A stretch of 64,000 nt of DNA from a virus. The notes under the pieces are model-generated. The model was not told where the DNA came from. It did not search any database and saw only the letters and a list, made by a program, of their open reading frames with translations. The first letter of the stretch is position 1, and each line of letters starts with the position of its first letter. Position numbers and translations under genes: made by a program. Where the stretch lies: positions 36,611-100,610 of IMG/VR virus record IMGVR_UViG_3300032893_000015; one strand, written 5' to 3'. This document shows positions 1 to 64,000 of this stretch, piece by piece.

Positions 1-1025
1 ATGGCGTTGCTCGCGCGCCAGGCCGTCTCTCCGCCCGGTAGGTTGATGACGTCCTCCCCGGCGAACGCCTCGACCACTGCCTTCTGCTGCGCCTTGGTCA
101 AGTCCTTGGTGGCGGTCTGCAACTGGCGCTTGCTGTACTCCTGTTCGTTGGCCTTGCGAATCTGCTCGACGATGCGATTGCGTCCCGCCGGCCCGAGCAC
201 ACCCCTGACAACGTCCTGCAGCGCGCTGACGCTCGCCGCCGTGTCGAGGCGGTAGGTGCGGTCGCTGAACTCGATGTTGTCGGCCAGCTTCCCGCCCAGG
301 TGCACTTGCCTGAGCACGTTTTCGGTCGTCGCCCCGTTCAGGCATGCGACCCGCAGAAGAAACGCGCGGAACCCGTGCACACCGTTGCCGTAGTCGCTGT
401 TGCTCCATTCCCCCCCGACCACGACGAACTCACCCGCGGTGGGCTCGAGAATTTCGGGGTGGATGATCTTCAGGGCGGTCCGCGTCTCGGTGGCGCTCCC
501 GCCGATGGGCAGGGCCCCTACCGCTTGGGCCTCGCGCACCAGCGCGTCCACGAGCGGTCGGCTGTCGAGGCGGCGATATTTGTCGCTGAGCCACCCTCGC
601 ATCTGCCCGCCCACGCTCCTGACCAGCACCCGCTCTTCCTCGACATGCCCGTAGTGCTCGTTGAGCACGTGCGCCGCCAGCTCCTGGCGCCATTCGCTGC
701 CCTCGGCGAGCTCCTTCAGGTACCGGCTCGGCACGTTCGCCTTCGCCGCCAACTGCCCCAGGGCGTAGTCGCTGGGCACATAGGCATCCTCCCCGATGAC
801 GACCGCCACGCCCTTGTGCTGCCCGGCCGGCACCTCGAAGTGCACCGCCCGAGTACGCACGATCTGGTCCTTGGGTTGGTCGCGCTGGATGCGCTCGATG
901 ACCATCCCTGCCTCGCGCGCTCCCCGGTCCACTGCCTTCTGGAGCACCGCGCGGTACTTGTCCGCGTCTCGGCCGGTCGCCTGCTGAAACGTCTCGAACG
1001 GATTCATGCTCGCTGCTGATGTCAT
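1..1025 (-). CDS. DUF932-like phage protein, C-terminus off the window
   Basis: 341 codons run to the left edge without a stop, so the C-terminus is missing. ATG 1025 is preceded by AAGGGAGAAACG at good spacing; a second in-frame ATG lies at 1007. The middle of the protein (about residues 120-235, with GQMRGWLSDKYRRLD and later FLLRVACLNGAT) resembles the DUF932 family, which is widespread in phages and plasmids and has no settled function. There is no signal peptide or membrane segment. It is the last gene of the unit that starts at the promoter near 1.8 kb. The family assignment is from memory of the pattern and is tentative; the reading frame itself is secure. Confidence 0.6.
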   Translation of the reverse strand, partial: MTSAASMNPFETFQQATGRDADKYRAVLQKAVDRGAREAGMVIERIQRDQPKDQIVRTRAVHFEVPAGQHKGVAVVIGEDAYVPSDYALGQLAAKANVPSRYLKELAEGSEWRQELAAHVLNEHYGHVEEERVLVRSVGGQMRGWLSDKYRRLDSRPLVDALVREAQAVGALPIGGSATETRTALKIIHPEILEPTAGEFVVVGGEWSNSDYGNGVHGFRAFLLRVACLNGATTENVLRQVHLGGKLADNIEFSDRTYRLDTAASVSALQDVVRGVLGPAGRNRIVEQIRKANEQEYSKRQLQTATKDLTKAQQKAVVEAFAGEDVINLPGGETAWRASNA

Positions 1026-1106
1026 GGTCGTTTCTCCCTTGCCCTTGGTCTCTTCAGCACCCGCCCTACGGGTGGACCCGACATGGTGTCGGGTTTCGAC
1101 CTTTGC

Positions 1107-1322
1107 TCACCGCTCCACTTGCGCGACGTTCGCCTGCAGCTCCGGGCTCCACCACACCCGACAACGCGATCCGTCGATCGTTACGTACCCAATGGGGTAC
1201 TCGTCGCCTCTTGGCGTAACCACCTTCGTTTCCCAGTCATCATTTCTGATGCTCCAATGCACCGCGATGTCCCCTTTCGCCACGAACGCGTAACCGCTCT
1301 CCAACTTTTGCTCGGTCTTCAT
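1107..1322 (-). CDS. Small hypothetical protein, 71 aa
   Basis: Starts at ATG 1322 inside the ATGA overlap with the stop of the preceding gene. An upstream GGGGG stretch (CAGGGGGTTCCGGCG) may serve as ribosome binding site. The product is soluble, with a Trp-rich C-terminal half (VHWSIRNDDW, CRVWWSPEL), perhaps a small beta fold. No family is recognised. It is the third gene of a tightly coupled early operon (1764 to 1107) followed by an 81-bp gap before the DUF932-like gene. Confidence 0.65.
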   Translation of the reverse strand: MKTEQKLESGYAFVAKGDIAVHWSIRNDDWETKVVTPRGDEYPIGYVTIDGSRCRVWWSPELQANVAQVER

Positions 1323-1564
1323 CGCCGGAACCCCCTGATCCCGAACCGGTACCCGATGGGCTCCGCTCCCGCGAGCGTGTCGGTGCGGTCCCGGTCCCTC
1401 CAGCTGTCCAGGCTCACGTCCACCGTGTACTCCACCAGCCCCGGGAACCCCGCGGGGATGCCCTGCGCGTCGCAAGCGCGCATAAACCGCCACGCCTCGT
1501 CGCGCGTCTTGAATGCGTAGGTCGCCGTGTCCGCCCGCTTCGTCGTCGCCGTCGCCCGTTTCAT
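1319..1564 (-). CDS. Small hypothetical protein, 81 aa
   Basis: Coupled at both ends by 4-bp ATGA overlaps (1561-1564 and 1319-1322), which fixes the start at ATG 1564. Basic N-terminus followed by a soluble domain (TYAFKTRDEAWRFMRACDAQG). No family recognised. Translational coupling suggests it is made in step with its two neighbours. Confidence 0.65.
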   Translation of the reverse strand: MKRATATTKRADTATYAFKTRDEAWRFMRACDAQGIPAGFPGLVEYTVDVSLDSWRDRDRTDTLAGAEPIGYRFGIRGFRR

Positions 1565-1764
1565 CGCTCTTCTCCCGCGTCGATGATGTTCTGCGCGTCT
1601 TCGCGCAGGTCCCGCCAGACCTCCTCCGTGGTCATGTCGATCTGCTTGGCCAACCGCCTGACGCTCCGGCCGAACCGGTCTGCAGCTTGTGGGCTGATGA
1701 ACCCCGCCACCATCCAATCGGCCAACCCCTGCGCCAGTTTCTCTCGCTCTTGTCCTGCGTCCAT
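1561..1764 (-). CDS. Small helical hypothetical protein, 67 aa, first gene of an early unit
   Basis: ATG 1764 follows GGGAGGCAAGGGGACG, a strong binding site. A longer in-frame ATG at 1800 is ruled out because it overlaps the -10 box of the promoter at 1798-1826 and would not be transcribed. The protein is helical (LADWMVAGFISPQAADRFGRSVRRLAKQ) and has no recognised family. It overlaps the next gene by ATGA. Confidence 0.7.
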   Translation of the reverse strand: MDAGQEREKLAQGLADWMVAGFISPQAADRFGRSVRRLAKQIDMTTEEVWRDLREDAQNIIDAGEER

Positions 1765-1797
1765 CGTCCCCTTGCCTCCCGTCGTGCTCACAACAGA

Positions 1798-1826
1798 CAT
1801 AATAATCCTTTTGCTTAGGTTGGCAA
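1798..1826 (-). promoter_or_regulatory. Early promoter P1 with TTGC-N8-GCAA dyad
   Basis: On the minus strand TTGCCA (1826-1821), a 17-bp spacer and ATTATG (1803-1798) form a sigma70-type pair. The dyad TTGC-N8-GCAA covers the -35 box and spacer. TTTTCC lies just upstream and an A-tract (GGAGAAAAAA reading) about 30 bp further up; all of these recur at P2 and P3. It faces the 1764-1107 operon. Confidence 0.8.
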
Positions 1827-1870
1827 GGGGAAAAGTTTTGGACGTCGTTTTTTTTTCTCCCCCCGGTGGG

Positions 1871-2962
1871 TCACTCTCCTTCCGCCGCTTTGTGCACGTG
1901 GGGTTCCTGGGTATCCGCGTAGACGTACAGCGTCTGCTCCGATTCGTCGCCGTACCGCAGCGTGACCTCTACGCACGTCCGGAACCCTTTCCGGCAGTTG
2001 CTCTCGCTGCACGTGTCGGCGCGCACGATGCGCGTCGCGACTCCATACCAAATGATGCCCCACTCGCCGCCCTTCTGAACGTGCTCCAACTCCATCGTCA
2101 TCCTTTGGTCCAGGGCTAGCTTCACCCGATCGTGCACTCCGTACGCATGCGTGTTCGGACGAGTATGTTCCTCTACGTCGTACGCATCCATCGGCTGGTA
2201 CCCAATCCTTATTAGGTTCTCCACGACGGCCTTCTGATTGGTGTCCTTCGCCACCTGATTGACGTTCCTCCCGTCCCGGGCCGCCCGCTCGTAGTCGGGC
2301 ACGAACCGAATGACGTACTCCCGGCACCGTTGTGCAAACAGCACCTGCTTGGCAGCAAGTATCTCCGCCCGCTCCTTCACGTACCTCTCCCACTCCGCGT
2401 ATCGCTGCTCGTAGGTGGCAATCGCCAGAGCGAGCGGTCCCGCGCGCACCCCCGCCATTCGCGCCACGATCCGTTCGTCCTCGCGTAGCGACTCGCCGAG
2501 ATAAATACCCTTTGGTCCGTTCGACGTCATCACCGGACGCCCATGTGAGTGTCCCGAGCGTTCGTGTGTGATGTCGCCATTCTTGTCCGTGAAGTAGGGC
2601 CGCTCCCCGCTGTCCGTGATCCAGTCAGTCACCGGCTTTTCGAGCGCCATCCTGATGATCTTTTCCCCCTCCTCACGACGCTTCTTCTCCGCCGCCTGGC
2701 GCTTCTCAGCCATGGCTTCGATCGCCTGGAGCACAGCCTCTACGCTCGGTGCGCTCACCTCCACCTCGACGAGGTGACCGCTCTCCGTGCGGCACCCTAC
2801 CGTGTGGCTATTGGGGAACGCTTCCAACGTCTCCTTCGCCGCCTTGCTGAGAAGCTTTACGTGCTCGTCGTACAGCACGATTTCGTCCCGCCCGTACTTC
2901 GACTTCCCTGCCTCGAGTGCAGCCTTGAGCCTGATGTTCACCGCAACGGTAACCTGCTTCAT
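1871..2962 (-). CDS. Hypothetical protein, 363 aa
   Basis: ATG 2962 follows GGAGGAGTACGCAT, a near-ideal binding site. The N-terminal 110 residues look like a small globular domain followed by a charged helix (AEKRQAAEKKRREEGEK). The C-terminal region has four closely placed cysteines in CSESNCRKGFRTC, a possible metal or disulphide site. No family is recognised. It is the last gene of the unit that begins at P2; its stop lies just before the A-tract of P1. Confidence 0.7.
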   Translation of the reverse strand: MKQVTVAVNIRLKAALEAGKSKYGRDEIVLYDEHVKLLSKAAKETLEAFPNSHTVGCRTESGHLVEVEVSAPSVEAVLQAIEAMAEKRQAAEKKRREEGEKIIRMALEKPVTDWITDSGERPYFTDKNGDITHERSGHSHGRPVMTSNGPKGIYLGESLREDERIVARMAGVRAGPLALAIATYEQRYAEWERYVKERAEILAAKQVLFAQRCREYVIRFVPDYERAARDGRNVNQVAKDTNQKAVVENLIRIGYQPMDAYDVEEHTRPNTHAYGVHDRVKLALDQRMTMELEHVQKGGEWGIIWYGVATRIVRADTCSESNCRKGFRTCVEVTLRYGDESEQTLYVYADTQEPHVHKAAEGE

Positions 2963-3044
2963 ATGCGTACTCCTCCGCGCGAGCTCCGTGCCCGCGCGCT
3001 GCCCCCGAAGGCTGATCCCTCTGAGGCAACACGCGACCGCGGAA

Positions 3045-3443
3045 CTACTTGGAGCGCAGCGTCAGATTGCAAGCCGTCGCGACGCCATTGATCGCGACGA
3101 GGTACCCGAGCGCCACGAACGACAGCCACGCGATGTGGCTCGCGACCATCGTCCCCTCGAGCAGCACGACGAAGCCCGCCGCCTTCGCCCCATTCGAGAA
3201 GGCCAGCCTCCCCCACGTGAACACCGTCCGCGCGCTGTAGAGCAGCCCGCCGCCAACGAGGTACGTGGGCAGCTGCGCCCAGAGCGCCTCGGTTGCGTGG
3301 ATCTCGTAGTGGGCCACGACGAAGGAAGCGAGTGGCACGATCCCACCGAGGCAGAAGCCGAGAGCCGTGGCGAGGCGGTTGTGAGACTTGAGGGCCGTGC
3401 GCACTTGCGCGACAACGCCGGGGGTCTGCGTGGGGCGCCTCAC
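3045..3443 (-). CDS. Small membrane protein, 132 aa
   Basis: Starts at GTG 3443 inside a GTGA overlap with the stop of the upstream gene. Four hydrophobic segments are visible (about residues 24-43, 58-72, 88-102 and 105-123), so it is probably an inner-membrane protein. Its first 25 residues (PGVVAQVRTALK) closely match those of the upstream gene, pointing to a partial duplication. Function unknown; a superinfection-exclusion or membrane-remodelling role would be typical for an early phage membrane protein but is only a guess. Confidence 0.65.
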   Translation of the reverse strand: MRRPTQTPGVVAQVRTALKSHNRLATALGFCLGGIVPLASFVVAHYEIHATEALWAQLPTYLVGGGLLYSARTVFTWGRLAFSNGAKAAGFVVLLEGTMVASHIAWLSFVALGYLVAINGVATACNLTLRSK

Positions 3444-3697
3444 GGCCGGTCCCCCTCCCTGACCACAAACAGGCGTGTCATGTCGTTGAGATCGGGCCGA
3501 TAGTACGAAGGGGAATTGGGAGGGTAGCAATCCCACTGCACGGATACCGCACCTTGGCGGGTTACGTATTTGACAGTTCCAAGGGACGCCGCTTGCTGCC
3601 CCGGCCCACCGTTTCCGTACATCCATGCCACACGATCGCCAGCCTTGAGCGCCGTTCGTACTTGGTCGACCACCCCCGGCTCGATGCGCCGGTTCAC
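3440..3697 (-). CDS. Small hypothetical protein, 85 aa
   Basis: Starts at GTG 3697 in a GTGA overlap. The N-terminal stretch PGVVDQVRTALKAGDRVA is followed by a short beta-rich domain (GTVKYVTRQGAVSVQWD) that looks like an SH3-type barrel. It shares its N-terminal element with the membrane protein downstream. No named family. Confidence 0.6.
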   Translation of the reverse strand: MNRRIEPGVVDQVRTALKAGDRVAWMYGNGGPGQQAASLGTVKYVTRQGAVSVQWDCYPPNSPSYYRPDLNDMTRLFVVREGDRP

Positions 3698-3876
3698 GAG
3701 TCCACCGCCGCGTTGTAGCGCCAGACGTATCCACCCTTCCTGATGAGGGGCTCTGCTATCTCTCGCTGTTCGTTCCAACGGTGGCCACACTCACACCGCT
3801 TCGCCAGTCTGTCGACTCTGACCAGCAGCAGCTCAACGTGTAGTGAGCCGCACTCGGGACATCCCTCGGGGCCCAT
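3694..3876 (-). CDS. Zinc-ribbon protein, 60 aa
   Basis: Two CxxC-type knuckles (CPEC at residues 6-9 and CECGH near 29-33) form a treble-clef or zinc-ribbon fold. ATG 3876 overlaps the upstream stop as TGATG; a GTG at 3879 is an alternative. The first ten residues (MGPEGCPECGS) are the same as in the zinc-ribbon protein at 24.1-24.5 kb, so the two are paralogues. Likely a small nucleic-acid-binding or regulatory protein. Confidence 0.65.
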   Translation of the reverse strand: MGPEGCPECGSLHVELLLVRVDRLAKRCECGHRWNEQREIAEPLIRKGGYVWRYNAAVDS

Positions 3877-4148
3877 CACCGCCCCCCACTATCGACCGTG
3901 CCCAACACGAGGATTCGCCTCCCGTGCGTTCCCTTTCGCTCGCTGACGGCGACGCCCGCCCGCTTCAGCCGGCTGAGCAGGTTCGTGCGGCTGCGTGCGT
4001 AGTGCACGCCGTACTTTTTCGCCTTCCCTCGTAGGGTTGAGCCGCTGAGGCTCTCCAGCCCGAGCACTACCCCCCGCTGGTAGCTCCCCCGCGTGCACGC
4101 CAGAGCCGTCTCCAAAACCGCCCCATCCACGTCTGCCCACTTGCCCAT
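3876..4148 (-). CDS. Putative DNA-binding protein, 90 aa, first gene after P2
   Basis: ATG 4148 follows GAGGGTGAGACG; a longer in-frame ATG at 4175 has a weaker site. The sequence is basic and helical at its centre (TLRGKAKKYGVHYARSRTNLLSRLKRAG) and ends in a short beta hairpin (RKGTHGRRILVLG), a layout seen in winged-helix regulators. No specific family is recognised. Being first behind an early promoter, it may be a regulator. Confidence 0.55.
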   Translation of the reverse strand: MGKWADVDGAVLETALACTRGSYQRGVVLGLESLSGSTLRGKAKKYGVHYARSRTNLLSRLKRAGVAVSERKGTHGRRILVLGTVDSGGR

Positions 4149-4214
4149 CGTCTCACCCTCGCTCCCCGGGCTCATTGCCCGTCTCGTCGAAGCTCCATCG
4201 CTTCAACAAGGGAG

Positions 4215-4243
4215 AGTATGAATCTCTTTGCGTAGGTTGGCAA
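4215..4243 (-). promoter_or_regulatory. Early promoter P2 with TTGC-N8-GCAA dyad
   Basis: TTGCCA (4243-4238), a 17-bp spacer and CATACT (4220-4215) on the minus strand. The same dyad, upstream TTCC and distal A-tract (about 4268-4276) as P1 and P3. It lies just downstream of the dNTP diphosphohydrolase-like gene and faces the 4148-1871 unit. Confidence 0.8.
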
Positions 4244-4263
4244 GAGGAAAAGTTCTGGGGGTC

Positions 4264-4860
4264 TTACTTTTTCTCCCTCGGTCGCCGTTTCCCGCAATCT
4301 GCGCATCGCAGGACCTTCTTTTCCAGCACCCAGCTCCGGCTCCCGCACCCGGGGCACTGTACCTGCCACCAAGAGCCCTCCCTCGGGGGCCTTGGCTGCC
4401 TCCTGGGGGCCTTGGCTGCCTCCTGGTCTGCCCTGGTCCAGTGCTTTGGGTGCTTGTCCTGGTGTCGCTCGGTGAGCTCCCGTACGAGCGGCGTGAGCTC
4501 CTGCAGCGCCCTCTCGTACCCCCTGTTGGAGTACTGTCGGTCGTCGACGAGCGTCCCCTCGTAGTAGGCGTCGACCAGAATCGCGATGCACGCGAGCACA
4601 TGACCAAGGTGGTGCACCTTGCTGTCGCTCGCTCTGTCCTCGCCTTCGTACCAGAGCGCCAGGTGTCGCATGGCCGCTTCGACGTATATGGTCGCGAGCA
4701 CCGGTGTCGCTCGCCAATTGGTCCGCCCGTACTTCTCCTTCCCATCGAACAGCGCGAGGCTCCCGACCAACGTTGCCACCGCGGGCCAAAGCGCGAGGGG
4801 TGCTTTCGTCTGCCCGATAACGTCCTTCGGATTACGTCTGTCGACGTTGCGTCGCTTCAC
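4264..4860 (-). CDS. dATP/dGTP diphosphohydrolase-like (DUF5664) protein with C-terminal zinc ribbon
   Basis: Starts at GTG 4860 in a GTGA overlap. Residues 8-115 carry the DUF5664 signature: NPKDVIG near the start, KYGRTNWR, an EAAMRHLALW helix and HHLGHVLACIAIL, with conserved His/Asp positions suited to metal-dependent dNTP hydrolysis. A Pro/Arg-rich linker follows, then a zinc ribbon (CPGC and CADC) at the end. The linker DNA holds a 20-bp tandem repeat (4385-4424). Members are known in phages, where they adjust dNTP pools. With ThyX nearby it fits a nucleotide-pool role; the exact substrate is inferred from the family name only. Confidence 0.7.
   Translation of the reverse strand: MKRRNVDRRNPKDVIGQTKAPLALWPAVATLVGSLALFDGKEKYGRTNWRATPVLATIYVEAAMRHLALWYEGEDRASDSKVHHLGHVLACIAILVDAYYEGTLVDDRQYSNRGYERALQELTPLVRELTERHQDKHPKHWTRADQEAAKAPRRQPRPPREGSWWQVQCPGCGSRSWVLEKKVLRCADCGKRRPREKK
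4385..4424. repeat. 20-bp direct tandem repeat, two copies
   Basis: Two exact head-to-tail copies of GGGGGCCTTGGCTGCCTCCT, inside the linker of the DUF5664-like gene. Twenty is not a multiple of three, so the second copy is read in another frame; the linker therefore tolerates drift. Confidence 0.85.
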
Positions 4861-5120
4861 GTCCCCCTCGGTGGCATCGGATCGTTGAGCGTGTCTCGGT
4901 GCAGGTGCAGCCGCGCGAACGTCGAGATCCACGTCCGGAACTGCCCGCTCATGCACATGCGCTTGAAGGCTTTGGGCACCGTTGTGCACCCGGGATGCGT
5001 GCACTCCCCGCCCACCTCCGCCTCTTCCGGGATGTGCGTGATGGGGTCGATCTCCCGCTCGTAGTAGTACCCCTTGACGTGCGGGGCCCATGACGGTGAC
5101 CACTCGTGTCTCGTCCCCAT
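4857..5120 (-). CDS. Hypothetical protein, 87 aa, with Cys pair
   Basis: ATG 5120 is used here; a TTG at 5129 that overlaps the upstream stop is an alternative. The sequence contains ECTHPGC and a later CMSG, a possible zinc-binding set (CxHxxC...C). Aromatic-rich N-terminus (HEWSPSWAPHVKGYYYERE). Coupled to the dNTP diphosphohydrolase-like gene by a GTGA overlap. No family recognised. Confidence 0.6.
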   Translation of the reverse strand: MGTRHEWSPSWAPHVKGYYYEREIDPITHIPEEAEVGGECTHPGCTTVPKAFKRMCMSGQFRTWISTFARLHLHRDTLNDPMPPRGT

Positions 5121-5125
5121 CCGAC

Positions 5126-5374
5126 TCAACTCTCTTCCCTTGTGAGCACCATCACCTTCTTACCTAGCTTCCTCGCCCACGCATCCATCGCCTCGGCACA
5201 ACGTAGCGCCTCCGCCAACTTCTCCGGGTCCTCTCCCGCTTTCCTTCGAATCTCCACCCACAACCGTACGAGGGCCCCCGCGTGTGGATCTCTGCCCAAG
5301 AGCACGAACATCGGTTCGTCTGGCTCTGCCCTCGTATAACAGTCGTACGCGCCCGGGTTGTTCTTCGTTGCCAT
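5126..5374 (-). CDS. Small hypothetical protein, 82 aa
   Basis: ATG 5374 lies 3 bp after the thyX stop. The sequence reads FVLLGRDPHAGALVRLWVE then a helical AEALRCAEAMDAWARKLGK. Many phages carry a similar small protein (LLxRDPxAP...WxxxR motif) next to nucleotide-metabolism genes, but no function is established. Confidence 0.65.
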   Translation of the reverse strand: MATKNNPGAYDCYTRAEPDEPMFVLLGRDPHAGALVRLWVEIRRKAGEDPEKLAEALRCAEAMDAWARKLGKKVMVLTREES

Positions 5375-5377
5375 TGG

Positions 5378-6070
5378 TCAGCTCCTCTCGAACAACTCCA
5401 TCGTCCGTGGAAAGCACCCTTTGAGAATCTGGTGCAACGCTGTCGCGTATTCCCGGATCTCCTGCTGCGCGGTGGGGGCTTCTCGAAGCGTCAGGAACGC
5501 CATCCAATTGCGCAGGTTCGCGCTCGCCCGCATCCGGCTGTAGCGCCCAACCGGCAGGACAAGACGCGCGAGCTCCTTGGGCACGCCCATCCTCAATGCT
5601 TCTCGGTAGTTCCCCTCCGCGAACTCGTAGAACCCCCGTAGGTGATCGCGGTAATTGATGGCTCCGTCCTCGGTGAGTGTTTCCGCACCGTCGACAGTTC
5701 CCGCCTGCTTGTTCTGCTGTCTGCTGTTTGCCACGAGTCGATCAACCGTTGGCACGTACGCGAAGTCCGGTAGCGGAGCGTACCTGGCGCTCATCTCACT
5801 AAACGACTGCGTTCTGTGCCGATGCCATTCACGGAACACGAAGATCGGCGCCTGCACTTCGAAGATCGCTCCCGCGAACTCGAACGGTGTCGCGTGGTGA
5901 TTGGTCCAGAGATACTTCAGCAGCTTTTCGTCACCGCTCTGCATCTCATCGCCCCACCCCTGGAAGCCCTTCTGCGTGCTCTGTCGCGCGGCTTCGATGA
6001 TCTTCTCGTCGCTCCCCCAGTGCTCCACGAGTCCGATGTACCCGTGGTCGAGAACCTTGTTGTAGATCAC
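5378..6070 (-). CDS. thyX: Flavin-dependent thymidylate synthase ThyX
   Basis: Makes dTMP from dUMP with FAD, NADPH and methylene-tetrahydrofolate. The ThyX motif RHRxxSxxExSxRY is intact (HRHRTQSFSEMSARY), preceded by NHHATPFE, and the C-terminal RASANLRNW fits the family. 230 aa is normal length. Start is GTG 6070 in a GTGA overlap with the previous gene. It sits between genes of unknown function and the putative base-modification cluster, so it probably supplies thymidylate for phage DNA; nothing in the motif suggests an altered substrate. Confidence 0.95.
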   Translation of the reverse strand: MIYNKVLDHGYIGLVEHWGSDEKIIEAARQSTQKGFQGWGDEMQSGDEKLLKYLWTNHHATPFEFAGAIFEVQAPIFVFREWHRHRTQSFSEMSARYAPLPDFAYVPTVDRLVANSRQQNKQAGTVDGAETLTEDGAINYRDHLRGFYEFAEGNYREALRMGVPKELARLVLPVGRYSRMRASANLRNWMAFLTLREAPTAQQEIREYATALHQILKGCFPRTMELFERS

Positions 6071-6441
6071 GCTCGTCTCCCTCGCTTCCGGCTCTCCGTG
6101 AGCCACCCGAGCCACTGCACTTGAATCGTCGTACCCCCACCCTTTCCTCGTAGCGTGTTCACCTTCCACTTCTTACGCCGCAGCCTCAGCGTCTCGATGA
6201 CGATGTTCGCCCACGGTGGCAGGGCCGCTCCCCTCGGCAACTCCAGATTCAGCTTCCCCGTCTGGTGGAAGTGTTTCTTGTAGCTGCGCACGAACTCCGC
6301 CGTCCCTCGGATGGCCGCATTGTGCACGGTCACCATGTTGTCCACTTCCTTGCGCACCTCTCGCGTCCCCGGTGAGATGTCGTTGACGACGCTCTCCCCG
6401 ATAACGCTCCCGATGACCCGACTAAGACGCCGCAGGCCCAT
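6067..6441 (-). CDS. Hypothetical protein, 124 aa
   Basis: Begins at ATG 6441, 20 bp inside the end of the preceding coiled-coil gene, and ends in the GTGA overlap with thyX. Basic protein with a central helical stretch (AEFVRSYKKHFHQTG) and a C-terminal WKVNTLRGKGGGTTIQV. No family recognised. Confidence 0.55.
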   Translation of the reverse strand: MGLRRLSRVIGSVIGESVVNDISPGTREVRKEVDNMVTVHNAAIRGTAEFVRSYKKHFHQTGKLNLELPRGAALPPWANIVIETLRLRRKKWKVNTLRGKGGGTTIQVQWLGWLTESRKRGRRA

Positions 6442-6892
6442 CCGGGTAATTCTGCTGCTTTAGCAATTCGAGGCTAAGTCTCGTGCGCTCCTCTTCGAGC
6501 GCCTTGGCTAACTTCTGCATCTCGACCAGGTCCGCATTCGCCTTGGCGGTTGCCGCCTTGCTCGCCTCCAGCTGCCGCTTCAGGGCCGCGTTCTCCATGC
6601 TCGTAACTTGGTGCTTTCTTCGCTCCTCCTGCAGCTGCCGTTGCACCGCCGCCGTCTGCTCGCTGAGCTCACTGAGCGACCCTCCGTACCCATCGATGAG
6701 ACACGTGACGGCGTTGTGGAAGAGTACCGGGGTAACCCTACGTCCCCCCGGTTGGGGGTTTGTCATCGCTTGCTGCGGTGGGATCGATTGCGATGGTGCT
6801 GCTTGCTCCGGCTCCGCTTGCCCCGCTTCCCTCGCCGCTGCCAGCTCCCGTCTCCTCGCCTCGAACACCTCGTCCACCGTCTGATCCACCAT
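6422..6892 (-). CDS. Coiled-coil hypothetical protein, 156 aa
   Basis: ATG 6892 follows GGAGGAGGCGAAAAAAC. The C-terminal half (residues 75-150) is a long coiled coil (LQEERRKHQVTSMENAALKR and onward). Its first 52 codons overlap, in the +1 frame, the end of the preceding gene by 155 bp, which is far more than the 4-bp overlaps elsewhere. A later ATG at 6766 would shorten the overlap but has a poor binding site. Confidence 0.6.
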   Translation of the reverse strand: MVDQTVDEVFEARRRELAAAREAGQAEPEQAAPSQSIPPQQAMTNPQPGGRRVTPVLFHNAVTCLIDGYGGSLSELSEQTAAVQRQLQEERRKHQVTSMENAALKRQLEASKAATAKANADLVEMQKLAKALEEERTRLSLELLKQQNYPDGPAAS

Positions 6893-7298
6893 GTTTTTTC
6901 GCCTCCTCCTGCAGTCCCATGAGTGCCTGCATTTGCGTATGCAGAATCTGGGTAATGATCGCCAGGTACATCCCCCTCGCGACTCCGCTTGCCGCTGCCA
7001 GTCTCGCGCTCACCTCCATGACGTTCGTGACCATGAGCTGCAAGTTTGCGAACGTCTGCACCTCCTTGTCCGTCAACGGCACGAACGTCTCCGAGTCCTT
7101 GACGATAAAGGCGTCTCCCGTGTCGAACTCGACGATGGGTACGCGTACCGGCCTGCCGTTGATCTTCGACACATAGTGGTCTGCTTCGTCCCCTGCGTAA
7201 AAGCGCACGGCCATGCCTATGGTGCCGGTCTCCACGTGCATCAGCCACCACCGCTCTTGCGCCGCCTCGCTAGGACTGTTCGCCTTGCCCTTGGTCAT
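6738..7298 (-). CDS. Hypothetical protein, 186 aa, with disordered tail
   Basis: ATG 7298 coupled (ATGA) to the upstream gene. Residues 12-130 look folded (ERWWLMHVETGTIGMAVRF, then helices). The last 55 residues are Gly/Ser/Ala-rich and disordered, and are encoded by the 155 bp shared with the next gene. No family recognised. Confidence 0.6.
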   Translation of the reverse strand: MTKGKANSPSEAAQERWWLMHVETGTIGMAVRFYAGDEADHYVSKINGRPVRVPIVEFDTGDAFIVKDSETFVPLTDKEVQTFANLQLMVTNVMEVSARLAAASGVARGMYLAIITQILHTQMQALMGLQEEAKKHGGSDGGRGVRGEETGAGSGEGSGASGAGASSTIAIDPTAASDDKPPTGGT

Positions 7299-7675
7299 GT
7301 TTCCTCCGTCGCGAGCTCGTCTAATGCCGCTCCCCTTCCGACGATCTCCTCCGCGTCGCCTAGGAGTACGTTCGGCCCGTTGCGCCACCCCGGGTCCATC
7401 TCGTCTGCGATATCCTCGGGAGTGGGGGTTCTCCTGGCCGGATGCTCGACGCCTCCGCGCTCACTCGCCTCGTACCCCCTGACCCACCCGCTCTTGTACG
7501 CCTCGTTGGCCAGATGAATGGCGAACGCGATCCAATCTCCCCGTGTCGCCTTTGGGCACTCGTTGGCGAACAGGAACGCGTGATCGACCAGTCGTCTCGG
7601 CGGCTCCGGCCCCTCGTAGTACCGGCGCAGGTGCCGTTCGAGTCTCTGCCTCCACCACCGCCCTAGCCTTGTCAC
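7295..7675 (-). CDS. Hypothetical protein, 126 aa
   Basis: Start GTG 7675 in a GTGA overlap with the glycosyltransferase gene. Contains FANECPKATRGDWIAFAIHL and AYKSGWVRGYEASER, a stretch that looks conserved, then an acidic tail. The coupling to the glycosyltransferase suggests a related role but no function can be assigned. Confidence 0.6.
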   Translation of the reverse strand: MTRLGRWWRQRLERHLRRYYEGPEPPRRLVDHAFLFANECPKATRGDWIAFAIHLANEAYKSGWVRGYEASERGGVEHPARRTPTPEDIADEMDPGWRNGPNVLLGDAEEIVGRGAALDELATEET

Positions 7676-8664
7676 GACCAGAGTCTCTCGTACTCCGGCC
7701 CCACTTTCTGGGGGTCGTGTTCGGCGAGCACCATCTTTCCCGCCCGCTGCATCTGCCTCCTTGGGGTCAGCTGCACCGCCTCCACCAACTCCTCCGTGTT
7801 CGCCACCGCCAACGCCGTCTCCCCGTGCCTGACGACTCCTTCCCCCGTGACGAGCCACTTCCTGTTGACGACGAGTATGGCCCCCGCATCCCACGCCTCC
7901 AGAAACGTGTACTGCGTCCCGTCCCCATCCCCCGCAATAGCACTCAGGTCCACGCAGTACCTGGCCGTCTCCGCAATCCGCACGGCTGCGTCGAGCTCCG
8001 CCGGATACGTCCCCCGGTACTGTTCCCTCCACCGTGGATACGAGTGGTCAAGTTTGTGATGCGCATACATCCCGTTTTCCGCCCCGTAGATGATGATGCG
8101 CTTCTCTTTGGGGAGTCTTTCGTTCGCCCGTGCGATCTCGGTGGTGTGCTTGTCCCAGTCCACCCGTGAGATCGCCACCGCATTCACTACTCGAGGCATC
8201 CCCACTGTCGCCTGCTGCACATACGGATGCCTGATGAACACCGGCCGAATGCCTTCCGCCTCCAGGTGCCTTCGGTTCGACTCCCTGACGATAACCGTCT
8301 GGTGACGAGAATCGGTCCTGAGCGCCTCGAACATCTTCGGCGAAAGCTCCGTTGGATCGTGGATGACGACGTGTGCCCCCTCTGCGATGAGCTCCTCGGC
8401 TACCCCCACGTTCTTCGGGCCCACCGCCGTGATGATGCTTCGGGTGCCCCCGGCGATGATCTTCGCCTCGAGCCGATCCACGTTCCGATACGTCAACCCT
8501 CGTCCGTAATCCCGCTGTCGTGTGGGTGGCTCGCTTCGCTGCCCCACCTTGTACAGCGCCACTTCGTACCCCATCGTCCGCATGGTCAGGGCCAGGTGCG
8601 CCGTGAACGTCACCCATCCTCCAAAGCGCGGCTCCGCCAAATAAAAAAGCGCCAACGTCTTCAC
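7672..8664 (-). CDS. Glycosyltransferase, GT4-like (GT-B fold)
   Basis: 330 aa. The N-terminal half begins LALFYLAEPRFGGWVTFTAHL, the Gly-rich acceptor-side loop of GT-B enzymes. The C-terminal half has VAISRVDWDKH and later GTQYTFLEAWDAGAILVVN, matching the sugar-nucleotide-binding E(x7)E-type region of GT4. ATG 8664 overlaps the stop of the dioxygenase gene (ATGA), so the two are made together. In phages a glycosyltransferase beside a TET/JBP dioxygenase usually decorates hydroxylated DNA bases; decorating a protein or host envelope is the alternative. Confidence 0.8.
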   Translation of the reverse strand: MKTLALFYLAEPRFGGWVTFTAHLALTMRTMGYEVALYKVGQRSEPPTRQRDYGRGLTYRNVDRLEAKIIAGGTRSIITAVGPKNVGVAEELIAEGAHVVIHDPTELSPKMFEALRTDSRHQTVIVRESNRRHLEAEGIRPVFIRHPYVQQATVGMPRVVNAVAISRVDWDKHTTEIARANERLPKEKRIIIYGAENGMYAHHKLDHSYPRWREQYRGTYPAELDAAVRIAETARYCVDLSAIAGDGDGTQYTFLEAWDAGAILVVNRKWLVTGEGVVRHGETALAVANTEELVEAVQLTPRRQMQRAGKMVLAEHDPQKVGPEYERLWS

Positions 8665-9515
8665 AACCGTTGTTTCCCTCTGAGCTCGTCCAGCTGGTCA
8701 TGCCGGCAGTGGCTCATCTTCTCCCGGAAGTAGTAGACGACCGATATCCGCTCGAACCCCGGTTGCGTCTCATACGGATCGGTGACGCCGTGCCACTCGT
8801 GTGGGTTGAAGAAGATGAGGTCCCCGTCCTGCATGTCCGCCGCCACGCGGTACTCCGGGAACGTCAGCCACCCTCCTCGGTACTGCCCTTTGCGGCTGAC
8901 GCTCAGGCACCCAAACCCCTGCTTGTAGTCGCCTGCATCCTTGTGGATGCGCCCGTACACATTCCTGTTCACCGTCAACGTGCTGTAGGGCGTCCCCTGG
9001 ATGACGTACTCCTGGGGCGCCTGCTTCGCGACGTACGCTTGCCTGGTGTACCGCTCCGGCAACTCCGCTTGGAACTCCTGGGCGACGTACTGCGCCAGCG
9101 GCACGATGCGATTCCACGCCTCCACTTCCCTCGCCGTGAACATCGTCGCTCGGCAAAACGGGAAGCGACCCCCCTGCTTGTCGAAGTACCCGATGACCAC
9201 ACTGGCCACCGGCTGCGTACGGGTACTTTTCGCCCGCACCCCATCCGGCCCCACTTTCGCCACCCGCGGTTGCCCTGCGTACTTCCCTCGGTTCGTGCTG
9301 CCGTACGCCTCCGCTGCATGTGCCAGGGTCGCTCGCGTCGACTCCACCAACTCCTCGGGTATCGCTCTTCTCCTGTACAGGATGAGCAGCTCTCCGTCCG
9401 GCTTGAAGACGTCACAGTCCCGATTGACCAGCAGCGCCACGTCGTCCTCGGTGACGGGCCCTCCCTCGCGCTTCTCGATTCCGCTCGCTCTACTGCGCAG
9501 GTGCACGCGAAACAC
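8661..9515 (-). CDS. TET/JBP-type 2-oxoglutarate/Fe(II) dioxygenase
   Basis: 284 aa. The iron triad is visible as H191-K-D193 (in RIHKDAGDYKQG) and H242 (NPHEWHGV); R256 (FERISVV) would bind 2-oxoglutarate. The GG-W-LTFPEY strand after the HxD and FPFCRATMF upstream match the TET/JBP class, which oxidises the 5-methyl group of pyrimidines in DNA. The start is uncertain: GTG 9515 overlaps the ParB-like gene by 26 bp, and GTG 9506 is also possible. Its neighbours (two ParB-like proteins and a glycosyltransferase) are those described for phage base-hypermodification clusters. No cytosine methyltransferase is seen in the window. Confidence 0.8.
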   Translation of the reverse strand: MFRVHLRSRASGIEKREGGPVTEDDVALLVNRDCDVFKPDGELLILYRRRAIPEELVESTRATLAHAAEAYGSTNRGKYAGQPRVAKVGPDGVRAKSTRTQPVASVVIGYFDKQGGRFPFCRATMFTAREVEAWNRIVPLAQYVAQEFQAELPERYTRQAYVAKQAPQEYVIQGTPYSTLTVNRNVYGRIHKDAGDYKQGFGCLSVSRKGQYRGGWLTFPEYRVAADMQDGDLIFFNPHEWHGVTDPYETQPGFERISVVYYFREKMSHCRHDQLDELRGKQRL

Positions 9516-10188
9516 GGCGCATCGCCTCCAGTACCCTCTCCGGCTTGGTCTCTCCCGAGATGACCCCGAGGGCCTTCTCGAACTCCGTGTGTTGCTTCTC
9601 GCTGTAGTACAGCTGCACGACGCGTTGGTGCTGCGCCTTGCCGCTCGGCATGTCGATGCTGCCGGGGGGTGGAGGTTGTGCGTCGATGCCTTGCTCGAGA
9701 GTGTTGCTCTCCTCCTCGGCCATCATCCGCATGTACTCCTCCCCTTCGATACCGAGCTCGAAGGCAAGATCCTCCACTTCCATCTGCGGTTCGATGCCGC
9801 GCACGAGCATCGCCAGTTGCCGCTTGTCGAGCTGACCATGTCGGTAGATGAACTTGAGCGTCAGCGCCTTGGCTTGCTCCTCGGTAAGGCCATCGATCAC
9901 CTGCATGGGCCCCATCTCCATGCCGAGATCCCTCCCGACCATCCACCGATGCTCCCCATCGATGATGACGTTCCTCGGGTTCCCTTTCTCGTCCTTGCCC
10001 CAGACGAGGAGGGCTTGGCTACTCAGCCACCCTGCCGACTGGATCCCCTTTCGGAGACTCCTGAGCATATACGGCGTCATCTCGTTGGGGTTCCACGTAT
10101 TGGGCCGCACGCTGTTGAGCGGCAGCAGCTTCACCTCCCCGATGACTTTCACCTGCTGTTCGGGCTTGCGCGCCTTTCTCGTTTTCAT
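9490..10188 (-). CDS. ParB-like (ParB/Srx fold) protein, copy B
   Basis: 232 aa. The N-terminal ParB/sulfiredoxin-like domain is clear: VRPNTWNPNEM, GIQSAGWLSSQALLVWG and IIDGEHRWMVGRDLG, the last being the conserved GxHR box. No ParB helix-turn-helix partition domain follows, so a plasmid-type partition role is unlikely. Many phage relatives are nucleases, ATP-dependent modifiers or scaffolds for DNA-modifying enzymes. Coupled by ATGA to its paralogue and overlapping the dioxygenase gene. Confidence 0.85.
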   Translation of the reverse strand: MKTRKARKPEQQVKVIGEVKLLPLNSVRPNTWNPNEMTPYMLRSLRKGIQSAGWLSSQALLVWGKDEKGNPRNVIIDGEHRWMVGRDLGMEMGPMQVIDGLTEEQAKALTLKFIYRHGQLDKRQLAMLVRGIEPQMEVEDLAFELGIEGEEYMRMMAEEESNTLEQGIDAQPPPPGSIDMPSGKAQHQRVVQLYYSEKQHTEFEKALGVISGETKPERVLEAMRRVSRAPAQ

Positions 10189-10847
10189 GTCGCCTTCGCC
10201 GCCCGCTTGACGGCCTCGAACACCGTCGTCGACAAGTCCTTCGTGCCCCACTTCTTCGCGAGCGCCAGGGACATCGCATGGAACTCCTCGTACTGCTTCG
10301 GGCTGAACTTTAGCTGCACCGGTTTCACTTCCTGCACCGGCTTCTCCGGCTCGATGCTCGCCTCTTCCATGGCTAGGTACTTCACCAGTTCCCTTTCGGG
10401 GATTCCCAGGTCGAGGGCCCTGGTCCCTTCGTCCATCGCCCCCTCCAGCGTCTTGAGCACGAGCGCCATCTTCTCGTCGTCGGGCTGCCCGCGCTTTGCA
10501 TCGAGCTTCACGGTCAGCGCCTTGGCCTCCACCTCCGTGATCCCGTCCAGGAACACCATCGGCCCGAGCTCCAAGCCGAGCTCCTTCGCGATGCCGTGCC
10601 TTTGCTCACCATCGATGATGAGGTTTCGCTCTTTACCTTTTTCGTCCTTCCCCCACACCGTCATCGACTGACTGACCAGCCACCCATCGTGCACGAGTCC
10701 GTACTTGATGCTCTCGCGCTCGAAGGCCGTGAGCCGGTTCGGGTTCCACCCATTCGGCTGCACACTCGCGAGCGGTCGCAGGACCACCTTACCCACGATC
10801 CTCGGCACGTCAGGTACCGGTGTGGCTGCTGCTGTTTTCTTTCTCAT
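10185..10847 (-). CDS. ParB-like (ParB/Srx fold) protein, copy A
   Basis: 220 aa, a tandem paralogue of the next gene: VQPNGWNPNRL, GLVHDGWLVSQSMTVWG and IIDGEQRHGIAKELG. In copy A the box reads GEQRH instead of GEHRW, so its active-site residue order differs. ATG 10847 follows GAGGCGCAAAACG, one of a set of extended binding sites in this genome. It overlaps the nuclease gene by ATGA. Confidence 0.85.
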   Translation of the reverse strand: MRKKTAAATPVPDVPRIVGKVVLRPLASVQPNGWNPNRLTAFERESIKYGLVHDGWLVSQSMTVWGKDEKGKERNLIIDGEQRHGIAKELGLELGPMVFLDGITEVEAKALTVKLDAKRGQPDDEKMALVLKTLEGAMDEGTRALDLGIPERELVKYLAMEEASIEPEKPVQEVKPVQLKFSPKQYEEFHAMSLALAKKWGTKDLSTTVFEAVKRAAKAT

Positions 10848-11359
10848 CGTTTTGCGCCTCGCCGCCTTGTTGTACCACCCCCGTTCACGAAGCGCGGCGC
10901 CGCACACGTAAGCATCTGCTTCGCCGGCACCAGCGTCACCTCATGATGCCTGGGCACTCCGTACGTGAGCGCAAGCAGATGTCGATAGGGTGCCGGCAGC
11001 ACCACGTACCACTCCTTCTTGTTCTGCCGGAGCCAAAGCATCGGTTCCTTCTTCATCTCCTTGGCTTGCCCCTCGGCCTGCGTCCACCAAGTCCAAACGG
11101 GTGACTGCTTCCCGGTAACGAACTGGACCCAGGACCAGTCCTCCCTCCGCTTCACCTCGACGCTGAAGGGGAAGGTATTGGCCGTCGTCATAACGTCCCC
11201 TGAGGCTTGGAACTCCCCCCGTAGCTTCGGCCCGCCCCACCCTCCGCTGAGGGGCGTCCGCACAAACTGGCACCCGGGCTCCACCGCCTGCCACCAGGCA
11301 CCCAGCAGCGCCGCCACTTCCCTCTCCGCCTCGCTGCCCTTGCGCCGACCCAGCGTCAC
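10844..11359 (-). CDS. PD-(D/E)XK nuclease, Holliday-junction-resolvase-like
   Basis: 171 aa. The core SEAEREVAALL, VRTPLSGGWG, SGDV and FSVEVKRREDW matches a PD-(D/E)XK fold with D in GDV and the E-x-K pair in EVK, as in phage resolvases and recombination nucleases. Start GTG 11359 in a GTGA overlap. Its place beside SbcC/SbcD fits a role in recombination or in resolving branched replication intermediates. Confidence 0.7.
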   Translation of the reverse strand: MTLGRRKGSEAEREVAALLGAWWQAVEPGCQFVRTPLSGGWGGPKLRGEFQASGDVMTTANTFPFSVEVKRREDWSWVQFVTGKQSPVWTWWTQAEGQAKEMKKEPMLWLRQNKKEWYVVLPAPYRHLLALTYGVPRHHEVTLVPAKQMLTCAAPRFVNGGGTTRRRGAKR

Positions 11360-11715
11360 TTCCGTTGCCCTGGCTCGTAGTAGCCCTGCACGAGCTTCGC
11401 CTGGTGCTCTCCTTCGTCCGGTGTCGCTACCAACGTGTCTGCCCATTCCGCAATGGGCTTTGCATCATCGAGCGGACGCTTCGGGTGGCGGAAGGTCCCC
11501 GCCTGCACGAGTGCCAACGCTGCCTTCTTGTTGACGGCGTACACGTAAAAGTCGAGCACCTGCACCCCCTGGTCGGGCTCGTTGTGCATCGCCGTCACCT
11601 TCCACCGTGGTGGCGTCACCTTCGTTCCCATCGCCTTTCGCAGCTTGTCGGGTGGAAACGTTTCCCACTTCCCCCGTTCGTTGTGTGCGACACCGTTGGG
11701 CTTCTCCGTCTTCAT
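11356..11715 (-). CDS. Hypothetical protein, 119 aa
   Basis: ATG 11715 overlaps the SbcC-like stop (ATGA) and the GTGA overlap ends it, so it is tightly coupled between two recombination genes. Contains YVYAVNKKAALALVQAGTF, a beta-helix element. No family recognised. Confidence 0.65.
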   Translation of the reverse strand: MKTEKPNGVAHNERGKWETFPPDKLRKAMGTKVTPPRWKVTAMHNEPDQGVQVLDFYVYAVNKKAALALVQAGTFRHPKRPLDDAKPIAEWADTLVATPDEGEHQAKLVQGYYEPGQRK

Positions 11716-13655
11716 GTGACCACCCTAACCTCGCTTCGTCCCCCGCGTCCCGTGATCAGGATGCTCCCTGGCAGGGTGTCGAGAGCCGCTGCGTGGTGCG
11801 CGACGACGAACGCTTGATCGAACCCCGCCGCCTTCAGCATCCCGGGTAAGTGCCTACCGACGCTCCCCCGGTGCTCCTCGTCCAGGTGCCCGAACGGCTC
11901 ATCGATGCACGCCGTGGTCCAGGGATTGGAAACCCGGGTTTCCAATCTCCCCCTCAGCCACCGGCTCGCCCCCAGTTGCAGCGCCAACCCGGCCAGGTCC
12001 TCCGCCCCTCCGCTTCGCCCGAATTGAAACTCCAACCTGTTGACGGTATTCGGGCCCCGGGGGGCGTGGCACCGCTGACACTCCTTCACCTTCGCGCTGT
12101 CCGGGAACGGCATCCCGCACGCGTCGCACGTCCTGGCCAGTCCCTTCCCCTGCTGCTCCCAGCTCGCCTCGACGCGCAGCCCAATGCCGCACGCGCCCAG
12201 CACGTGGTCGTTGGCCACCTCCTGCACGATCTTGAGCACGCCTTGCGCCAGCCTCCTCTGGGCTCCCTGCCGCCCCAGGATGGTCGCCGCCTCGCGCCTG
12301 GCCTGCTGCTCCTGACCTAGCGTATTGGCGATATCCCGCATCCTCGCCCTGGTCATTCGTAGCGCGTTGATCCGCGCCATCGTCGTCGCCAGCTTCTCCG
12401 CCCTGACGGTCACCTCTTGGCGCAGCCGCATCGCCTGATCCAGTGCCCTGTTCGCCGTCTCCCGCGATTCGGTCATGTCGACGTTCCCCGCCCGACACGT
12501 CGCCACGTACGCCGGCTTCAGATTCTCGAGTCGCTGGCGCATCCCCTGCAGCCTTCCGTGGTCCCGGTCCGCCGCCTGTCTGATGGCCTCGTAGTGATTC
12601 TTCTCCCGCATCCACCGCTGCACCGCTTCCGCCGCCTGCTGCACCTGCGTTGTCACCTCACGAGCGGCTGCGGTGTTCTGCTCGGTACGGCGATTGATCT
12701 CGTCGGTAGCGGGGCACTGTATACCCGCCACGGGACACCGTCCGTCAAACTGCCCTCGTGCCAGCTGCTGCAGCTGCCCGAGGCGTCGGCTCTGCGCCGC
12801 GTGGCCCATCTGCGCCTCCAGGTACATCTGCTCCACTTGCTTGGCGTGCTTTGGGTCCGGCGCTGGCTTCGCTTGCCGTTCCAACAAGACGATTGCCTGT
12901 TGCAGTTCCTCGTATTCGCGTTGGACGGCCAAACCCCGTTCCCTCTCCGCACACGCTTCCACCGCCAACCGTGTATCTAGCAACTTTGCCTCTGCGTGCT
13001 TTAGTTGCACTTCCAACTCGTCGAGCTTCGCCTCCATCTCCTTGAGCGACTGCCCTTCGCTGAGGGCTCTGTCTTCCTGCTCCGAGACTTGGATGGCAGC
13101 GTTGAGCTCCTCGAGCGCCTTGGACACCTGCAGTAGCTTCCCCCGGTTGCTCTCCTCCGCTCGCTCCAACCTATTGAGCCCCGCCCACCCTGCAACGATG
13201 CTCGTGCGCTCTTCGGGCGCCATGAGCACCATGCGCGCGAGCTGACGCTGCCCGAAATAGCAGCTCGCCTCGAAGTCCTCTCGCGTCAGGCCCATGACCT
13301 TCACGATGCACTCTTGCGCATCCTCTTGCGCGAGCACCGTTCCTCCGCGTGCCACCTTCAGCCGCGTTGTCTTTCCGCGCGTGCGCTCGCGCGCGATGTG
13401 CAGGTCTCCGAACGCGAGCTCGACAGCGCCTTCCTTTTCGCCGTCGGTGATCCAGCTGTCCTCGTACCGATGCCGGTGCACTCCGTAGAGAGCGAACCGA
13501 ATCGCTTCGAGCAGGCTCGTCTTCCCTCGCCAGTTGCTGAGCCCCGGGTTGGTCTCGTCGCGTGCTACGACGGCGTACGCCACCTTGCGCAACTCGAGTT
13601 CGTGCTCCCCTCCGAACCGCATCCAGTTGCGCAGCGCCAGAAACGAGATGCTCAC
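11712..13655 (-). CDS. SbcC/Rad50-like ATPase (T4 gp46-like)
   Basis: 647 aa. Order: Walker A region (NWRGKTSLLEAI, residues about 42-53), Q-loop region (CYFGQRQLARMVL), long coiled coils with a CxxxxxxC hook-like turn (CPVAGIQC), a second Cys cluster (CDACG and CQRC), the ABC signature (RSGGAEDLAG) and Walker B (CIDEPFGHLD). With the SbcD-like protein it would process DNA ends for recombination. Odd points: the first Walker A glycine is displaced (SNWRGKT, not GxxGxGKS), and the dispersed palindrome is encoded between signature and Walker B as LETRVSNP. Confidence 0.85.
   Translation of the reverse strand: MSISFLALRNWMRFGGEHELELRKVAYAVVARDETNPGLSNWRGKTSLLEAIRFALYGVHRHRYEDSWITDGEKEGAVELAFGDLHIARERTRGKTTRLKVARGGTVLAQEDAQECIVKVMGLTREDFEASCYFGQRQLARMVLMAPEERTSIVAGWAGLNRLERAEESNRGKLLQVSKALEELNAAIQVSEQEDRALSEGQSLKEMEAKLDELEVQLKHAEAKLLDTRLAVEACAERERGLAVQREYEELQQAIVLLERQAKPAPDPKHAKQVEQMYLEAQMGHAAQSRRLGQLQQLARGQFDGRCPVAGIQCPATDEINRRTEQNTAAAREVTTQVQQAAEAVQRWMREKNHYEAIRQAADRDHGRLQGMRQRLENLKPAYVATCRAGNVDMTESRETANRALDQAMRLRQEVTVRAEKLATTMARINALRMTRARMRDIANTLGQEQQARREAATILGRQGAQRRLAQGVLKIVQEVANDHVLGACGIGLRVEASWEQQGKGLARTCDACGMPFPDSAKVKECQRCHAPRGPNTVNRLEFQFGRSGGAEDLAGLALQLGASRWLRGRLETRVSNPWTTACIDEPFGHLDEEHRGSVGRHLPGMLKAAGFDQAFVVAHHAAALDTLPGSILITGRGGRSEVRVVT
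11924..11947. repeat. Dispersed palindrome, copy 1 (inside SbcC-like gene)
   Basis: ATTGGAAACCC followed directly by its reverse complement, flanked by G and C. Read in frame as LETRVSN in a loop before Walker B. Confidence 0.95.
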
Positions 13656-13972
13656 GCGTCGACCAGCTCACGGAGAATTACGTCAATCTCCCTATCCTCA
13701 TTCCCCACCAACAGCCCCAAGATCCTCCTCCTCGCTGCTTCGATTCTCTTCGGGTCCTTGATCGCCTGGCGTTGCTCGACGAGCTTCGTCATCTCCCCCT
13801 GCAACTCGTCTACCTGCCTTTGCGCATGGTCCCGCTCTTCGAACAAACTCCGCAACTGACTCTCGAGTATCACGATCAAGCCAACCTTCTCGATTCGAAA
13901 ACCTGACTCGAGTTCTGCCACCCGCTCCTTCAACCGATCGATCTCTTCCACGAGTGCAAACTCGAGACTCAT
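13652..13972 (-). CDS. Coiled-coil protein, 106 aa
   Basis: Almost entirely heptad-like helix (EEIDRLKERVAELESGFR, then RDHAQRQVDELQGEMTKLVEQ). ATGA overlaps join it to both neighbours, placing it between a hypothetical gene and the SbcC-like gene. It could be an accessory of the recombination complex; no family recognised. Confidence 0.65.
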   Translation of the reverse strand: MSLEFALVEEIDRLKERVAELESGFRIEKVGLIVILESQLRSLFEERDHAQRQVDELQGEMTKLVEQRQAIKDPKRIEAARRRILGLLVGNEDREIDVILRELVDA

Positions 13973-14442
13973 AGCCCCGCCTCCGCCATCGCCTCTTCGA
14001 CGACCTTCGCGAGCAACTCGCGATTCTGCGTATTCGCCTCCGCCACCATACTGGTCACCAGCTCCCTTTCCCCCACCGCCAGCTCCGCCTCTTGCCGCGC
14101 TTGCTCCCGGACCACCGCATCTGGCGCTGTCGACCTATCGATGCGTACGGCCGCCGCCCCGTTCTGCAGGAGCACTTTCTTCAGGGCCTCCGCGCGCTCC
14201 TCGCCTCCGGGTGGTGGCTGCAGTCGAATGATCTCCCCTTGTAGCTTCCCCTCCGGGTCGACCACCGCCCAGTCCCCGATCCCCTTCCCATCGGTCCAGC
14301 AGAACGCCGAGGGCGGCACCGTCCTCAGTCTCCGGGTCCCTCGTATCTCGACCGCCGTCACCTTCGATTGGAAACCCGGGTTTCCAATGTCCACGACGAC
14401 GTAAGGATCGATCGACCTCTGCACCTTGTGCCGGCCTCCCAC
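13969..14442 (-). CDS. Hypothetical protein, 157 aa
   Basis: GTG 14442 follows GGAGGCGTGAC, overlapping the SbcD stop region; a second GTG at 14424 also has a GGGAGG site. The N-terminal half looks like a small beta barrel, the C-terminal half a helix (AELAVGERELVTSMVAEANT). Residues about 19-26 (IGNPGFQS) are encoded by a copy of the dispersed palindrome. No family recognised. Confidence 0.6.
   Translation of the reverse strand: MGGRHKVQRSIDPYVVVDIGNPGFQSKVTAVEIRGTRRLRTVPPSAFCWTDGKGIGDWAVVDPEGKLQGEIIRLQPPPGGEERAEALKKVLLQNGAAAVRIDRSTAPDAVVREQARQEAELAVGERELVTSMVAEANTQNRELLAKVVEEAMAEAGL
14366..14389. repeat. Dispersed palindrome, copy 2 (inside a hypothetical gene)
   Basis: The 22-bp core is intact at 14367-14388; the outer 3' base is G instead of C. 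Read in a different frame from copies 1 and 3, giving IGNPGFQ. Confidence 0.95.
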
Positions 14443-14443
14443 G

Positions 14444-15199
14444 TCACGCCTCCACGAGGAGATACCCGGGGGTGTGCTTCTCCTCCGCGAACGTCAACCG
14501 AGCCACACTCCCCGGGATGTGTATGACGTACTCCTGCCCCGCCGGCCTGAAGGCTTGTCGTCGGTGGTAGTGCCCGTTGATGACGATCTTCGGTCCCGTC
14601 AACTTCCCCACCTCCTCCACCGGAAAGACCACCTCCCTCCCCCGCGGCATCTCCGTTGTCTCCTCCCCGGGCTGCACGCCTGGGATATGCAGATGTCCCA
14701 GTACAAGGATTGGGCGTTCGCTCCGTTTCGCTCTCTGCTCCGCCGCCGCCTTCACCTGAAAGACTGGGTCGTACGCGTGACTGGTCGCCGTATAGGGCAA
14801 CCCCAGCACGTCCACCCACGTGTCCTCGTGCTTGTCGAGCTGCATGCTCCAGACGCCCGGTTGCTGGAACACGTAGATTCCGTGTGGCATGCCTGCCATC
14901 GGGTGCAACACCGTCTGCCCCGTCCCCGTCTCCTGCACGTCGTGATTGCCCGCCACGCAGATGACTCTGATGTGGTGGTGCCTGAGGATCGTGCTCGCCT
15001 GCACCATCATACCCAGCGCCGCTATGACAGCCACCGGCTCGTCCGGGTCGCAGAGATCGCCGGTAAAGATCCAGGCATCGGCGTGGTGATTCACCGCCGC
15101 GTACACGCTCTCCGTCACCGCCGCTTGGATCTCGGCTGCGCGTGGCACTCCGCACGTCTTCCAGTCGTGATGCAAGTCGCTGACGACGACGAACTTCAT
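14444..15199 (-). CDS. SbcD/Mre11-like nuclease (T4 gp47-like)
   Basis: 251 aa calcineurin-type phosphoesterase. Metal ligands appear in order: DLHHD at the N-terminus, GDLCD, AGNHD, GHLH and GHYH. Start ATG 15199 in an ATGA overlap with the recombinase gene. Partner of the SbcC-like ATPase encoded two genes downstream; together they trim DNA ends to load the recombinase. About 100 aa shorter than bacterial SbcD, as in phage versions. Confidence 0.88.
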   Translation of the reverse strand: MKFVVVSDLHHDWKTCGVPRAAEIQAAVTESVYAAVNHHADAWIFTGDLCDPDEPVAVIAALGMMVQASTILRHHHIRVICVAGNHDVQETGTGQTVLHPMAGMPHGIYVFQQPGVWSMQLDKHEDTWVDVLGLPYTATSHAYDPVFQVKAAAEQRAKRSERPILVLGHLHIPGVQPGEETTEMPRGREVVFPVEEVGKLTGPKIVINGHYHRRQAFRPAGQEYVIHIPGSVARLTFAEEKHTPGYLLVEA

Positions 15200-16416
15200 C
15201 GTTCGACCACTTCCCCGTCCGCCGTGATCTCCACCGGTGGATGCTCTTCGAAGTGCCTGCGTACTTCTGTCTCGAGCAGGAAGAGCTTGTCCTTGGCCAC
15301 GGGTCCGCTGAGCGCACGCACGGCTGCGTGCTCCCCTTGCCATCGGCTGCTGGTGGTGGCCCCTGCCCACGTAAGCCAACTCCCCTTCGTGCTGACGATA
15401 TCGAACCGCCGTGCCAGTTCGACGACGTCCCTTGCCCGGTCATACCCCTCCGGCACGAGCACTCCATTCGAAGTGTGGAAATAGAACTGCGTCTCGCGGT
15501 CCTCCTTCCCCCCGACTTTCGTTTTCTTGATCGTGCCCAGGTGCCTCTCCCCGTACACCTTCCTGGGTTCTCCGGTGTCGCCGCCTCCGTCCCCGACCCA
15601 CTTCGCCCGCTCGATGCGCACGACCAGGCTCGCGTCGTAGTAGATGGCGCTCCCCCCTCCAACCTTGTAGTCGTTGCCGAAGCGCTTCGCCCAGACGTCC
15701 GCCTCCGGATCGACCATCTCCCGGGCGATAGCCACAAAGCTCGCCTGCGCGTGTTCAAGCAACGGCACGAGCTCGTCCATCCACGCCGCGTTCATCTTCG
15801 CCTTCAGCTGCGCTCCGCGATCCCGTCCCGCCGTCACCTTTTTCCCGGGTGCTTGCTTCCGGTCCTCGCGCTCCGCCTTGATGATCTCGTCGAGCAGGTC
15901 CTTGGGCACGAGCTTGCGAAGGCTGTCACACACGACGATGGCCGCCGTATCGGGGGGCACCTTCCCCGCCTTACGGGCACTCGCCGCGATGTTCAGGAAC
16001 TCGCGCACCTCCGCGATGGTCTGTTCGTAGCTCCCTGGCTTCATGGCAAAAAAGCCCGGATGGTCGAACGTCGCCGAGCCCATGAGCTTTTCCACCCACG
16101 TGCCTGGTGTCGTCCGCTCCGCATCGATGTACAGCGCGAAATGATCCCGTTCGAGAAAGCTCTCGACTAGCCCCAACGCAAAGATGGTCTTTCCCTCGTT
16201 GCTCGGTCCGTGCAGTAGCGAAAAGCGCTCGACGGGCCACCCTCCAACCTTCGTCGCGTGGTCCAGCTGCACGAAGCGCGTGGGCACCGCTTTGACGGCC
16301 GTGAGCACCTCGCGTGCGGGCCGGAACCTGTCGAACCTCTTGGCCACGCCCTCCAGGGCGCTCTTGCGCGGACGCGGCTCCCGCGCATCCGCCACCACCC
16401 GATGTCGCCCGCCCAC
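15196..16416 (-). CDS. RecA/UvsX-like recombinase
   Basis: 406 aa. Walker A is HGPSNEGKT (residues about 69-77), preceded by GGWPVERFSLL as in the RecA core; Walker B is AAIVVCDSLRKL; a later QASFVAIAREMVDPEAD and KVGGGSAIYYDASLVVRI match the RecA L1/L2 region. It would form strand-exchange filaments on phage ssDNA. GTG 16416 is taken as start, with AAGGGG some distance upstream; a GTG near 16398 is possible. Confidence 0.85.
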   Translation of the reverse strand: MGGRHRVVADAREPRPRKSALEGVAKRFDRFRPAREVLTAVKAVPTRFVQLDHATKVGGWPVERFSLLHGPSNEGKTIFALGLVESFLERDHFALYIDAERTTPGTWVEKLMGSATFDHPGFFAMKPGSYEQTIAEVREFLNIAASARKAGKVPPDTAAIVVCDSLRKLVPKDLLDEIIKAEREDRKQAPGKKVTAGRDRGAQLKAKMNAAWMDELVPLLEHAQASFVAIAREMVDPEADVWAKRFGNDYKVGGGSAIYYDASLVVRIERAKWVGDGGGDTGEPRKVYGERHLGTIKKTKVGGKEDRETQFYFHTSNGVLVPEGYDRARDVVELARRFDIVSTKGSWLTWAGATTSSRWQGEHAAVRALSGPVAKDKLFLLETEVRRHFEEHPPVEITADGEVVER

Positions 16417-16420
16417 CGGG

Positions 16421-17707
16421 CTACTGCCCCTTGCCCCAGGGTAGGTTGTCCTCGTTGACGTCTCCCGGAGCTTCGTTGGCGGGCCCCGGTGAACGCCGCT
16501 TGCGTCGCTTGGCCATCGTGGGGGCCGGTGGTGGTGTTGGAGCTGCCGCCGTCGTCACCGCGTACTGCTTACCGCAATGCGGGCACTGCGGAGCCACCGC
16601 CAACATCGGCTTGCCGCACCCGTCACAGCCCACGATCTCGTCCTCGTCAATAACGCCAGGGGGTGAGGGCTGCTGTTGTGTCGCTGGTATCCTGAACGTC
16701 GTCTGCGCAGTTTGCATCGTGGATTGTGCAGGCGCGTTCGCTCCGTAAGGGAAGTCCGCCGCCGTTGCCTGCGGACGTGCTGCCCCGGCGAAGATCTGGT
16801 CCCACGGCACCAGCTGCCGAACCGTGCAGTGCCTCTCGAGCATCGTCCGCATCGTCACCGGATCGAACGGCTGCAGGTACCCGCTGAGGTCCGGCTTGGG
16901 TCCGCGGATTACTTCTGCAACCGCTGGCGTGAGCGGCATTTGCTCCATACGCACGGCCGAATACTTCCGGTCGGGGCGTGGCTGTTTTTTATCGTAGATC
17001 CATTTGATGGCATACGGATTGAGGAACGGGTCTCCGCCCTGCCTTCCGAGTGACTTGACGGCCTTCTCGATGACGTCTTTCACCTCGTCGCCGAGCCCCC
17101 CTGTCTCCACCGCCACCTGCACTCCCGCTTCCGGTGCGCTGTTGACGCAGACGGCGAAGAGATAAGACATCTTCGCCATCATGTTCTCTTTGAACGATTC
17201 GCGCAGGGAGATGCCCTCGTCCTTGAGCATGCGCTTGTCGTCCGGATCCATGTCCTCTTCGCGGTAACTACCGTACGCCCCTCCCGCGTGGATGATGATC
17301 GACTCCTCTGGATCGTCCGCCTCGAACTGCAAAAAGGGCTGCGTCCAGCCGATGACTCGCTCTTGCACCGCCACTTCCAGCCAGTTGAGTAGCTTGCACA
17401 CGGGGCAAGTCCTGGGTGGGAACTTTCTCCTCCCGGTGTCGTCCGTCCGGTACTGCTTCTTCAGGATCCCTTCGTCCTCGGGACAGTTGTACGGTCGGCT
17501 CCAGACGCGCGTGACTTGTTCACCGCTGTCTCTGTCGTCGAGCACGACCACAGTTGGTATCCGGTGCTGCCAGAGCGCGATGGGCATCACCTTCGTGTGC
17601 AGCCACACGTCGACTTCCCCGTCTTCCCTCCACTTCAAAAAGTCGCCGCTCTTCTCGCTCGCTCGGTGACTGAGAAACTCTTCGAGCGTGGCCATCTCAC
17701 GTGACAT
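16421..17707 (-). CDS. gp32-like single-stranded DNA-binding protein
   Basis: 428 aa. The N-terminal 150 residues (GDFLKWREDGEVDVWLH, RVWSRPYNCPEDEG, CPVC at 101-104) resemble the zinc-containing core of T4-type gp32. A Pro/Gln/Thr-rich linker leads to a small zinc ribbon (CDGCG and CPHCG). The C-terminus ends acidic and hydrophobic (DVNEDNLPWGKGQ), the protein-docking tip seen in SSBs. ATG 17707 follows AAGGAAGGACAAG; ATG 17695 is an alternative. Lies directly upstream of the recombinase gene. Confidence 0.75.
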   Translation of the reverse strand: MSREMATLEEFLSHRASEKSGDFLKWREDGEVDVWLHTKVMPIALWQHRIPTVVVLDDRDSGEQVTRVWSRPYNCPEDEGILKKQYRTDDTGRRKFPPRTCPVCKLLNWLEVAVQERVIGWTQPFLQFEADDPEESIIIHAGGAYGSYREEDMDPDDKRMLKDEGISLRESFKENMMAKMSYLFAVCVNSAPEAGVQVAVETGGLGDEVKDVIEKAVKSLGRQGGDPFLNPYAIKWIYDKKQPRPDRKYSAVRMEQMPLTPAVAEVIRGPKPDLSGYLQPFDPVTMRTMLERHCTVRQLVPWDQIFAGAARPQATAADFPYGANAPAQSTMQTAQTTFRIPATQQQPSPPGVIDEDEIVGCDGCGKPMLAVAPQCPHCGKQYAVTTAAAPTPPPAPTMAKRRKRRSPGPANEAPGDVNEDNLPWGKGQ

Positions 17708-17727
17708 GGGTCTTCTTGTCCTTCCTT

Positions 17728-18324
17728 CTAGGGAACGCCTAATGCCTGCTCCAACGAAGCGATCACCGTATTCGCGAACTCGACCAGTAGTCTCGGATCG
17801 TCCGGATACAAACCCACTGCCGCCTTTGGCGCTGCCCGAATACCCATGTACTCCAGCACCTCTTTCATCCGCCGAGCGTAGGCTGCCGCTTCGAGCAACG
17901 GCATCCGCTGTTCCGGTTTGATGGTGGTGTCGAGCGGTTCCCACGTCCACCAACGCACTCGCGTCGCCCCCCGCGTAAAGCCCCACTCCTGCGGTGAGAA
18001 CTTCACCGTTCTTGGATAGTGCTGCACTGCTCGGGCCATAGTGGCTAGTTCTACAGATTCGTAAATGGGCACTTCGTAAACTCGGTGCTCCGGCTTCGAC
18101 CCGAGCTCGAACACGTGCACCAGCTTCCCACTTCGATCTAGGTAACTGCGCTCCACTGGACGTGCTGGCTCGTACCGGACGACTGGGTTCGCTGCTGCGA
18201 TCGACCTCGCCTTGTCGGTGAGCTTGTCCTGTAGCGGTAAGGGAAGGTTGCCTTTGACGTATCGCTCCGCCATCTCCCGTTGCTCGCGCAGCCGCCGCAA
18301 CTCTCTCCGCCCGCTCTTCTTCAT
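17728..18324 (-). CDS. Hypothetical protein, 198 aa
   Basis: ATG 18324 overlaps the small membrane protein gene (ATGA). Basic N-terminus (KKSGRRELRRLREQREMAER), then a mixed domain with WGFTRGATRVRWWTWEPLD. No family recognised; it sits in the replication-recombination operon. Confidence 0.6.
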   Translation of the reverse strand: MKKSGRRELRRLREQREMAERYVKGNLPLPLQDKLTDKARSIAAANPVVRYEPARPVERSYLDRSGKLVHVFELGSKPEHRVYEVPIYESVELATMARAVQHYPRTVKFSPQEWGFTRGATRVRWWTWEPLDTTIKPEQRMPLLEAAAYARRMKEVLEYMGIRAAPKAAVGLYPDDPRLLVEFANTVIASLEQALGVP

Positions 18325-18476
18325 CGGTTCCCCATCGCCTCGAACGTCATCGCGCAGCTCCAGAAAGCCAGCAGCACCGGGACGAGAATGCACACGAGCG
18401 CAATCTCGTCCTTGTACCACTCCACGAACCTCTCCAGCTTCCCCTTTGGGCGCTGGTAGTAGTGCCTCTCGATCAT
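18321..18476 (-). CDS. Small single-span membrane protein, 51 aa
   Basis: ATG 18476 follows AGAGGTGAGAAAAAAGCG. Residues 24-44 (ALVCILVPVLLAFWSCAMTF) form one membrane helix after a basic, cytoplasmic N-terminus. Coupled by ATGA to the next gene. Function unknown. Confidence 0.55.
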   Translation of the reverse strand: MIERHYYQRPKGKLERFVEWYKDEIALVCILVPVLLAFWSCAMTFEAMGNR

Positions 18477-18486
18477 CGCTTTTTTC

Positions 18487-19350
18487 TCACCTCTGCTTGC
18501 TGAGCAGCACTTGCAAGCTCTTGCACCTGCTGGCCCACATCTCCGCGAGGTTCCCCATCGAGTCGACCATACTCTTGACGCGCACCCGCTCCACCTCCTG
18601 CGCGCGCCATTGGTCCGGGTGCATCGCCGCCGCTCGGCTCTCCACGTCCGCGTCCGTGATCTGCTTCGAACGTAGTCCCTTGTCCTTCTCGTACTGCAGG
18701 CTCCGGGTGGCTTCCGTACGCATCGCCGCGAACACGACGTCGTTCTCCAGCTCCCAGCGCTTTCGCTCCTGGATGGCACCTTGCCAGAGTCTATGGGCGA
18801 TGCGCGCATTCGCCTCCGCTTCGTCCAGCGCCTTGATCATGACGCCGTACTCTCCTCGTTGCTCCCCGATGCGCAGCCCCGTTTCCAGCTGTTCGTAGGC
18901 CGCCGTGGGATCCGTGACGACGAGCTTCTCCATGATCCGTTCGAACGCCGGATCGATTGGTACTTGTGTGGTCGCATTGGCGCTCGCCCAATCCGTTGGG
19001 CTCGTGTTGACGCTCGCGATCTCCTTCTGCTCCTCCTCGTGGATAGCCTGCTGCAGGGGTGCTGTCGCCTGGTCCACTTCCGCCTTCCGCCTTCTTCGAC
19101 GTGGCGGTTGTTCCGCCGCCGCCTCGGTGCCCATCTCCCCGCGCTGCTGCTCGGTGGACTGCATCCAGAGCATGGCCTGCTCCATGCCCAAGTCCTCTGC
19201 CACTCCCATGGCCCCTCCGTGCCCGTTGCTGCAGGTATCCCCGCCTGGTGACTTTACCTGCGGCTGCCCGCACACCGCACAATAGGCCCTCTTCCCGTCC
19301 GGTAGCAGCGCCGGCACCGGTTGTGTCTGTACCTCACTCCGTTTTCGCAT
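18487..19350 (-). CDS. Zinc-ribbon and helical protein, 287 aa
   Basis: ATG 19350 sits 1 nt after a perfect 7-bp hairpin (19352-19370) whose loop and 3' arm carry GAGG. The N-terminus has a Cys cluster (CAVCG, then CSNGH), followed by a basic linker (RRRRRKAE) and a long helical region. It opens with MRKRSEV, the same heptapeptide as the protein at 29.5-30.4 kb. It follows the polymerase gene and may be a replication or recombination accessory; no family recognised. Confidence 0.65.
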   Translation of the reverse strand: MRKRSEVQTQPVPALLPDGKRAYCAVCGQPQVKSPGGDTCSNGHGGAMGVAEDLGMEQAMLWMQSTEQQRGEMGTEAAAEQPPRRRRRKAEVDQATAPLQQAIHEEEQKEIASVNTSPTDWASANATTQVPIDPAFERIMEKLVVTDPTAAYEQLETGLRIGEQRGEYGVMIKALDEAEANARIAHRLWQGAIQERKRWELENDVVFAAMRTEATRSLQYEKDKGLRSKQITDADVESRAAAMHPDQWRAQEVERVRVKSMVDSMGNLAEMWASRCKSLQVLLSKQR

Positions 19351-19351
19351 A

Positions 19352-19370
19352 ACGCGGCCTCATGCCGCGT
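19352..19370 (-). promoter_or_regulatory. Hairpin abutting a start codon (possible translational operator)
   Basis: Minus-strand ACGCGGC-ATGAG-GCCGCGT, 7-bp perfect stem, ends 1 nt before ATG 19350. The ribosome binding site GAGG is in the loop and 3' arm. Similar in stem sequence to the hairpin before the polymerase gene. Confidence 0.65.
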
Positions 19371-19375
19371 GGTGC

Positions 19376-22099
19376 TTACGAGGCGAACCGCCGGAGCTCC
19401 TCGCGCAGGGCCGGCGTATCTTGCACCTTCCAAACGGTGTCGAGCACGACCACTCTCCCGTCCTCCACCCTCAGCTCTATGACACATGGCCGGTCCCCCG
19501 CGCTCTTCCTCAGCACCTCGGACACAGGCTCCAGCCCCCTGTTGTCCAGCTTCCGCTGATCCACGCGCACGGTGAACTTGGGCTTCGGTTGGGAGGAGTC
19601 CGGTGGATTGGAAACCCGGGTTTCCAATAACTCCTCGTTCGGCTCGAACATGTCCCTTTGCCCGCTCTGGGTGCCCGGCCTGCCCTTCCTCGGCTTGGGG
19701 GGCCGACTCCTGGCCCACCGCTCCCAATTGTCGTCGGGAAACGCCGCCTGCAGCAGGCGTTGGGTAGGTGGGTAAACGAGCGTCTGCCAGACGTAGTGCC
19801 GGTCGCACTCCCCCTGGAAGTCGCTCGCCGGTATGTGACGCTTGTCGGGGTCTTCGTTCTCCTCGTCGACGACGACGTACTCGATGCGGGTCCCTGGGCT
19901 GACATCTTCTCCCCTGGCCTCGAGCAGCTTGGCGATGCGCACGTGCGCTGGCTGTAGCGCGTCGCTCCCGTCGTTTTTCTTCTTCGTCACGTACTCCTTC
20001 AGCGACTTGCTGAGCGCCTTGCTGAGCACGATATCTTCGAGCACCAGGTCCCCCCTGAGCACGCGATCGCGCATGTCCAAGACCAGGTTGTGGTACGCGA
20101 GCGAATCCTCTTCGCCGCCAACAAGCATCTTGATGGCTGCGTACTGCAGCTCCGCCGCCTGCTTGGTAGCGTCCCCCCGCTTGTACTCGAGCCCCCGCAC
20201 CTCCGGCTCGCTATCCTCGCGTGCCGCCGTCCCCTTGTAGTGCGAGTATTTCCCGACGTACCGTTTTGCTCGGGTGAAGACGAGTCGATCGAAGGATTTC
20301 TCAAACGCGATGGTGATGAAGTTCTCTTTGCACCCCACCGACTTGAGCAACCCCGGGTACAGTTCCGCGTTGCACCCCTTCACGAACTCCGCGAACTCCT
20401 CCCGCGTGGTGCCCACGACCATTATCGAGTCCGTGTCTCCATACACCACCGCCCACCCTCTCTGCTCGGCCGCGTGGATGGTGTTCTCGATGAGCCACAC
20501 TCCGTTTTGTGTGACGCCCTCCGCCACATCCACGTCGTAGTACCTGGAGAACTCGTTTCCGAGCGCTCCGTAAAACCCGTTGGTCACGACCTTCAGCCCC
20601 ATCGAGCGCTTGTCCGCCTCGTGCCACTCGGGTGTGCCCGGCGGTAGCCTCGCCTTCTTATCGTTCCACTGCTTGCGCTCCTGTATGAGCCTTGCGACCG
20701 CCATCGGCAACATGCCCTGCTCGGTGGTGCTGAACCCCGTCCCCGTCTTCGGGCATCGGCAGTGCCCCTCGGGTATGGGACCGTTGACGGGAATGGGTCG
20801 CTTGGTCTCCAGCGACATGTTCCAGGTGCGAATGATGTTCGGGTACATCCCGCTGAAGTCCGCAACATGCACGTTCCGCAGTATCCCGTTGGTCATCCCG
20901 TGCGCCTTGCGCCACGCCCTCCCATCAACTCCCCTCTCCGGCGCATCCACCGTTCTCGGGTGCAGCACGAACGCCCCTTCAAATTGCTCGGTGTCCGCCT
21001 GGGTAGTTTCCCGATCGCGATACGCTCTCGACGGGAAGTGATGCGCTTTCTCCCTGGCCAGCTTGAGCAAAAAGCCGTCCATCTGCCGCGTCGGGAGCAG
21101 AGCGAGGTTGTCGGGGAACAACCCGCACACTTGCGCGACCGCCGTCGTCAGGTCGAGGTAACCGGTTTTCTCCTCGATACGCCGCAGCAGGTCGGTGTCC
21201 TGGATGTTGTACGCCACGAGACGCCCGAGGCTCTCGCCCCCAGCCTTCCACGCCTCGTACGTGTGCTTGGCGTCGAGGTCGTTCTTCCCCTGCCCCACCA
21301 CCGCCATGGCGATGTCCTGCAGCCGGAAGGAGCGTTTCTCTTCTCCGCTCTCCGCCGAATGCTTGTTATGGCGCTCGAACACCGCCTTATGGTCGAGCCA
21401 CAGCCACTCACGCAAATCCACTCCCGCGTCCGCGCGCGTGTGCGCCGATCTTGCTGCAAGCACCGGGAAGTCGAAACCCTCGTCCCTGTCGGGGCTCCCT
21501 CCGTTCCAGGCGCAAACCTGGTCGTACCGCCGCAGCACCTCCCACAGATACTGGAGCGTGTCTCGCTCCGCGTAGTCGTCCTCTGCCGCTAACAGATCGG
21601 TGTCGATCTGGCCGGTGGTGTCGTCGACGACGGTCCAGCACAAGATGCGCATCTCCTCCTTGCGCGAGAAGGGAAGTCGACTGTCTGTCTCCAGGTCGAG
21701 ATAGCAGCGCCGTGGTGTGGCGATGTTGGTTCCCGAGTCGACAACAAACCGGCGCACCGGGTCGACGTCCGCTTCGTAGTGCGGCACCCCTCTGGCCAGC
21801 AGCGGGTTCTCGTGCCCGTAGCGCGTTCGCTTCTCGTAAAAGAGCGCGTGCCTTTCCTCGCGGCTGCGGAACAGGAACTTCAGCCAGTTACCCTCCCGCG
21901 TCGCTCCTACGACGCACGGCAACCGCACCATCTGCCGCTGCAAGTCCTCGGGCAGCTCCCCGTGCCTGAAGTACGCTGCCCACTCCGCAGGTACTTGCGC
22001 GACGCTTCGTCGCCCCTGCCCGTCTCGCTGCACCACGTGCAGCCTGGTGCCCTGCACGAACGCGTTTACGACGTCGTTCCCTACCACCCGCTCCAGCAT
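19376..22099 (-). CDS. Family B DNA polymerase
   Basis: 907 aa. Proofreading exonuclease: Exo I YLDLETDS (D135, E137), Exo II around GFDFPVLAAR, Exo III YNIQDTDLL. Polymerase: motif A DFSGMYPNII (D414), motif B KVVTNGFYGALG, motif C YGDTDSIMV (553-558) and KRYVGK. The replicative polymerase of this phage. A C-terminal extension after about residue 790 has a Pro-rich linker that includes a palindrome-encoded LETRVSN. ATG 22099 directly follows an 8-bp hairpin and no clear Shine-Dalgarno is visible, so translation may be regulated, as for T4 gp43. Confidence 0.95.
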   Translation of the reverse strand: MLERVVGNDVVNAFVQGTRLHVVQRDGQGRRSVAQVPAEWAAYFRHGELPEDLQRQMVRLPCVVGATREGNWLKFLFRSREERHALFYEKRTRYGHENPLLARGVPHYEADVDPVRRFVVDSGTNIATPRRCYLDLETDSRLPFSRKEEMRILCWTVVDDTTGQIDTDLLAAEDDYAERDTLQYLWEVLRRYDQVCAWNGGSPDRDEGFDFPVLAARSAHTRADAGVDLREWLWLDHKAVFERHNKHSAESGEEKRSFRLQDIAMAVVGQGKNDLDAKHTYEAWKAGGESLGRLVAYNIQDTDLLRRIEEKTGYLDLTTAVAQVCGLFPDNLALLPTRQMDGFLLKLAREKAHHFPSRAYRDRETTQADTEQFEGAFVLHPRTVDAPERGVDGRAWRKAHGMTNGILRNVHVADFSGMYPNIIRTWNMSLETKRPIPVNGPIPEGHCRCPKTGTGFSTTEQGMLPMAVARLIQERKQWNDKKARLPPGTPEWHEADKRSMGLKVVTNGFYGALGNEFSRYYDVDVAEGVTQNGVWLIENTIHAAEQRGWAVVYGDTDSIMVVGTTREEFAEFVKGCNAELYPGLLKSVGCKENFITIAFEKSFDRLVFTRAKRYVGKYSHYKGTAAREDSEPEVRGLEYKRGDATKQAAELQYAAIKMLVGGEEDSLAYHNLVLDMRDRVLRGDLVLEDIVLSKALSKSLKEYVTKKKNDGSDALQPAHVRIAKLLEARGEDVSPGTRIEYVVVDEENEDPDKRHIPASDFQGECDRHYVWQTLVYPPTQRLLQAAFPDDNWERWARSRPPKPRKGRPGTQSGQRDMFEPNEELLETRVSNPPDSSQPKPKFTVRVDQRKLDNRGLEPVSEVLRKSAGDRPCVIELRVEDGRVVVLDTVWKVQDTPALREELRRFAS
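19606..19629. repeat. Dispersed palindrome, copy 3 (inside DNA polymerase gene)
   Basis: 22-bp core 19607-19628, followed by A instead of C. Encodes LETRVSN in the C-terminal linker of the polymerase. Confidence 0.95.
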
Positions 22100-22119
22100 A
22101 CCGCGGCTTTTGCCGCGGT
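22100..22119 (-). promoter_or_regulatory. Hairpin abutting the DNA polymerase start codon
   Basis: Minus-strand ACCGCGGC-AAAA-GCCGCGGT, 8-bp perfect stem, ends exactly at the base before ATG 22099. It occupies the place of a ribosome binding site, so it should affect initiation. Confidence 0.7.
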
Positions 22120-22124
22120 CGTCT

Positions 22125-23192
22125 TCACTCCGCGGCTTCTGCCTCGCGCCGGAACCGCTGCACCTTCAGCTCCAGATGTCCCGTCGAGCTTTCGACGATG
22201 AAAAACCGCTGCACGACTCCGTTGGGCAGCTCCTCTTCGCCGAACGGCTCGTCTGCCAATCGCTTGGCAGGCACGAGCTCCGCCGGGTCCCACTTCTTCT
22301 TCAGCGGCTTCTTGTACAGCTTCACTTTCGTGTTGCCGAGGATGGTCGCAACAGTGACCTTCTCCTCCGCCTTGCGCCCCCCGCTCGCGCGCGGTCCGCC
22401 TCGTCCTTCCGCGTTGCGTGAGGCTCGGGTGTGTCCGCTCTTGGCCTTGGCCTTCTTCACCTCTTCGGCGATCTCGCGCTTGGTGGCCCCCTCGGCCACC
22501 TTCCCGAGCAGCGCCGGCTGCTCCTCTTTTGGTGCCGTCAGGACGAGTGCCAGCTTCCGGTAGCCCCACGCGCGCACCTGCTCTTCCGAGTACTCCTTCG
22601 CAACGTCCATCAGCTGATAGGCGTTGGTGGGCGTCATGTGCAGTTCGTTCGCCGCAAACGCATCCCACGACTTATACGCCTGCTTACCGTCCCGCTGCCG
22701 CAGCTTCCAAAGTTGCGCGGTGAACAGGATGGTGATGGCCCGCCCCAGGTGCCAGTGACTGACGGCCACCTGCCCCTTGAGCTCGAGAATCTTCTTCACG
22801 CCTTCGTTCAGTTCCCGCTCCGTGAGTACGCTGCTCGCCGGGGTCAGGTCCGAACTCGGCGCCTTCGCGAGTGCGTGTCCGTTCGTCGGTGCCGCTGCCA
22901 CCGGCTTGCTTTCGTCCAGTTCGTCGTCGAAGTCGGTCCCGCAGTACGGGCACTCGTCGAGCGTCTCCGGGCTCTGCCCGTTGCACGTATCGCACTGCGC
23001 CAGCTGATCCTTCGTGTACTTCGTCGCGTAGTGCGTGGCGAGTATCGCCACGAGGTCCTCCACCTTCGCCTCTTTCGGTACGGTGAGTCCCTCCTGCTTG
23101 AGCACCTTTTTCACCTGCTTCGGATCGACCGCCCCGAGCGTCACTCCGTGCACCGCGATCTCCGACTTGTTCTTCGTTGTCTGCGTGTCCAT
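22125..23192 (-). CDS. Zinc-finger and ParB-HTH-like protein, 355 aa
   Basis: ATG 23192 follows GAGGAGGCGCAAAGAACAC, an extended binding site shared with other genes here. Residues about 67-90 hold a zinc ribbon (CDTC and CPYCG). Residues about 165-250 look like a helical DNA-binding segment (WDAFAANELHMTPTNAYQLM, with LLGKVAEGATKREIAEEVKK resembling the KorB/ParB helix-turn-helix surroundings). The C-terminal 70 residues form a small domain. Directly upstream of the polymerase, so perhaps a replication or regulatory factor. Confidence 0.6.
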   Translation of the reverse strand: MDTQTTKNKSEIAVHGVTLGAVDPKQVKKVLKQEGLTVPKEAKVEDLVAILATHYATKYTKDQLAQCDTCNGQSPETLDECPYCGTDFDDELDESKPVAAAPTNGHALAKAPSSDLTPASSVLTERELNEGVKKILELKGQVAVSHWHLGRAITILFTAQLWKLRQRDGKQAYKSWDAFAANELHMTPTNAYQLMDVAKEYSEEQVRAWGYRKLALVLTAPKEEQPALLGKVAEGATKREIAEEVKKAKAKSGHTRASRNAEGRGGPRASGGRKAEEKVTVATILGNTKVKLYKKPLKKKWDPAELVPAKRLADEPFGEEELPNGVVQRFFIVESSTGHLELKVQRFRREAEAAE

Positions 23193-23231
23193 GTGTTCTT
23201 TGCGCCTCCTCGTTTCCCGTTGTGATCTTTC

Positions 23232-23894
23232 CTACGCCGCCTCTACGACGGCCAACCTCTCTGCCACCTCTCGTGCCGCCCGCACGACGACGCGTGCCGC
23301 CTGCTTCTCGCTGCCCATGCGGCACCGTCGCCTCGCCTCCGGATCGGCGTACAGTGCTTCCGCCGCCGCAGCAAGGTCGTCCGTCTTCACGACCGCCAGG
23401 ACGACCTCCCGTTCCGCTTCCGTCCGGCAGTGTCTGAGCGCCCGGTCGATGGCTTCGCGCACCTCCACTCGGTCCTCGTGCGAGGGCTCTTGCGCCAGGT
23501 GCTCCTCCGCCCACCGCTCCCCGCCGTGTTCGTCGTCCGCACGTTCGTGGAACCCGAACTCCATCCTACTGGGGTTGGCGTCGGCGTTACCGCTTCGCTT
23601 GGCCCCCCGGTACCGATGCATGGCCTTCTTTGCCTTGTCGACGGCGTTGTAGACGACGTACGCATCCAGGGCAACCCCGCGCGCCGGGTCGAACTTCCAG
23701 ACGCTGTTCCACGCGCCCAGCAGCATGTCCTGTTCGAGGTCCTCCGTGTCTACCCACCGTGAGATGCGCCACCGCTTCAGCAGGTACCTGACCAACTGCC
23801 TCCAGCGGTCTCTGGTCCTCACGGCGAACTCATCGAACGTCTGCCTACCGTCGTACAGCGCCCAGCATTCGCGGGCGAACGCATTCTTGTCCAT
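23232..23894 (-). CDS. Sigma-70-like factor
   Basis: 220 aa. Region 2-like sequence is present: DTEDLEQDMLLGAWNSVWKF followed by DPARGVALDAYV and AKKAMHRYRG, as in sigma-70 regions 2.1-2.4. A C-terminal helical part could be region 4, but it is degenerate. It may redirect RNA polymerase to the late motif found in the structural half. ATG 23894 is taken as start, 12 nt after GGAGG; GTG 23903 and GTG 23918 are alternatives. It has its own dyad-bearing promoter. Confidence 0.65.
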   Translation of the reverse strand: MDKNAFARECWALYDGRQTFDEFAVRTRDRWRQLVRYLLKRWRISRWVDTEDLEQDMLLGAWNSVWKFDPARGVALDAYVVYNAVDKAKKAMHRYRGAKRSGNADANPSRMEFGFHERADDEHGGERWAEEHLAQEPSHEDRVEVREAIDRALRHCRTEAEREVVLAVVKTDDLAAAAEALYADPEARRRCRMGSEKQAARVVVRAAREVAERLAVVEAA

Positions 23895-23932
23895 TCGGCC
23901 CACCGGCCTCCTTCCCACGCCACCTTTTTCTG

Positions 23933-23961
23933 ACCCTACCTCCGCTTGCCTACGCGAGCAA
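23933..23961 (-). promoter_or_regulatory. Early promoter of the sigma-like gene
   Basis: TTGCTC (23961-23956), a 17-bp spacer and TAGGGT (23938-23933) on the minus strand. The TTGC-N8-GCAA dyad is intact, as in P1, P2 and P3, although the rest of the spacer differs. It overlaps the end of the upstream 48-aa gene. Confidence 0.65.
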
Positions 23962-24096
23962 AGGCTTTCTCCTCCGCACCGACACTTGCCACCCGAGCGT
24001 CCGCAGCCGCCTAGCCGTGACGAACACTCCCGGCCACCGCCGATCGAACCGCACGACCTTCCCCGCCCGCACCCCTGTCACTTCGTACTCGTACAT
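23950..24096 (-). CDS. Small basic protein, 48 aa
   Basis: ATG 24096 follows GGGAGAGGAGAC and lies 19 bp inside the end of the zinc-ribbon gene. Beta-rich, basic (VRAGKVVRFDRRWPGVFVTARRL then VSVRRRK), suggesting nucleic-acid contact. Too short for a family assignment. Confidence 0.5.
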   Translation of the reverse strand: MYEYEVTGVRAGKVVRFDRRWPGVFVTARRLRTLGWQVSVRRRKPLLA

Positions 24097-24482
24097 GTCT
24101 CCTCTCCCTCCCTCTTCTGTTGTTTTGCCAGGCGCGCGGCTCTCCGCGCGCACGTGACGCACGTCGGCGGCCCTTGCACTTCCGTCGCCCCCAGTCGCTC
24201 CTCCTCCACGTTCCCGCAGAGCGTCATTCCGTCCCCCCTACGCACCGCGTGCGTCTGCGGTCGCATCACCCTGTCCGGCTTCTCGTAACTGGGGAACGCT
24301 CCCCTCGCTCCCCGACCGCGGTCCGCCCCGGTCAGCTCCTCTACGATGCGCACGCGATAGTCCCGGTCCTGATGCCACCGATGACCGCACCCCGCACACT
24401 GGCGAACGACCGTGTTCGTCTTCACCGCCAGCAGTTTGGTCGCCTCCACCGAGCCGCACTCAGGGCATCCTTCCGGTCCCAT
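24078..24482 (-). CDS. Double zinc-ribbon protein, 134 aa
   Basis: Starts MGPEGCPECGS at ATG 24482, identical in its first residues to the zinc-ribbon protein at 3.7-3.9 kb. First ribbon: CPEC and CAGCGHRW. The C-terminal part has C-x(n)-CVTC, a second metal site. The two paralogues suggest a duplicated small nucleic-acid-binding family in this phage. Confidence 0.65.
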   Translation of the reverse strand: MGPEGCPECGSVEATKLLAVKTNTVVRQCAGCGHRWHQDRDYRVRIVEELTGADRGRGARGAFPSYEKPDRVMRPQTHAVRRGDGMTLCGNVEEERLGATEVQGPPTCVTCARRAARLAKQQKREGEETCTSTK

Positions 24483-24493
24483 CGCTTTCCCCC

Positions 24494-24616
24494 CTACGCC
24501 GCCGTTGCGACTTTGGAAGCCAACGAGAGCGTTCCCGCCCCCCAGTCCCAGCCTGGGCGCGCCTGGCCGTCAGAAAAGGCGCGCAGGCATTTGTGCTGCT
24601 TTGCTGAGAGCTTCAT
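24494..24616 (-). CDS. Small protein, 40 aa
   Basis: Short ORF with a strong binding site, GAGGAGAAGGGACG before ATG 24616. It fills the gap between two genes on the same strand. The start MKLSAKQHKCLRAFSDG followed by GWDWGAGTL resembles small helix-turn-helix phage proteins cut short. Function unknown. Confidence 0.5.
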   Translation of the reverse strand: MKLSAKQHKCLRAFSDGQARPGWDWGAGTLSLASKVATAA

Positions 24617-24628
24617 CGTCCCTTCTCC

Positions 24629-25030
24629 TCACTTGTCGTCTTGGTCGTCCTGGCACGTCTCGGCAGCTTTCAGGTCCTCGATCACCTCGCGCAGCTTCCG
24701 GCCAGTCGCGGGCTTGAACAGCTGCTTGAAGATCTCGTGCTTGGCGGCGAAGGTAGCCGTGTCGCGGTCCAGCTCCTTGAGGTTGCTCCAGCCCGTCGGC
24801 GGCTCGAAGACCTGACCATGCAACACTGCTTCCGCGTACTGAGCGAATCGCCACGACACCTCCTGGGCGTTGACCACCGTCCTCCCGCGGAGGTCATCCA
24901 GGTCCTGCGCGAGCCGGAACAACATCAGCTGTTGTTCCGTCAGGAACAGCTTCCATTGCTCTTCCGTCACGTCTTTCATGTCTTCGGGCTTCTCGATCGC
25001 TGCCATCACAATGCTGTCGAACTTGACCAT
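24629..25030 (-). CDS. Hypothetical acidic protein, 133 aa, first gene after P3
   Basis: ATG 25030 follows AAGGGGAGACGACG, the same type of leader as the first genes behind P1. Helical and acidic (EEQWKLFLTEQQLMLFRLAQ). No family recognised. Being promoter-proximal and single-domain, it is likely made early and in quantity. Confidence 0.65.
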   Translation of the reverse strand: MVKFDSIVMAAIEKPEDMKDVTEEQWKLFLTEQQLMLFRLAQDLDDLRGRTVVNAQEVSWRFAQYAEAVLHGQVFEPPTGWSNLKELDRDTATFAAKHEIFKQLFKPATGRKLREVIEDLKAAETCQDDQDDK

Positions 25031-25069
25031 CGTCGTCTCCCCTTGCCCTTCGTCCTGCTGACAAGGAAG

Positions 25070-25098
25070 AGTATTATTCCTTTTGCCTAGGTTGGCAA
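25070..25098 (-). promoter_or_regulatory. Early promoter P3 with perfect TTGCC-N6-GGCAA dyad
   Basis: TTGCCA (25098-25093), a 17-bp spacer and AATACT (25075-25070) on the minus strand. Here the dyad extends to TTGCC-N6-GGCAA. Upstream TTTTCC and the distal A-tract (25122-25131) are conserved with P1 and P2. Confidence 0.82.
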
Positions 25099-25171
25099 TA
25101 GGAAAACGCGTGGTCGGGTACTTTTTTCTCCGGGGTCCCTTTTCCCCCGCTCTTTTCCGCCGGTTCCTGTC

Positions 25172-25195
25172 GATTGGAAACCCGGGTTTCCAATC
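25172..25195. repeat. Dispersed palindrome, copy 4 (intergenic, upstream of P3)
   Basis: Full 24-bp form with outer G and C, 17 bp after the stop of the 25.2-25.7 kb gene and about 75 bp upstream of P3. Confidence 0.95.
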
Positions 25196-25211
25196 CTCTT
25201 GGGGTTGGCCC

Positions 25212-25697
25212 TCAGGCCCCTGCCATCGCCCGCTGCAGCCGCTCCGCCAGGTCCGCCGCCCGCGCGTGCGTACGCTCGCTCCGCTGCGTCGCTGCGATGT
25301 GCCTGCGCAGCACGATGCGCAACGTTCGCACATAGTCCTGCAGGTCGAGCACGGTGAGGTCCTCGCCCGTCGCGCTCTCGTAGTACACGCGCTCGTCCCC
25401 ATCCCGAGTAACCAGCTCGAGTCGGCCCGTCTTTCCGACGGCCAGCACCCGCTCCCCCCGGCTGACGTACGTGTCCACTCCGAACCGTCCCGTCGCGCGC
25501 ACGTGCGCCCCCCAGTACCCCTTGGCGATCTCTCTCATCCCCCTGAGCGGCGCTCCGTCGAGTGCTCGTGCCAGGCGCTCTTCGATGAGCCTGATGGTCG
25601 CGCGCACGCGCTCCCGCGTCTCCTCCGCGCGATCTCTGATGCGGTCCGTCGCCTCCGCCGCATCTTCCATCTGCCTCTGCAATCCTCCGCTCCTCAT
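25212..25697 (-). CDS. Hypothetical protein, 161 aa
   Basis: ATG 25697 in an ATGA overlap. The N-terminal third is a charged helix (EATDRIRDRAEETRERVRAT), the middle beta-rich (VSRGERVLAVGKTGRLELVT) and the C-terminus a basic helix. Follows two small DNA-binding proteins. No family recognised. Confidence 0.6.
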   Translation of the reverse strand: MRSGGLQRQMEDAAEATDRIRDRAEETRERVRATIRLIEERLARALDGAPLRGMREIAKGYWGAHVRATGRFGVDTYVSRGERVLAVGKTGRLELVTRDGDERVYYESATGEDLTVLDLQDYVRTLRIVLRRHIAATQRSERTHARAADLAERLQRAMAGA

Positions 25698-25966
25698 GCG
25701 GTTGCTCCCGCAGATGGGCGTCCGCCTCGTCGCCCCATATCGTGGTGCCACCCTTCCCGTTCCGCCCGCTCCTTCACCCTGTCCAGTCTCGCCCGAATGC
25801 CGAGCTTCGTGACATACCTGGAAAACGTGAACTGACTGATCCCCAGCAGCTTTGCGGCTCTTCCCTGGTGTGCCTTTGCCCTCTCGAACGCCCTCACCAT
25901 ACTGTCCGACGCGCGCGCCGGGTCCGCCACCACCATCGCGCTGATCTTGCTCCTTCGGTATGCCAT
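25694..25966 (-). CDS. Fis-type helix-turn-helix protein, 90 aa
   Basis: Residues 24-56 (AFERAKAHQGRAAKLLGISQ followed by FTFSRYVTKLGI) form a Fis/NtrC-type helix-turn-helix, with GRAAKLLGIS as first helix and turn. Basic tail. Probably a small DNA-binding regulator; a second protein of similar design lies just upstream. Confidence 0.65.
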   Translation of the reverse strand: MAYRRSKISAMVVADPARASDSMVRAFERAKAHQGRAAKLLGISQFTFSRYVTKLGIRARLDRVKERAEREGWHHDMGRRGGRPSAGATA

Positions 25967-25995
25967 CTTCCCGCTTTCCCCTCATGCCGCCGTTT

Positions 25996-26226
25996 TCACA
26001 GGATGCGGAACCGTAGCCGGATCTTGCGCTTGATGATCATCGGCATGTCCTGGATGTCCAGTCGGTAAAGCACCTTCCAAAGCGTCCGGGACCCCATCGC
26101 CATTCGCTTCGCCGCCTCCTTCACATCCCCGCCCGCCTTGTACAACACCCTTTCGATGAGAGCCTTCGCCTCCTCCGGATTCTCCTTCAAAAGGATGGTC
26201 AACTCCGTACTGGGCCGCCTTCCCAC
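25996..26226 (-). CDS. Fis-type helix-turn-helix protein, 76 aa
   Basis: GTG 26226 lies 28 bp inside the end of the primase gene. KAGGDVKEAAKRMAMGSRTL followed by WKVLYRLDI is a Fis-type helix-turn-helix. Related in layout to the next gene. It could bind the palindrome or promoter dyads, but nothing in the sequence decides that. Confidence 0.6.
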   Translation of the reverse strand: MGRRPSTELTILLKENPEEAKALIERVLYKAGGDVKEAAKRMAMGSRTLWKVLYRLDIQDMPMIIKRKIRLRFRIL

Positions 26227-27149
26227 AACGCCTCCCTGAGCTCCTCTGGTCCGATGTTGTCCGGGTCCTTTCCCTTCCCGAGCCTAACACGCCGCACCCG
26301 CGTATACCGACCCAGCGCCCCCTCCAGCACCTCGCCCGCCCGCTCCCCCGCTTCGTCACAATCGGTAACGATGACCACTTCCCTGAACAGCGCCATTCCC
26401 ATGAGCTGCAGCGGCGTGACGCGCGCCCCTCCGATCGCCGCGTGACTTGTCCCCGTGGGAGCCACCCTCTCCACGGCCAGACTCTTGATGGCCCCCTCGG
26501 TCACCACCAACGTTCTCCGATTGCTCGTGTCCCAGTGCTGCTGCCCCCACATGACCCCGCGGTCCCCGCCCTCTTCGTTACGCGGATAGAGGAACCGCTT
26601 TTCCGCCAGTCCGTACGCCCTGGCGATGTATCCGAAAAGCTTCCCGCGCTCGTCTGCGATAGGGAGCACGATCCTCCCGCGCAATCGTCCTTCTACGGCG
26701 TACCCAATCCCCCACCGCACCACCTGCCACGGCTCGATTCCCCGCCCCTGCACGTAGCGCCTTGGCTCCGCGGGCCAGGTCTCGAGCGGCTCTCCCACGA
26801 CCGTCCCCGCCGGCAAGCGCATTGCCTTTGGCCCGGTCACCATCTCGAGCCTGAGCCCCGGTTGCTTGACCAGGTCCGCCTCCGTAACGCCCTCCTCGGT
26901 AATCCACCGGATGGCCGCGCCCGCCGTGGCGTACCCCCGCACATGCTGCACGAGCTCTACGAGGTCCCCTCCCGCTTCGCACGCTTGGCAGTGATGCAGT
27001 CCCGCCTTTTCCCCGGTCTCCCGTATGTACCAGCTCGGCGTTCTGTCCTCGTGATACGGGCATCGCGCCTTCAGGTCCGCGCCCGACCTTCCCACCACTT
27101 CGATGCCCAGCCTTTCGAGCACCCTTCTGACGTCAGCCCGGACGCCCAC
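26199..27149 (-). CDS. DnaG-type primase
   Basis: 316 aa. N-terminal zinc finger CPYH...CQAC (CHC2 type), RNA polymerase-like core, and TOPRIM motifs VVTEGAIKSL and VIVTDCDEAG. Start GTG 27149 follows TAGGAGCAAGC and lies 17 bp inside the helicase gene, so the two are coupled. It makes primers for lagging-strand synthesis; shorter than bacterial DnaG, lacking the helicase-binding C-terminal domain. Confidence 0.88.
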   Translation of the reverse strand: MGVRADVRRVLERLGIEVVGRSGADLKARCPYHEDRTPSWYIRETGEKAGLHHCQACEAGGDLVELVQHVRGYATAGAAIRWITEEGVTEADLVKQPGLRLEMVTGPKAMRLPAGTVVGEPLETWPAEPRRYVQGRGIEPWQVVRWGIGYAVEGRLRGRIVLPIADERGKLFGYIARAYGLAEKRFLYPRNEEGGDRGVMWGQQHWDTSNRRTLVVTEGAIKSLAVERVAPTGTSHAAIGGARVTPLQLMGMALFREVVIVTDCDEAGERAGEVLEGALGRYTRVRRVRLGKGKDPDNIGPEELREALWEGGPVRS

Positions 27150-28620
27150 GCTTGCTCCTACTATTCTGTCTGGCTCTCGCCCGCGCGTGCGATTCGGCAG
27201 GTGCTGCAAAGTCCTGCAACTCTCCTCCGCCGTTGCCTATGGGTTCGAACGGAATGCCCCGGCCGTTGGTGATGGATCCGAACTCCGCATCCCAATCGAA
27301 CTCGACCACCAACGGCCACTTCCCGTGCCTTTGCTTCCAGAAGATGACCTCCAACCGGTCATCATCCATGCGTTTCCAAAGCGCCGGTCGGTGTGGCGCC
27401 AGTATCGTGTCTGCGATGTCCACGTACGCGCTCGACCCCTTGATGCCTTCGCGCGTGGGTCGCTTGTCGCTGCGCTGCTCGATGTCCTTGATACGCTGCT
27501 GCGCTAGCAAGATGTGGTGGGTTCGGGTTTCTTCGGCCATCGCCTGCTGGCGGTAAAGCGCTCTTTTCTCTTCGCTCGGCTCATCGCCGACCAGGCACCG
27601 TTCCCAAAGGTCCGCCACGAACACGTCCACAGCGCTGTCTTCGATGTGCTGCTGCACCAGGTCCATGTTCCTCTCGTTGCTCTCGCGCCCTCCGCGGTTG
27701 CGCTGGAAGGGGTTGTCCATGAACCTCACCCATTGGCAAAGCTCGTCCATCCTCCGCTCCAGTTCCCGTTCTTCTTCTTCGCCGAACCTCCCCTCCGTCA
27801 GGTCCGTCCGGCTCCACCCGAGCGACATGCACGCGAGCACCTCCAGCGTCATGGGCCCGCCCATCTCCCACGCCCCGTAGAGCACCTTCCTACCTTGGGC
27901 CACCTGCCCCAGAGCGATTCGCGCGGCCATCGTCGTCTTCCCGCCTCCGCTGACGCTCGTCAGCACCGTCACCTGCCCCGGAGCTGCTCCGGGTAGCGTC
28001 CGCATCCTCCCGGATATGTCCCGTCCCTTTTCGTCGCGGGCCCCGTTCTCGTGCACGTCCAGTCCGTCCACTCCGTACGGCCAGCACGCATGCCCCAGTC
28101 GCCTTTGCCGTATCCCGCGCATCGCCTCGTCCACGAGCGTCTGCGCATCCCGCAGGAACCTTCCCGCCGCCGTGACGTTCAGGCTATCGGCCACCTGTCT
28201 GGCGAGGGCACGCACACGCTCCGGGGCTTCCTGAGGTCTTCGGAACGCATCGAGCAGCGCCGTCATCGGCCCCTGCGCCACTGTCGCCCTGAGGTGGTCC
28301 CAGTGCATCGTGGCGACGTGGTGGTCCAGGTTCGCCCCCGCCGGGGCCTCGGGGCGTGCCTGTACGAGCTTCTCCAGATAGTTGACGTCTCCGCTCCCGA
28401 GTCGCTGCAAAACCGCCGGCTCATAATCGAGCCTTCGTCGCTCCAGTTCCTGCATCGCCGCCCACAGCGGCCGATGCGCTTCGACAAGAAAGTGATCTGG
28501 CCGGAACGTCTTGACCAGCTTCGCCCTGGCCTCCGGGTCGGTCGCTGCCGCCGCGAGCACGATCTGTTCGTTGATCGGATCGAACGGAATGCGGACGTCT
28601 TCCGGCTTCTCCTTTGCCAT
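27133..28620 (-). CDS. DnaB-type replicative helicase
   Basis: 495 aa. A DnaB N-terminal-like helical domain, then a RecA-type motor with Walker A TSVSGGGKTTMAA (about 221-233) and Walker B VDVFVADLWERC. QQRIKDIEQRSDKRPTREGI and the WKQRHGKW region match the DnaB C-terminal core. Unwinds DNA at the phage fork together with the primase encoded by the overlapping next gene. Confidence 0.9.
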   Translation of the reverse strand: MAKEKPEDVRIPFDPINEQIVLAAAATDPEARAKLVKTFRPDHFLVEAHRPLWAAMQELERRRLDYEPAVLQRLGSGDVNYLEKLVQARPEAPAGANLDHHVATMHWDHLRATVAQGPMTALLDAFRRPQEAPERVRALARQVADSLNVTAAGRFLRDAQTLVDEAMRGIRQRRLGHACWPYGVDGLDVHENGARDEKGRDISGRMRTLPGAAPGQVTVLTSVSGGGKTTMAARIALGQVAQGRKVLYGAWEMGGPMTLEVLACMSLGWSRTDLTEGRFGEEEERELERRMDELCQWVRFMDNPFQRNRGGRESNERNMDLVQQHIEDSAVDVFVADLWERCLVGDEPSEEKRALYRQQAMAEETRTHHILLAQQRIKDIEQRSDKRPTREGIKGSSAYVDIADTILAPHRPALWKRMDDDRLEVIFWKQRHGKWPLVVEFDWDAEFGSITNGRGIPFEPIGNGGGELQDFAAPAESHARARARQNSRSKRGRPG

Positions 28621-28625
28621 CGCAT

Positions 28626-28982
28626 CTATTCCCTCTCCCTATACGTTGCGCCCGTGCGCTCCAACACTTCATCCGCCACCTGCCTGAGCCTCGGATCTTC
28701 CTCCAGCTTCCTCGCCTGCTTCAGCGCTTCCTCCGACGACGCCGGCAGTATCGTTTTCCCACCCGCCAAGCGTATGGGCAACGGTGGCGGTGGCTTTACG
28801 TCCACCGCCCGCTTTTTCACCATCCGCAGCCGCCCTCCGTGCTCCTCCACCAGGAACACGAGTCTTCCGGTGGCTCGCCACCACACGAGCCACCTTCCCA
28901 GTTGCCACCACCGTGGCTCTACGATCTCCTGCCCTCCCATCCGCACGCCGTCCCACCCCCGACGGCCGCGCCGTCTCTTCAT
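28626..28982 (-). CDS. Hypothetical protein, 118 aa
   Basis: ATG 28982 overlaps the previous gene (ATGA). Basic and Trp-rich N-terminus (PRWWQLGRWLVWWRATGRLV), Pro-rich middle, helical end. Immediately upstream of the helicase; a helicase accessory is possible but not supported by a family match. Confidence 0.55.
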   Translation of the reverse strand: MKRRRGRRGWDGVRMGGQEIVEPRWWQLGRWLVWWRATGRLVFLVEEHGGRLRMVKKRAVDVKPPPPLPIRLAGGKTILPASSEEALKQARKLEEDPRLRQVADEVLERTGATYRERE

Positions 28983-29482
28983 GGCGTGGTCTGTCGTCTC
29001 GCCTTTGCCAGCCTATAGTCGGTGACGAGCGCGGGACCGAACTGCAGCCTCCACCCGACGCGGAACCCCCCGTAGCGCGTGTTGCCGGCGCGCAGCTTTT
29101 GCTCGCGCGTGTTCTCCCGCACCCACGTCCACCGGACAAAGTCCGCCATCTCCTGCCTATCGCCTTCGAACTCCTTTTCGAGGATTCGGTAGGCCGCTCC
29201 CGCCGCTGCCATTCTCCCTTGTGGTGTGAGCTCCGCGGGAGCCACCCCGTACACTTTCGTGTGCATCATCTCGTACGCCGCGACGAAGTGCCTGGGTGTG
29301 GCGGCGCTCCAATCCCCCGCCCCCATCATCGCTTGCGCCTCTCGTCGCGCATCCTCCCAGGCCCCATTGCCGATGGTCTTTGCCCTGGGTTTGGTCTTTC
29401 GCTCCAGCCACGTATTCAGCTGCGCAGACGCCACCTCCACCTCCGGGTCCGCCGGAGGCACCACACTGCTCTTCGCTACCAT
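28979..29482 (-). CDS. Hypothetical protein, 167 aa
   Basis: ATG 29482 follows AAGGAGAAGCCC. Helical core (FVAAYEMMHTKVYGVAPAEL) ending in a Gly/Arg-rich FGPALVTDYRLAKARR. No family recognised; in the replication operon. Confidence 0.6.
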   Translation of the reverse strand: MVAKSSVVPPADPEVEVASAQLNTWLERKTKPRAKTIGNGAWEDARREAQAMMGAGDWSAATPRHFVAAYEMMHTKVYGVAPAELTPQGRMAAAGAAYRILEKEFEGDRQEMADFVRWTWVRENTREQKLRAGNTRYGGFRVGWRLQFGPALVTDYRLAKARRQTTP

Positions 29483-29509
29483 GGGCTTCTCCTTGGGCGC
29501 TGCGCCCCT

Positions 29510-30415
29510 TTAGTTGCGGACGTGCTGTTGCTTCGTCTGCTCCACCACCTTCGTGAGCATCTGCAAAAAGCTCCGGAGCTTCCGCTCTCGTTCCGCCTCT
29601 GCGAACTCCGTGAGAAAGCGCATCGTATCCACCAGATTCTGCTTGGTCGCTCCCGCCAATTGCAGATCCAACTGAAACGATCCGACGCGGCACGTGCTGT
29701 AACTCCCGGGCACCGGCGTGTACTGCTCCTCGCCCCAGGTGAACTTGATCGCGCCTGTCATCGCGTCGAATTGCGAAGCCACCTGCGACTGCATGATCGG
29801 AGTGCTGACGGGTACTTCAGCCACCGCGCTCGTTGTCGGAGTCACATGTTGTGGCAGGGGTGGAAGGAAATGCTTTCGAATGTGTTCGGGTGGCTCGGCC
29901 AAGTTCCCTTTCGTCCACTCCGCCGCCTGCACTCTTTGTAGCGTGGTCCAAGTAGCCAATTCCGTCAGTTGGTATTCGAGCCCTTTTGCTCCCAGCCTTC
30001 CCGCCAATTCCGTAATGGGCATCTCCCCGCCCATCGGCTGCCCATTGGCCACCGCCATGGTGGTCGGCCCGGTGACGACGTTCCCCTGTACGGGCATTGT
30101 CTGCGGCTGTTGCACGCTCCCGGGATTCAGCTTCCACGGATCCTGGCCAACGGGTGGATCCTGCTGCTGCACTGGCTTCGGCGTCTGCTGCTGTTGGGGC
30201 AGGGTCGCTGTCTCTGGCGTGATGGGAACCTGCTTTCCGCACTTCACACACGCACCTTGCGACGCCGCGAGCATTCGCGTGGTCATTCTCGCCTGACAAT
30301 TCGGACAACTCACCGCCACGGGCATCGCTTGGGTCGCTTGGGGCGCTTGTGGTGTAGGCGCATCTCCAAAGTTGCTCTGTTGCAGGGGCGGTGACACTTC
30401 CGAACGCTTTCTCAT
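29510..30415 (-). CDS. Zinc-ribbon protein with Gln/Pro-rich linker, 301 aa
   Basis: ATG 30415 follows GGGAGGAATCG. Opens MRKRSEV, then a zinc ribbon (CPNCQ and CVKCGK), a Gln/Pro-rich linker and a C-terminal domain with EEQYTPVPGSYSTCRVGSFQ and a long helix. Layout matches the 287-aa protein at 18.5-19.3 kb, so they may be distant paralogues. Function unknown. Confidence 0.6.
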   Translation of the reverse strand: MRKRSEVSPPLQQSNFGDAPTPQAPQATQAMPVAVSCPNCQARMTTRMLAASQGACVKCGKQVPITPETATLPQQQQTPKPVQQQDPPVGQDPWKLNPGSVQQPQTMPVQGNVVTGPTTMAVANGQPMGGEMPITELAGRLGAKGLEYQLTELATWTTLQRVQAAEWTKGNLAEPPEHIRKHFLPPLPQHVTPTTSAVAEVPVSTPIMQSQVASQFDAMTGAIKFTWGEEQYTPVPGSYSTCRVGSFQLDLQLAGATKQNLVDTMRFLTEFAEAERERKLRSFLQMLTKVVEQTKQQHVRN

Positions 30416-30451
30416 CGATTCCTCCCTTTGGGGTCCCGTGCCGAAGTTCCG

Positions 30452-30480
30452 ATTCTACCCGGTTTGCTTACGGTCTGATC
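30452..30480 (-). promoter_or_regulatory. Possible early promoter, degenerate relative of P1-P3
   Basis: TAGAAT (30457-30452) is a good -10 box; the spacer contains TAAGCAA as in P1, at nearly the same place. The -35 position reads GATCAG, so the left half of the dyad is missing. Would drive the 30415-25212 replication genes. Confidence 0.4.
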
Positions 30481-30483
30481 CAT

Positions 30484-31983
30484 TCATGCCGCCGAGCTTT
30501 GTGCTTTCGCTCGTTTGACATACTCCCGTCCGCCAATCCACGTTCCGTTCGGTTCTTTGACGCGCACCCTCTTGTTCCACCGCACCAGGTTCACCAGGTG
30601 CTTCAGCCCGAACACCTTCCGGTCCCAAAGGTAGTAAAGCCTTGCGTCCTTCTTCCCTTCCGGCGCTCGGCATGCCCTCCCGCGCACCTGCCCGAACACC
30701 TGCCTGTTGCCCGCGATGGGTATGACGACAACGAGTCTTCCCACTTTCGGCAGGTCGATCCCCTGTCCGATCGCCTGCACCGTCCCCACCCCCACTCTCA
30801 GCTCCCCGCGCTCGAGTCGCTTTCGGGTGCGATCGAACTCCACTCTGTAGTCCTCCCCTCCGATGAGGAACCCGCTACCGATGCCTCTGGCCACCAGCTG
30901 CGCATCGATCTCGCGGCACTGCTGCCGCAACCTCCCCATGACCACCACCTGCTGTCCGGCCTCCAGCTCGCTCTCCACGCATTCCAGCGCAATGGCGTTG
31001 CGCTCTGCGTTCGCGGCCATCTCTTCGGCCAGCCTCGTGGCGTCCACGCTTTGCTCCTCCTCGCTGTCTTCGTCAGGCACCCCGTACCACGGCGCTTCGA
31101 ACTCCGTGGGCACGACGCACACCTCCACGTCGAGCACATACCCCTTGTCCTCGAGCTCATCGCGCTGCACGTCGATGGCCACCTCCCCGAACAGGTCGTA
31201 CGTCAGGAAGTGCTTTCCGTCTTTGCGGCGTTCGTCCGCGCTGATGCCGATTCGGTACTTGCTTTGGAACGGATCGACGACGCCGTAGTACGTGGGGGCG
31301 GCTGCCAGCTGCACCTCGTCGAACAGGAACGCCCCGAACTTGTGGGCGAGGTCCTCGGTCCCGTTGACGTCGAGCGTCTTTTGCATCGCAACGGTGAGCG
31401 CTCGCAGGTCCCGTTGCTTGCCGCGCACGATGCCTACCTGGTCCCTACTTAGTCCCAACTCCTTACGGGCCCTCTCCACCCACTGATCGAACAGGCCCAC
31501 GACGTTCACGACAACAAGCGTCGGCACTTGCGCCCTTACGACGAACAGCATCGCCGCGTCCGTCTTTCCGGCTCCGGTAGGAGCGCGTAGCAGGCAGTTC
31601 TGGTGTTCCAGCGCCGCCTCCACCATCGCCTCTTGGTGCGGCCAAGGGTCCTTGCCGAACTCCCCGAGACCCCACCGCTCCACGAGCCTCGGGTCTCCCT
31701 CGGTTCGAATGTCCGCGACGGTCCAGGGCACCTTGTTACGCCGCAGCACCGCTCTGACGCGTCCGAGCCCTCCGCGCGGGAAGCTAATGGCCCCCTGACC
31801 GTCCTCTTCGTACGTCTCGATGTACCTCGGCTCCGACCAGTGCGGCAGCCCCATGGCCTTCATCGCCGCGTGCTTCGGGTTGCGGTGGGTGAACTCTCCT
31901 CTGAGCTCCTCCACGACGCTCGGCTCCAGTCTCTTGGCTGCCAGGCGCAGGCGGTTGTCGACGATGAGGGCCAACTTGTCCAT
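30484..31983 (-). CDS. SF2 DNA helicase (UvsW-like)
   Basis: 499 aa. Motif I APTGAGKT (134-141), motif II FLFDEVQ, and in the C-terminal half VGTVQAIGQGIDLPKV with QVRGRACRAPEG as motif VI. The type II restriction-helicase/UvsW pattern suggests branch migration or D-loop unwinding. ATG 31983 follows AAAAGGGGGGCCCA; a longer frame would read through palindrome copy 5 and is rejected. First early gene left of the hairpin cluster. Confidence 0.85.
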   Translation of the reverse strand: MDKLALIVDNRLRLAAKRLEPSVVEELRGEFTHRNPKHAAMKAMGLPHWSEPRYIETYEEDGQGAISFPRGGLGRVRAVLRRNKVPWTVADIRTEGDPRLVERWGLGEFGKDPWPHQEAMVEAALEHQNCLLRAPTGAGKTDAAMLFVVRAQVPTLVVVNVVGLFDQWVERARKELGLSRDQVGIVRGKQRDLRALTVAMQKTLDVNGTEDLAHKFGAFLFDEVQLAAAPTYYGVVDPFQSKYRIGISADERRKDGKHFLTYDLFGEVAIDVQRDELEDKGYVLDVEVCVVPTEFEAPWYGVPDEDSEEEQSVDATRLAEEMAANAERNAIALECVESELEAGQQVVVMGRLRQQCREIDAQLVARGIGSGFLIGGEDYRVEFDRTRKRLERGELRVGVGTVQAIGQGIDLPKVGRLVVVIPIAGNRQVFGQVRGRACRAPEGKKDARLYYLWDRKVFGLKHLVNLVRWNKRVRVKEPNGTWIGGREYVKRAKAQSSAA

Positions 31984-32012
31984 TGGGCCCCCCTTTTGCC
32001 GTCTCCCTGGTG

Positions 32013-32036
32013 GATTGGAAACCCGGGTTTCCAATT
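32013..32036. repeat. Dispersed palindrome, copy 5 (intergenic, before SF2 helicase)
   Basis: 22-bp core 32014-32035, outer 3' base T. About 30 bp upstream of the helicase start. Confidence 0.95.
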
Positions 32037-32102
32037 CCCGCCCCCGGTGCTAATTCAGATCTTGCCTACGCGCGCGTCCGCGCGCGCGTGCGCGCGCCCC
32101 CC

Positions 32103-32232
32103 TTTATGCGCCTTACTGATCCAATTAGAAGGATCAGAAGGATCTAGAGTCAATTGATCTCCCGAAGGGAGATCGGGCAACTTTGCGTGCCCTTGAGCGG
32201 GCACGCGGTGGAAGCCTACCGGCTTCCACGGT
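32103..32232 (-). ncRNA. Cluster of four distinct hairpins (candidate structured RNA or terminator block)
   Basis: Minus strand, in order: GTGGAAGCC-GGTA-GGCTTCCAC, GCGTGCCC-N6-GGGCACGC, GATCTCCC-TTC-GGGAGATC (a cUUCGg tetraloop type) and TGATCC-N8-GGATCA. All stems are perfect and unrelated in sequence. A GC/CG-repeat run follows to about 32064. No U-tract after any stem. It lies at the border between late and early halves and contains no ORF of note. Confidence 0.6.
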
Positions 32233-32681
32233 CACCCCTTTTTGTGGATGCCTATCTGCGCTGCAGAAGGAGACACCGGAAGATCCGGAGGCGGGGCGGG
32301 GGGCTCCTTGGGGTCGGGCAACATCATCGCAATCCAGCGGAGGGCCTTGGGCACGTTGCCCTTGAAGGCCGCCTTGATGACGAGCGCGAACAGTCCGTAC
32401 GTCCACATGCTCGTCTTCACGCCCGCGACGACCGCCTGTTGCCAGGTCATCGTGTGGTCTACGAGCACCGCCGCCAGCTCCGTGTACACCGTCCCCGCCA
32501 CGAGCACCGCCACCGGCTTCCACCGGTCCGTGTTCCAGCTGGCTGGCATGCTGATGGGAAAGCGGCTCTCTTGGCTGAGCAGCTGCACGGTAAGGCCTGC
32601 GAGGGCCACGACGAGCAAGCCCCACTTCTGCCCGATGACGTCCTGACTCAGCTGTAGAACGATGTTCACGTACTGGTCCAT
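32232..32681 (-). CDS. Holin-like membrane protein, 149 aa
   Basis: ATG 32681 (MDQYVNIVLQLSQDVIGQKW). Three likely membrane helices: GLLVVALAGLTVQLL, VAVLVAGTVYTELAAVLV and VAGVKTSMWTYGLFALVI, then a Pro-rich cytoplasmic tail. Size and layout fit a phage holin and it is the last gene of the late block. No endolysin is visible beside it, so the call is tentative. Confidence 0.5.
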   Translation of the reverse strand: MDQYVNIVLQLSQDVIGQKWGLLVVALAGLTVQLLSQESRFPISMPASWNTDRWKPVAVLVAGTVYTELAAVLVDHTMTWQQAVVAGVKTSMWTYGLFALVIKAAFKGNVPKALRWIAMMLPDPKEPPAPPPDLPVSPSAAQIGIHKKG

Positions 32682-32706
32682 GGTGTTCGCTCCCTTCGTG
32701 TGTGCT

Positions 32707-34341
32707 TCAGAACAAGTCCCACCCGGTCACTTGTATCTGGCACCGTGTGGACGTTCCGCTTCCCGACCCCACGAGCATCGAGAACCCGGTGCCCATCGGT
32801 GGCGACGCCCCAAAGTCCACGCTCCTGTTGGGTACGGGTATCTTCAGGAGCGCCGAACAGAACATCGGATAGGTCGTCCCGTTCGGATTGACCAGGTTCA
32901 CGCTCATCCCCCCATCCGAGATCCAAAGGACATTGGTGGCGAGGTCCTCCAGCGTCACGCTAATTCCCGCGACGATGGTCGTGTTCGCCGGCACGGTGTA
33001 CCAGCAAAGTATCCTCACCCACAGCGCTCGCGCGTTGGGTGGATAGCCCAGGGCCGCATTGTTTGTATCGATGCCTGTTGGTGTCGCCGTGAACGTATAC
33101 GTCGGTCCCGCCGCGGTGATGTCTCCTCGGCTGTAGAGCACTCCGCTGCTGCTCGAGATCCACTGCGCCCTTCCGTCGTTGGTCATGAGCACGGGGTTGC
33201 CGCCGGCGTACTTCACGGCCGCCACACACATCCCCATCCCCGTGTACCCGCCCAGTCCCGTTCCCGATGGCAGGTAGATTCCCGCGGACGGTGACCCGGT
33301 GAGCGGCACGGGCGTCACATTGCTCACGGTCAGGATGCCCTTGGGGCCTTGCGGCGTATTGCTATCGAGGATCGGTGGGTACTGGGCCCATCGCGGCAGT
33401 CCGAACGGCTCCAGTAGATACACCCACCCTGGTCCGTTCGCTCCCACGCCCGCCGCCGAGATGACGGCGGTGTTGGTATTGGCGAGGGACTGCGCTCCGA
33501 TGATCCCGTAGTTGAAGTCCCCGCCCAATCGCGTGCGCCCTGGAACAGTCGGTGTCTGCGTCCAATCCGCTCCGACGCACTCCACGTGCCCGACCAGCCC
33601 GTACCCTTCGTCGATCTGCAGCGTATCGTCGAAGATCCGTCCAGTGTGGTACCCGAGCTTGTACGGCGCGTGCACTCTGTCGGCGACGAGTGGTCGCACG
33701 TCCCAGAACGTCACCGAGTTATTGTTCGTGCTGCCCGTGGGCACGACGGCTACGGCCAGCGGCAGCCACCCGCTGACGGTCCCTGGGAATCCCGATCCTG
33801 GTGTCCCTTGGCGCACTCTGTACGTGAGATAGCCCTGCACGGCTTTGCTAACGGTCGCTGGGCTGAAGCTATTGGTGAGCGGATTGAAGATGTCTCGGTT
33901 ATCGGTTTCGGCGTTGGCGTTGCTCGCCGGCTGGCACTCCACGATGTCCACTCTCGTGAGCCCCGAGCTATTCGCGGCCACCTGAATGACCCCGAGGGTC
34001 GAGATCCCCGGGTCGACGATGTACTTGTAGTTGCTGTCGTCCAGGGCCGCATCGGGCGCCAGGAACAGGCCCACTCCGCCGTCCACGTACAGGTCATTGG
34101 CGGTTGCTTGTGGCCGTACGAGGAGTCCTCCGATGATTTCCGCGGTGAGTGGGTTGGTCGTGGTGCTGATCTGGCTCCCCGGCGTCCCCACGTTCACGTC
34201 GTCGTCGCCGTAATCGACGTCCATGAGAAACCGCAGCAGCTCGGCGCGGTCGCTGTTGGCGAACTTCTGAATCCGCAGGATGTCCGTCGAAACGGCTCGC
34301 TCCAGCGTATTGATGTACATCTCCTTACCGCCGCTCGGCAT
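32707..34341 (-). CDS. Tail fibre or baseplate-distal protein, 544 aa
   Basis: ATG 34341 with GAGGAGAAGCCA upstream. An N-terminal segment (about 1-120) that looks like a baseplate attachment domain (LLRFLMDVDYGDDDVNVGTP) is followed by Gly/Thr/Ser/Asn-rich beta sequence typical of fibres and receptor-binding tips. It ends the baseplate cluster, where host-recognition proteins are usually found. No sugar-binding or hydrolase motif seen. Confidence 0.55.
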   Translation of the reverse strand: MPSGGKEMYINTLERAVSTDILRIQKFANSDRAELLRFLMDVDYGDDDVNVGTPGSQISTTTNPLTAEIIGGLLVRPQATANDLYVDGGVGLFLAPDAALDDSNYKYIVDPGISTLGVIQVAANSSGLTRVDIVECQPASNANAETDNRDIFNPLTNSFSPATVSKAVQGYLTYRVRQGTPGSGFPGTVSGWLPLAVAVVPTGSTNNNSVTFWDVRPLVADRVHAPYKLGYHTGRIFDDTLQIDEGYGLVGHVECVGADWTQTPTVPGRTRLGGDFNYGIIGAQSLANTNTAVISAAGVGANGPGWVYLLEPFGLPRWAQYPPILDSNTPQGPKGILTVSNVTPVPLTGSPSAGIYLPSGTGLGGYTGMGMCVAAVKYAGGNPVLMTNDGRAQWISSSSGVLYSRGDITAAGPTYTFTATPTGIDTNNAALGYPPNARALWVRILCWYTVPANTTIVAGISVTLEDLATNVLWISDGGMSVNLVNPNGTTYPMFCSALLKIPVPNRSVDFGASPPMGTGFSMLVGSGSGTSTRCQIQVTGWDLF

Positions 34342-34372
34342 TGGCTTCTCCTCGTGTTTTCTTGCGCTTCCC

Positions 34373-34380
34373 CAGCCTAG
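34373..34380 (-). promoter_or_regulatory. Late-junction motif CTAGGCTG, site 1
   Basis: 32 nt upstream of ATG 34341; palindrome copy 6 begins 10 bp further up. Confidence 0.45.
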
Positions 34381-34390
34381 CCCCTGGGTC

Positions 34391-34414
34391 GATTGGAAAC
34401 CCGGGTTTCCAATC
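34391..34414. repeat. Dispersed palindrome, copy 6 (intergenic)
   Basis: Full 24-bp form, just upstream of late motif site 1. Confidence 0.95.
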
Positions 34415-34527
34415 CCCTCCCTTTGCCCTCAGGAGCGCTTTCCCCTTCCCCCCTATCCCTCCCCTACCCCCCTCTTCAAAAACGCATCCTGCAGCATCCT
34501 GGCAAGACTGCAGGGGGGTTCCGGTTT

Positions 34528-36489
34528 TCAGGGACACCCGATCGTCTCCCGGTACATCGTCCAGCTCACGCCTCCCGCCCGTGCCGCTTCCACCGCCCGG
34601 TACACCTGCCCCCAGATCTGTCTGCCGATGACGGGGAACCCGTCGTAGAAGTTCGCGTTGTACCCCCGGTCGTAAAAGCCCCCGATGTGTTGCAGCGGCA
34701 GGCTGTCGTAACAGAATCCGAAGTCTCCGGCTCCGATGTTGGCGACGCCCAGCAGGAACGACGCGCGGAAGTTCAAGTAATCCAGCCACACCCTGTACCG
34801 CTGCTGCAGTGCGCAAAGCGGCTGCGTGCTGCCGATGATCGGGATCCTTGGCGACGTGAGGGGTCGGCTTGTGCTGACGAGCATGTCCCCGCCCGCCACC
34901 GTCAGCCGGTTCGGTCCGCGCTTGCGAATGAGGACCAGTTGTGTGCTGGACAGGAGCGACCCGTACCACCCGTCTGCGACGAATCTCCCGTTCACGTCCA
35001 CCCACGCTATGCGTTCGTTGCGTTGGTACGGATCGCTGCCGACGACGAACCCCAACTGCAGGACGAGACAGTCCGTATCCCACCAGTCCCCTCCCGTATC
35101 GGTGCGCAGGCGGTCGTAGTAAAACCCGGGTAGGTAGCTGAACCCGACTTCCCTCAGACACGCCGGCCCGTACTGCCCCAGTTGCTTGTTGGCTTGGCGT
35201 TTGATGGCATTCGGCGAGACGACGTCGGGTGCCGCTGCGATTCGCTGTCGGTAGCTGTTGGCGGTCTCTCCCCCGTTCAGGGCAATGTTGCGCTCTTTGC
35301 CGAGGGCCACGAGCATCCCGCTTCTGCCTCCGGTTGGCTGCGCGGCGTTGGTGGCAGTGATGCCCCAGTCCTGCACCCAATCGAGCACCCTCCACGTCGC
35401 TCCGGTATTGGGCAGGGGTGGGTTTGCGGGAGCCTCTGCCGTGTAGATGAGCGCCGTCGATTGCGCGCCTTGCGTCGTCGTCGCCACCTGCCCGTAGGCA
35501 CCGCTCGTCTGCCCCACGGCGTACTTCCCGGTGACCACTTGGCTGCCCTGCAGCACGGTGTACACGAGCCTTACGGTGCCGTTCTGCAGCGTAGTCGTCC
35601 CGAGCACGACGCCTGTCGCCGTGTACGTCGTGATGGGATGCCCCGTCCCGATCCACACGACTTCCCCAGGGACGAAGGCCCCGGTCACGCTCGCGAGCTC
35701 TATGGCGTAGTCGATGCCGAGCAGCATCGCGCTACCGTTGGGGGGTGCCGCCGGGATGTACCCGACCAGCCTCGCGACCACGCCCTGATTCGCTCCCGCC
35801 GTGAACTGCACGTACTGGCCCAAGTGCTGCGGCAGCAGCATGGGCACTTGGTCGAAGCACGTGAGTGTGGCTCGTGCGCTCGGTGCGATGAGGTTCGGGG
35901 TTGGTGGTGTGATGGGCCCCACCAGCGTGATGGTCCCTCGGTCCGCGGTGTACCCGGACCCCACTTGGTCGATCCACTGCAGGGTATTGGGTTGCGGGTT
36001 GTTGTATCCGTAGCCGGCCTTTTCGGCGACGCAGGCGACGGTATACGGGCCCGAGTCTCCGGGTGGGAACACCAGCGGCGCCACGGGGGTGTACCGACGT
36101 CCGGTGAGCACTTGCACGCCCGCCGCTCCCGGCTGCGTGCCCCAGTCGTTTGCGTATTCGTCGATGAAGAACTGTCCGGGCAGCAGCACCAGAGCCCACT
36201 GCGTGTACCCGTTGCGCGCGATGGTGATCTGCACAGTCGCCTGCTGTTCCAGGTCCGCCGGTGCCGCGCTTTGCCCGCTCCAGGGCAGTATGTACATCGC
36301 CTGGGTGGTCGTATCGATCGCCTGCGACACGCGCGCGAACTGCGCGAACATCTGCGTATAAGCCTCCCAGCCCGCCCCCTCCCCTGCCGCTTCCAGGGCT
36401 TGGCTGTACGAGAGATCGACCGCCCCCTCCCATATGGCTTGTATGTCCGCTTGCGTGAGCGGTCCCTGCTTTGCTCCTGCCGACGTCAT
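34528..36489 (-). CDS. Large baseplate/tail protein, 653 aa
   Basis: Follows the baseplate J gene directly, where T4 gp48/gp6-region or P2 gpI-type proteins sit. The first 120 residues are helical (DIQAIWEGAVDLSYSQALEA), the middle is beta-rich with Thr/Val/Gly repeats, and the end is aromatic-rich (RGYNANFYDGFPVIGRQIW). No specific family recognised; assignment rests on position. Confidence 0.55.
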   Translation of the reverse strand: MTSAGAKQGPLTQADIQAIWEGAVDLSYSQALEAAGEGAGWEAYTQMFAQFARVSQAIDTTTQAMYILPWSGQSAAPADLEQQATVQITIARNGYTQWALVLLPGQFFIDEYANDWGTQPGAAGVQVLTGRRYTPVAPLVFPPGDSGPYTVACVAEKAGYGYNNPQPNTLQWIDQVGSGYTADRGTITLVGPITPPTPNLIAPSARATLTCFDQVPMLLPQHLGQYVQFTAGANQGVVARLVGYIPAAPPNGSAMLLGIDYAIELASVTGAFVPGEVVWIGTGHPITTYTATGVVLGTTTLQNGTVRLVYTVLQGSQVVTGKYAVGQTSGAYGQVATTTQGAQSTALIYTAEAPANPPLPNTGATWRVLDWVQDWGITATNAAQPTGGRSGMLVALGKERNIALNGGETANSYRQRIAAAPDVVSPNAIKRQANKQLGQYGPACLREVGFSYLPGFYYDRLRTDTGGDWWDTDCLVLQLGFVVGSDPYQRNERIAWVDVNGRFVADGWYGSLLSSTQLVLIRKRGPNRLTVAGGDMLVSTSRPLTSPRIPIIGSTQPLCALQQRYRVWLDYLNFRASFLLGVANIGAGDFGFCYDSLPLQHIGGFYDRGYNANFYDGFPVIGRQIWGQVYRAVEAARAGGVSWTMYRETIGCP

Positions 36490-36493
36490 GGGG

Positions 36494-37609
36494 TCAGCTC
36501 AGCGTAACGTGCGCCAGGTCCGTGCGTATCGTCTGCCCTGCCTCCGGCACGACGTCGGTGATGGGACTGACGATACTCGCTTGGCTCTGCACGAGCCCAT
36601 CGGCGACGAACCGCCTGAGCACCGAGTACAAGTCCGCCAGGTACAACGTTCCGCTGACGGGTAGGCTGTTGACGAACTCCACAATCGCCGCCTGCACCGC
36701 CGCTGACATCGTCACGGTGTCCACGCCCGTCTGCCACGCCAACGCGAGCTGAATGCTCTGGATGAAAGGGATGCTCGTGTTGACGATGACACCGATCCCC
36801 GCCGCCCTGTAGTCGAGCAGGGCCACGGCCACCGCCTGCGCCATGGGCACGCTGGCCACTCCGCTCGAGTCCGCGATGTACAGCTGCACGAGCCGTGCGG
36901 GTTGTGCGGTGTTGGTGATGACCTCTTGGGCCAGCGCACTGACGACTCCCGGCACGGTCAGGGCGCCGAACTCGATGGCCGCGAGCACTCCCCTTCGCGC
37001 CGTGAGCCAAAAGTTGCGCAAGCGGTTCTTGAACGTGTCCAGGTCCTCCCGATCCTCGCCTCCGGCCGACGTCGCGTCGTTGTTCACCTGAATGCTCGGG
37101 TCGAACAGGGCGGCTGGGTTGGCGAAGCGCCGTATCTGATTCGCCCCTACTTGTGACGCTTTCCCTGCCTCTGCCGCGCGCGCGTTCACAATGACCTTGT
37201 CCAGCGTCGTCGCTCCGAACGTCGCGGGCTGCGTGGTGAGAAACTGCGTTCCCCCGAGCGCCGTCATCAGCGTATTGGCTGGGATGTTCCCTCCTCCGGC
37301 TGCAAAGCTCGCCCTGTAAAAGCGCACTTGCGTGGTCGCGGGCGAAGCTCCCTTGCGGGTCGTTTGGTACCGGTCCCACGCATACCGGTCCAGGTCGTCG
37401 TCGTCGGTAATCGAGTCGAGCAGCAGCCGGCTGACGGCGAAGCCCAGTTGCTTGGTGACGGCATCCGCGAGCACACTCGCCGTCCCCACGAACAGGTTCG
37501 CATCGCTCCCCTGCACGTCGACCATTCCCGGGTCGATCTTCTGCGCTCTGCTGAGCACATACTGTCTGCCCAGCTGGTAGTAGTCGAGCCTCGTCGGTAG
37601 GTCGGCCAT
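36494..37609 (-). CDS. Baseplate J-like wedge protein
   Basis: 371 aa. DREDLDTFKNRLRNFWLTAR followed by RGVLAAIEFGAL and PGV is the hallmark segment of the Baseplate_J family (Mu gp47, P2 gpJ, T4 gp6 core). The C-terminal repeat-like beta-alpha units (AVAVALLDYRAAGIGV) also fit. Forms the baseplate ring that triggers sheath contraction. Lies next to the gp25-like gene, as usual. Confidence 0.85.
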   Translation of the reverse strand: MADLPTRLDYYQLGRQYVLSRAQKIDPGMVDVQGSDANLFVGTASVLADAVTKQLGFAVSRLLLDSITDDDDLDRYAWDRYQTTRKGASPATTQVRFYRASFAAGGGNIPANTLMTALGGTQFLTTQPATFGATTLDKVIVNARAAEAGKASQVGANQIRRFANPAALFDPSIQVNNDATSAGGEDREDLDTFKNRLRNFWLTARRGVLAAIEFGALTVPGVVSALAQEVITNTAQPARLVQLYIADSSGVASVPMAQAVAVALLDYRAAGIGVIVNTSIPFIQSIQLALAWQTGVDTVTMSAAVQAAIVEFVNSLPVSGTLYLADLYSVLRRFVADGLVQSQASIVSPITDVVPEAGQTIRTDLAHVTLS

Positions 37610-37621
37610 GTGTTCGGGGTT

Positions 37622-37629
37622 CAGCCTAG
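37622..37629 (-). promoter_or_regulatory. Late-junction motif CTAGGCTG, site 2
   Basis: Between the gp25-like stop and the baseplate J start (13 nt away), inside a GGGGT...ACCCC inverted pair. Confidence 0.4.
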
Positions 37630-37640
37630 CAGCACCCCGC

Positions 37641-38561
37641 TTACTGCACGGGGAACAGCGTCTTGTACTTCGTGGTCTGGCCGTTACGCTTTTGCACGAA
37701 GACGTCGAGACGAAAGAGTCCCGGGTTGTTCGTGTCCGGACGAGTCAACGCCGTGACCTTCGCCACTTCCGGCTCCTGCGCAAACTGCGTCTCCACGTCC
37801 GCCGTGAGCTGCTCGCGCACGGCCGCCTTCCCCAGCCGCTTGATGTACGTCGTAATGCCCACGCCGTACCCGTCCCCCAGGTGTAGGTACCCACCCTTGC
37901 GACTGAAGAGCCTTCGGTTCAGTCGCTTGCGCAGACCATCGTCTCGGCTGTCGATGGCATAGTCGTGGTCGTCGGTGTATCCGAACGACCCGAGCGCTGT
38001 TTGCGCGGGCTGAGCGATGGTGCTGTTACGAGCCGCTTGCGGGCTTTGCGGGTTGGCGAAGTCCCGCATCGGCGCACTGCTCTCGACGTTCGTCCTCGCC
38101 AGCGCCATGTACACGCTCGGTGTCGCCGCCATGCTCGCGCTGGGATCCAGCGTCTGGCTTTGGTCCGCGCTGCTGATGGTCCCGACCACCGCCGTGTACT
38201 GCGCCGGGTACGGGGTCATGGGTCGGTCCAGCGTGACGTCCACGTACAACCCTGGAGCCGCCCCGGCGATGGTGGGTAGGGCCGTCGACAGCACGGACAC
38301 GGGTCGCGCCGGCTGCCCATCCAGGCCACTGGTCCCCGTGACAGGCAGCACCTGCCAGAGAGCTGCGTTGCTCGCGTCGCCCGGGTCGAGCACCCCGGAG
38401 TAGTACACGGGGGTGGTGAACTGCACGCGCACGACGTTCTCGGCGACGGCGCTCGCTGCCACCACTTGCAGCGGTATCCCGATGCCTCCGGGTCCCGCCG
38501 GTGGCAGCCCTCCCCACCCGGAGCTCCCGTAGCCTCCCGAGCCCCACCCGACCATCGTCAT
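37641..38561 (-). CDS. Baseplate protein with gp25/GPW-like C-terminal domain
   Basis: 306 aa, ATG 38561 in an ATGA overlap. Gly/Ser-rich start, a beta domain (VVRVQFTTPVYYSG), then a C-terminal 110 residues (LGDGYGVGITTYIKRLGKAA, EVAKVTALTRPD, LFRLDVFVQ) that fit the GPW/gp25 wedge fold. Extra N-terminal domain makes it twice the usual gp25 size. Confidence 0.65.
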   Translation of the reverse strand: MTMVGWGSGGYGSSGWGGLPPAGPGGIGIPLQVVAASAVAENVVRVQFTTPVYYSGVLDPGDASNAALWQVLPVTGTSGLDGQPARPVSVLSTALPTIAGAAPGLYVDVTLDRPMTPYPAQYTAVVGTISSADQSQTLDPSASMAATPSVYMALARTNVESSAPMRDFANPQSPQAARNSTIAQPAQTALGSFGYTDDHDYAIDSRDDGLRKRLNRRLFSRKGGYLHLGDGYGVGITTYIKRLGKAAVREQLTADVETQFAQEPEVAKVTALTRPDTNNPGLFRLDVFVQKRNGQTTKYKTLFPVQ

Positions 38562-38881
38562 GCTGCTTCTCCTGCTTGGTCGAGGTCGTCCGGATTCGGG
38601 TCGGCGTTCGGCGTTCGGCCTCCGCCCCACTTCACCCCCGCATCCACCGACAGCGGGTTGTTCAGGTCACAGTTGAGCGCGAGCGAAAGCTTGATGGTGG
38701 GCAGGGGTGGAGGAAACTGGATCCCGAACGACGGGATAACGAACCCGAACTTGAAAAAGAGCGTCGGCGGGAACTTGAAGCCGCAAAGACTCTTCGCGTC
38801 GGGCGCATCCGCCAGCCCCGCATCGAGGCTGACGCCGGGGGGTGTGGGCGGGGGACCGGCTGGGGGCGGAGGGAAACCCAT
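38558..38881 (-). CDS. Pro/Gly-rich small tail protein, 107 aa
   Basis: ATG 38881 follows GGGAAGCACCACC. Begins MGFPPPPAGPPP, then hydrophobic beta-like sequence (TIKLSLALNCDLNNPLSVDAG) and an acidic tail. Two cysteines. Position between the spike and gp25-like genes suggests a PAAR-like tip or baseplate piece, though no PAAR motif is evident. Confidence 0.55.
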   Translation of the reverse strand: MGFPPPPAGPPPTPPGVSLDAGLADAPDAKSLCGFKFPPTLFFKFGFVIPSFGIQFPPPLPTIKLSLALNCDLNNPLSVDAGVKWGGGRTPNADPNPDDLDQAGEAA

Positions 38882-38893
38882 GGTGGTGCTTCC

Positions 38894-38901
38894 CAGCCTA
38901 C
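38894..38901 (-). promoter_or_regulatory. Late-junction motif GTAGGCTG, site 3
   Basis: 13 nt upstream of ATG 38881 and 1 bp from palindrome copy 7. Confidence 0.45.
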
Positions 38902-38902
38902 C

Positions 38903-38926
38903 GATTGGAAACCCGGGTTTCCAATC
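38903..38926. repeat. Dispersed palindrome, copy 7 (overlaps a stop codon)
   Basis: Full 24-bp form; its end overlaps the stop codon of the spike gene (38925-38927). Confidence 0.95.
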
Positions 38927-39938
38927 ACCCAACGAGCAGCCCGACGCACCCTACGTTCGGCGTTCCCGGGGTGGACCCTGCTTGCAGCGCCGAGCTCACC
39001 GCGCTCCCGAGTATCGTCGGGTCGTAGGGCAACGCGGCTGCCGTCTCTACGATCGCCGCCAGTCCTATTGGCGTGATGAGCGGCGTGATAAGCCCCGCCA
39101 ATGTTGACCCAGTCATTGGCGTGACCACCGGCGTGAGCACCTCCACCAGCATCTGATTGAAGGCCGTGAGGACCATGAGCACACTTTCGATGCTCGTCGC
39201 GTGCCAGTTCGGCTGATTCCCGCTGGTCGCGAGCGACAGCGTTCCGGTCGACAGAAACGTGCTTGCGCTCTGGTCCAACACCAGTTGCGCCGCCTGGCTT
39301 TGCAGGAGCACTTGTTTGCTCGTGGGGTCCAGCTGCACGAGCGCGCTGAGGTCGTGCAGCTGTAGGCCGACCATATCGTGCGACAGGCTCATGTAGTGCC
39401 CGTCTCCGCTCTGCAGCGTGATGTCCCCGGTGTTGCCGATGTTCAGGAAGGCCCCTGCCGTCGTCTCGCGGAAGAGGAAGGCGTTCCCCGTCTCGAAGAT
39501 GACCGACGCCATCGAGCGGAAAAACGCGGTAGTGTTTTTCGTCGGATCGGTCCCGCCGACGTTCTGCGGAAAGCTATCCCTCCCCTGCGTCAGCCTCCCG
39601 ACGATGACCCCGCCTTCCATCTCGCTTCCGCCGGGGATGACGACGATGACCTCGTCCCCTTCTTGGAACGGTGCCCACGAGCCTTCCCCTTTGCCCGCAA
39701 AGTGGCTGGCCACTCTGCAGGGGAGTCTCGTCCCTCCTGGCACCAGCGTGACGTTGACGAGCGGATACGGCAGCGGCGTACCGTCGTCGTCCGCAAAGGC
39801 CACGCTCCTGGCGTTGGGCGTGTCTGCGTCGACCAGCCCGATCGACACCCACGCTCGCGGGTCGTTGCCTGGTCGCGCCTGCCCGGCCATGAGCGACGCC
39901 AGGTCGTCGAACATCCCCGTCCCCATGCTCGGGCGCAT
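38925..39938 (-). CDS. Baseplate spike (gpV/gp5-like)
   Basis: 337 aa. An N-terminal OB-fold (VNVTLVPGG, then FQEGDEVIVVIPGGSEMEGG followed by VIVGRL) as in P2 gpV and Mu gp45, then a stretch of alternating beta sequence (TGDITLQSGDGHYMSLSHD) suited to a trimeric beta-helix, and a hydrophobic C-terminus. The spike is the membrane-piercing tip of the tail. Located beside hub and wedge genes. Confidence 0.75.
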   Translation of the reverse strand: MRPSMGTGMFDDLASLMAGQARPGNDPRAWVSIGLVDADTPNARSVAFADDDGTPLPYPLVNVTLVPGGTRLPCRVASHFAGKGEGSWAPFQEGDEVIVVIPGGSEMEGGVIVGRLTQGRDSFPQNVGGTDPTKNTTAFFRSMASVIFETGNAFLFRETTAGAFLNIGNTGDITLQSGDGHYMSLSHDMVGLQLHDLSALVQLDPTSKQVLLQSQAAQLVLDQSASTFLSTGTLSLATSGNQPNWHATSIESVLMVLTAFNQMLVEVLTPVVTPMTGSTLAGLITPLITPIGLAAIVETAAALPYDPTILGSAVSSALQAGSTPGTPNVGCVGLLVG

Positions 39939-39943
39939 CGCTT

Positions 39944-41806
39944 TTACCCCCCCACCGTCGGCGGTGGTCCGCTCGGTTGCGGTCCCGTGGCGGGCGTTGC
40001 CGGGGGTGCACTGGCCCCTGCTGCTGCCGGTTCCTGTCCACCATCCAGTTGCTTGTCCGCGCGCACCTCGACGTAGTTCACGGCTTGAATGCCGAACTCC
40101 ACTCCGTCATCGATGCTGCCGTTGACGTCCATCTGCTTCACGCGGAACACGCTGGGGAAGTTCGCATCCGTGTACGTTTTCGCGTACTGGTCGGCGAACG
40201 CCGCATCGAACCCGATGTCTTTCATTCGCTGGGCATTGCGCGCCTGCGTGGACAGGTCCCTTTCGGTTGCGGTGGTCGTGCTCGACGCCTGCTCATCTCT
40301 GGCGACGAGCACTTCCAGCGGATCCCCGGGCCGCATATCAAGCAGGTCCGGGTCCCCGTTGTCCCCGCCGAACGACGCAAAGTTGATCGTCCTGAGCTCC
40401 CACGTGAGCTCGTTGCGTCCGAGGTTCTCGTACACCTCTTGAGCGATGACCTTGAGGGTGGCTGCGTCCTTGACGCCTGGCACCGTCAGCACCAGCCACT
40501 TCTGATCTGGTGTGGCATCCCCCGGAATGGCGTACACCTGCCTGTCCGCGGGGAGGGGAAAGCGCCCCACCAGAATCTGTTTCTGTTCGCTGTTGTAGCT
40601 ACGCACTTCGATGTTCTGCGGCGCGTTCTTGGTGAGGTTGCGTTCGCAGCGCATCTCGAAAAGGTTCCTACCCCATATGAGCTGCCTGTACTGCAGCGTC
40701 TTGGGGTCGTTGCTCGTGCCTGCGATGTACATGTGCTGCCCGGGCAGTCTCCGGCCCTTGAAGGGATCGTCTCCGCGCGCTGTGACGTTGCTGCTGGTGA
40801 GGGCTCTGGTGCGCTGGATGACGAGCGTCGTCCCTTCGATGCGCAAGCCGTGCCCGATGGCTCGGCAGCAATCGGTGAAGTAATCCCACACGGTCAACTG
40901 CTCGGTCCCGCCTCCTCCGTGCGACGGTGGCGGTCCGAGATGTGGCCTGTACGCGCTCTTGGCCAGCACATCGCCCAGCGCCGGTGGCGTTGTCCCCGGT
41001 GGTCGGTATTCGATCGACAGCCCTGCGAACTGCGGGAAGTGCGTGAGGTACTGGGCAAAGGCCTTATCGATGGGCAGGTTCGCCGCAACGTTCAGGGCGG
41101 GTGGCGCGTGCTGCGTGAGGAACAGCTGGGTGTTGTCGCGGCACTCGCACCGGAGCACCGGATCGTTTTCGTCCGACCATTCCACCGTCCACTTATCCAC
41201 CCACCCCTGGAAACGCACGTTCGTGCGCTGCTGCCCGTTTCCGTCCGTCCACGTCTCGGGGAGGAACGCCGCCGGTTGCGCCGAGCTCCCCGGGCTCCCT
41301 TGCAGGGTTCCTCCCCCTCCGTCTCCTGTTCCCGCGAACACTTCCGCCGCCGCATCCCCAATGGGAATGGTCCCCAGCAGGAAGACAACAGCGATGGATC
41401 GAACGGTTCTCGGGTCGATGGGCAGATCGATAAGCCTACAGGTGAACATGAGCGTGTCGGCGGTTCGGATCCCGTTCTGGGACCACTTGAACTCCATCGG
41501 CACGATCCCCTCGACCACCTGCGTGAGCCCGTCGCTGCTGCTGGCCTGCTGCTGTCCCGTCCCGAACGTCGTCGTCCCCTGCCCTTGCAGCAGGTAGCGG
41601 GTGGTCCCCGGCGGGGACATCGGATCTGGCGTGACGACGAGATCGGTCCTGTTGATGTTCGTCCCGTTCAGGCTCTTGGTGGGTTTCGCCGGCACCTTGG
41701 CTTGCAGGTGGCTGTAGTTGCCGAACTCGTCGAACCGGATGATGAGCCGCACGCGCCACCGGGGAACGTAGTCCTGCGGACCGTAGTCGGGTGTCTCGTC
41801 TCCCAC
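39944..41806 (-). CDS. Baseplate hub (gpD/gp27/XkdQ-like)
   Basis: 620 aa, start GTG 41806. The central part (TVWDYFTDCCRAIGHGLRIE, then LQYRQLIWGRNLFEMRCERNL) matches the hub pattern of late-control gpD and XkdQ proteins. It would be the trimeric hub holding the spike and starting the tail tube. Disordered Pro/Ala tail. Order LysM protein, hub, spike is typical. Confidence 0.75.
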   Translation of the reverse strand: MGDETPDYGPQDYVPRWRVRLIIRFDEFGNYSHLQAKVPAKPTKSLNGTNINRTDLVVTPDPMSPPGTTRYLLQGQGTTTFGTGQQQASSSDGLTQVVEGIVPMEFKWSQNGIRTADTLMFTCRLIDLPIDPRTVRSIAVVFLLGTIPIGDAAAEVFAGTGDGGGGTLQGSPGSSAQPAAFLPETWTDGNGQQRTNVRFQGWVDKWTVEWSDENDPVLRCECRDNTQLFLTQHAPPALNVAANLPIDKAFAQYLTHFPQFAGLSIEYRPPGTTPPALGDVLAKSAYRPHLGPPPSHGGGGTEQLTVWDYFTDCCRAIGHGLRIEGTTLVIQRTRALTSSNVTARGDDPFKGRRLPGQHMYIAGTSNDPKTLQYRQLIWGRNLFEMRCERNLTKNAPQNIEVRSYNSEQKQILVGRFPLPADRQVYAIPGDATPDQKWLVLTVPGVKDAATLKVIAQEVYENLGRNELTWELRTINFASFGGDNGDPDLLDMRPGDPLEVLVARDEQASSTTTATERDLSTQARNAQRMKDIGFDAAFADQYAKTYTDANFPSVFRVKQMDVNGSIDDGVEFGIQAVNYVEVRADKQLDGGQEPAAAGASAPPATPATGPQPSGPPPTVGG

Positions 41807-41812
41807 GCTCCG

Positions 41813-41820
41813 TAGCCTAG
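41813..41820 (-). promoter_or_regulatory. Late-junction motif CTAGGCTA, site 4
   Basis: Only 6-7 nt from GTG 41806; if a -10 box, the mRNA would be nearly leaderless. Confidence 0.4.
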
Positions 41821-41827
41821 CGCGACG

Positions 41828-43162
41828 TCAGGGCCCGCGCGTTGACGTGCGTAGCGCCGGGATGATGAGCGCCATTCGTGTGGGAAAGGTCGCCTGGTAC
41901 CAGGGCAACTTGTTCGCCTGCAGTATGTCCACGGCGTGGTCCGGCGTGGAGTAGTACCTCTGGCTGATTCTCTGCGGGGTGTCGCCGTCCTTGGTGATGT
42001 AGATGGCGATGACGTCCCCGTCCTGCCCTGGCGCGTTCCGTCCCGACGTGACGGCGGTGCCTTGGGGGGCGGGCGCTTTCAGGCGCATCTGAATGTCCAG
42101 GGCTAGCGCCGCTTGCGCGATGAGCTCGACGCGCGCTTGCGCCTGCGCGATGTACTGCTGCGCCCGGAGCATATCGACGACGTTCGTACTCGTCGCCATC
42201 GCCTCCACAGGCGTCTGCCCCATCGAGTCGTTGAACTGATTTGCGATGGCAATGGTGTTGCGGGCGAAGTTGCTCGCGGCCTGCGCAATCTGTTGCGGTT
42301 GGCTGGCGAGTGTTTGCCCAATGGCTGCCACCTGCTGCAGCTGCCCGATCGACTGCTGCAAGTTCCTGAGCACCGACTGCACGGCAAGCGTGGGCGCGTT
42401 GGCAAGGGCCTCCAGCTGTCCGAGCGTGAAGGTACTGGCCGAGTGATATATCGCCGCGTTCGACGCGATGAATGACGTGGCTTGTACAAAGCTCGCGAAG
42501 TTCGCCCCCGCCACATTCAGGGCTGCGGTGGCTGCGTCGAGCGACGCATCGCGCACGGGTGTGACCTTTTGCGTGCGGATGCCCCTCCCCACCCACTCGT
42601 AATCAACGTCCCACTGTATGTCCTGGATCCGCGTGTACTTGAAGTGCCATTCTCTGGCCCTTCCCTCGCGCACTTTCTTCCCGCGCATCCCCTCCTGGTC
42701 CCCGGTGACGGTCCAGGTAACGCGCAGCCGGATGCCTCCACGGAACATGTCCTCGAGCAGCTGCGCGAGCACATCCGGGTCGATGACGGTGATGCTTGCG
42801 CCGCTGGTCGTGACGGCCAGCGATGGCGCCCTGCTCATGCGCGTCCGGTTCCACTCCCCGGTCCACTTGCTGGGCAGCTCCGTGGGCCCCAGCCACTGCT
42901 GCGTGGCTTCGTCGGGGTTACCCGGGTACCACTTCGTCTTGATGTTGTTCGCCCCGGCCCACTCCGCCCCCATGAACGGCAGCGCGGGGCCGTTCAGGGT
43001 TACGCTCCGTGCGCTCTGCCCCGTAACCGAGCCCACCTCTTCAATGAGCATCGACGACGAGTAGCTTCCGCTCGTCGTCCGGCTCCCTGGCCCCAGGGCG
43101 TTCTGCAGCTGGGTTTGCTGCTGCGTGGGTGCGAGAAAACGATCCTGCGGGTCACCGGGCAC
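41828..43162 (-). CDS. LysM-domain baseplate hub-associated protein (XkdP/gp53-like)
   Basis: 444 aa, GTG 43162 after GGGAGGTTGAACG. The C-terminal 50 residues are a LysM domain (DGDTPQRISQRYYSTPD, ILQANKLPW, RMALIIPAL). N-terminal beta domain and a helical middle with many Gln/Ala. In myoviruses such proteins link hub and tape measure; LysM may touch peptidoglycan. Confidence 0.8.
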   Translation of the reverse strand: MPGDPQDRFLAPTQQQTQLQNALGPGSRTTSGSYSSSMLIEEVGSVTGQSARSVTLNGPALPFMGAEWAGANNIKTKWYPGNPDEATQQWLGPTELPSKWTGEWNRTRMSRAPSLAVTTSGASITVIDPDVLAQLLEDMFRGGIRLRVTWTVTGDQEGMRGKKVREGRAREWHFKYTRIQDIQWDVDYEWVGRGIRTQKVTPVRDASLDAATAALNVAGANFASFVQATSFIASNAAIYHSASTFTLGQLEALANAPTLAVQSVLRNLQQSIGQLQQVAAIGQTLASQPQQIAQAASNFARNTIAIANQFNDSMGQTPVEAMATSTNVVDMLRAQQYIAQAQARVELIAQAALALDIQMRLKAPAPQGTAVTSGRNAPGQDGDVIAIYITKDGDTPQRISQRYYSTPDHAVDILQANKLPWYQATFPTRMALIIPALRTSTRGP

Positions 43163-43179
43163 CGTTCAACCTCCCGGCG

Positions 43180-43203
43180 GGGGATTCGAAGCTTCGAACC
43201 CCG
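43180..43203. repeat. Intergenic inverted repeat around a perfect 14-bp palindrome
   Basis: TTCGAAGCTTCGAA (43185-43198) flanked by GGGG and CCCC with one mismatched pair. It lies between two tail genes, just after a stop; no U-tract, so an mRNA-processing or protein-binding site is as likely as a terminator. Confidence 0.6.
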
Positions 43204-43208
43204 CTCGC

Positions 43209-43421
43209 TCAGGCCCCCGCGCTCTTGCGCTTCGCCCACACGCTCAGCATGTTGCTCGCACTATCCGACCCCGACCCGCTCGAACTCGACTCGGTGGGAT
43301 CCTCCGGCGAGTCGGACGGCGAGTCCGTCGCTGCCGTGGCACTCCCACTCGGATCGCTGTCTTCGGAATCGCTGTCCTGGGAGTCGCTGGCTACGGGGGG
43401 TTTCTTCGGCGGGAATGCCAT
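43209..43421 (-). CDS. Ser/Asp-rich disordered protein, 70 aa
   Basis: Low-complexity Ser/Asp/Glu/Pro body (SDSQDSDSEDSDPSGS) with a basic C-terminus (WAKRKSAGA). Similar endings occur in the small protein next to the capsid gene ([11 protein letters not shown]). Between tape measure and LysM genes. Function unknown. Confidence 0.55.
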   Translation of the reverse strand: MAFPPKKPPVASDSQDSDSEDSDPSGSATAATDSPSDSPEDPTESSSSGSGSDSASNMLSVWAKRKSAGA

Positions 43422-43473
43422 TGTGGATCCTCTCCCTCCTTGTCTACCAGAGCCGAAACCTTCGGGCTACATG

Positions 43474-45369
43474 TCACAGGCCAAAGGGCACTGCGTTTCT
43501 GGCTTGCCTCCGGTTGACGACCGCCGCCTGCAAGTCGCGCCGGAACACCTGCATGACGCGGTCCGGGTCCTGGTCACGGAAGTTCTGTTGGATGTGGAAG
43601 TTCGCCCCGTAGAAGTTCACGGACGGTCCGTGCCCCCTGATGTTGTCGACGCCGGTGCTCTTTTTCACCATCTCGGCGATCTTCTTGGCGAGCTCCGGGC
43701 TCTCCGCGTCGATGACCTTCTTCAGCGCCTCGAACCCACCTTCCACCTGTATGGCCCCCGACATGAGCGCCTTGGTCATGCTGTCGCTGTCGGCGATGAT
43801 TGAAAAGGCCCACTTCTGCGCCTGGTCATTGTGCACGGCTATGGCCTGATCGATGTAGCGGCCGACGTACCCGGTATCCTGCGACTCCACCTTTTCGCGC
43901 AGCTCCTCGGCTTCGCGTTCGGCCTGTTCGTGGTGCTCGCGTAGGCCTTGGGTAAAGGCCGCTATCGCGTCTTCGGTCTTCTGTAATTCTGCGGCAGCGG
44001 CTTCCGGATCCACGGCGTTCTGTATGGCCGAAGTTGCCGCGTCCTTTGCGAGCGTCGTGTACTTGGCGATGGCATCGTCCAGTTCCTTGGTGGACCCTGG
44101 CCCGACGATGTCCGCTCTCTGGGTCACCGCCGCCTTCTGTACATCCGCTTGTGTCGACCCGACTTGTCTCCCGCTGAAGAAGTCCTTCACGTCCATGAAC
44201 ACTTCCGCCATCGCCTTGGCGTAGCGGGCTGCGGTCGCGAACCCATCGACGAAGTTCTTCGTGATGCTCTCGAAGATCTGCTCGATGCTTTGGCTCGTGC
44301 CCATGGCTTCGTTCCACGCATCGCGCCACTCCCCGAACAGTTCATGGAACTGATGACTGAGCTCCCCCCAGTTTTTTTCGACTCCGTGGTAGATGCCCTC
44401 GGCCGCCTCCGCGATGACGTCCACTCCCTTGCCGAGCGCCGTCCCCACTTCGTTACCCAGCTCGACGATCGCTTCGGTGTGCGCGACCAGGTAACTCTTG
44501 AGCGCAGCCAGTTGCGGCACGAGGCGATCGAGTAGCGGTTGCCCGACAGCATCGAGAAACATCTCGCGCACGTTCGCGAGCCCTGTCTTCACCTCTCCGA
44601 GCGTCATCGGCCCGACGCCACCGCTCTTCTTCAGCAGGTCCGCCTGCTTCTTGATGGCTTCCTCCGCCAGCAGCATCTGCTTCTCGGGGGTCATCTTCTG
44701 CAGCTGTTCTGCGGCATCGTGTGCGTTGCCCTTGAGCACGTGGGTGGCCGCAATGAGCTGCACGATTGGGTTGCGGGCGCGGATCATCCCTAGCTCGAAC
44801 ATGCTCATCCCCTGCGCCAGTCCTTCCATGCCTTGGGGCACGATCTTGCCGACCAGCGCCATCTGCTCGACGAGTTCCTTTGCTTCGTTCGAACTCCGGT
44901 TGCCGCGTTCAATGGTGCGGTCGTACATCTCCACCATCGTCTTGGTGGCCACTCCCGCCTGTATCCCGAGCTTCTCCAGTTCCTCGCGGGTGTCCTGCGC
45001 ATACCCTCTGAGGGCTTCCAGGGAGTGCTGCCCCTGGTCCATGAACATGAGCAGGCCGCTCATCTGCCGCACCTGCTGATTCGTCTCGTCGGCCACTTCC
45101 GCCGCCGCGTCAGCAAAGCGCTCCGCCATCTCGTACGCCTGGTGCATCCCCTCCGCCACCAGCTCCGTGCCCTTGCTGATGGCACCGGTGATGACGTTCG
45201 CCTGCACCATCGCCCCGAGCATCCCCTTGCTCTCGTCGTGACCGTGGTGGAGCTCTTCGTGGGCCTGCTTCAGCTCGTTGCGGAGATTTCCGGCTGCATC
45301 GCTGGCCTTGTCGTCCACGACCAGCCGGATTCTGACGTCCGCTTCTCCTCCTCCGCCTTCGTTCGCCAT
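43474..45369 (-). CDS. Tail tape measure protein
   Basis: 631 aa, mostly helical with long coiled coils and Ala/Glu/Lys-rich repeats; a central hydrophobic stretch (ANVITGAISKGTELVAEGMH). It follows the frameshifted chaperone pair, the canonical position. At the usual 0.15 nm per residue it would set a tail of roughly 95 nm, which is an inference. ATG 45369 (MANEGGGGEADVRIRL) with the late motif close upstream. Confidence 0.85.
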   Translation of the reverse strand: MANEGGGGEADVRIRLVVDDKASDAAGNLRNELKQAHEELHHGHDESKGMLGAMVQANVITGAISKGTELVAEGMHQAYEMAERFADAAAEVADETNQQVRQMSGLLMFMDQGQHSLEALRGYAQDTREELEKLGIQAGVATKTMVEMYDRTIERGNRSSNEAKELVEQMALVGKIVPQGMEGLAQGMSMFELGMIRARNPIVQLIAATHVLKGNAHDAAEQLQKMTPEKQMLLAEEAIKKQADLLKKSGGVGPMTLGEVKTGLANVREMFLDAVGQPLLDRLVPQLAALKSYLVAHTEAIVELGNEVGTALGKGVDVIAEAAEGIYHGVEKNWGELSHQFHELFGEWRDAWNEAMGTSQSIEQIFESITKNFVDGFATAARYAKAMAEVFMDVKDFFSGRQVGSTQADVQKAAVTQRADIVGPGSTKELDDAIAKYTTLAKDAATSAIQNAVDPEAAAAELQKTEDAIAAFTQGLREHHEQAEREAEELREKVESQDTGYVGRYIDQAIAVHNDQAQKWAFSIIADSDSMTKALMSGAIQVEGGFEALKKVIDAESPELAKKIAEMVKKSTGVDNIRGHGPSVNFYGANFHIQQNFRDQDPDRVMQVFRRDLQAAVVNRRQARNAVPFGL

Positions 45370-45375
45370 GGGTTT

Positions 45376-45383
45376 CAGCCTAG
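45376..45383 (-). promoter_or_regulatory. Late-junction motif CTAGGCTG, site 5
   Basis: 7 nt upstream of the tape-measure ATG. Confidence 0.4.
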
Positions 45384-45385
45384 CC

Positions 45386-46317
45386 CTACTGCTCCAGGGC
45401 GCTCGCCTCCTTCTCCGCGCTCAGGATCTCCGCAAGCACCGAGTGCAGCTGCCTGATGCGCCGCACCTCCACGTCCCCCCAGCCCAGGTCGTCCCCGGGG
45501 ACGCCGAGCCGAGCGTAGCGGGCCAGCTCAAGTTTCATTCGATCTCTGCTCCGGAGCACAGCCTCCGGGTCCACTTGCCAGAGCGACGGCCACAGCGCAT
45601 CCCACGCTTCGCCTTCCTCCGACCGCAGCTTCACCCTTTCCAGCGAGTCTCGGATCGCATCCGGGTCGTCGCGCAGGTCCCCTGGCGCTAGCCAGCCACC
45701 GCGCTCGCGGACGCGATCCCGTTCAGCAAAAAATCCGCCATCTCCTCATCGGTCATGTTGTGCAGCCGCACATACATGTCCTTCAGTCGCGTGCGGCACT
45801 TCGTGCCGAGCTCCCCCCAGAGGATCTGCACGTTGTACAGGCCCGGGTTCTTCGCCCACTCTCCCGTCCAATCGACGAGCTTTCCGTCCACCGCCCGGAT
45901 CATCTGCTTGGCATACTCCGCCAGCGAGTTCCCGGGTTCGTTGCGCATGCGCTTGAGCGCCTGCTTCTCTTCCAGGTCGCTGAGCGGCCACACGATAATG
46001 ACGCGGCTGAGCACCTCTTCGTCGACCAGCTTTTCGTTCCCTGGCTCCCGCACCTTGTACGTCGTCTTCACGCCCAGGTGCGGCGCGTCGGTAAGGGCAG
46101 AGCGGAACCGCACGAAGTAAACTTGCTTGCCGCGCGGTATGCGCATGTCCTCTGGGATGTACGGCTGGGCCCAGCTGGGTATCTCCCCGGGGTTGTCCTG
46201 CGGGGGAGGGTTCTCTTCTGCTTTGAGCTCGAGTGGTGTGGGGGGTGGCGGAGGCGTGGGCACGTCCTCCTCGGTCAGCTGCGCAATGGTCGTTCGCAGC
46301 ATAGGGTCGGTGGTCAT
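45386..46317 (-). CDS. Tail assembly chaperone, -1 frameshift product (gpGT type)
   Basis: The slippery heptamer T-TTT-TTG (45733-45727) sits in phase near the end of the shorter chaperone (codons GAT TTT TTG). A -1 shift there leads into an open frame that runs past the first stop to 45386 and adds about 115 residues (AERDRVRERGGWL onward, ending EILSAEKEASALEQ). This arrangement between tube and tape measure is conserved across tailed phages. A separate GTG start at 45634 for the second frame is possible but has no good binding site. Confidence 0.75.
45688..46317 (-). CDS. Tail assembly chaperone, short form (gpG type)
   Basis: 209 aa. ATG 46317 follows GAGGAGGCGCAAAACA. Pro-rich N-terminus, then VYFVRFRSALTDAPHLGVKT, helical middle, ending ADFLLNGIASASAVAG. 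Position between tail tube and tape measure and the slippery site near its end define it. Its ribosome binding site is part of an inverted repeat in a structured leader, so its output is probably controlled. Confidence 0.75.
   Translation of the reverse strand: MTTDPMLRTTIAQLTEEDVPTPPPPPTPLELKAEENPPPQDNPGEIPSWAQPYIPEDMRIPRGKQVYFVRFRSALTDAPHLGVKTTYKVREPGNEKLVDEEVLSRVIIVWPLSDLEEKQALKRMRNEPGNSLAEYAKQMIRAVDGKLVDWTGEWAKNPGLYNVQILWGELGTKCRTRLKDMYVRLHNMTDEEMADFLLNGIASASAVAG
45727..45733 (-). promoter_or_regulatory. Programmed -1 frameshift site T-TTT-TTG
   Basis: Reads in frame as gaT TTT TTG; matches X-XXY-YYZ. The -1 frame is open from here to 45386. Confidence 0.75.
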
Positions 46318-46318
46318 T

Positions 46319-46443
46319 GTTTTGCGCCTCCTCGTGTCTTGGCGGGAACCCAACAGGCGGTGTCAGCGCCTGGTCCGAGGAGGCGCAAAACTCCTATGCC
46401 CAGGCTCCGCCTGTTGGGGTCCCATTTCGGTTGCGCCTCCTCT
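46319..46443 (-). promoter_or_regulatory. Structured leader of the chaperone gene (interleaved inverted repeats, anti-SD)
   Basis: Segment A (46319-46334) holds the chaperone ribosome binding site. Segment A' (46376-46391) is its perfect 16-bp reverse complement. A second copy of the binding site lies at 46432-46443. Segments B (46344-46360) and B' (46407-46423) pair with one mismatch in 17. The order is A-B-A'-B' on the plus strand, so the two pairings are interleaved (pseudoknot or alternative folds). Confidence 0.7.
46363..46425 (-). CDS. Possible 20-codon leader peptide before the chaperone gene
   Basis: ATG 46425 follows GAGGAGGCGCAACCGAA, the same extended binding site as the chaperone gene. 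Twenty codons, then TGA. Its codons 12-17 are the anti-SD segment, so ribosomes on it would free the chaperone start. No homology expected at this length; real use as a leader peptide is inferred. Confidence 0.4.
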   Translation of the reverse strand: MGPQQAEPGHRSFAPPRTRR

Positions 46444-46480
46444 GCGACCCCCAGGCTAGCTCACGGCATGAGCCGCCCTT

Positions 46481-46828
46481 ATGAAAAGGTTCTCCGCCTG
46501 GCTTCGTCGTCGTTGGGGGTCGCTGAGAGGGCTGTTGATTGAATGGCTCGCTGGCAACCGGAGCATCATCTTCGCCGACGCCGTCATTTTCGACGGCAAG
46601 GCCGGCTTCTTTCTCATCAGCGACCCCACCGGAGAGACCCCCACGCTGATGCACGGCTGCACGTTTCTGAACGTACGCGTCCAGATCCACGCCCGGCTCC
46701 CGCCCCAGTACTGCGACCCGAAGCTCTACCAACCCAACTCCCCGGTCCAGCGCCAGATTGCGCACCCCCAGCTTTACATACCGATAGGACCTAACGAGTT
46801 CCCGTTCTCTTCGAAAGACGCGAACTAG
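46481..46828 (+). CDS. Plus-strand hypothetical protein, 115 aa
   Basis: The only convincing plus-strand gene in the window. Sequence looks like a folded protein (IIFADAVIFDGKAGFFLISD, CTFLNVRVQIHARLPPQYC). Its TAG stop and the TAG stop of the tail tube gene share one CTAG (46825-46828), a neat convergent end. No strong ribosome binding site before ATG 46481. It reads against the operon and may be a moron-type acquisition or an antisense control of the tube gene. Confidence 0.55.
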   Translation: MKRFSAWLRRRWGSLRGLLIEWLAGNRSIIFADAVIFDGKAGFFLISDPTGETPTLMHGCTFLNVRVQIHARLPPQYCDPKLYQPNSPVQRQIAHPQLYIPIGPNEFPFSSKDAN

Positions 46829-47262
46829 GTGAACGTCGGGAAATAGTCGTCCGCTCCGCCGGTGATCTTGTCCTCGACGTAGGCTCCGCGGTCCGTGATG
46901 TTGTGCCCGATGGGCCCGAAATGCGCATCCGAGATGAGGATCGTCGGGGTCTGGCCGTTCGGGTAGCTGAAGACACCCGAGATATTGAACACGACATCCG
47001 GCGTCTGGCGCTTGGCTCTCTGCACCACCGACTGCGAGAGCGTGAAGTGGTCTTGCGTATGGGTGTGCATCTTGAAGTCGAACTTCACGCCGTTGTACAC
47101 CTCGTCGTACCGGTTGGTCTTCTCGCCGAGGTACCCTTCCATCTTCAGTTCCGTCTGGATCTCGAAGGAGAAGTCTTTGATATCCGTCAGGGTGTCCTGG
47201 TACTGGGTCGCCTGCACAATGATGATGCTCACTTCCTGTCCCTTGATTCTTTGGGCCGGCAT
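46825..47262 (-). CDS. Tail tube protein
   Basis: 145 aa. ATG 47262 follows GAGGGAGTTAGGTC. Beta-rich single domain (FEIQTELKMEGYLGEKTNRY followed by DEVYNGVKFDFKMHTHTQDHF), with the size and place (after sheath, before chaperones and tape measure) of myovirus tube proteins. It polymerises inside the sheath as the DNA conduit. Confidence 0.8.
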   Translation of the reverse strand: MPAQRIKGQEVSIIIVQATQYQDTLTDIKDFSFEIQTELKMEGYLGEKTNRYDEVYNGVKFDFKMHTHTQDHFTLSQSVVQRAKRQTPDVVFNISGVFSYPNGQTPTILISDAHFGPIGHNITDRGAYVEDKITGGADDYFPTFT

Positions 47263-47326
47263 GACCTAACTCCCTCTGCTGGGCAGCATAGCAGTACCCC
47301 CACAACATCACGCGGCTTCGTTCGAC

Positions 47327-47365
47327 GGCCCAACCCCCTGAAACCGTACTCCCAGAGGGTGGGCC
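47327..47365. terminator. Hairpin between sheath and tube genes
   Basis: GGCCCAACCCCCTG and CAGAGGGTGGGCC form a long stem with one bulge/mismatch. No U-tract on the minus strand, so it may act as mRNA processing or stability element that separates tube from sheath expression. Confidence 0.45.
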
Positions 47366-47377
47366 TCTTTCGGGTGA

Positions 47378-49990
47378 CTACGCCGCCTGCGGCAGCGACT
47401 CTTGCACGGTCACCTGGTCGCCGATGGTGGTCTCCAGCACGATCGAATCCATGCTCGGCAACGTCTGCACGCGCAGGATGACTCGGTTGATGCCCTGCTG
47501 CAGCGTTCTGGTGGTGTTGCCCTTCTTGGCGTCGAGGGTGAACCCACCGATACGCTGGAATGATGGGTTGTTCGCGCTGAGCAACCCCTCCATGAAGGCC
47601 TTGATCTCCTGGGCGAAGGCGTTGCGTCGGTTCACCGTCATCAGCCGCTTGGAGTACGCCTTCCCTCGCTGCGCAATGCTGTCCTGTATGTAGTCGGCCA
47701 TTCTCCTGCGCGCGATGCGCACCAGGCTCGGGTTGACGTTCGGGTCCACCGCCGTGACGCCCGACTGGAAGCTCGCGTTGCCATCATCGATGCGCAGAGC
47801 TGCGATACCGCTGGCCTTGAACAGCTGGTAATCGGCCATCTGGAAGCCCTGCACGTTGGCGCCCTTCTCGATGCCGTTGACGATGCTCGCGAACGACGTC
47901 TCCTGGCCCGGGTTCTCCTCGGGTGGCAGCTGGCTCATGATGCTGGCCATTAGCGAGTCCGACCCGACGTCGATGTTCCCGTCCACGGTGAACGCCGTGT
48001 ACCCGGTGTTGGGCGGGTTGCCCGCCAGTCCCAGGCGCGCAATGAGCGGCACGTAAACGTTCGTGCCGATGTAGCAGTAGACGACGCGCTGATCCCTGTA
48101 CGCACCCACTCCCGGATCGGCCACCGGCGAGGTAGCGGTGTACTTGTCCGTGTTGAGCGGCGGCCTGACGCACGCCATCCTCCCGAAGCACCCGCTGGCG
48201 CTGGCGGTGAGGGCATTGGTACGCAGTCCTCTGCGCACGGTGTTGCTCTGTCGTGCCGACAGTACGATGTTCACCTGCTTGGCCACGGTGTTGATGTCCA
48301 TGCTCGGTTGTCCGAGCGCCGTGACGTACGCCGCATCGATAGCCGACTCGCTAAGGGCCGCGCTGATGGGCTGCAGGTTCTGCACGGAGAAGCTTCCGAT
48401 GTCCGGGGCGTTGGTGATCTGGGTGACGGCTCCCGCTGTTGCCGCCCCGACGCTCCCGTCGTCCAGCGCCGGGCGCACTGGCACGGTAAAGGGCCCTGCG
48501 TTGGGCACGGCAACTCCTCCGCTGCCCGACGTCTTCCCTCCGATGAGCACCCCCACGGTGGTGAAGTTCACGTCCTGCGCCGTGACGTACACGGGCCCTG
48601 CGCTCCCCGGCACCTGCACGATGGTCCCCGCCGCCAGGACGCCCAAGGGAAAGGGCGCCCCCACGGTCGTCCCCAGCACGAGCCCGAGCTTGGTGAGCAC
48701 CGCTTGCGCGCTCACTGCGACAACACGCACTTGCGCCGCCGTCGTCCCGGTGAGGGCGCTCGTCAGGTAAAGGTTCGCCGCTCCGTCTGCGAAGGCCACC
48801 GCCGGCTGTCCCGCGGCGGTGAACGCGTTGTTGATGGCCGTCACGACCAGGGCCACCGTCGTCTCGGTCCCTGCGAACGTCACGGTCACGTTCGGCTGCG
48901 CATCGATGCCGAGGGTGATGGTGCTTGCTGCCGTGGGCGGTAGGGTCACCGCCGTCCCCACGACGATGGCCTGTCCCTGCTGGGTGTTGATGGTCCCGGC
49001 GGTGAGCCCGAATGCGGTCGCTGTCGTTCCGCTCCCGACCAGGATGTACGGTGCGGTCGTTGGCGACGTATTGCTGATGCGCAGGCGGCTCGAGCTGTCG
49101 AACTCCACGCGTGTGTTGGCGATGGCCGTTTGAATGACAGCTGTCACTTCGCTCTGGCTGACGCTCGCAATGTTCGCGACGTTCCCCGTACCCAGGGTCG
49201 TCCCCGCCGTGAGTCCGAGTGCCGTCCCGACGCCTCCGCTCGAGAACGACACAACGCGCACCTGCGCCTGATTCCCGCGCTGCAGCCCGGTGAGCGAGAA
49301 CTGCCCGGAGCTCGTCGCCGCGAGGGTAAAGCCCGCCGTCGCATTGATACGCGCGATGACTCCCGCCTGGCTACCGTCGCCGGTGAGGAACGTGACGGTA
49401 AAGTTCGGCCTTCCGTCCACCCCGAGCACCACCTGGTCTCCGGGGTTCACGGCGTAGGTCGCCCCCGACGAGGTAACGCTCGCCGCCGTCGCGTTGAAGG
49501 TCGCGTTGGTGGGGCCAGCCCCTATGTCCAACTGCACGACTTGTCCCGGCTGCAGCGAGAACTGCAACCCGGGTAGCCCGGTGACGTACGGCAGTTTGGT
49601 GAACTGCACGTTGCCGACGCTCGTGTTCACGCGGCAGATGATGAGCCGCGCGTATTGCTTGCCCTGCAACTGGACGAAGCCGTTCCCGTTCCAGTACTCC
49701 ACGGCTCCCGCCCCATCCGCCTTCCGCGCAATGGCGCAGGGGTTCTGCGCTTGCACGCCAAAGTACGTGTACCCGAGCGTGCCGAAGTTGTTCGTGAGGT
49801 CGTCGGCGCTGCTGACCTCGAGCGGGAAGTTGTAAGGGCCGTTCTCGAACTCTCCGACCATCATCACCGTCCCGGTCCCGATGCCCTTCAGGGCACTCGG
49901 CGGCTCCAGGTCCAGGATGTTGACGGACTCGATGTTGAGGAGGACGTCATTACCAGGGTCAAACGTAAATCGCCTTACGAATGAGGACAA
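47378..49990 (-). CDS. Contractile tail sheath protein, with inserted repeat domains
   Basis: 870 aa. The C-terminal third has sheath signatures (FKASGIAALRIDDGNASFQS, RRRMADYIQDSI, VQTLPSMDSIVLETTIGDQV). TTG 49990 follows AAGGAGAGGTATGTAA. Residues about 150-460 hold tandem beta-domain repeats (LGVDGRPNFTVTF and LGIDAQPNVTVTF, each ending in LGL..GTT), making it much longer than typical sheaths. The insertions probably decorate the tail surface. Confidence 0.85.
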   Translation of the reverse strand: MSSFVRRFTFDPGNDVLLNIESVNILDLEPPSALKGIGTGTVMMVGEFENGPYNFPLEVSSADDLTNNFGTLGYTYFGVQAQNPCAIARKADGAGAVEYWNGNGFVQLQGKQYARLIICRVNTSVGNVQFTKLPYVTGLPGLQFSLQPGQVVQLDIGAGPTNATFNATAASVTSSGATYAVNPGDQVVLGVDGRPNFTVTFLTGDGSQAGVIARINATAGFTLAATSSGQFSLTGLQRGNQAQVRVVSFSSGGVGTALGLTAGTTLGTGNVANIASVSQSEVTAVIQTAIANTRVEFDSSSRLRISNTSPTTAPYILVGSGTTATAFGLTAGTINTQQGQAIVVGTAVTLPPTAASTITLGIDAQPNVTVTFAGTETTVALVVTAINNAFTAAGQPAVAFADGAANLYLTSALTGTTAAQVRVVAVSAQAVLTKLGLVLGTTVGAPFPLGVLAAGTIVQVPGSAGPVYVTAQDVNFTTVGVLIGGKTSGSGGVAVPNAGPFTVPVRPALDDGSVGAATAGAVTQITNAPDIGSFSVQNLQPISAALSESAIDAAYVTALGQPSMDINTVAKQVNIVLSARQSNTVRRGLRTNALTASASGCFGRMACVRPPLNTDKYTATSPVADPGVGAYRDQRVVYCYIGTNVYVPLIARLGLAGNPPNTGYTAFTVDGNIDVGSDSLMASIMSQLPPEENPGQETSFASIVNGIEKGANVQGFQMADYQLFKASGIAALRIDDGNASFQSGVTAVDPNVNPSLVRIARRRMADYIQDSIAQRGKAYSKRLMTVNRRNAFAQEIKAFMEGLLSANNPSFQRIGGFTLDAKKGNTTRTLQQGINRVILRVQTLPSMDSIVLETTIGDQVTVQESLPQAA

Positions 49991-50674
49991 TTACATACCT
50001 CTCCTTCCACGCATCCCGCACGCGACCCACTCTTCGAGCGTCATCGTGTGCTTTGCGAAGTTGCACCCCTTGCACGCGGGTAAGAGATTCCCGAACTCGT
50101 GCTTCCCGCCACGCGACAGTGGTGTCACGTGGTCGAGCGTGTCTGCTTTCCCCCCGTGCAGCCAAAGCAACAGACGCACGTCTGCTGCCGTAACCTTGCC
50201 CTCCACCATTGCTCCGTGTCGGCGACGGTTCGCCGCCGCTTTGTGGGTGCGGTACCTGTCGGGGTATCGGACTTGGTACGCCCTTACTACAGCGATTCTT
50301 GCCCTTGGATTGTTTGCGTACGCTCGTTTGCCATCGCAAGTCGTGCAAACGTTCCGGCGACCCCCCGCACATGTTTTGTGTCTGGCGAACTTCTCCAACG
50401 GCTTCCACTCAAGACACTTCACACACGCCTTACCGGGCACCCCGTTCCGCACGAATACCGGGCTCACCACCTTTCCCGGATGTGGTCGATTCTTGGGCCT
50501 TTTGATCCCCAGTTCGTGTGCGCGACGAGTGATCGCGCGAAGACTTCTCTTCGGCAGTTGCGTCGCAATGCTCTCCACCGTCATCTCAGAAGACCACGCC
50601 ACCTGCAGGTACGCGTCCTCGTGATCGGTCCAGGGAACCTTGAGCAAGTCACCCGCTGCCTTCTTCGCCGTCAT
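49991..50674 (-). CDS. HNH endonuclease (free-standing homing type)
   Basis: 227 aa. The N-terminus has a Myb/GcrA-like DNA-binding helix set (WTDHEDAYLQVAWSSEMTVE), then a zinc pair (CVKC and CTTC), and a C-terminal HNH: DHVTPLSRGGKHEFGNLLPA followed by CKGCN. Sits between a neck gene and the sheath gene, where homing endonucleases often lodge; its last codons supply the sheath ribosome binding site. Confidence 0.88.
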   Translation of the reverse strand: MTAKKAAGDLLKVPWTDHEDAYLQVAWSSEMTVESIATQLPKRSLRAITRRAHELGIKRPKNRPHPGKVVSPVFVRNGVPGKACVKCLEWKPLEKFARHKTCAGGRRNVCTTCDGKRAYANNPRARIAVVRAYQVRYPDRYRTHKAAANRRRHGAMVEGKVTAADVRLLLWLHGGKADTLDHVTPLSRGGKHEFGNLLPACKGCNFAKHTMTLEEWVACGMRGRRGM

Positions 50675-50771
50675 GTCCGCCCGTAACTACTCCCTTTCCG
50701 AGCTCACCGTCCGGCGGCATGCCGGGTGCCCGTCCATCTCGGATTGAAGCAGATGCGTTTCCCTGGCGCTA

Positions 50772-51599
50772 CTACTGCCCCCACGACGGCGGCAGCGGAT
50801 AGCGGGGTGTGGTGGTGTTGTCGCTGGCATCCGGCTGCTGGACGAACTCCGCGCCCGGGGGTTGTGGCGGGTCCAGGGGTGCCACCGGTGGCTGCAGGTA
50901 GATGGGCACTCCCTGGCTATCGATGTCCGTGTCCACTTCGATGATGGGCTGCATCGGCACGTAGTTGACGAGCGCCACGATGTTGAAGCGCATCTCTATC
51001 TCCACCTGCACCCTACGTCTGCCTCGCGCGCTCATCTCCTCGTCGAAGTTCTCGCGGCGGTTGAGCGTGAAGCACACGAGCTCGTTGTAGTAGTCGGGCA
51101 TCTTGAAGCGCAACCCGCTCATCTGCTCGGTGGGGCTGATGGCCGTCTCCAACCCCGCGACGATGGCGCGCCTCTCCGGCACCTTGTTCGCCCACACTTC
51201 CAGGTTCAGCGTCTCGATGTACTCCGCCTGCCACTGCAACACTGTCCCCGGCGAGTACACGTCCCGCGTCGTCTCTTCGACATACGAGGTAAGGCCGATG
51301 CTGTCGTAGTCCGCCCTGGATGGGCGTATGACCACCGCCGGCATGAGCAGGTCCTGGGTGTAGTCGGGCGCTTCCAGGTGGAAGTTCTCCGGCAAGATCT
51401 GGAACGCCACGGGGATGCGATTGGCTCCGGGCGCGTAGAAGATGAGCGACGTCACATACCGCTGCAGGATGCGCAGGGCGACGGTCCTCCCGTCTTCGAC
51501 CAGCGGTGGTGGCTGCGGTCTTGGCGGATAGACGTCCCCGAACGGATTGCCAAACAGGAGCGCGCGCAGGTCCGCGGGCATGTTGAACGGGAACGGCAC
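50772..51599 (-). CDS. Neck/tail-terminator-like protein, 275 aa
   Basis: GTG 51599 with AAAGG upstream. Mixed alpha/beta with an aromatic-rich middle (VLQWQAEYIETLNLEVWANK) and a Pro-rich disordered tail. Position between an HK97 gp10-like gene and the sheath suggests a tail terminator; no direct motif. Confidence 0.5.
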   Translation of the reverse strand: MPFPFNMPADLRALLFGNPFGDVYPPRPQPPPLVEDGRTVALRILQRYVTSLIFYAPGANRIPVAFQILPENFHLEAPDYTQDLLMPAVVIRPSRADYDSIGLTSYVEETTRDVYSPGTVLQWQAEYIETLNLEVWANKVPERRAIVAGLETAISPTEQMSGLRFKMPDYYNELVCFTLNRRENFDEEMSARGRRRVQVEIEMRFNIVALVNYVPMQPIIEVDTDIDSQGVPIYLQPPVAPLDPPQPPGAEFVQQPDASDNTTTPRYPLPPSWGQ

Positions 51600-51620
51600 C
51601 CTTTGAGGCTACCACCGTGC

Positions 51621-51644
51621 GATTGGAAACCCGGGTTTCCAATC
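51621..51644. repeat. Dispersed palindrome, copy 8 (intergenic)
   Basis: Full 24-bp form, 17 bp after the stop of the gp10-like gene. Confidence 0.95.
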
Positions 51645-51661
51645 CTCTCCCCTTTGGCCGG

Positions 51662-52225
51662 CTACTTGTTCCCGAGCTCCCGACGTATCTCGCGGTGTAT
51701 CTCTTCCTCCAGGAAGTCCGGCACCCGCTTGGCTGCCTTCTCCGCGATGCGCAGTCCCTGCTTCCCGTCTCGGTTGAAGATGCCCGTTCCCGGCTTGCTG
51801 GGCGTGCCCTGCATCGTCCTCGCAATGGCCCAGGCTATCTGCCTCGCCTGGGCATACGCCTCCGGGCTACTGCGCTTCTTGGGCGAATGCCCGGTAAGTC
51901 CCTTTCGCCGTACCCACTCGGCGATGGCATCGATCATCTGCCGCCCGATCTTGATGTTCTCCGCTCGCGCGCCTCGCTCGATGACGCTCGCATAGGGCAT
52001 CGAATTGACGACGTCCGCCCCGCTTTTGGTCACCTCCACGTGCCAGGCCTGCCTGTACGCGCCATCGAAGATGGGAGCGGGTTTCTCCGCGGGGATGAGC
52101 TCATTCTGGATGACGCCGAGCAGTCGAAAGGCCGCACTGACGCATCCCCGCTGCACCCCGCCCTGCATGCCCTTCTGGAGCCATTGCTCCAGCTCGTTGA
52201 ACTCGCTGCTGTCGAAAGACGGCAT
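51662..52225 (-). CDS. HK97 gp10-like neck protein, 187 aa
   Basis: YASVIERGARAENIKIGRQM followed by IDAIAEWVRRKG resembles the HK97-gp10/head-tail joining family, where a Tyr/Gly/Arg segment precedes a long helix. Lies among connector genes. It would join head and tail. Confidence 0.6.
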   Translation of the reverse strand: MPSFDSSEFNELEQWLQKGMQGGVQRGCVSAAFRLLGVIQNELIPAEKPAPIFDGAYRQAWHVEVTKSGADVVNSMPYASVIERGARAENIKIGRQMIDAIAEWVRRKGLTGHSPKKRSSPEAYAQARQIAWAIARTMQGTPSKPGTGIFNRDGKQGLRIAEKAAKRVPDFLEEEIHREIRRELGNK

Positions 52226-52231
52226 ACCTCG

Positions 52232-52438
52232 TCAGAACTCCAGCTGCAGCCTGATGCCGGCTTCCGGGTGTTCCCAGTCCGCCCCCGGCAGCGTCACGTA
52301 CCCGTCCACCTTCGCCCCCTCCCACGTCGCCACCGGTACGGTGAGCAAGACGTCTCCATCCTGCGTTTCCAGGCACAGGTTGTACTTCCCCTTCTCCACC
52401 GACTTCGCGCACACGCGCGCCTTCTCGTTGTCGTCCAT
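52232..52438 (-). CDS. Small hypothetical protein, 68 aa
   Basis: ATG 52438 chosen; longer frames read into the neighbour. Compact beta-rich sequence (KYNLCLETQDGDVLLTVPVA, GYVTLPGADWEHPEAGIRLQ). No family; between two neck genes. Confidence 0.55.
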   Translation of the reverse strand: MDDNEKARVCAKSVEKGKYNLCLETQDGDVLLTVPVATWEGAKVDGYVTLPGADWEHPEAGIRLQLEF

Positions 52439-52445
52439 GGGGGCC

Positions 52446-53003
52446 CTAGCCTTCCTTGCCCTTGAGGTACAGCGACTGCCCGTGCCTTCCGCGGTCCTCG
52501 CTGATGCGCTCGAGCATGATGGTCCACTGCACCTTGCCGGCATCGCGGAAGGGCGGTGAGAGCAACCTGTACGACTGCCTGAGCGGCAGCTGGTCTCCGC
52601 GTCCGTCTTCCCGGATCTCGTAGAAAAACTCCCACGGCTGCGGAATGTGGCTCTCGTGGGCGACCGGCAGCATCAACCCTTGCAGCTGGTCGTACGTGTA
52701 CTGCACGCTGACCTCTGTCAGCTTCACGCTCCCGGCCTGTACGGTGCCGGCGTGGAAGATCGAAAAGGTAACGCTGTCGAGCGAGCTGACTTTCGGAGTG
52801 GGTAGGAGCTCCGTCTCTTGAACATACGTGATGGGTGGGGTTCCTCGTTCCGACCCCGCCCACACCCCCCACACCAGAAAGCACCGATACGGCCTGACGC
52901 CGAACCTGGTGTTCAACTGCCGGAGTCGATCGGCCAGCGGCCCGAACCGATTCGCCAGTGCGCGCTTTGCTTGCGCGGGTGTGAGGGGAGCAGGCTTGGG
53001 CAT
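52446..53003 (-). CDS. Connector-region protein, 185 aa
   Basis: N-terminal helices (QAKRALANRFGPLADRLRQL), then beta sequence (SVKLTEVSVQYTYDQLQGLM). Starts at ATG 53003, 1 bp past the stop of the lipoprotein-like gene. Position in the neck cluster suggests a head-tail connector; family not recognised. Confidence 0.5.
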   Translation of the reverse strand: MPKPAPLTPAQAKRALANRFGPLADRLRQLNTRFGVRPYRCFLVWGVWAGSERGTPPITYVQETELLPTPKVSSLDSVTFSIFHAGTVQAGSVKLTEVSVQYTYDQLQGLMLPVAHESHIPQPWEFFYEIREDGRGDQLPLRQSYRLLSPPFRDAGKVQWTIMLERISEDRGRHGQSLYLKGKEG

Positions 53004-53004
53004 G

Positions 53005-53271
53005 TCACTTCTTGCAGTTCGCCGCCTTGACCGCTGCCGCCGCGTTGTTTCGCATCGCCAGGTCCTGCAGCAACACCTTCACGATGGGGTCCAGCTCCGC
53101 GTTGATGTTGCACGCCGCATCGACCGCCGTGCTGTCGGGCAGGTCCGCGTGCGCGATGATGCACGCGTAATCGGCGACGTCGATCGCGGTCTTGATGGCT
53201 TGCTGGGGCGAGGTGCAGGCCCCCATCGCCGCCGCGAGCATGATGACCACTCCCTTGTACGGATTGCGCAT
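53005..53271 (-). CDS. Small lipoprotein-like protein, 88 aa
   Basis: N-terminal signal with a lipobox: basic start (MRNPYKG), hydrophobic VVIMLAAAMG and then AC at the cleavage site (AMGAC). The mature part is helical with three more cysteines. Unusual inside a neck-gene cluster; it could be an outer spanin-type or envelope protein. No partner inner-membrane gene is seen next to it. Confidence 0.6.
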   Translation of the reverse strand: MRNPYKGVVIMLAAAMGACTSPQQAIKTAIDVADYACIIAHADLPDSTAVDAACNINAELDPIVKVLLQDLAMRNNAAAAVKAANCKK

Positions 53272-53289
53272 CGTCCTTTTCCCTTTCCC

Positions 53290-53697
53290 TCAGTTTTGCA
53301 CCGGAATGTTCATCCCGCTGCCGCCCCCCGTCCACGACGTGAACCGTTGGTCGAAGGGATTGGGCGGCACCTGCAGCATGTTCGCCAGCCGCCCCTGCCA
53401 GTACTTGTACAGCTCCATGACGTGGTGAAAGTGCTTCAGGTTCACCTTGATGTCCCCGATCTCCTCCACCGCCAGGTCCCCCTGCTCTTCGACCAGTTGC
53501 GCTTCGAGCGCATCCATCTTGTCGAGCAAGTCCCGGAACGCCTGCTCGTGGCTCGGTAGGATCCTGGCCCACGTCCCTTCGATCATGAAGGCCGTCGGCA
53601 CCGCCGCCGGTATACCCAGGGCAAACGTCGAGGCTTGGGAAACTCCCCCATACCCCATGTGCCCTCGTGCCCTGACCCTGTCTTGCTCCGAGATCAC
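53290..53697 (-). CDS. Hypothetical structural-region protein, 135 aa
   Basis: Helical middle (HEQAFRDLLDKMDALEAQLV, IKVNLKHFHHVMELYKYWQG) and Gly-rich end. In the head-neck block; no family. Confidence 0.5.
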   Translation of the reverse strand: MISEQDRVRARGHMGYGGVSQASTFALGIPAAVPTAFMIEGTWARILPSHEQAFRDLLDKMDALEAQLVEEQGDLAVEEIGDIKVNLKHFHHVMELYKYWQGRLANMLQVPPNPFDQRFTSWTGGGSGMNIPVQN

Positions 53698-53720
53698 GCC
53701 TCAGAGCTTACCACGCTGCC

Positions 53721-54131
53721 TCACGCCGGCTGCTGCGCCGCGTCCCCTTCGTCGTCCAGCTGCCCTCGCGCGATGGCTTCTTGCCCGCTGAGGAGCGAGT
53801 CGTCGTAGGTCTGCTCCTGCATCGGCTCCAGGGTAATTCCCTGCCTCCGCATGAGGGCCAGATCGTGCGTGGCTTCGGTAACGATCTTCCCGGGCCTCAG
53901 GTGTACCATATACCCCTCGCTGGTGAAGGGTATGAGCCCATCGTGACTGCGTGGGCCATTGGTCACCATGTACTGCTTCGCTTTGCGCTCGGGTTCGTTC
54001 CTTGGGGTTGCCCTTTGCTGGGGCTCCTTATGGGTTTCCTCTTCGCCGGGCAACCCCGCCGAACCTCCGGGAATGCTCGGTGCATCCATCGTCGCCGGAG
54101 CCTGACCCGGCTGCACTTTGTGTCTGGCCAT
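53721..54131 (-). CDS. Hypothetical head-region protein, 136 aa
   Basis: ATG 54131 follows GAGGAGGCGCACAACACG, the extended binding site. Disordered N-terminal half rich in Pro/Glu/Gln, then GLIPFTSEGYMVHLRPGKIV and a helical end. Directly follows the capsid gene, where head-completion proteins are found. Confidence 0.55.
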   Translation of the reverse strand: MARHKVQPGQAPATMDAPSIPGGSAGLPGEEETHKEPQQRATPRNEPERKAKQYMVTNGPRSHDGLIPFTSEGYMVHLRPGKIVTEATHDLALMRRQGITLEPMQEQTYDDSLLSGQEAIARGQLDDEGDAAQQPA

Positions 54132-54156
54132 CGTGTTGTGCGCCTCCTCTGCTCGG

Positions 54157-54164
54157 GAGCCTAG
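54157..54164 (-). promoter_or_regulatory. Late-junction motif CTAGGCTC, site 6
   Basis: 26 nt upstream of ATG 54131; palindrome copy 9 starts 10 bp further up. Confidence 0.45.
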
Positions 54165-54173
54165 CACCCCACC

Positions 54174-54197
54174 GATTGGAAACCCGGGTTTCCAATC
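54174..54197. repeat. Dispersed palindrome, copy 9 (intergenic)
   Basis: Full 24-bp form, after the capsid gene and just before late motif site 6. Confidence 0.95.
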
Positions 54198-54258
54198 CCC
54201 TCCCCCGGGCTCTTTGGGTTGTCAGTTCCCCGGGGGAAGGGTTGTCAGTACCGCTGCT

Positions 54259-55650
54259 TTAGGTCGCGAACTCGCAGACGATGGCGCGCTTGTAGCGCTC
54301 CGGTCCGCTCGGTGCCGTGATGTCGCTGGGCACCGGGAAGCTCGTCGAGATGCTCCAGCTCGCGGTGACCGTTTGCTGCAGCTTGTCCATCGGCGCCCGC
54401 AGCACTAGGCGAATGCGCTCGGTGAGAATCGAGATGCCGTTGTTCACGACGTCGAAATCTCCGACCTTCCCGAGCAGACCCGCTTCCGTCGTGTAGTTGC
54501 TCTCGTCCAGGTACTTCTCGTAGAGGCACCCTCGGCCCGTGATGACGATGCGTCCGATGTTGACGCCGCTGCCGTTGACGACCTCGGCTCCGATCTCCTG
54601 GCCGTAGATACCGCTCGACGCCGTGGCCACCTGCGTCCCCGTATTGAAGGTCTCCGGCGCTTCGGTGTTCATGAAGAACATCACGTTCGCCATCGTCCCG
54701 ATAAAGCCCTCCTTGTAGATGACGTGCTCGGGCAGCGACTGATTCAGTCGCTGGAACACCGGGTCCGCAAAGAACTGCGAGTTCCCCAGGGGGCTGACGT
54801 GTGCGTGGTAAAAGCCGTCCTCGTGCGGCTGCACGTTTGCGCGTCGCAGGAAGCCCACGGCGTTGATGATCTGCTGCAGGACGAGGGTGTCCGCCGCCCC
54901 GATGGCATCCACGCTGTTGCCGGCCGCGCTCCGCACGACCCTCGGTGCGTACGCGCTCTTGACCGCGCTGCGTATGGCACATGCCGTCCCAACGGCCGCC
55001 TGCAGCTGCAGGGTCCCCGGCCCATTCAGGTCGCTCGGGATGCTCGGCGTGTACCCGATGACGGTCAGGGAGATGGCTCCGCTCGGCCCATACAGGGTGA
55101 TGGGCAGTGGGTAGGTCGTGCTGACCGGTTGCGGGGCCACGGTCCCGTTCGGGATGACCACGTCCGTGAAGCCGTTGAGGCTCGCCACCTGCAGCGTGGT
55201 GTCCGTCGAGGCGGGTGCGGTCGTCGTGACGGTCTGCCCCGACAGGTACGCCTGGAAAAGCGCGTTTCGGGCAACACGATTGACGCTCTGTCCTGCCTGC
55301 AACCCCAGCTGGTGGATGTTCCGCAGGAACAGGTTCGCGTTCGTCGTGACGGCCGTGGGCATGTGCGTGTCGATGCTGTCGGCGTATTGCGAAAGCGTCG
55401 CCACCCACTGCTCGAACGGCACCGTCTGCCCGATTGGGTCGGTTCCGGGCGTCAGCGGCGTGACGCTTGGCTTCAGCAACCCTGGCCGGGTCATATAGAT
55501 CTGTTGGCCCGTCTGAATGGGCCACTCTTCCGGCATCGCCTCGGCACGAAACGCCAGGTTCGGAAACAACCCATCGTGGAACGCACGCTCCAGCAGCCCT
55601 TGCTGCTGCAGGCTTGCCACCGACGCGGGCACCGCGATCAGTAACGCCAT
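54259..55650 (-). CDS. Major capsid protein (probable)
   Basis: 463 aa, the largest protein in the head block and placed after a scaffold-like gene. N-terminal helix-loop (LQQQGLLERAFHDGLFPNLA), FRAEAMPEEWPIQTGQQIYM, then extended alpha/beta sequence ending in RLVLRAPMDKLQQTV. The order scaffold, small basic protein, capsid fits HK97-type heads. No close family match can be claimed from sequence alone. Confidence 0.65.
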   Translation of the reverse strand: MALLIAVPASVASLQQQGLLERAFHDGLFPNLAFRAEAMPEEWPIQTGQQIYMTRPGLLKPSVTPLTPGTDPIGQTVPFEQWVATLSQYADSIDTHMPTAVTTNANLFLRNIHQLGLQAGQSVNRVARNALFQAYLSGQTVTTTAPASTDTTLQVASLNGFTDVVIPNGTVAPQPVSTTYPLPITLYGPSGAISLTVIGYTPSIPSDLNGPGTLQLQAAVGTACAIRSAVKSAYAPRVVRSAAGNSVDAIGAADTLVLQQIINAVGFLRRANVQPHEDGFYHAHVSPLGNSQFFADPVFQRLNQSLPEHVIYKEGFIGTMANVMFFMNTEAPETFNTGTQVATASSGIYGQEIGAEVVNGSGVNIGRIVITGRGCLYEKYLDESNYTTEAGLLGKVGDFDVVNNGISILTERIRLVLRAPMDKLQQTVTASWSISTSFPVPSDITAPSGPERYKRAIVCEFAT

Positions 55651-55838
55651 GTTGACTCACACCTCCGGTAGGGGAACGTTGGGGATTCGCGGACTACGAC
55701 GTGTAGGAGTCCGCCGCCTCGCAACCTTCGCTGCCTCTACCCCCTGCCCCGCCGATTGACCGTTGGCGTACCACGTAGTGGGGAAGACCGAGCCGCGTCG
55801 TATCGCTGGCTTTCAGCCTACGCGCCCGGTCCCCACCG
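55651..55838. other. Intergenic region of 188 bp
   Basis: Contains late motif site 7 and a weak inverted pair CGGACT...AGTCCG near 55692-55715; no gene or repeat of note otherwise. Confidence 0.6.
55814..55821 (-). promoter_or_regulatory. Late-junction motif GTAGGCTG, site 7
   Basis: In the 188-bp gap before the capsid gene, 164 nt from its start. Confidence 0.4.
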
Positions 55839-56012
55839 TCAAGGCGCTGCTTTCCGGCGCTTGCGCTTCGCCCACGCCCCCAGCCCCCCTCCGCTCTCCC
55901 TTGCCTTCCTCAGGGCCGCCGCCACCGCCTGGTCCTGGGGGTGCCCCGCCGCCACCATCTCCCGGATGTTGTCGCTGACCACTTTCCGGTCCTTGCCCGG
56001 CTTCAGCGGCAT
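55839..56012 (-). CDS. Small basic phage protein, 57 aa
   Basis: ATG 56012 follows [32 protein letters not shown] then [17 protein letters not shown] is a common small phage protein pattern (DNIREMVxxGxPxxQAVAxAL). Basic tail [11 protein letters not shown]. Function unknown; always small and near structural genes. Confidence 0.7.
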
Positions 56013-56031
56013 GGTGCCCCCCTTGTCCTTC

Positions 56032-56928
56032 TCAGTACCTGACGCCGAGCTCGCGCATCTTCGCCTTCGCTTCCGCGTCCGTGTACGAGTTCGGCTTTCC
56101 GGGTGCAAAGGTCTTCGGCTGTCCCGCGGCGTCGTCGCTCTTCTCGGGGGGTTTGCCTTCCTTGGCTCCGGTGGTGATGGGCACCTTCGCCTTGGCCTTC
56201 TGCCCCTCCTTCACTTCTTTTTCGATCTGCTCGCGCAGCGTCATCTCGTACCCCTTGGACAGTCTCGGCTTGGCCTTCACGCGCTCTTCGAAGAACTTCC
56301 CGGCCATCGTTTCGATCTGCTTCGGGGTCATCTTGTCCAGCTGCTTCTGCCCGTCCTTCCCGGGGTACTCCTGGCGCAAGTGCTTGGCGAAGCGCTGCAA
56401 CTCCGCCTCGATGTAGTCCTCGTCGATGTGCTTTCCGGCCACGCGGCTGAGGAACGTGTCTTGTTTCTCGAAGACGCGATCTTCGGCGACCGCGCGCGCT
56501 CGGGCTTCGGCTTGCGCCGCCCTGGCTTCCGCCTTGGCGCGCAGGTCCTTTTCCCGCTCCACTTCCGACATCTCCTGCTGCTTGCGCTTCTCCTCGTCCG
56601 CTTCCATCTGCGCCAGCTTGTCCAGCTTTGCCTTGATGGTGTCGGGGTCGTCCGTACCGAAGCGCTTCTTCAGCTCTGCGCTCGTGTGCCTGCGCAGGCG
56701 CGAATCGAGCGCACTGCGCGACAGCTCGAGCAGGTCCGCGTCCTCCGGGATGTCATCGTTGCCCGCGAGACGCACCGCCTTGCGCTCGCCGCCGCCCGCC
56801 GGGGTTTCCTTAGGCGTCTGAACTTGCGCCTTGGGGGTCTGCTGCTGTTGTCCGCCTGCCGCCGGGGTCTCCGTCTTCCCGCCGTCGCCCGTTGTCGTTC
56901 CCGCAGCCGTCTTGTTGTCGTCCGCCAT
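56032..56928 (-). CDS. Scaffolding-like head protein
   Basis: 298 aa, ATG 56928 after GGAGGCGCAAGGCAT. Disordered Thr/Gly/Gln-rich N-terminus, long charged coiled coil (residues about 100-170, [20 protein letters not shown]), and a basic C-terminus. Composition and place two genes before the capsid gene fit a scaffold or minor head protein. Confidence 0.65.
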
Positions 56929-56959
56929 ATGCCTTGCGCCTCCAGGCGTTAGACATACC

Positions 56960-56993
56960 AGAGCCCCGCCCGGCACGCACCGAACGGGGCTCT
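56960..56993. terminator. Hairpin between head genes (possible weak terminator)
   Basis: AGAGCCCCG and CGGGGCTCT form a 9-bp perfect stem around a 16-nt loop. On the minus strand no U-run follows; on the plus strand TTTCGC follows. Likely modulates expression of the scaffold gene relative to the upstream gene. Confidence 0.5.
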
Positions 56994-57016
56994 TTCGCTT
57001 GCCTTGGGCGTTGGGA

Positions 57017-57832
57017 TCAGAAGAACGTGCTCGCGGCCTCGAGCAGCTGATTGCTGTTCACCGCACTGACCAGGCCCACCTTTACACGGGCGCTGGTGAC
57101 CGCATCGGACACCTTGAAGAGCACCTGCGTCTTGGCTGCGTTCAGGTTCGCCTGCTTCGTCGCGCCCGGATTGCTGTTGCTCGGAGTCAACACCGCAAAC
57201 TTGCCGACTGTCGTCCCCGCCAGGCTCTCCGCCTCCATGAGCGTCACGACACCCTGCGTGGTCGCCGCCACCGGCAGTGCGCAGATTCCCGTCCCTGCGA
57301 CGCACGACAGCGCGGGATACTCCACCGCATCCACCTTTTGCGGGATGTACGAAACGTCCACGCTCGTCCAGGCATCCGTCGCATTGGTGACGATGTCCCC
57401 ACTCGGGCTGATGCCGATGTGCAACGTGGTCGGTCCGGTTCCGGCCGTTCCCATGTACCCGAAGCTCGTCACCATCGAATCGCAGGTGAGCTCCTGCGGA
57501 GTCGAGGTTCCGGCGATGGCCGTTGCCCGCAAGATGTACTCGGCTTTCGCATCGTCGGGCAGCTGCCCGAGCAGGTTCGAGCCCACGGCTGCCGCCGCCG
57601 GTTGTCCGGTTCCGCCGGTACCGATGAGCGTCTCCGCAACGCACTGGCTTGCCGTCCCAGGAATGTACGGGTTGGTGGCTGCTGCGTTCGGGTTGCAGCG
57701 GCGCATGGTGACGGGCATCGCCTGCCGCACCAGCCTTCCGAACTTCAGCTGATTGAGCGCGTTGGCCAATTGGCCGGGCAGCACCTGGTCCAGCACCTGC
57801 GCCAGGCTGTTCGTCGTCGTCGCAATGGTCAT
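57017..57832 (-). CDS. Head-region structural protein, 271 aa
   Basis: ATG 57832 after GGGGGAGGAAGAGACC, a strong site. Helical start (LAQVLDQVLPGQLANALNQL), then beta-rich Gly/Thr/Ala sequence with four cysteines. Likely abundant given its binding site and place; head decoration or fibre protein is a guess. Confidence 0.55.
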   Translation of the reverse strand: MTIATTTNSLAQVLDQVLPGQLANALNQLKFGRLVRQAMPVTMRRCNPNAAATNPYIPGTASQCVAETLIGTGGTGQPAAAAVGSNLLGQLPDDAKAEYILRATAIAGTSTPQELTCDSMVTSFGYMGTAGTGPTTLHIGISPSGDIVTNATDAWTSVDVSYIPQKVDAVEYPALSCVAGTGICALPVAATTQGVVTLMEAESLAGTTVGKFAVLTPSNSNPGATKQANLNAAKTQVLFKVSDAVTSARVKVGLVSAVNSNQLLEAASTFF

Positions 57833-57891
57833 GGTCTCTTCCTCCCCCGCTTATCCTTGCGGGCCTTGGGGTAATGAGGACCAGCCTACGT

Positions 57892-57899
57892 GACGTGCC
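57892..57899 (-). promoter_or_regulatory. Late-junction motif GTAGGCTG, site 8
   Basis: 60 nt upstream of ATG 57832. Confidence 0.4.
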
Positions 57900-57901
57900 T
57901 C

Positions 57902-58369
57902 TCAGCCGCCAGCCGCTTCCTTGTGCGCGGTCGACTTCGCCGCGTGGTACGCCGCCGCCACCTTGCACCCGGCCAGCTTGTGCGCCTGGCTGGCCTTGTC
58001 GTGCATCGTCGCCGCCGCCTCGTGCAGCTCCTTGCCGTCGCGCAGGTCGTCGTCGTCCTTGCCAAACTGCCTTTTCTCCGCCTTGACGGAGAGTGCGTTC
58101 GCTTCGCGGCTCATGTTCTCCGCCGCGTAACTCATCTCCCGCCCGGGTCTGGCCGTCGCCAGGTGCGTGCTGGCCATCTTCTTGTGCTTGTCTGCGGCGG
58201 CGCTGTTGCCGGCCTGCCGGTTCTTCCAGGCCGCGTCTTCGTGGGCGTAGCCGGCCTTCTCGTGCGCCTTCCAATCGTCTGCGTCCCCCGCTGCCGCGCT
58301 GAGGGCGTCGGCCTGCTTGGTGGCTTCCTTGGCCTGCTTGCCGATGGCCGCGTTGCTTTGCGCAATCAT
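57902..58369 (-). CDS. Ala/His/Lys-rich helical protein, 155 aa
   Basis: ATG 58369 in an ATGA overlap. Repeated AHxxA and HxxA units (AHEKAGYAHEDAAW, ELHEAAATMHDKASQAHKLA, AAYHAAKSTAHKEAAGG) form amphipathic helices with histidine faces. It could bind metal or DNA inside the head. No family recognised. Confidence 0.55.
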   Translation of the reverse strand: MIAQSNAAIGKQAKEATKQADALSAAAGDADDWKAHEKAGYAHEDAAWKNRQAGNSAAADKHKKMASTHLATARPGREMSYAAENMSREANALSVKAEKRQFGKDDDDLRDGKELHEAAATMHDKASQAHKLAGCKVAAAYHAAKSTAHKEAAGG

Positions 58370-58770
58370 TGATTCCCCCACGCCGCATACTCCACCTGCC
58401 CGCTCCCGTTGATCTCGAGCAGGGTCATCGGGTTGCTCGGGTCGAACTCGAGCAGGAGCACGCCGTTGAGCAGGACGACGTTGGTCACTCCGTTTTGCGT
58501 GATCCGTATCTTCATGGGCGCCGCCACCCTCACGTACAGCGTATGCGCCTGGGTGACGGGCCCCCCCGTCCCGATGCCCTGCATGATCTGGTAGGCGTTG
58601 GCGGTATTGACGGTGGGGAGCACCCTCCCTGTCTCCACGACGTACGGCTTCTGCGCCGGATTCAGGGCGAACGGGATGGTCGTGCTTCCGCTCGGGAACT
58701 GGCTCCCGTCCGACACGACCGTAGGTCCCGCCGCCAACGTCGCGCCTTGCAGCTGTACCGCCTCGCCCAC
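58366..58770 (-). CDS. Head decoration-like protein, 134 aa
   Basis: GTG 58770 after GAGAAGGAGGGC. All-beta profile (TLYVRVAAPMKIRITQNGVT, VVLLNGVLLLEFDPSNPMTL) of jelly-roll or Ig type. In the head block; a capsid decoration role is inferred. Confidence 0.5.
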   Translation of the reverse strand: MGEAVQLQGATLAAGPTVVSDGSQFPSGSTTIPFALNPAQKPYVVETGRVLPTVNTANAYQIMQGIGTGGPVTQAHTLYVRVAAPMKIRITQNGVTNVVLLNGVLLLEFDPSNPMTLLEINGSGQVEYAAWGNQ

Positions 58771-58790
58771 GCGCCCTCCTTCTCACCCGG

Positions 58791-58814
58791 GATTGGAAAC
58801 CCGGGTTTCCAATC
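58791..58814. repeat. Dispersed palindrome, copy 10 (overlaps a stop codon)
   Basis: Full 24-bp form; its end overlaps the stop of the next upstream gene (58813-58815). Confidence 0.95.
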
Positions 58815-59172
58815 AGCCGCCCTTCAGGTTTTTGAACGGTCCGGTCGCCGGCTTGATGGGAGTGGCCGTCCCGGACACCTTCTGGCTGACGGGTCCCGGG
58901 TCCGCCATCAGGATCTTGCCGCCCTTGGGGATGTTGTCCGTGTTGGGCAACCCCGCCAGGGTCGGTGCCGGCTTCTGCGGTCGGTTCTCCTTGGTGAAGT
59001 CCCTTCCTCCGGTGCTCGCGCCGTTGAAGTTCTTCCCTCCGGTCTCGGCTCCGGTTTGCGGTCGGTTCTCTTGCGAGAAGTCCCTCCCGCCCTTGCCCGA
59101 GCTCCCGGGGCTAACGGGCTTGCCGTCTGCCGTTGCGAAAGGCGGGTTTGCTCCCTTGCCTGCGTCTCCCAT
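58813..59172 (-). CDS. Disordered protein with duplicated motif, 119 aa
   Basis: Low complexity Gly/Pro/Lys/Asn. GGRDFSQENRPQ and GGRDFTKENRPQ are two copies of one motif, with a partial third (GGKNFNG) between them. ATG 59172 with GAAGGAGGAAC upstream. Probably a linear linker or packaging-related protein. Confidence 0.5.
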   Translation of the reverse strand: MGDAGKGANPPFATADGKPVSPGSSGKGGRDFSQENRPQTGAETGGKNFNGASTGGRDFTKENRPQKPAPTLAGLPNTDNIPKGGKILMADPGPVSQKVSGTATPIKPATGPFKNLKGG

Positions 59173-59185
59173 GTTCCTTCCTCCT

Positions 59186-59425
59186 TCACTGCCTCAGTTT
59201 GAACGGTTTCCCGCCGTTCTCCAGGGGCCGGTCCGCCGGCCAGGGAATCTGCGGTGAGTGCCCGTGCCCCTGGCCCTCGTCCTTGTAGGTGCTGGGTGTG
59301 GCCAGGGGTCCTCCCGTCTTGTTCGCCTGCACGACGCCTACGCCCGGCTGCGGGCTCGGTCGCTGCTCGGCGCTCTTCGGGGCCTTCATCGCCTGCCCAT
59401 CGGTCCGGAACGGTGCTCGCGCCAT
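59186..59425 (-). CDS. Small disordered protein, 79 aa
   Basis: Pro/Gly/Lys-rich, no predicted fold (SAEQRPSPQPGVGVVQANKT). Coding is supported mainly by strand, spacing and lack of overlap. No family. Confidence 0.4.
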   Translation of the reverse strand: MARAPFRTDGQAMKAPKSAEQRPSPQPGVGVVQANKTGGPLATPSTYKDEGQGHGHSPQIPWPADRPLENGGKPFKLRQ

Positions 59426-59471
59426 GCCTTGAGAGGTACCACGCCCCCTCTCCGCCGTCGAAGGTCGCCTT

Positions 59472-59669
59472 TCAGAAGCCGTCGTCCCCGTCGAACAGCG
59501 GCAACTCCTTCCACGGTCGGATCTTCCCCGAGTCCGGCAGGTCCACGGTGATGCGCGTCACCTCCAACCGGGACAGCTTCGGCACCACCTCGCGCAGGTT
59601 GATGATCTTGCCATCGAGCTCCCCCGTCTCGGGATAGTCATCCGGCACCGTCACTGGCTTCAGACTCAT
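59472..59669 (-). CDS. Small hypothetical protein, 65 aa
   Basis: ATG 59669 in an ATGA overlap with the MuF gene stop. Compact sequence (DGKIINLREVVPKLSRLEVT, ending PLFDGDDGF). Translational coupling makes an immunity or accessory role for the effector protein upstream conceivable, but nothing in the sequence shows it. Confidence 0.55.
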   Translation of the reverse strand: MSLKPVTVPDDYPETGELDGKIINLREVVPKLSRLEVTRITVDLPDSGKIRPWKELPLFDGDDGF

Positions 59670-62317
59670 CTCTTGATCTCCTCGCATTCGACAATCAGAC
59701 ACTTCGGGTCTTCCTCGGCCTTATGCCTGGCCAACACTCTGAAGCTCGCCTTGCTACTGAGGATGATCTCTTTCTCGTGCTCGTGTTGTGAGTGCGTCTC
59801 CACGCCAATACCCGAGTGCTGGTGGATGACGAAGAACACCTTGTTGTCGTCCTTGTTGTACCGGCTGACTCCTCCCATGAAGTCCATGGCTACGCCCGCC
59901 TTACGGCTGGTACTCGTGAGGGCTTCTGCGTGGACGACGTCCTCGTCCATGAACTTCTTCATCGTCTCGTCCTTCAGCCCCCGGATCCCCCGGAACACTT
60001 GCCCCGGCTGCGCCGGCACCTTCCCGAACACCCGTTCGAGCGCCTCCCCCTGTCGCACCGCTGCTTCATAACCCATCTTCCCGATCTCTTTTTCGTACTC
60101 GTCCCGGGTCATCCTTTGGGCTGCCCGAATCACTTTGTACGAACCTCCCGTGAAATTGCTCACCGCAAGTCTCTCCTCCCCGACCACTCCCCCCATCGCC
60201 CTACGCACTTTATTCAGGTACTCAGCCACCTGTTCTCCCCCCGGGGGCACTTCCAAGTCCTTCTTGGGCAACTTGCGGGTTGGTAGCTTTTCGAACTCCC
60301 GTATCGCCAAGTTCTTTGTGTCCGGCTTCGGTGGCACAACTCGCTTGCCGTACTCCGCCGTGATGGGCGCTCCCGGCTTCGGCTTGGGTGCTTTCAGCTC
60401 CTGCAGCTTGCCCTTGAGGAAGTCCGCCCTGGCGTCGAGCATCTTGACGATCTTCGCCTTGTCGTCGGGCACCATCCCCGGTGCCACCTTCTCGACGTAC
60501 TTGCCCCAGCCCCCGCTCTTCTTCTGCAGCTTCAGGATGGCTTCGATCTGTTTTTTGACGCCCTTGGGTCCCGCCGCGAAATCCTCCGCTTTGGCGATGC
60601 CCGCCTTCTGCGCCACCCGCGCATAGCTGCTGTTGATGTTCGGCTTGAAGAAGTTCTCCCAGTCCGCCTTTGCGTCCGTCTGCGCCGCCTCTGTCTTGCG
60701 CCCCTTGTTCGCGCGAAACAGGAGCGACCCTCCGTTGTCGATGCGGGCCACTCCCCCTTGCGCCGTCTTGACGGCGTTGTCCATCGCGAGCCCAACGGCA
60801 TCCCAGTTCCCGAGCAAGACGTCCGCCGCGAACCCCCCGAGCACCTCCTTGGCCAGCTCCTCGGTGAGGTTGCCGCTCAGCGTCTCTGCCTCGAGCATCG
60901 TGCTGGCGAACGCCACCTTTCCGTCGTGTTCGAACGCCTCCGACTCGGGTGCCCCCAGCCCCAGGTCCCGGTAGATGTTGTTCGCGATAACCTCGCACTG
61001 CGCTTGCGTCGGGTCCTTGTAGAACTTCACGTACCGTTCGACGTCGTCCGTCCCGCGGTAAACGCCCCCTTCGTTGCTCCCGGTTGCGTCCTGCAGTTTC
61101 GTCCCGAGGATGACGTCTTCCCGGTCCTCCGGCTCTTCCTCCTCTGGGGGTAGTTGGTCGAGCGGTAGCGGCTCCTCCGCTACCCCTTGATCGGCCGGCA
61201 CCACCGGCACGACGTCCCCTTCCTCCGCCGCCCCTTCGTCTACGGGCACGTTCGGCTTGTCGAGCTCCTCGGGCACTTGCTCTTGCGCCTTGGTGCCCTC
61301 TTCGGGTTCCTTACCGAAGTCCTCGCGCGCGATGGTCGTGCGCTCGGGAATGGGCGGCATCGCCTCCTTGTGCCCTTCCGCCGTCCACGCCGCGAGCACC
61401 TTCCCGTCGTCCACCCACTCGAGGTACGGCGGAATGACCCAGCTCACCCGGTGCGCCACGACGATCTCGCGATCGTTGGGGCGGTTGGGCGGATGCATGT
61501 ACAGCCCGTACCAGCTCTCGAACGGCTCTTCGGGTCGGCGTATCTGCCCGTGTACGGCGTAGCTGTCGGCTCCCGTACGGTCGTCGAACACCGCCGACAG
61601 GATCTTGCACATGTCCCCGAGCTGCTCGTCCGCGTTCTTGATGGCTTCCCAGTTACCGCGATTGCAGGCGTTGGCACACTCGGTACGAACAATTCTGGCT
61701 GCCCAGTAGGCCGGCGCTGCCTGCAGGAACGGACTTCGTGCGGTGATGTCCGCGCGCATCTCGGCCCAGCTCTTCTTGGCGACGAAGCCCTTCTGCAGCT
61801 CCCGTTCGAAGTGCCCAATGGTCTCCAGGCCGTACCGCTCCAGGATGCCCTTCTGCGCGCCCGCTTCGGGGTCCCCTCCCAACCTCCTGAGGATGCTCCC
61901 CCGGGCCCCGTCCTGGGCCGCCTGCAGCATCAGCGCCTCATTCAGGGCTAGGGGCTGCATCCCCACCCCCCGGAAGCTCTTGTCGGCTTGTACGAGGTAG
62001 TTCGCCGTCCCCGTCGCGGCGCCTTCGGCCGCCTGCAGGCCGTGCTCCAAGATCGCATCCTTCAGGCCGCCCTTGAGACCCCTCAACACCTGCTGCACTT
62101 GCGCGAGAGCCGCTCTGCGCTGCACCGCCGTGAACGAATCGGGTCCCGGGCCCTTGAGGCCTTCCGCCTGTTGCAGGCGCTTGGCGAGGTCCTTGGCTGC
62201 GTCGTTCAACAGCTCGCGCAAGCGCTCCTGCCCGGCCGCTTGGGAAAAGCCCATCGCGTGTCGGCGGTTGCGCTCGAGCACGTCCTTCGCCGCTTGTACT
62301 GCTTTGCTGGTCGCCAA
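59666..62317 (-). CDS. MuF head protein fused to kinase-like and ADP-ribosyltransferase domains
   Basis: 883 aa, TTG 62317 after GGGGAGGCTTCTTTT. Residues about 155-305 match the SPP1 gp7/MuF minor head domain (AARIVRTECANACNRGNWEA, ending near HRVSWVIPPYLEW). After an acidic linker, 400-630 resemble a HipA/PI-kinase-like fold (VERYVKFYK, FAADVLLGNWDAVGLAMDN, ARIDNGGSLLFRA). Residues 690-880 carry the R-S-E triad of ADP-ribosyltransferases: VFRGIRG (R776), LTSTSR (802-804) and EKEIIL (E848, E850). MuF proteins enter the head, so the two enzymatic domains may be injected effectors. Confidence 0.8.
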   Translation of the reverse strand: MATSKAVQAAKDVLERNRRHAMGFSQAAGQERLRELLNDAAKDLAKRLQQAEGLKGPGPDSFTAVQRRAALAQVQQVLRGLKGGLKDAILEHGLQAAEGAATGTANYLVQADKSFRGVGMQPLALNEALMLQAAQDGARGSILRRLGGDPEAGAQKGILERYGLETIGHFERELQKGFVAKKSWAEMRADITARSPFLQAAPAYWAARIVRTECANACNRGNWEAIKNADEQLGDMCKILSAVFDDRTGADSYAVHGQIRRPEEPFESWYGLYMHPPNRPNDREIVVAHRVSWVIPPYLEWVDDGKVLAAWTAEGHKEAMPPIPERTTIAREDFGKEPEEGTKAQEQVPEELDKPNVPVDEGAAEEGDVVPVVPADQGVAEEPLPLDQLPPEEEEPEDREDVILGTKLQDATGSNEGGVYRGTDDVERYVKFYKDPTQAQCEVIANNIYRDLGLGAPESEAFEHDGKVAFASTMLEAETLSGNLTEELAKEVLGGFAADVLLGNWDAVGLAMDNAVKTAQGGVARIDNGGSLLFRANKGRKTEAAQTDAKADWENFFKPNINSSYARVAQKAGIAKAEDFAAGPKGVKKQIEAILKLQKKSGGWGKYVEKVAPGMVPDDKAKIVKMLDARADFLKGKLQELKAPKPKPGAPITAEYGKRVVPPKPDTKNLAIREFEKLPTRKLPKKDLEVPPGGEQVAEYLNKVRRAMGGVVGEERLAVSNFTGGSYKVIRAAQRMTRDEYEKEIGKMGYEAAVRQGEALERVFGKVPAQPGQVFRGIRGLKDETMKKFMDEDVVHAEALTSTSRKAGVAMDFMGGVSRYNKDDNKVFFVIHQHSGIGVETHSQHEHEKEIILSSKASFRVLARHKAEEDPKCLIVECEEIKR

Positions 62318-62323
62318 AAAGAA

Positions 62324-62355
62324 GCCTCCCCGACCACTCTACCGGCCGGGGAGGC
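62324..62355 (-). terminator. Terminator-like hairpin that also holds the MuF ribosome binding site
   Basis: Minus-strand GCCTCCCCG, 14-nt loop, CGGGGAGGC, then TTCTTTTT. This is a good intrinsic terminator for RNA coming from the repeat array. The 3' arm is also the GGGGAGG binding site of the MuF gene, so folding would hide it. Confidence 0.6.
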
Positions 62356-62399
62356 ATTCTCGCACTCGCGCTTATTCGTTACCGACTCGTTGTTCTTCG

Positions 62400-63234
62400 C
62401 CTACTCGCTCTTGATCTCTTCGTTCTCACCGGTTCGTTCACTCAACCGGTTCGCCTTCGTTCTACGGCCTCCGTCCACTCCGCATCCATCATTTCGTTCG
62501 GTGATCTCCGTCCACTCTTCGGCGTTTTCTTCGTTCCGATGGCCTCGTCCACTCGCCCTGACATCTCTTCGTTCCGGTGGATCCGTCCACTCTTCGGCGT
62601 TTTCTTCGTTCGCCTCATCTCGTCCACTCATGGGCCATCACTTCATTCGTGAAGATTCGTCCACTCTCCTTGGGCTTCTTCGTTCAGCTACATCCGTCCA
62701 CTCGCACACCATCTCTTCGTTCCGATGGATCTGTCCACTCGCGCTGTTTCACTTCGTTCTGGGGTCTGCGTCCCACTCTTCAGACTTATCTTCGTTCGGC
62801 TGCATCCGTCCGCTCTTGCTCCATCTCTTCGATTCGTCGGTATCGCCCACTCTTCTTCGTTCTCTTTCGTTCGACGCTGTTCGTTCACTCCCAAGCTATC
62901 TCTTTCGTACCGGGCTGTTCGTCCACTCGAGCAGGCTCACTTCGTTCAACGCCTTTCGTCCACTCCCGCTTGTTCACTTCGTTCGGTGCGATTCGTCCAC
63001 TCCTCGCTGTTCTCTTCGTTCGAGCCCTGTCGTCTTACTCTTGTTCGATCTTTTCGTTCGTTCGCCGACGTCCACTCGGCTTCATCTTCTTCGTTCGCCT
63101 CTCATCGTCCACTCCGGCTCCTACTCTTCGTTCTTTCATTCTCGTGGGCCAGTCCACTCCGATACGTTCACTTCGTTCGCCGCTACTCGTCCACTCGACG
63201 CGCTTCGCTTCGTTCGGCAGCTCCCGTTCACTCC
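62400..63234 (-). repeat. Non-coding array of 23 units with 37-bp period
   Basis: Plus-strand block A (GTCCACTC and close variants, given here by the first base of TCCACTC) starts at 62400, 62437, 62475, 62512, 62549, 62586, 62623, 62660, 62697, 62734, 62771, 62809, 62846, 62884, 62922, 62959, 62996, 63033, 63071, 63108, 63153, 63190 and 63227. Steps are 37 or 38 bp, once 45. Between them, 18-19 bp in, is block B (CTTCGTTC). The 10-11 bp between blocks vary. 37 is not a multiple of three and no long frame survives, so it is not protein-coding. The last unit overlaps the stop codon of the IS110-like gene. This fills the 872-bp gap. Confidence 0.9.
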
Positions 63235-64000
63235 GCCGCTACTTCGTCTCCGTCCTCGTCTCCGTCTTCCTCTTCGATGGCTGGCGCCAGCGGCATCGCC
63301 GTGTTGTCTCGCCACCCGACATCCCCGACCATCTCGATGGCTTCCTCGAGCGTCATGATGCGGGGCTCGCGTACGGCGATCTTCCCCCCGTGCATGTACC
63401 CGAGCTTCGCCGCGTACCAGTCCGGCCACACGGGCAACCCCTCCATCGCCCGCCACACCATGTACAAGTCCTCGACGAAGATATCGATCGACTTCCACAT
63501 GCCCCTCTTGTCGATGAAGCCCAGAGCCCCCTTGTGCACTTCCTTGGTGCCGTCTGGCTTGAGCCGCGTCCAGGTATTGTCCTTGGGGTTGTAGCGGGGA
63601 TCGTTGATCGCTCCCGCGCGCGACTGCTGCCAGATATCGAAGTACTTCGAGGTCCTGCCGAACGGCGGGTGCTTGTTGGGATGGGCATTCTTCCGGATGC
63701 TCGTCCACGCGCTGTAGATGACCGTGCGTAACCGTGCGTTGTACCTGTTGACGTGCCCCTTCTCCCTCCGTACGAGCCTTCCTGTCCTTTCGTCCGGACA
63801 AACGCCGAGAAACATCTTCAGGTTGCTCGCCTTCACTGCTCGGTTGATGTCGATCTCGGCAACGAGCTGCGCCGCGGTGACTTCCCCGATCCCCGCCACC
63901 CCCTTCAGCCACTCCTTCCAGATGCGGGTCTTCTTCAGGGCCCGCTCCATCTCCCACTTCAACCCTTCGTCCGCCGCCCTGAGCCTTTCCTCTGCTAGGG
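63228..64000 (-). CDS. IS110-family-type transposase, C-terminal part (cut by window edge)
   Basis: The frame is open through the right edge. Visible: a helix-hairpin-helix Transposase_20 domain (GVAGIGEVTAAQLVAEIDI, NLKMFLGVCPDERTGR, GHVNRYNARLRTVIYSAW). About 110 further residues follow, including KSIDIFVEDLYMVWRAMEG, then an acidic tail (EEEDGDEDGDE). The N-terminal RuvC-like DEDD domain, if present, is outside. In this family a conserved Ser-Gly usually follows the Pro of GxxP; here it is Thr-Gly, so catalysis may be lost. No insertion-sequence ends are seen. Possibly a domesticated phage recombinase. Confidence 0.7.
   Translation of the reverse strand, partial: LAEERLRAADEGLKWEMERALKKTRIWKEWLKGVAGIGEVTAAQLVAEIDINRAVKASNLKMFLGVCPDERTGRLVRREKGHVNRYNARLRTVIYSAWTSIRKNAHPNKHPPFGRTSKYFDIWQQSRAGAINDPRYNPKDNTWTRLKPDGTKEVHKGALGFIDKRGMWKSIDIFVEDLYMVWRAMEGLPVWPDWYAAKLGYMHGGKIAVREPRIMTLEEAIEMVGDVGWRDNTAMPLAPAIEEEDGDEDGDEVAAE

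What the first reader, a model, noticed from the sequence alone, without database searches (positions are those of the whole stretch)
62400..63234. Array of 23 units with strict 37-bp period, alternating two 8-bp blocks every 18-19 bp
Seen directly: GTCCACTC and CTTCGTTC alternate every 18-19 bp over about 830 bp, with variable 10-11 bp between. Both fit one looser pattern, TYCRYTC, so the true repeat may be half the unit. The period (about 3.5 helical turns) is kept although the in-between sequence drifts, so spacing is under selection. On the minus strand the RNA would be purine-rich, with 23 GAGUGGAC and 23 GAACGAAG motifs. It is not CRISPR (blocks too short) and not protein-coding (37 is not divisible by 3). 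Inference: an RNA sponge for an RNA-binding protein (CsrB-like sponges have about 20 GGA motifs at similar spacing), or a long DNA-binding platform for partition, packaging or origin function.
Basis: partly seen in the sequence, partly recalled or inferred. Interest (0 to 1): 0.92.

Follow-up and report, generated by a model that had tools for sequence, protein, structure and literature searches.

The report
Phage TIGR guide-RNA array with TasA
The periodic array is a cassette of 23 short two-part guide RNAs next to the gene for the protein that should carry them: a TIGR-Tas system (an RNA-guided DNA-binding system described in 2025) on a phage genome, with unusual repeat sequences and unknown targets.

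Summary
The array is real: 23 units plus a truncated last repeat, minus strand, window 63233-62363, ending in a strong terminator (62355-62324). It is neither a sponge nor a decaying repeat but the guide array of a TIGR-Tas system. Two conserved repeats (edge GAGUGGACGR, loop GAACGAAGWGA) alternate with two 8-nt spacers that differ between units.

The 'IS110-like' gene just upstream is tasA. It runs off the window and continues at the other end of the 100.6-kb record, whose ends overlap by 155 bp. A second array of 7 units precedes it. The predicted fold of its window part matches only TasH and TasR in the PDB at E<=1e-3 (11 of 11). No nuclease domain was detected.

Twelve distinct phage Tas relatives carry 35-36-bp dual-repeat arrays; three more distant ones do not. 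The edge stem shows a compensatory C-G to U-A change.

Differences from the comparators: GA-type boxes instead of UG/CCA, a 37-nt unit, and an array starting inside the tas stop codon.

I propose that a nuclease-less TasA dimer uses the tigRNAs to bind and block double-stranded DNA. Targets are unknown; the phage's own genome shows none that convince. New member of a known kind.

The parts
62363..63233 (-). Downstream TIGR array: 23 units of edge repeat (GAGTGGACGR) + spacer A (8 nt) + loop repeat (GAACGAAGWGA) + spacer B (8 nt), ending in a 3'-truncated edge repeat GAGTG
   Evidence: exact parse; chance control
63224..63233 (-). First edge repeat GAGTGAACGG; its GAGTGA is the last sense codon (GAG) and the stop codon (TGA) of tasA
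   Evidence: read directly
62363..62406 (-). Last, 39-nt unit with a 13-nt loop (GAGTCGGTAACGA), followed by the truncated edge repeat GAGTG; the upstream array ends the same way (13-nt loop GAATGAAAAACGA)
62324..62355 (-). Rho-independent terminator (13-bp stem, 10 GC pairs, then TTCTTTTT) shortly after the truncated edge repeat
   Evidence: fold -34.4 kcal/mol, z = -4.2
63228..64000 (-). 3' part of tasA (about 257 of 348 codons, plus stop): Nop/IS110-RNA-binding-like domain; the 5' part and a second, 7-unit array lie at the other contig end (L004 = record start, tasA start near 429, array 442-696), where the contig ends overlap by 155 bp
   Evidence: Pfam PF02371 E 5e-10; fold match to TasH/TasR

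Best explanation
This is a dual-repeat TIGR-TasA locus on a contractile-tailed phage genome. Shown from sequence: on the minus strand, array 1 (7 units) - tasA - array 2 (23 units) - terminator, all co-oriented. Inferred by homology to Faure et al. 2025: the transcript is cut in the middle of each edge repeat (GAGUG|GACGA) into about 37-nt tigRNAs (5 + 8 spacer A + 11 loop + 8 spacer B + 5). A TasA dimer binds one tigRNA through the box D/box C-like ends of the two repeats. Spacer A then pairs with one DNA strand and spacer B with the other at an adjacent site (one target strand reads A, 0-2 nt, reverse complement of B; this is my derivation from the paper's cut geometry). No nuclease domain was detected, so binding should unwind and bend the target and block transcription or replication rather than cut it. 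The most likely targets of about 30 such guides are competing mobile elements or host genes; that last step is a guess (I would give it about even odds). The confidence below is for the identity as a TIGR-TasA locus.
For: The array matches the structural rules in the TIGR paper: two alternating repeats, constant short spacers, an edge repeat truncated at the 5' start of array 1 (GAACGG) and at the 3' end of both arrays (GAGTG), a terminator after array 2. The neighbour is a Nop-type protein: PDB sequence hits to TasR 9mty (1e-5) and TasH 21kl (9e-4). The AlphaFold model of the window part hits only TasH/TasR structures at E<=1e-3 (11 of 11). Twelve distinct phage relatives have 35-36-bp dual-repeat arrays next to tas, including Salicola phage CGphi29, the published TasH system. 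In the edge repeat, pair 3-8 is G-C in 26 of 27 units and pair 4-7 is U-A in 24 of 27; against C-G at 4-7 in most comparators this is a compensatory change, also seen in L011. Spacers are at near-random identity between units while repeats are conserved.
Against: TasA is only about 25-30% identical to any relative found and sits on a long branch. The repeats are GA...GA rather than the UG...CCA reported for TasR, and the unit is 37 rather than 36 nt. The structure model covers only the window part of the protein, with moderate confidence (pLDDT 73, pTM 0.66). There are no expression data. No target is identified, so 'blocks competing DNA' is not evidenced. The 8-nt spacer length partly follows from my assigning length variation to the repeats. 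Three more distant Tas relatives (L022, L023, L025) have no 36-bp array.
Confidence: 0.94

Rival explanations
1. TIGR-TasA used on the phage's own genome: the tigRNAs direct TasA to phage promoters or origins to time gene expression or replication.
For: Best hits for the predicted geometry (A + revcomp B) are marginally better than for permuted spacer pairs (mean 2.59 vs 2.77 mismatches, p = 0.05), and not for the reverse orientation.
Against: No exact 8+8 site and only one site with a single mismatch in 100.6 kb. The p-value is weak among many tests, and no signal appears with 9-nt spacers. The same test is negative in two other TIGR phages, Mvi-JY20 and CGphi29 (the automatic CGphi29 parse was imperfect).
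Confidence: 0.15
2. An IS110-family transposon with its bridge RNA; the array is the transposon end or decayed copies.
For: Pfam calls the gene Transposase_20 (IS110 family), and IS110 shares the Nop-like RNA-binding domain.
Against: No IS110 DEDD catalytic domain was found in the whole joined reading frame. A bridge RNA is a single unit, not a 23-unit array. The structure search matches Tas, not IS110.
Confidence: 0.02
3. One reading: a CsrB-like RNA sponge for a GGA-binding regulator.
For: The edge repeats carry GGA about once per 37 nt; the transcript is purine-rich and ends in a terminator.
Against: GGA lies in only one of the two repeats. A sponge does not predict two repeats with constant-length variable spacers, truncated end repeats or a linked Nop-protein gene. 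No Rfam match at E<=1.
Confidence: 0.02
4. A DNA platform (partition, packaging or origin) or a decaying simple repeat.
For: Regular period; tandem organisation.
Against: Asymmetric alternation, truncated ends, terminator, same direction as tas, compensatory change in the edge stem across loci, and the same architecture beside 12 diverged tas genes.
Confidence: 0.01

Closest known systems
Dual-repeat TIGR-Tas systems (Faure et al. 2025, Science, PMC12045711), in particular TasA systems
   Same: Nop-domain protein without a detected nuclease; two alternating 8-12-nt repeats with short constant spacers; arrays up- and downstream of tas; truncated edge repeats at array ends; terminator; phage-borne
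   Different: Repeats start and end with GA (GAGUGGACGR / GAACGAAGWGA) instead of the UG/CCA described for TasR; 37-nt unit; 8-nt spacers (9 in the published TasA example FpTIGR); 23 + 7 units (paper: most often 5-15); array begins inside the tas stop codon; 13-nt loop in the last unit of each array
Salicola phage CGphi29 TIGR-TasH (SpTIGR; TasH structures in the PDB such as 9w04, 21kl)
   Same: 8-nt spacers; 10-nt edge repeat that lines up with ours (AAGCGAGCCA / GAGTGGACGA), pairs at the same positions 3-8 and 4-7; our protein groups weakly with TasH (support 73/59)
   Different: TasH has an N-terminal HNH nuclease; ours has a proline-rich N-terminus with no detectable nuclease; box C is CCA there, CGA here
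IS110 transposases and their bridge RNAs
   Same: Shared Nop-like RNA-binding domain (Pfam Transposase_20)
   Different: No DEDD catalytic domain, no single bridge RNA, no element ends found
Box C/D snoRNPs
   Same: Per the TIGR paper, Nop-domain protein and guides flanked by D and C boxes; here the boxes contain GA as C/D boxes do (a lead from memory, not a test)
   Different: Array of 37-nt units; no kink-turn protein or fibrillarin partner identified

Membership tests
Dual-repeat TIGR-Tas | Nop-domain (Tas) protein encoded next to the array | tested here: met
   PDB sequence hits TasR/TasH; fold search: 11 of 11 significant hits are TasH/TasR
Dual-repeat TIGR-Tas | Two distinct alternating 8-12-nt repeats separated by short spacers of fixed length | tested here: met
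   edge 10-11 nt, loop 11-13 nt (one 19), spacers 8 nt in all but one unit, assigned by hand
[quoted passage not shown]
   GAACGG starts array 1, GAGTG ends both arrays; terminator after array 2. Array 2 starts with a complete edge repeat that overlaps the stop codon
Dual-repeat TIGR-Tas | Box motifs similar in edge and loop repeats; extra edge pair supported by covariation | tested here: met
   both repeats start GA and mostly end GA or GG; edge pair 4-7 C-G to U-A across loci, from locus consensus sequences
Dual-repeat TIGR-Tas | UG...CCA box sequences as in TasR arrays (not strictly defining: the paper says the motifs diverge between loci) | tested here: not met
   GA...GA here
Dual-repeat TIGR-Tas | Processing to about 36-nt tigRNAs bound by Tas | not testable with these tools
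   needs RNA sequencing; predicted size here 37 nt
Dual-repeat TIGR-Tas | tigRNA-guided binding of both DNA strands | not testable with these tools
   needs a biochemical assay
TasA subtype | No nuclease domain fused to the Nop domain | tested here: met
   Pfam scan of the full joined 360-aa reading frame finds only Transposase_20; N-terminus not modelled in 3D
IS110 transposase | N-terminal DEDD catalytic domain | tested here: not met
   no PF01548 match
CRISPR array | Repeats of about 25-36 nt with spacers of similar size | tested here: not met
   10/11-nt repeats, 8-nt spacers

The most novel reading that the evidence does not exclude
This locus represents a separate TasA lineage, perhaps derived from TasH by loss of the nuclease (weak grouping, shared 8-nt spacers and GAG-type edge repeat as in L010). 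It would use a different box code, GA facing GA as in kink-turn C/D boxes rather than UG/CCA, to load 8+8-nt guides as a pure DNA-binding silencer with about 30 guides.
Probability: 0.3. Interest if true: 0.62.

Novelty: new member of a known kind. Interest (0 to 1): 0.55.

Why it matters
TIGR systems were described only in 2025, and what TasA does and targets is openly unknown. This locus gives a large, complete phage example: 30 guide units, both arrays, terminator and tas. Its repeats are far from the published UG/CCA type, which widens the range of tigRNA box sequences a Nop protein may accept. It also shows that a TIGR array can be recognised from raw sequence by its 36-37-bp dual-repeat pattern. 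The self-target test argues mildly against regulation of the phage's own genome and leaves foreign or host DNA as the likelier target.

Tried and rejected
Self-targets: spacer pairs in up to four geometries, gaps of 0-2, three spacer lengths and both choices of edge repeat, against permuted pairs; nothing convincing; likewise in Mvi-JY20 and CGphi29. Array growth by duplication: only one identical spacer (B of units 17 and 19), no clear overall excess. A recurring genomic neighbourhood: packaging genes in some phages but clamp loader, primosome or polymerase genes in others, so no pattern. Close relatives: no contig with the same repeat sequences in viral contigs or genome contigs, and none encoding the neighbouring head protein in viral contigs. 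TasParB partner: the gene upstream of array 1 has no ParB match in Pfam. Rfam: none. A database-wide target search was not done, because 16-nt targets give many chance hits in collections of this size.

Full report
Observation. The region 62400-63234 holds a genuine periodic array. Autocorrelation peaks at 37, TRF finds 37- and 74-bp periods, and a chain of 45 alternating motifs scores 118 against at most 6.1 in shuffles. Read on the minus strand and parsed by hand so that every base is used, it is 23 units from 63233 to 62363: edge repeat GAGTGGACGR (10 nt), spacer A (8 nt), loop repeat GAACGAAGWGA (11 nt), spacer B (8 nt). Where units deviate (38, 39 or 45 nt) the extra bases can be placed in the repeats and the spacers kept at 8 nt; this is partly a choice of parsing.

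Surroundings. The window ends inside the next gene. The window is bases 36611-100610 of a 100,610-base virus record. The record's ends overlap by 155 bp with one mismatch, so it is circular or terminally redundant, and the gene continues at the record start. Joined across that overlap it is open for 360 codons. The likelier start is the ATG 12 bases after the upstream array, preceded by AAGGA, giving 348 aa. Upstream of it lies a second array on the same strand (record 696-442): 7 units, the first with a truncated edge repeat GAACGG, one lacking spacer A. Both arrays end in a 39-nt unit with a 13-nt loop and a truncated edge repeat GAGTG. The downstream array is followed by a strong terminator; the upstream one leads into the ribosome-binding site of the gene. 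The first edge repeat of the downstream array contains the gene's stop codon.

The protein. Pfam gives Transposase_20 (E 5e-10) and no DEDD or nuclease domain. PDB sequence search gives TasR 9mty and TasH 21kl. An AlphaFold model of the window part (mean pLDDT 73) matches only TasH and TasR structures at E<=1e-3, 11 of 11.

Relatives. Searches with protein alignments found 12 viral contigs encoding Tas relatives, 10 of them distinct (L011/L012 and L013/L014 are near-identical pairs; L017 repeats L008). The phage collection added Microcystis phage Mvi-JY20 and, through L010, Salicola phage CGphi29. All 12 distinct loci have a 35-36-bp dual-repeat array beside tas; L008 has only a few units upstream, read directly. 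CGphi29 is the published TasH system. Three more distant relatives, found through L009 in actinobacterial phages, have no 36-bp period; hairpin-rich stretches upstream of two of them resemble the stem-loop arrays of the TIGR paper. So the link of this protein family with such arrays was recovered independently here.

What it is. The features match the dual-repeat TIGR arrays of Faure et al. 2025: two alternating 8-12-nt repeats, short constant spacers, truncated edge repeats at the ends, terminator, Nop protein. Our edge repeat lines up with that of TasH arrays over 10 nt. The paper's extra pair in the edge repeat is present: 3-8 is G-C in 26 of 27 and 4-7 is U-A in 24 of 27 units. Most other loci have C-G at 4-7, so this is a two-sided change, seen also in L011. 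The comparison uses consensus sequences read by eye, and relatedness of the sequences was not controlled for.

How it works (inferred). By analogy with the published systems the transcript is cut inside edge repeats into about 37-nt tigRNAs, bound by a TasA dimer, which opens DNA at sites where spacer A pairs with one strand and spacer B with the other. Without a nuclease, TasA would occupy and bend the target. The paper itself leaves the function of TasA and the targets of TIGR arrays open. I tested the phage's own genome: the predicted geometry gives slightly better best hits than permuted pairs (p = 0.05) but no exact site, and the effect disappears with 9-nt spacers. Two other TIGR phages give no signal. 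I therefore favour foreign or host DNA as the target, without direct evidence.

What is different. Boxes are GA...GA rather than UG...CCA; spacers are 8 nt although TasA has no nuclease; the unit is 37 nt; 30 units lie in two arrays. The protein groups weakly with TasH (73/59), which would fit a TasH-derived TasA, but its branch is long and this is not established. The paper's supplementary alignments could not be consulted, so similar repeats may already be listed there.

Verdict. A real and well-supported TIGR-TasA locus: new member of a known, very recent kind, with divergent repeats.

Noticed in passing
L022 2989-3696 (Mycobacterium phage BPBiebs31 gp74) and L022 2650-2960: About 75 Mycobacterium phage records, mostly on M. 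smegmatis mc2 155 (gene often named 'transposase' or 'DNA binding'), encode Tas/Nop relatives. The one examined has no 36-bp array; a hairpin-rich intergenic stretch just upstream resembles a TIGR stem-loop array. Well-studied laboratory hosts could make TasA function testable.
   Followed up: partly
L023 2420-2960 (Arthrobacter phage Talia1610, upstream of gp255); L025 (prophiFSAT01-1 gp27): Same pattern: Tas relative, no 36-bp period; in Talia1610 several long hairpins enclosing TACCC-like motifs lie upstream.
   Followed up: partly
L021 4460-4810 (Microcystis phage Mvi-JY20, PP438412 near 22.1 kb): Unannotated dual-repeat TIGR array with terminator downstream of a TasA listed as hypothetical protein.
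   Followed up: yes
L004 2343-5351, minus strand: Portal-like protein of this phage interrupted by an intein with a LAGLIDADG endonuclease domain.
   Followed up: no
L004 598-626, minus strand (upstream array, unit 3): A 29-nt unit in which spacer A is missing exactly (GAGTGGACGC directly followed by GAATGAAGTGA).
   Followed up: no
window 62518-62629, minus strand (units 17 and 19): The same spacer B (ACGCCGAA) occurs in two units with different spacers A, a possible trace of recombination between units.
   Followed up: partly
window 36494-37609, 47378-49990, 59666-62317, minus strand: Baseplate wedge, tail sheath and head maturation protease matches: the genome that carries the array is a contractile-tailed phage.
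   Followed up: no
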